From Deltaproteobacteria bacterium RIFOXYA12_FULL_61_11 (GTDB taxonomy: Bacteria > Bdellovibrionota_F > JAHFAK01 > YA12-FULL-61-11): a stretch of DNA of 8,153 nt. Both the position numbers and the translations under genes were made by a program. The DNA is taken from the NCBI GenBank assembly GCA_001799195.1, contig MGSU01000098.1, forward strand, positions 2,918 to 11,070, read 5' to 3'. Positions 1-8,153 of this stretch are shown one piece after another. A model generated the notes under the pieces. It did not search any database. It was not told the DNA's origin and saw only the letters and a list, made by a program, of their open reading frames with translations. How positions within the stretch are numbered: the first letter of the stretch is position 1; each line of letters opens with the position of its first letter.

Positions 1-363
1 CGAACCATAGACCAGCCGTGGGCCGGGTTTGAGTTCAGCGGTGGTGTTCCTGAAGAGAGATCTGAAGAAAAGAACTTCGAGGGCCATGCGCCCTAGCACT
101 CCCAAGGTCGAGGACGGGCTCTCGAGCCGGCTGGAAGGGATCCAATCCAGGGACCTCTGTTGTCCGCAGGTGGTCGGGATGTTGAAGGGCACCGGAGTGC
201 TTGCCCAACGATACACGCGATACAGGAAGCCGAGAATAAAGAGGGTGATGGCCGAATAGGGGAGGACCACGCCGAAGAGACCGTGGAGTTGCCAAGCACT
301 GATTCCCCAGGTGCTGATGACGACCAGACCCAGGACGGCGACGAGGGAGACGAAGACGTTCAT
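1..363 (-). CDS. dsrM: DsrM, membrane cytochrome b subunit of DsrMKJOP (5' part; runs off the left edge)
   Basis: The first 121 codons are present and the frame is open to the window edge. DsrM is the NarI-like dihaem cytochrome b of the DsrMKJOP complex. It sits in the cytoplasmic membrane and exchanges electrons between menaquinone and the DsrK side of the complex, which acts on DsrC. Visible here are two hydrophobic helices, at about residues 4-20 and 28-50. A loop follows with the conserved-looking IPTTCGQQ (62-69), then an LGVLGRMALEVLFFRSLFRN stretch (87-106) typical of DsrM between its second and third helices. The haem-ligating histidines lie beyond the window edge. The start at 363 is chosen because AGAGGA ends 6 nt upstream. 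A second in-frame ATG at 369 directly abuts that site and is unlikely. The start overlaps the stop of the RsbRD gene (ATGA), so the two are translationally coupled. Recognition is from memory of the family, not a search. Confidence 0.9.
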   Translation of the reverse strand, partial: MNVFVSLVAVLGLVVISTWGISAWQLHGLFGVVLPYSAITLFILGFLYRVYRWASTPVPFNIPTTCGQQRSLDWIPSSRLESPSSTLGVLGRMALEVLFFRSLFRNTTAELKPGPRLVYGS

Positions 364-914
364 GGACATTCCTCTCGCGATGGTTCTTCCTGCTGACGGC
401 CCCGCCGACCGCGCAATTCGCCATAGGCCTCTTCGACCCGCTCCAGCATCTTGAAATGGCGATCGCGGAGTTCACGCCCCCGTATATCGTGGAGCAGGTC
501 GCGACTGGCCACATAACGGTCCAGCGCGGCGCGGAGCAGACGTTCGTACTTGGGTTCCAGCTCGGACAGGTTGGCCCTCAAGGTTCCGCCGGAGCGATGC
601 ACGAGGTCTTCGATGACCTTGCGCAGGGAAAAGGCGAAATCCAGAGCCTCGGAGGGCTTGAATTCTTGCACGGCGCGCACGCGGACGAGTTCTTCGAGGG
701 CCTGCTCCAAACGAGGGCCATCGGCTTCACCCAAAAATTCCTCGACCGTCGCCTCAAGGCACCGCCTCGCAGTCGAACCGACCGGATTCGTGAAAACTTC
801 GCGGTTTTTAGCGAACTGAGCGACGGCCTCGGCAGGATAGGTCGCCAGCAAGGCCTCGAACCATCGTTCCAGCAACGTCGATCGATGCTGTTCAAGGAAC
901 TCAATCAATGTCAT
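360..914 (-). CDS. RsbRD N-terminal-domain protein, coupled to dsrM
   Basis: A 184-residue soluble, mostly helical protein with no signal peptide or membrane segment. It matches the RsbRD N-terminal domain family: an N-terminal helix with LLERWFEALLATYP (14-27), the KNREVFTNPVG block (36-46), and RVRAVQEFKPSEALDFAF (78-95). The C-terminal part (about 140-168) is a charged helix, followed by an arginine- and glutamate-rich tail. Proteins with this domain commonly precede dsrMKJOP in sulfate reducers; their biochemical role is not established. The domain takes its name from the N-terminal, globin-like module of stressosome RsbR paralogues, so a sensing or docking role for the Dsr complex is an inference. 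No STAS domain is present. The start at 914 is chosen because GGAG lies 7 nt upstream. The frame stays open up to 1064, but that extension has no protein-like pattern. The stop overlaps the dsrM start by 4 bp. Confidence 0.85.
   Translation of the reverse strand: MTLIEFLEQHRSTLLERWFEALLATYPAEAVAQFAKNREVFTNPVGSTARRCLEATVEEFLGEADGPRLEQALEELVRVRAVQEFKPSEALDFAFSLRKVIEDLVHRSGGTLRANLSELEPKYERLLRAALDRYVASRDLLHDIRGRELRDRHFKMLERVEEAYGELRGRRGRQQEEPSREECP
370..375 (-). promoter_or_regulatory. Ribosome binding site of dsrM, inside the RsbRD gene
   Basis: The minus strand reads AGAGGA here, 6 nt before the ATG at 363-361. The site lies within the last codons of the upstream gene. It decides between the two in-frame ATGs at 369 and 363 in favour of 363. 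Confidence 0.6.
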
Positions 915-935
915 AGCCTTACTCCGACGTGCCGT

Positions 936-949
936 CCACCCCGGGGTGG
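936..949. promoter_or_regulatory. Perfect 14-bp palindrome in the leader of the RsbRD-dsrM operon
   Basis: CCACCCCGGGGTGG is fully self-complementary. It lies 22 bp upstream of the RsbRD start codon and 11 bp upstream of its ribosome binding site, downstream of the candidate promoter. It could be an operator for a dimeric regulator bound just downstream of the transcription start. It could also form a leader hairpin with a 5-bp stem and a CCGG loop. The sequence shows the symmetry; the function is inference. Confidence 0.4.
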
Positions 950-981
950 GGGTCTTCGACAAGGAGTCACTTTCGGGGGCA

Positions 982-1010
982 GATGTATGCAATGGCCTTT
1001 CAAAGATCAA
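982..1010 (-). promoter_or_regulatory. Candidate sigma-70-type promoter for the RsbRD-dsrM operon
   Basis: On the minus strand TTGATC (1010-1005) and TACATC (987-982) are separated by exactly 17 nt. A run of six A's lies 3 nt further upstream (1019-1014) and resembles an UP-element tract. The -35 matches the consensus at four of six positions and the -10 only at three. The expected transcript would begin near 975 and have a leader of about 60 nt containing the 936-949 palindrome. Confidence 0.35.
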
Positions 1011-1065
1011 GGATTTTTTCGTCGGTGTACGCTCTTTCGGAAGGCAACCCGGCACGCTGAGCACC

Positions 1066-1206
1066 TCAGGTCTCGGACGACAACCACCTGTTGTACGTCT
1101 CTAGGTCCCGCAGGAACACCCGTTCGCGCGTTCCCGAGCTCAAGGCGAGATGGAGCTTGACGAATACCGGCGCACTTGCTAGGAGGTCTGCACGGATCGA
1201 AGACAC
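1066..1206 (-). CDS. Possible small protein (46 aa) opposite the sat leader
   Basis: I do not recognise this gene. A frame starting with GTG at 1206 and ending in TGA at 1066-1068 encodes 46 residues with a natural-looking pattern: ADLLASAPVFVKLHLALSSG, a short charged turn, then RERVFLRDLETYNRWLSSE. This reads as a strand, a turn, a strand and an amphipathic helix. About three quarters of its third codon positions are G or C, as in the neighbouring genes. AAGGA lies 10 nt before the GTG. If real, it would be the first gene of the minus-strand operon, 151 bp before the RsbRD gene. Against it are the non-ATG start, only 36 bp between its start and that of sat, and its overlap with the only sat promoter candidate. 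The same frame also stays open antisense through sat, which GC-rich coding strands often allow. Confidence 0.3.
   Translation of the reverse strand: MSSIRADLLASAPVFVKLHLALSSGTRERVFLRDLETYNRWLSSET
1157..1185 (+). promoter_or_regulatory. Weak candidate promoter for sat
   Basis: TTGACG (1157-1162), a 17-nt spacer and TAGGAG (1180-1185). The -35 is good (five of six) but the -10 agrees with the consensus at only three of six positions. It would give a leader of about 50 nt. No better sigma-70 pair is visible upstream of sat. Confidence 0.2.
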
Positions 1207-1242
1207 GACCGATGTGTCCTTAACCTCTAGGAGATCAGGACG

Positions 1243-2436
1243 ATGATACAACCCCATGGCTCCGACAAACTCAATCCCTTGTACGTGGCCGATGCGGCCA
1301 AACGCGCCGCTTTGACCAAAGAGGCTCAGAAGCTCCCCTCGATCGTCATCAGCTCGGCGGCGGCTGGTAACGCGGTCATGCTCGCGAGCGGTTATTTCAA
1401 CCCGCTCACCGGTTTCATGACCCTCGCCGATGCTCTCAGCGTCGCGAAGACCATGACCACCACCTCCGGCTTGTTCTGGCCTACCCCGGTGGTCAACGTG
1501 GTCAAGGACATCACCCCGATCAAGGGCGCCAAGCGAATTGCGCTTCGCGATCCCAACGTGGAAGGTAACCCGATCCTGGCGATCCAGGACGTCACCAGCA
1601 TCGACGTGGCTACCGAAGACCAGATGAAGCTGATGACCGAGAAGGTCTTCCGCACCCTCGACATGAACCATCCGGGGGTTTCCGCCTTCAACACGGTGGG
1701 AACTACCTTCATCGCCGGTCCGATCCAAGTCCTCAGCTACTCCTACTTCGCCACCGAGTTCCCCGAGACCTTCCGCACTGCGGTGGAAATGCGCGACCTG
1801 ATCAAGAAGAACGGCTGGGACAACGGCAACGTCGTCGCTTTCCAAACCCGCAACCCGATGCACCGCGCCCACGAAGAGCTGGTCAAGATGGCCATGGAGC
1901 GCCTGCACTGCAAGGGCGCAATCATCCACATGCTGCTCGGCAAGCTCAAGAAGGGCGACATTCCCGCCGACGTCCGTGATGCCTGCATCCGCAAGATGGC
2001 TGAACTCTACTTCAAACCGAACACCGTCGAGATCACCGGCTACGGCTTCGACATGCTCTACGCCGGTCCTCGTGAAGCCGTACTGCACGCCGTCTTCCGC
2101 CAGAACATGGGTGCAACCCACCTCATCGTCGGCCGCGACCATGCCGGTGTCGGCGACTACTACGGTCCCTTCGACGCCCAGACCATTTTCCACAACGAAG
2201 TGCCCAAGAACGCCCTCAAGATCCAGATCTTCGAGGCCGACAACACGGCTTTCAGCAAGGAACTCGGCAAGGTGATCATGATGCGCGAAGCGCCCGAAGG
2301 TCACAAGAAAGAAAGCTTCGTCGCCCTCTCCGGCACCAAGGTGCGCGAGATGCTCTCCAAGGGCGAGGCTCTGCCGCCCGAGTTCGCCCGGCCCGAAGTC
2401 GCCAAGATCCTCATGGGGTACTATCAGAGTCTGTGA
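1243..2436 (+). CDS. sat: Sulfate adenylyltransferase (ATP sulfurylase)
   Basis: A cytoplasmic enzyme of 397 residues that interconverts ATP plus sulfate with APS plus pyrophosphate. It activates sulfate in reducers and yields ATP from APS in oxidisers. Both active-site blocks are intact: QTRNPMHRAHE (201-211), and GRDHAGVGDYYGPFDAQ (297-313), which binds nucleotide. The ALSGTKVREML block (361-371) and a family-typical C-terminus (FARPEVAKILMGYY) are also present. There is no fused APS kinase domain. The region at 328-355, where many bacterial and archaeal Sats carry a cysteine-rich metal site, reads IFEADNTAFSKELGKVIMMR and has no cysteine. The start is an ATG with AGGAG 9 nt upstream. Codon use is strongly biased to C- and G-ending codons (AAC, AAG, ATC, GAC), as expected for a highly expressed gene. 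It is divergent from the dsrM operon. Transcription may continue into the glycosyltransferase gene, since no terminator hairpin follows. Confidence 0.97.
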   Translation: MIQPHGSDKLNPLYVADAAKRAALTKEAQKLPSIVISSAAAGNAVMLASGYFNPLTGFMTLADALSVAKTMTTTSGLFWPTPVVNVVKDITPIKGAKRIALRDPNVEGNPILAIQDVTSIDVATEDQMKLMTEKVFRTLDMNHPGVSAFNTVGTTFIAGPIQVLSYSYFATEFPETFRTAVEMRDLIKKNGWDNGNVVAFQTRNPMHRAHEELVKMAMERLHCKGAIIHMLLGKLKKGDIPADVRDACIRKMAELYFKPNTVEITGYGFDMLYAGPREAVLHAVFRQNMGATHLIVGRDHAGVGDYYGPFDAQTIFHNEVPKNALKIQIFEADNTAFSKELGKVIMMREAPEGHKKESFVALSGTKVREMLSKGEALPPEFARPEVAKILMGYYQSL

Positions 2437-2462
2437 CCCATCTGTCCTCTCCCTATCCGAGC

Positions 2463-2567
2463 ATGTCTGAACACGACCCTACACGCATCCTGACCTCGTC
2501 CGATTTCCGGAACTGGTCCCTCAATACCCCATGGGCCCCCTCCCGATGGGCCGCAACCACTGCATGA
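2463..2567 (+). CDS. Possible 34-codon leader ORF overlapping the glycosyltransferase start
   Basis: ATG at 2463 opens a 34-residue frame with three tryptophans. It ends in a TGA at 2565-2567 that overlaps an in-frame ATG (2564) of the glycosyltransferase in the ATGA arrangement. No ribosome binding site precedes it and I recognise no family, so it may be chance. If it is translated, the glycosyltransferase would probably begin at 2564 by coupling. Confidence 0.15.
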   Translation: MSEHDPTRILTSSDFRNWSLNTPWAPSRWAATTA

Positions 2568-4858
2568 ACTCGCCTGGTTTCATACATCCTCCTCGAACCC
2601 TAGGCCTCGTCGCCACGGCTCTATTCCTGCTCGTCCTCTTCCAATTCCTCTATGCGCGATGGTTGATCACGGAATGCGACCAGATCACCGGGAATGACAG
2701 CAACCCGAATCTCGTGCAAGTCATCGACGTTCACGGCCAGATCGACGCAATCCAGGCCGCGTGCATGGGAAATGCACCGAATACCTGCGTTGAGAGCATA
2801 TTGAAGCTTGTACAGCAAAGGGACTCCAGAACGACCTTCATGCCTCTGGTCACCGACCTCCTGGGAAGGGTCTTCGGTTTTTCACTCGATCGCGTGCGCC
2901 TCTACAACCAACTCTACGTCTGGCTCACGATCCTAGCTCTGTTCTCGATCGGGTTGCAGCTCAGAGATCCGATCTGCGGCGTGCTGGCTGCTTTCCTCTC
3001 CACCACTTCCCTTACCTTCCTGCACCTCGCCACCCACTACGAACACGATTTCCAGGCCCTTGCCTTCACCACGCTGGTTATCGCCTGTCTGCTCTGGACC
3101 CAGGGGTTTCGTCGGCCGTGGCGGTCCCTGCTCTTCGGCACCGTCTTCGGTATCGGGCTCCTCTTCCGACCTCACATCCTCTTCTATTGCGGAGGCCTCA
3201 TCCTCTGGGAAACGTGGCAGATCCTGCGCCTACCGACCACACCGAGCATTCCTAGGATTCGACGCTTCTTCAACCTCATCCCGACCATGTTTCCTGTTCT
3301 TGTTCTAACAACAATAGGATACGCTAAACATACCGAGCATCTGCTCGGTTTATTCACCGCGCGTATCTCCGCCTACTGGACGGGGATCAACGAACAGAAC
3401 GCTAGGTTGTTTTGTACCTCGAACAATCCTCCTCCCTGTTCCTTCGAGGCAGCCTTGTTCTACCCCCTGGCCCTCGTGCAGTACCTTTCCCCCCTGGTTG
3501 GCCTCCTGGCCCTCTTCGCCCTGGGTTTCTTGCTCTGGAAGAGGTCCAGAGGATGCGTCCCGATACTGTTGTGGTTGGCTTCTTCCCTCGTCTTCCTGAC
3601 CGTCATTCCGACGAAGCAGGAACGGTACATCCTCCCAGCCCTACCGGCCCTCAGCCTTGCCTGCGCTCTGGCTATCTGCAGCCTTCGTACTTCCCTCGGC
3701 CGGTCCCTGGCCTTCGCAGCCCTCCTCCCCCCCCTGGTCAGTGCTCCTATCCTCTACAATCCTCGAGTTCCCATAGAGAGTATCCTGCGCTTCATGCTGC
3801 CCCTGCCGATGGTGTCCCCAATCGGTCCGGAAACAACCCCCTTCTGCACGAAGAGGGCCCTGAACGAAATCATCTCCAAACTCGCTCAGTCGAGCGCAGT
3901 CCAGCGCCACCCCCTCCACCTCAACCTCTATAGTTCCACCCAGGTATTCGATCCCGACCACCTCCACTACCTCTTATGGTCGAGCCTCCCAGGCCTCGTT
4001 GTCTCGAAGATGTATCCTATTGAAATTACTAAACCAAATGCCGACTATACCCTCCTCTGGTATCACCCCGACGATACCATCTTCTGTCCTCGTTTCTTCA
4101 GAGCTGGGCCTACCCCCATGGACGAGGCAGGAGAGGAGGAACCTAGGCTCGTACCGCTCGAGTTCGGGTTGATCGTCCCCGGGAGCCCCCGCCCCAAACC
4201 TCCCACCCCCCTCGAACTGACCTACCACTGCATGAACCTTGCAGAGAAGCTGGAAGAGAGGGCTATCTTGGAGCAGTTACCGATCGCGCAGTGGGCAGAA
4301 CGGACCCTCCAACACAATATCCTGGAACAGCACTGGAGCTGTGATGCCAGGTATCACGCGGTCTTGTTGCGGCATCCCGCCCTGCCCTCACACGTCACCG
4401 AGTTCTCGCTCCAGCCCGCGCTCAACACCATCGCGACGTTCAACGCTCAGGCCGACCCTGTTTCCGGCCTGATGCAATCCGTCGGTGCCGGGCCTTTCTC
4501 CCTGACGTATGCGTACGACTTTTCCCAAACCGGGACCTATCAACTCTGGTACCAGGGTCCTCCGTGCCGGTGCGATCTGAGCATCTTCACCGAGGGGCCG
4601 AACGGTGCGGCTCAACTCGGCACCTGGGCCTTTCCCCGACCGTGCTCCCTGGATACAAAGGGACGCATCTGGAACCCGACCCCGTGCTTTACAATCGCCT
4701 CCCCGGGGGTGCATCGCCTGGTTCTCACGGTCTCCCACCCCCTGCAGAGTCTCGCCTGGATCTACCTACGCAGGGTGGCCTCGACCGCATTGTCGGAGCA
4801 AGCCTGCAACAGTGTAAATTATATCAATTTGTTACATGAATACTCTATGGTCGAGTGA
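2531..4858 (+). CDS. Polytopic GT-C (ArnT/PMT-like) glycosyltransferase with a long C-terminal extracytoplasmic region
   Basis: A 775-residue membrane protein, probably a lipid-linked-sugar glycosyltransferase of the GT-C fold acting on the outer face of the membrane; donor and acceptor are unknown. A first helix (about 23-46) leads to a long loop carrying Glu48 and Asp50 (TECD), where GT-C enzymes keep their catalytic acid. Then come FMPLVTDLLGRVFG (103-116), helices at about 127-142, 148-168, 174-190, 199-225, 250-264, 309-336, 341-360 and 367-407, RPH (213-215), and KQERYILPALP (362-372), a hallmark of ArnT-like enzymes. Residues 410-775 have no membrane span. Residues 625-750 look like a beta-sandwich, possibly carbohydrate-binding, with cysteines at 679, 681, 705 and 719. 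No start has a clear ribosome binding site: 2531, 2546 and 2564 are all possible, and 2564 leaves a sensible 11-residue tail before the first helix. Codon use is less biased than in sat and the coding strand is rich in C. It ends 21 bp from the convergent dsrN. Confidence 0.85.
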   Translation: MGPLPMGRNHCMNSPGFIHPPRTLGLVATALFLLVLFQFLYARWLITECDQITGNDSNPNLVQVIDVHGQIDAIQAACMGNAPNTCVESILKLVQQRDSRTTFMPLVTDLLGRVFGFSLDRVRLYNQLYVWLTILALFSIGLQLRDPICGVLAAFLSTTSLTFLHLATHYEHDFQALAFTTLVIACLLWTQGFRRPWRSLLFGTVFGIGLLFRPHILFYCGGLILWETWQILRLPTTPSIPRIRRFFNLIPTMFPVLVLTTIGYAKHTEHLLGLFTARISAYWTGINEQNARLFCTSNNPPPCSFEAALFYPLALVQYLSPLVGLLALFALGFLLWKRSRGCVPILLWLASSLVFLTVIPTKQERYILPALPALSLACALAICSLRTSLGRSLAFAALLPPLVSAPILYNPRVPIESILRFMLPLPMVSPIGPETTPFCTKRALNEIISKLAQSSAVQRHPLHLNLYSSTQVFDPDHLHYLLWSSLPGLVVSKMYPIEITKPNADYTLLWYHPDDTIFCPRFFRAGPTPMDEAGEEEPRLVPLEFGLIVPGSPRPKPPTPLELTYHCMNLAEKLEERAILEQLPIAQWAERTLQHNILEQHWSCDARYHAVLLRHPALPSHVTEFSLQPALNTIATFNAQADPVSGLMQSVGAGPFSLTYAYDFSQTGTYQLWYQGPPCRCDLSIFTEGPNGAAQLGTWAFPRPCSLDTKGRIWNPTPCFTIASPGVHRLVLTVSHPLQSLAWIYLRRVASTALSEQACNSVNYINLLHEYSMVE

Positions 4859-4879
4859 GCTCAGGGTTTGACGACTACT

Positions 4880-6274
4880 CTACGATGATCCATCCCTTTC
4901 GACTCGATGGTTCCTGGCCCGTTCTAAAAGGCAAGCTGCCCAGTCCTGCGTCGCTCGGGCATGGAGATGAGTGTACGAGGCCAGGACTTGATAGCGTACC
5001 ACCGCGTCCCGCCGAGCTCCAAAACCCTGCCCACGATCAAGCCGATAGGCCGTCGGGTGGACAATGTTTGCCGCGGCCGAGTAATGGAACTCATGGCCCC
5101 TAAGGCTCATACCCATGGGAAAGAAAGGATTGGGAGCATCGACCACGGCCTCGACATACCCATGGCCCCTGGGTTTCTCGAAGACCTGGAAGTCGAGATC
5201 CAGGACCGAGCAGAGCTCATGGCGCCTTCCCTCGACCAACACGCTGCGGCCGAGGAAGATGGCTCCACCGCACTCAGCGTAGATAGGTAACCCGGCCTCC
5301 GCCGCCTCGCGCACCTCGACCAGGAAGTCGCGATTGGCCGCCAGACGCTCTGCATGGACCTCGGGGAACCCCCCGCCCAGATACAAAGTATCGAGTTCCG
5401 GCAACCTCTTGTCAGTCAAGGCATCGAGGAAGATCAGCTCGGCACCTCCGGCTTCGAGCTGTTCGAGGTTCTCGGGATAATAGAAGTGGAAAGCCCGGTC
5501 CCGGACCACGCCGATGCGGACAGGATCGGCGGACGAGCGAAAGGTTTCTGACCCGAGCTGAGGAGGAAGGTTGATAGGGCTTGCGACGGAGAGCATGGTC
5601 TCGAGTTCGAAATACCGCTCACCGACTTCGGCCAAGCGATCCAGGAACATGGCCGCATCCTCTCGTTCAGCGGCCGGGTGCAAACCGAGGTACCGCTCGC
5701 CGACCAGGGCTTGGTCGAGTACGGGCAACACTCCGAGTACCGGGATAGCCTCGATGAAGCCGAGCGCTTCTCGCAAGACGGCCTCGTGCCGTTTGCCCGC
5801 GACTTTGTTGAGGATCACGCCGGCGAGTTGCAACTCGGGATCGTGAGCCCTGCAACCTCGGACCAGGGCGGCGATGGTCCCCGTACATTTGGTGCAATCG
5901 AGCACGAGGAGCACCGGCAGGCCCAGAAGTTTCGCCAGGGCTGCCGTGCTGTAGGATCCTCGTCCGTCAAGACCGTCGAAGAGGCCTCGATTACCTTCAA
6001 CCAACATGAAATCAAGATCTCGAGCGGCCTCGACAAGGGTTTCCCGAACCACCGTTTCTCCCATCAAGAACACATCGAGGTTACGACAAGGTCTGCCGCC
6101 GGCGGCGGTCAACCAACCGGGATCGATGAAATCCGGTCCCTTCTTGCAAGCCCCGAGGACGAGACCGCGACGGCGCAAAGCTGTGACCAGGGAGAGACTT
6201 ATCATGGTCTTGGCGGAACTGCCGCGCAGCGCTGCTACCACCAAGCCTCGGGGGGACGATGTTGGAGAGGACAC
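4880..6274 (-). CDS. dsrN: DsrN, siroheme amidase of the CbiA/CobB (cobyrinate a,c-diamide synthase) family
   Basis: 464 residues, the full family length. DsrN uses glutamine and ATP to amidate siroheme to the siroamide form used in DsrAB. The N-terminal nucleotide-binding domain has a P-loop at 16-23 reading LRGSSAKT, then KKGPDFIDPGW (44-54) and NLDVFLM (65-71), with LVEGNRGLFDG (91-101) further on. The C-terminal class I glutamine amidotransferase domain (about 252-450) has LYLGGGFPEVHAERLA (297-312), the nucleophile Cys335 in YAECGG, and GHEFHYS (393-399) with the catalytic histidine. The start is GTG at 6274, supported by GGAG 8 nt upstream. It lies 73 bp downstream of dsrL on the same strand, so the two probably share a transcript. 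The assignment to DsrN rather than CbiA of cobalamin synthesis rests on that neighbour, the sat and dsrM context, and the LRGxSxKT-type P-loop I associate with DsrN. No cobalamin genes are seen here. Confidence 0.85.
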   Translation of the reverse strand: MSSPTSSPRGLVVAALRGSSAKTMISLSLVTALRRRGLVLGACKKGPDFIDPGWLTAAGGRPCRNLDVFLMGETVVRETLVEAARDLDFMLVEGNRGLFDGLDGRGSYSTAALAKLLGLPVLLVLDCTKCTGTIAALVRGCRAHDPELQLAGVILNKVAGKRHEAVLREALGFIEAIPVLGVLPVLDQALVGERYLGLHPAAEREDAAMFLDRLAEVGERYFELETMLSVASPINLPPQLGSETFRSSADPVRIGVVRDRAFHFYYPENLEQLEAGGAELIFLDALTDKRLPELDTLYLGGGFPEVHAERLAANRDFLVEVREAAEAGLPIYAECGGAIFLGRSVLVEGRRHELCSVLDLDFQVFEKPRGHGYVEAVVDAPNPFFPMGMSLRGHEFHYSAAANIVHPTAYRLDRGQGFGARRDAVVRYQVLASYTHLHARATQDWAACLLERARNHRVERDGSS

Positions 6275-6282
6275 GGGGAATT

Positions 6283-6286
6283 CTCC
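6283..6286 (-). promoter_or_regulatory. Ribosome binding site supporting the GTG start of dsrN
   Basis: The minus strand reads GGAG followed by 8 nt and GTG. The next in-frame ATG is at codon 24, after the P-loop lysine and threonine, and so cannot be the start. The site sits inside a near-palindrome (6275-6286, GGGGAATTCTCC) with one mismatched pair. Confidence 0.6.
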
Positions 6287-6347
6287 GAAGGGAGGTGGAA
6301 GGAGACCAATCCGGGTGAGGACCGGCCTCGAACCACCGCGAGCTGGC

Positions 6348-8021
6348 TCAGCGCATGTCGAGGAAGCCGCAGGGACAGACCTTTGCGCACTTCTGACAGC
6401 CGGTGCACAGGTTGTGTTTGTACACGTAGAATTCCCCGACGTTGTGCGGTTTGCCGATGGCCTGATCTTGGCAGAACATCCAGCACTTCTCGCAATCGAA
6501 GCAATAGCCGCAACTCATGCAACGCTTCGCTTCGGCCAGGGCCTCTTCGGCCGAGAGGCCGCTGATGATCTCGACCTCGGGATCAGCCCAGCGCTCGGCC
6601 GCGGGCAGTGAGGGCCGCTCATGCCGCTCGACCTTCTCGTAGTGGTGCAACCGCATGTTATCGGTCAGGATGATCGGCAACTTTGCTTCAGCGCTGGGTT
6701 GTTCGCCACGGAAGCTCGCGTCGATGCTCTCGGCGGCCTTGCGACCCTGCGCAATAGCGGTGATGACCAGGCGAAGATCGAGGACATCCCCCCCGGCATA
6801 GACCTTGTCGAGGGAGGTGCGGCCGAATTCATCGGCGGTGAGCCACTTCTTGTCCCCGCGCAGGGTTTCCAGCCCGCGATAATCGGTATCCTGGCTGATC
6901 GCGGGAATGAGGGTGTCGATCTCTAACTCGTAGTCCGAACCCTCGATCGGGACCGGTCTGCGTCGGCCACTCTGATCGGGCTCACCGAGTTCCATCTTGA
7001 TGCAACGAATCTTCGTGGCGCGGTCCCCTTCGCGCACAATACCTACCGGTGTGGCCAGGAAGTCGATGGGTATTCCCTCGGCTTCGGCCTCGCGCACTTC
7101 ATGTTCGATGGCCGGCATCTCGGCGATGGTCCTGCGGTACATGATGCGCACGTCCGCGCCCAAGCGTTTGGCCATGCGCGCGGCGTCGATGGCACTGTCC
7201 CCACCGCCGACCACGATGACTTTCTTGCCGATGGAGAGCTTCTCGCCGGCATTGACCCGGTGCAAGAAGGCGGCACCAGTGATAACATTGCTGGCGTCCT
7301 CGCCCTCGACATAGAGTTTCTTGCCGCTGTGAGCACCGAGCCCCACGAATACCGCGTCATAGTCGCGCTGCAGATCGGCAAAGCTCACGTCGCTGCCAAT
7401 CCTGGTCGTGGTGCGCAGCTCAATACCCAGGGCGAAGATGCGATCGATCTCGGCTTTCAAGACCTTCCGCGGTAAACGATACGCGGGAATACCGTAGCGA
7501 AGCATGCCGCCGGCTTCGGGGAATGCCTCGAACACGGTCACCGCGTGTCCGCGCCGGGCGAGCTGATAGGCGCAGGAAAGGCCTGCCGGACCGGCGCCTA
7601 TGACCGCGATCTTCTTGCCGCTCTTCTCCTCGGTCAGGCGGGTCAGCGCAAGCCCCTTTTCCAGAGCCCAATCGCCCAGAAAACGTTCCAGGCAGTTGAT
7701 CCCTACCGCTGCATCGTGGTCCTTGCGGTTGCAGGCGGTTTCACAGGGGTGAGGGCACACCCGACCGATGACAGCCACCAGAGGATTTTTCTCGGCATCG
7801 AGGCGCCAGGCCAACTCATAGGACTGCTCGAGCGTACGACCGAAGCGTTCGGTATCGGCTAGGGTGCGTAGAATGGTACGGATCTCGGTGCCGTTGGGGC
7901 AACCGTTGACGCACGGCGGCGTTTTTGGAGCGGGATAGGGGCGCTCCGGCGACGAACTCCGCCCACTGCCGGAAGAGCCCGAGCTCTTACCGAAGGCCTT
8001 CTTTCTGGTCATCATTGCCAT
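6348..8021 (-). CDS. dsrL: DsrL-like NAD(P)H iron-sulfur flavoprotein oxidoreductase
   Basis: A 557-residue cytoplasmic protein of the glutamate-synthase small-subunit (GltD) type with a C-terminal ferredoxin, the architecture of DsrL. DsrL is thought to carry electrons between NAD(P)H and DsrAB. In order: a Ser/Gly-rich tail (11-24); an N-terminal Fe-S domain with Cys37, 41, 89, 93, 97 and 110; the FAD-binding GAGPAG (142-147); GMLRYGIPAYRLP (172-184); the NAD(P)-binding GGGDSA (272-277) followed by YRR (295-297); and VYAGGDV (407-413). A two-cluster ferredoxin closes it: Cys507/510/513/517 and Cys539/542/545/549, with further cysteines at 501, 504 and 551. The paired arginines after the nucleotide fold suggest NADPH, by analogy with GltD. 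The start is ATG at 8021 with AGAGGA 9 nt upstream. The main alternative is another GltD-like ferredoxin fusion; the dsrN, sat and dsrM neighbours favour DsrL. Confidence 0.82.
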   Translation of the reverse strand: MAMMTRKKAFGKSSGSSGSGRSSSPERPYPAPKTPPCVNGCPNGTEIRTILRTLADTERFGRTLEQSYELAWRLDAEKNPLVAVIGRVCPHPCETACNRKDHDAAVGINCLERFLGDWALEKGLALTRLTEEKSGKKIAVIGAGPAGLSCAYQLARRGHAVTVFEAFPEAGGMLRYGIPAYRLPRKVLKAEIDRIFALGIELRTTTRIGSDVSFADLQRDYDAVFVGLGAHSGKKLYVEGEDASNVITGAAFLHRVNAGEKLSIGKKVIVVGGGDSAIDAARMAKRLGADVRIMYRRTIAEMPAIEHEVREAEAEGIPIDFLATPVGIVREGDRATKIRCIKMELGEPDQSGRRRPVPIEGSDYELEIDTLIPAISQDTDYRGLETLRGDKKWLTADEFGRTSLDKVYAGGDVLDLRLVITAIAQGRKAAESIDASFRGEQPSAEAKLPIILTDNMRLHHYEKVERHERPSLPAAERWADPEVEIISGLSAEEALAEAKRCMSCGYCFDCEKCWMFCQDQAIGKPHNVGEFYVYKHNLCTGCQKCAKVCPCGFLDMR

Positions 8022-8073
8022 GGGTCACGTTCCTCTCTTATGGGTTACGGGACTTGCCCTTCGCGATCGCCCC

Positions 8074-8101
8074 TTCATACTGAAACGGGGGAGAAATGCA
8101 A
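8074..8101 (-). promoter_or_regulatory. Weak candidate promoter upstream of dsrL
   Basis: On the minus strand TTGCAT (8101-8096) and TATGAA (8079-8074) are 16 nt apart. The -10 matches the consensus at four positions and the -35 at three. It would give a leader of about 45 nt. No coding frame of note is visible between dsrL and the right edge at 8153, so dsrL may start an operon, but the region is cut by the window end. Confidence 0.2.
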
Positions 8102-8153
8102 GCGGGATCTGCCAGGTGATAGAGTGTACGGTGAGAAAGGAAGAGAGAGGCGG

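Follow-up and report, generated by a model that had tools for sequence, protein, structure and literature searches.

The window, by which we mean the whole stretch of 8,153 nucleotides analysed here, is a segment of contig C98 that contains no N and lies between runs of N at contig positions 2908-2917 and 11071-11095. Its left edge carries the 5' part of dsrM on the minus strand (1-369; NF038037, E 1.8e-42). The whole dsrM of C98 is a 332-aa open reading frame that crosses the run of ten N, and the remainder of the gene lies to the left of the window together with dsrK and dsrJ; the whole dsrM, dsrK (NF045796) and dsrJ (NF038038) all scored above their cut-offs in profile searches. Overlapping dsrM by 10 bp, and on the same strand, is a gene for an RsbRD_N-domain protein (360-1064; PF14361, 63.9 bits, E 2.6e-17). 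In reducers dsrT has been described beside dsrM or upstream of it (PMC10504309, PMC6338057), and the RsbRD_N gene, which adjoins dsrM in this way, is most likely dsrT, an assignment by position only. No paper among the literature matches listed pairs "RsbRD" with dsrM.

Two genes on the plus strand occupy the middle of the window. ATP sulfurylase is encoded by sat (1243-2436; TIGR00339, 377 bits against a cut-off of 323). The Sat protein shares 74% identity with that of one other locus (L054) but 40-46% with Sat of other dsr loci, which suggests that there are two Sat lineages. The gene between sat and dsrN (2531-4858) encodes a membrane protein of 775 aa that bears a PMT_2 domain of the mannosyltransferase type; it was left unmentioned by an earlier, sequence-only reading of this DNA and fits no known dsr function.

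The right part of the window returns to the minus strand with dsrN (4880-6274) and dsrL (6348-8021), separated by 73 bp. Profile and domain matches identify the dsrN product as a CobB/DsrN-type amidase, and its gene lies within a dsr cluster, as expected for DsrN; in most related loci dsrN is found directly beside dsrL or after dsrD. Profile searches found no other GATase_3 protein in the genome, which makes a role in cobalamin synthesis less likely than the amidation of siroheme. The sequence-only reading had described adjacent dsrL and dsrN genes in one window with sat and an RsbRD-dsrM pair, and the profile and domain matches bear this out.

Locus organization and assembly

The same reading treated the lack of dsrAB and a separate dsrL-dsrN unit as properties of the locus, and neither survived extension of the contig. 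Because the window stops at the 25-N scaffold gap, the apparent lack of dsrAB is an edge effect. To the right of this gap, upstream of dsrL and on its strand, C98 carries an 83-aa gene at the position of dsrD (C98 11107-11358, or 8190-8441 of the window if extended) and dsrB (8448-9527 of the extended window; TIGR02066, 512 bits against a cut-off of 341.5). The partner gene dsrA lies on contig C333, the first 13 bases of which match the last 13 of C98 exactly. On its minus strand C333 encodes aprB, aprA, a CxxCxxCC protein, qmoA, qmoB, qmoC, an OsmC-like protein, dsrC and dsrA, with dsrC and dsrA at its left end. Joining the two contigs leaves about 47 bp between dsrA and dsrB, a fitting distance for such a pair.

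Across one scaffold gap and one contig join we infer a single continuous cluster with the order aprBA-qmoABC-dsrCA|B-D-L-N and with sat and dsrT-MKJ nearby; dsrO and dsrP are unseen because C98 stops after dsrJ. The gene arrangement is not unusual. The B-D-L-N order recurs in 20 other loci, all of other genomes. Of the 52 loci that have a dsrM close by, 48 have an RsbRD gene next to it, and the majority carry dsrL. The contrast that had been drawn between DsrL and RsbRD stands insofar as classical reducers lack DsrL, but their joint occurrence is not the unusual mix it had seemed.

Identity and subtype of DsrL

The 557-aa product of the 6348-8021 gene was assigned to DsrL type 2, the reductive group, from its domains, trees and residue signatures. 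An N-terminal Fe-S domain is followed by FAD and NAD(P) domains and a C-terminal two-cluster ferredoxin, the domain order of DsrL, and all C-terminal cysteines (11) are kept. The protein conforms to the criteria by which Loffler et al. 2020 (PMC7596348) curated DsrL; dsrAB is present in the genome, and dsrL is complete and unlinked to ferredoxin oxidoreductase genes. In a careful tree of 40 rows it fell within a 32-row clade from loci mostly carrying dsrABD (support 99/97) and within a 21-row subclade (100/95), and a 95-row tree likewise placed it among DsrL of mostly dsrABD-bearing loci. Three PRK12771-type proteins from plasmid records, homologues used solely as an outgroup, formed a separate group, and two of them adjoin nifJ. 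By its sequence, the protein is a true DsrL of a clade tied to reductive DsrAB.

Residues S24 and R27 fall at the positions of Cys39 and Cys42 of NfnB, matched solely via the pattern of the aligned relatives, and give the Ser/Thr plus Arg signature of DsrL-2. The DsrL of dsrD-lacking sets in the same alignment has Cys instead of this Arg, as published for oxidative DsrA (PMC7596348). The NAD(P)-binding domain is free of a long insertion and contains the DsrL-2 (2C) motif YRR at 295-297. This motif accompanies the use of NADP(H) by DsrL-2 of Desulfurella amilsii (PMC7596348), which would narrow the donor from NAD(P)H to NADPH. The subtype is probably 2C, assigned by signature and neighbours. 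In the DsrL proteins of one family (f81; loci L039, L040 and L042) the Cys42 position is occupied by Leu and the YRR motif is replaced by CRE, and their cofactor preference may differ. Viral contigs scanned with a single DsrL protein and with the DsrL alignment, a query that picks up generic flavoprotein motifs, yielded no DsrL.

The gene between dsrB and dsrL

The 83-aa gene of this genome gave no match to the Pfam DsrD profile, and one of 12 relatives matched it weakly at E 0.12. Resemblance to a canonical DsrD is weak, and a sequence search with a profile of the gene returned no DsrD structure. For a relative, structure prediction gave a winged helix with high confidence (pLDDT 91.9), and this model matches winged-helix domains, with DsrD absent among the listed fold matches; the winged helix is the fold class of DsrD, as given in the title of a crystal-structure study cited in PMC6018796. 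A gene of this kind follows dsrB in 86 loci, and the present one, presumably with the same winged-helix fold, stands directly after dsrAB. Among the 86 are loci of Kapabacteria and Ignavibacteria (L067 and L076) with a layout like that of the Thermonerobacter cluster published in PMC6338057, in which the name dsrD was given to the gene at that place. By position and by fold class, as modelled for the relative, we regard the small gene as dsrD, a putative homologue. The Pfam DsrD model is blind to this gene in DsrL-2 lineages, so that surveys based on that model may undercount DsrD.

DsrAB type and genome-wide searches

A tree built from concatenated DsrAB placed the locus, represented by dsrA of C333 and dsrB of C98, in a 69-row clade (support 100) whose loci mostly have the dsrD-position gene, and well away from five rows that lack it. 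One of these five (L158) has dsrE, dsrF and dsrH above curated cut-offs, which anchors that side of the tree as oxidative. Judged by this grouping apart from the oxidative type, DsrAB is of the reductive bacterial type, in agreement with the reducing-type organism that had been suggested.

Genome-wide statements come from profile searches of an assembly with an estimated contamination of 1.2%. They found one dsrA only and, in place of the dsrEFH set that marks sulfur oxidisers, one DsrE-family gene; since the genome is 87% complete, the missing dsrEFH and second dsrAB are soft evidence. Elsewhere in the genome (L010 743-3060, contig C84) an ArsR-rhodanese fusion, the lone DsrE-family gene and an SQR-III-like gene stand in a row, possibly a sulfide-sensing or sulfide-oxidising unit.

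Comparison with known systems

Published reports of DsrL in reductive organisms date back to 2018 and span many phyla, and its occurrence there with DsrD is documented in several studies (PMC6018796, PMC6338057, PMC7596348, PMC10591310, PMC11406059). The DsrL-2C systems (Diao et al. 2023, PMC10591310; Loffler et al. 2020, PMC7596348) resemble the present one in placing DsrL beside reductive dsrAB and the dsrD-position gene, in the YRR motif, in the Arg at the NfnB Cys42 position and in a full sulfate-reduction set, and we found no difference of substance.

Peatland Acidobacteria (Hausmann et al. 2018, PMC6018796) have a similar gene set (sat, aprBA, qmoABC, dsrAB, dsrC, dsrD, dsrN, dsrT, dsrMKJOP and dsrL) and, as here, a two-cysteine DsrC. 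Their dsrL is paired with dsrC downstream of dsrAB, whereas in the present cluster the gene after dsrL is dsrN, and dsrC comes ahead of dsrA. The cluster of Candidatus Thermonerobacter thiotrophicus (Thiel et al. 2019, PMC6338057) likewise contains dsrN and dsrL along with dsrAB-dsrD, and its dsrT lies upstream of dsrM, but its order is dsrD-dsrN-hyp-dsrL-dsrC, while dsrL comes before dsrN here. DsrL-1A of Allochromatium vinosum shares protein family and domain order with the window DsrL; it has an insertion of about 32 aa in the NAD domain as well as a longer linker, and it lacks YRR (PMC7596348), whereas the window protein is without the insertion and has YRR. In an Actinomycetes bin (L124 8742-17514) another dsrAB-L set, which has diverged, comes immediately after a reductive dsrABD-L set. 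A resembling double set has reportedly been published for Gaiellales SURF_19.

Interpretation and alternatives

The window is very probably the central portion of a complete cluster for dissimilatory sulfate reduction (sat, aprBA, qmoABC, dsrABC, the dsrD-position gene, dsrL, dsrN and dsrT-MKJ), in which electrons would pass from NADPH through DsrL-2 to DsrAB. The sequence-only reading had itself named two findings that would overturn it, both of which bear on this interpretation. One was that the 6348-8021 protein groups with generic GltD-ferredoxin fusions outside the DsrL clade. The corresponding rival reading takes it for a ferredoxin:NAD(P) oxidoreductase of the generic GltD/PRK12771 type with no Dsr role, and the best curated model for it is indeed PRK12771, a broad subfamily. 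Such a function is extremely improbable, as the trees put the protein inside the DsrL of dsr clusters and apart from the PRK12771 proteins, a tree uniting it with the latter was rejected (p-AU 0.023), and the gene is situated between dsrB and dsrN. The other was a chimera of two genomes, which assembly or binning could have produced. N gaps do flank the window on both sides, and the link between dsrA and dsrB was drawn from a 13-bp overlap, but GC is even on C98 and C333 (59.7-60.4%) and close to the 61-66% of five other short stretches, the various dsr genes find the same relatives, the same gene set occurs on single contigs in other genomes, and the contamination estimate is low; we consider a chimera very unlikely.

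As to the direction of the pathway, the cluster might be bidirectional or might serve the oxidation of sulfide or sulfur, with DsrL-2 carrying electrons from DsrAB to NADP+. DsrL-2 also accompanies oxidative DsrAB in some lineages (PMC7596348), Desulfurivibrio has been proposed to oxidise sulfide via sqr and a reductive-type pathway (PMC6018796), and the SQR-III-like gene beside the DsrE-family and ArsR-rhodanese genes leaves room for sulfide oxidation. That gene scored 114 bits against a model cut-off of 525, however, and the DsrAB type, the S/R signature of DsrL, the presence of the dsrD-position gene, the single dsrA and the lack of a dsrEFH set in the searches all point towards reduction. 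We therefore regard reduction as a better reading than reversal and an oxidative or two-way cluster as unlikely; the earlier suggestion of a pathway running either way finds little support. It is decidedly unlikely that the host phylum has gone unreported as a sulfate respirer and at the same time has a Dsr system drivable either way, with the SQR-like gene elsewhere in the genome.

For sulfate reduction, Sat and AprAB with Qmo would convert sulfate to sulfite. NADPH would reduce DsrL-2, with its FAD and four predicted [4Fe-4S] clusters, and DsrL-2 would pass the electrons to siroheme DsrAB, the siroheme being amidated by DsrN. DsrAB would reduce sulfite onto DsrC as a trisulfide, from which DsrMK(JOP) would release sulfide with membrane quinol as the source of electrons. 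The winged-helix protein encoded between dsrB and dsrL would be DsrD, the activator of DsrAB. We infer the direction of flux, NADPH as the donor, and the DsrD-like and DsrT-like roles. The coupling of NAD(P)H to sulfite reduction through DsrL, as put forward in the sequence-only reading, is the best reading once narrowed by YRR to NADPH, and the literature proposes the same for the group.

Implications

Many uncultured sulfate reducers of a similar kind are already known to have DsrL-2, so that this locus adds a member and not a new system, and the novelty that remains is the host, an uncultured member of a very small phylum. The one other genome of this phylum in the set searched had no dsrL at the limit used and no dsrA, and the closest DsrB among named genomes (77% identity) is that of a Candidatus Omnitrophota bin. 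The locus also illustrates how a window edge can give an ordinary cluster an odd appearance. It would place one more deep lineage among the probable sulfate reducers with DsrL-2, and it bears on the question of NADPH as an electron donor to DsrAB.
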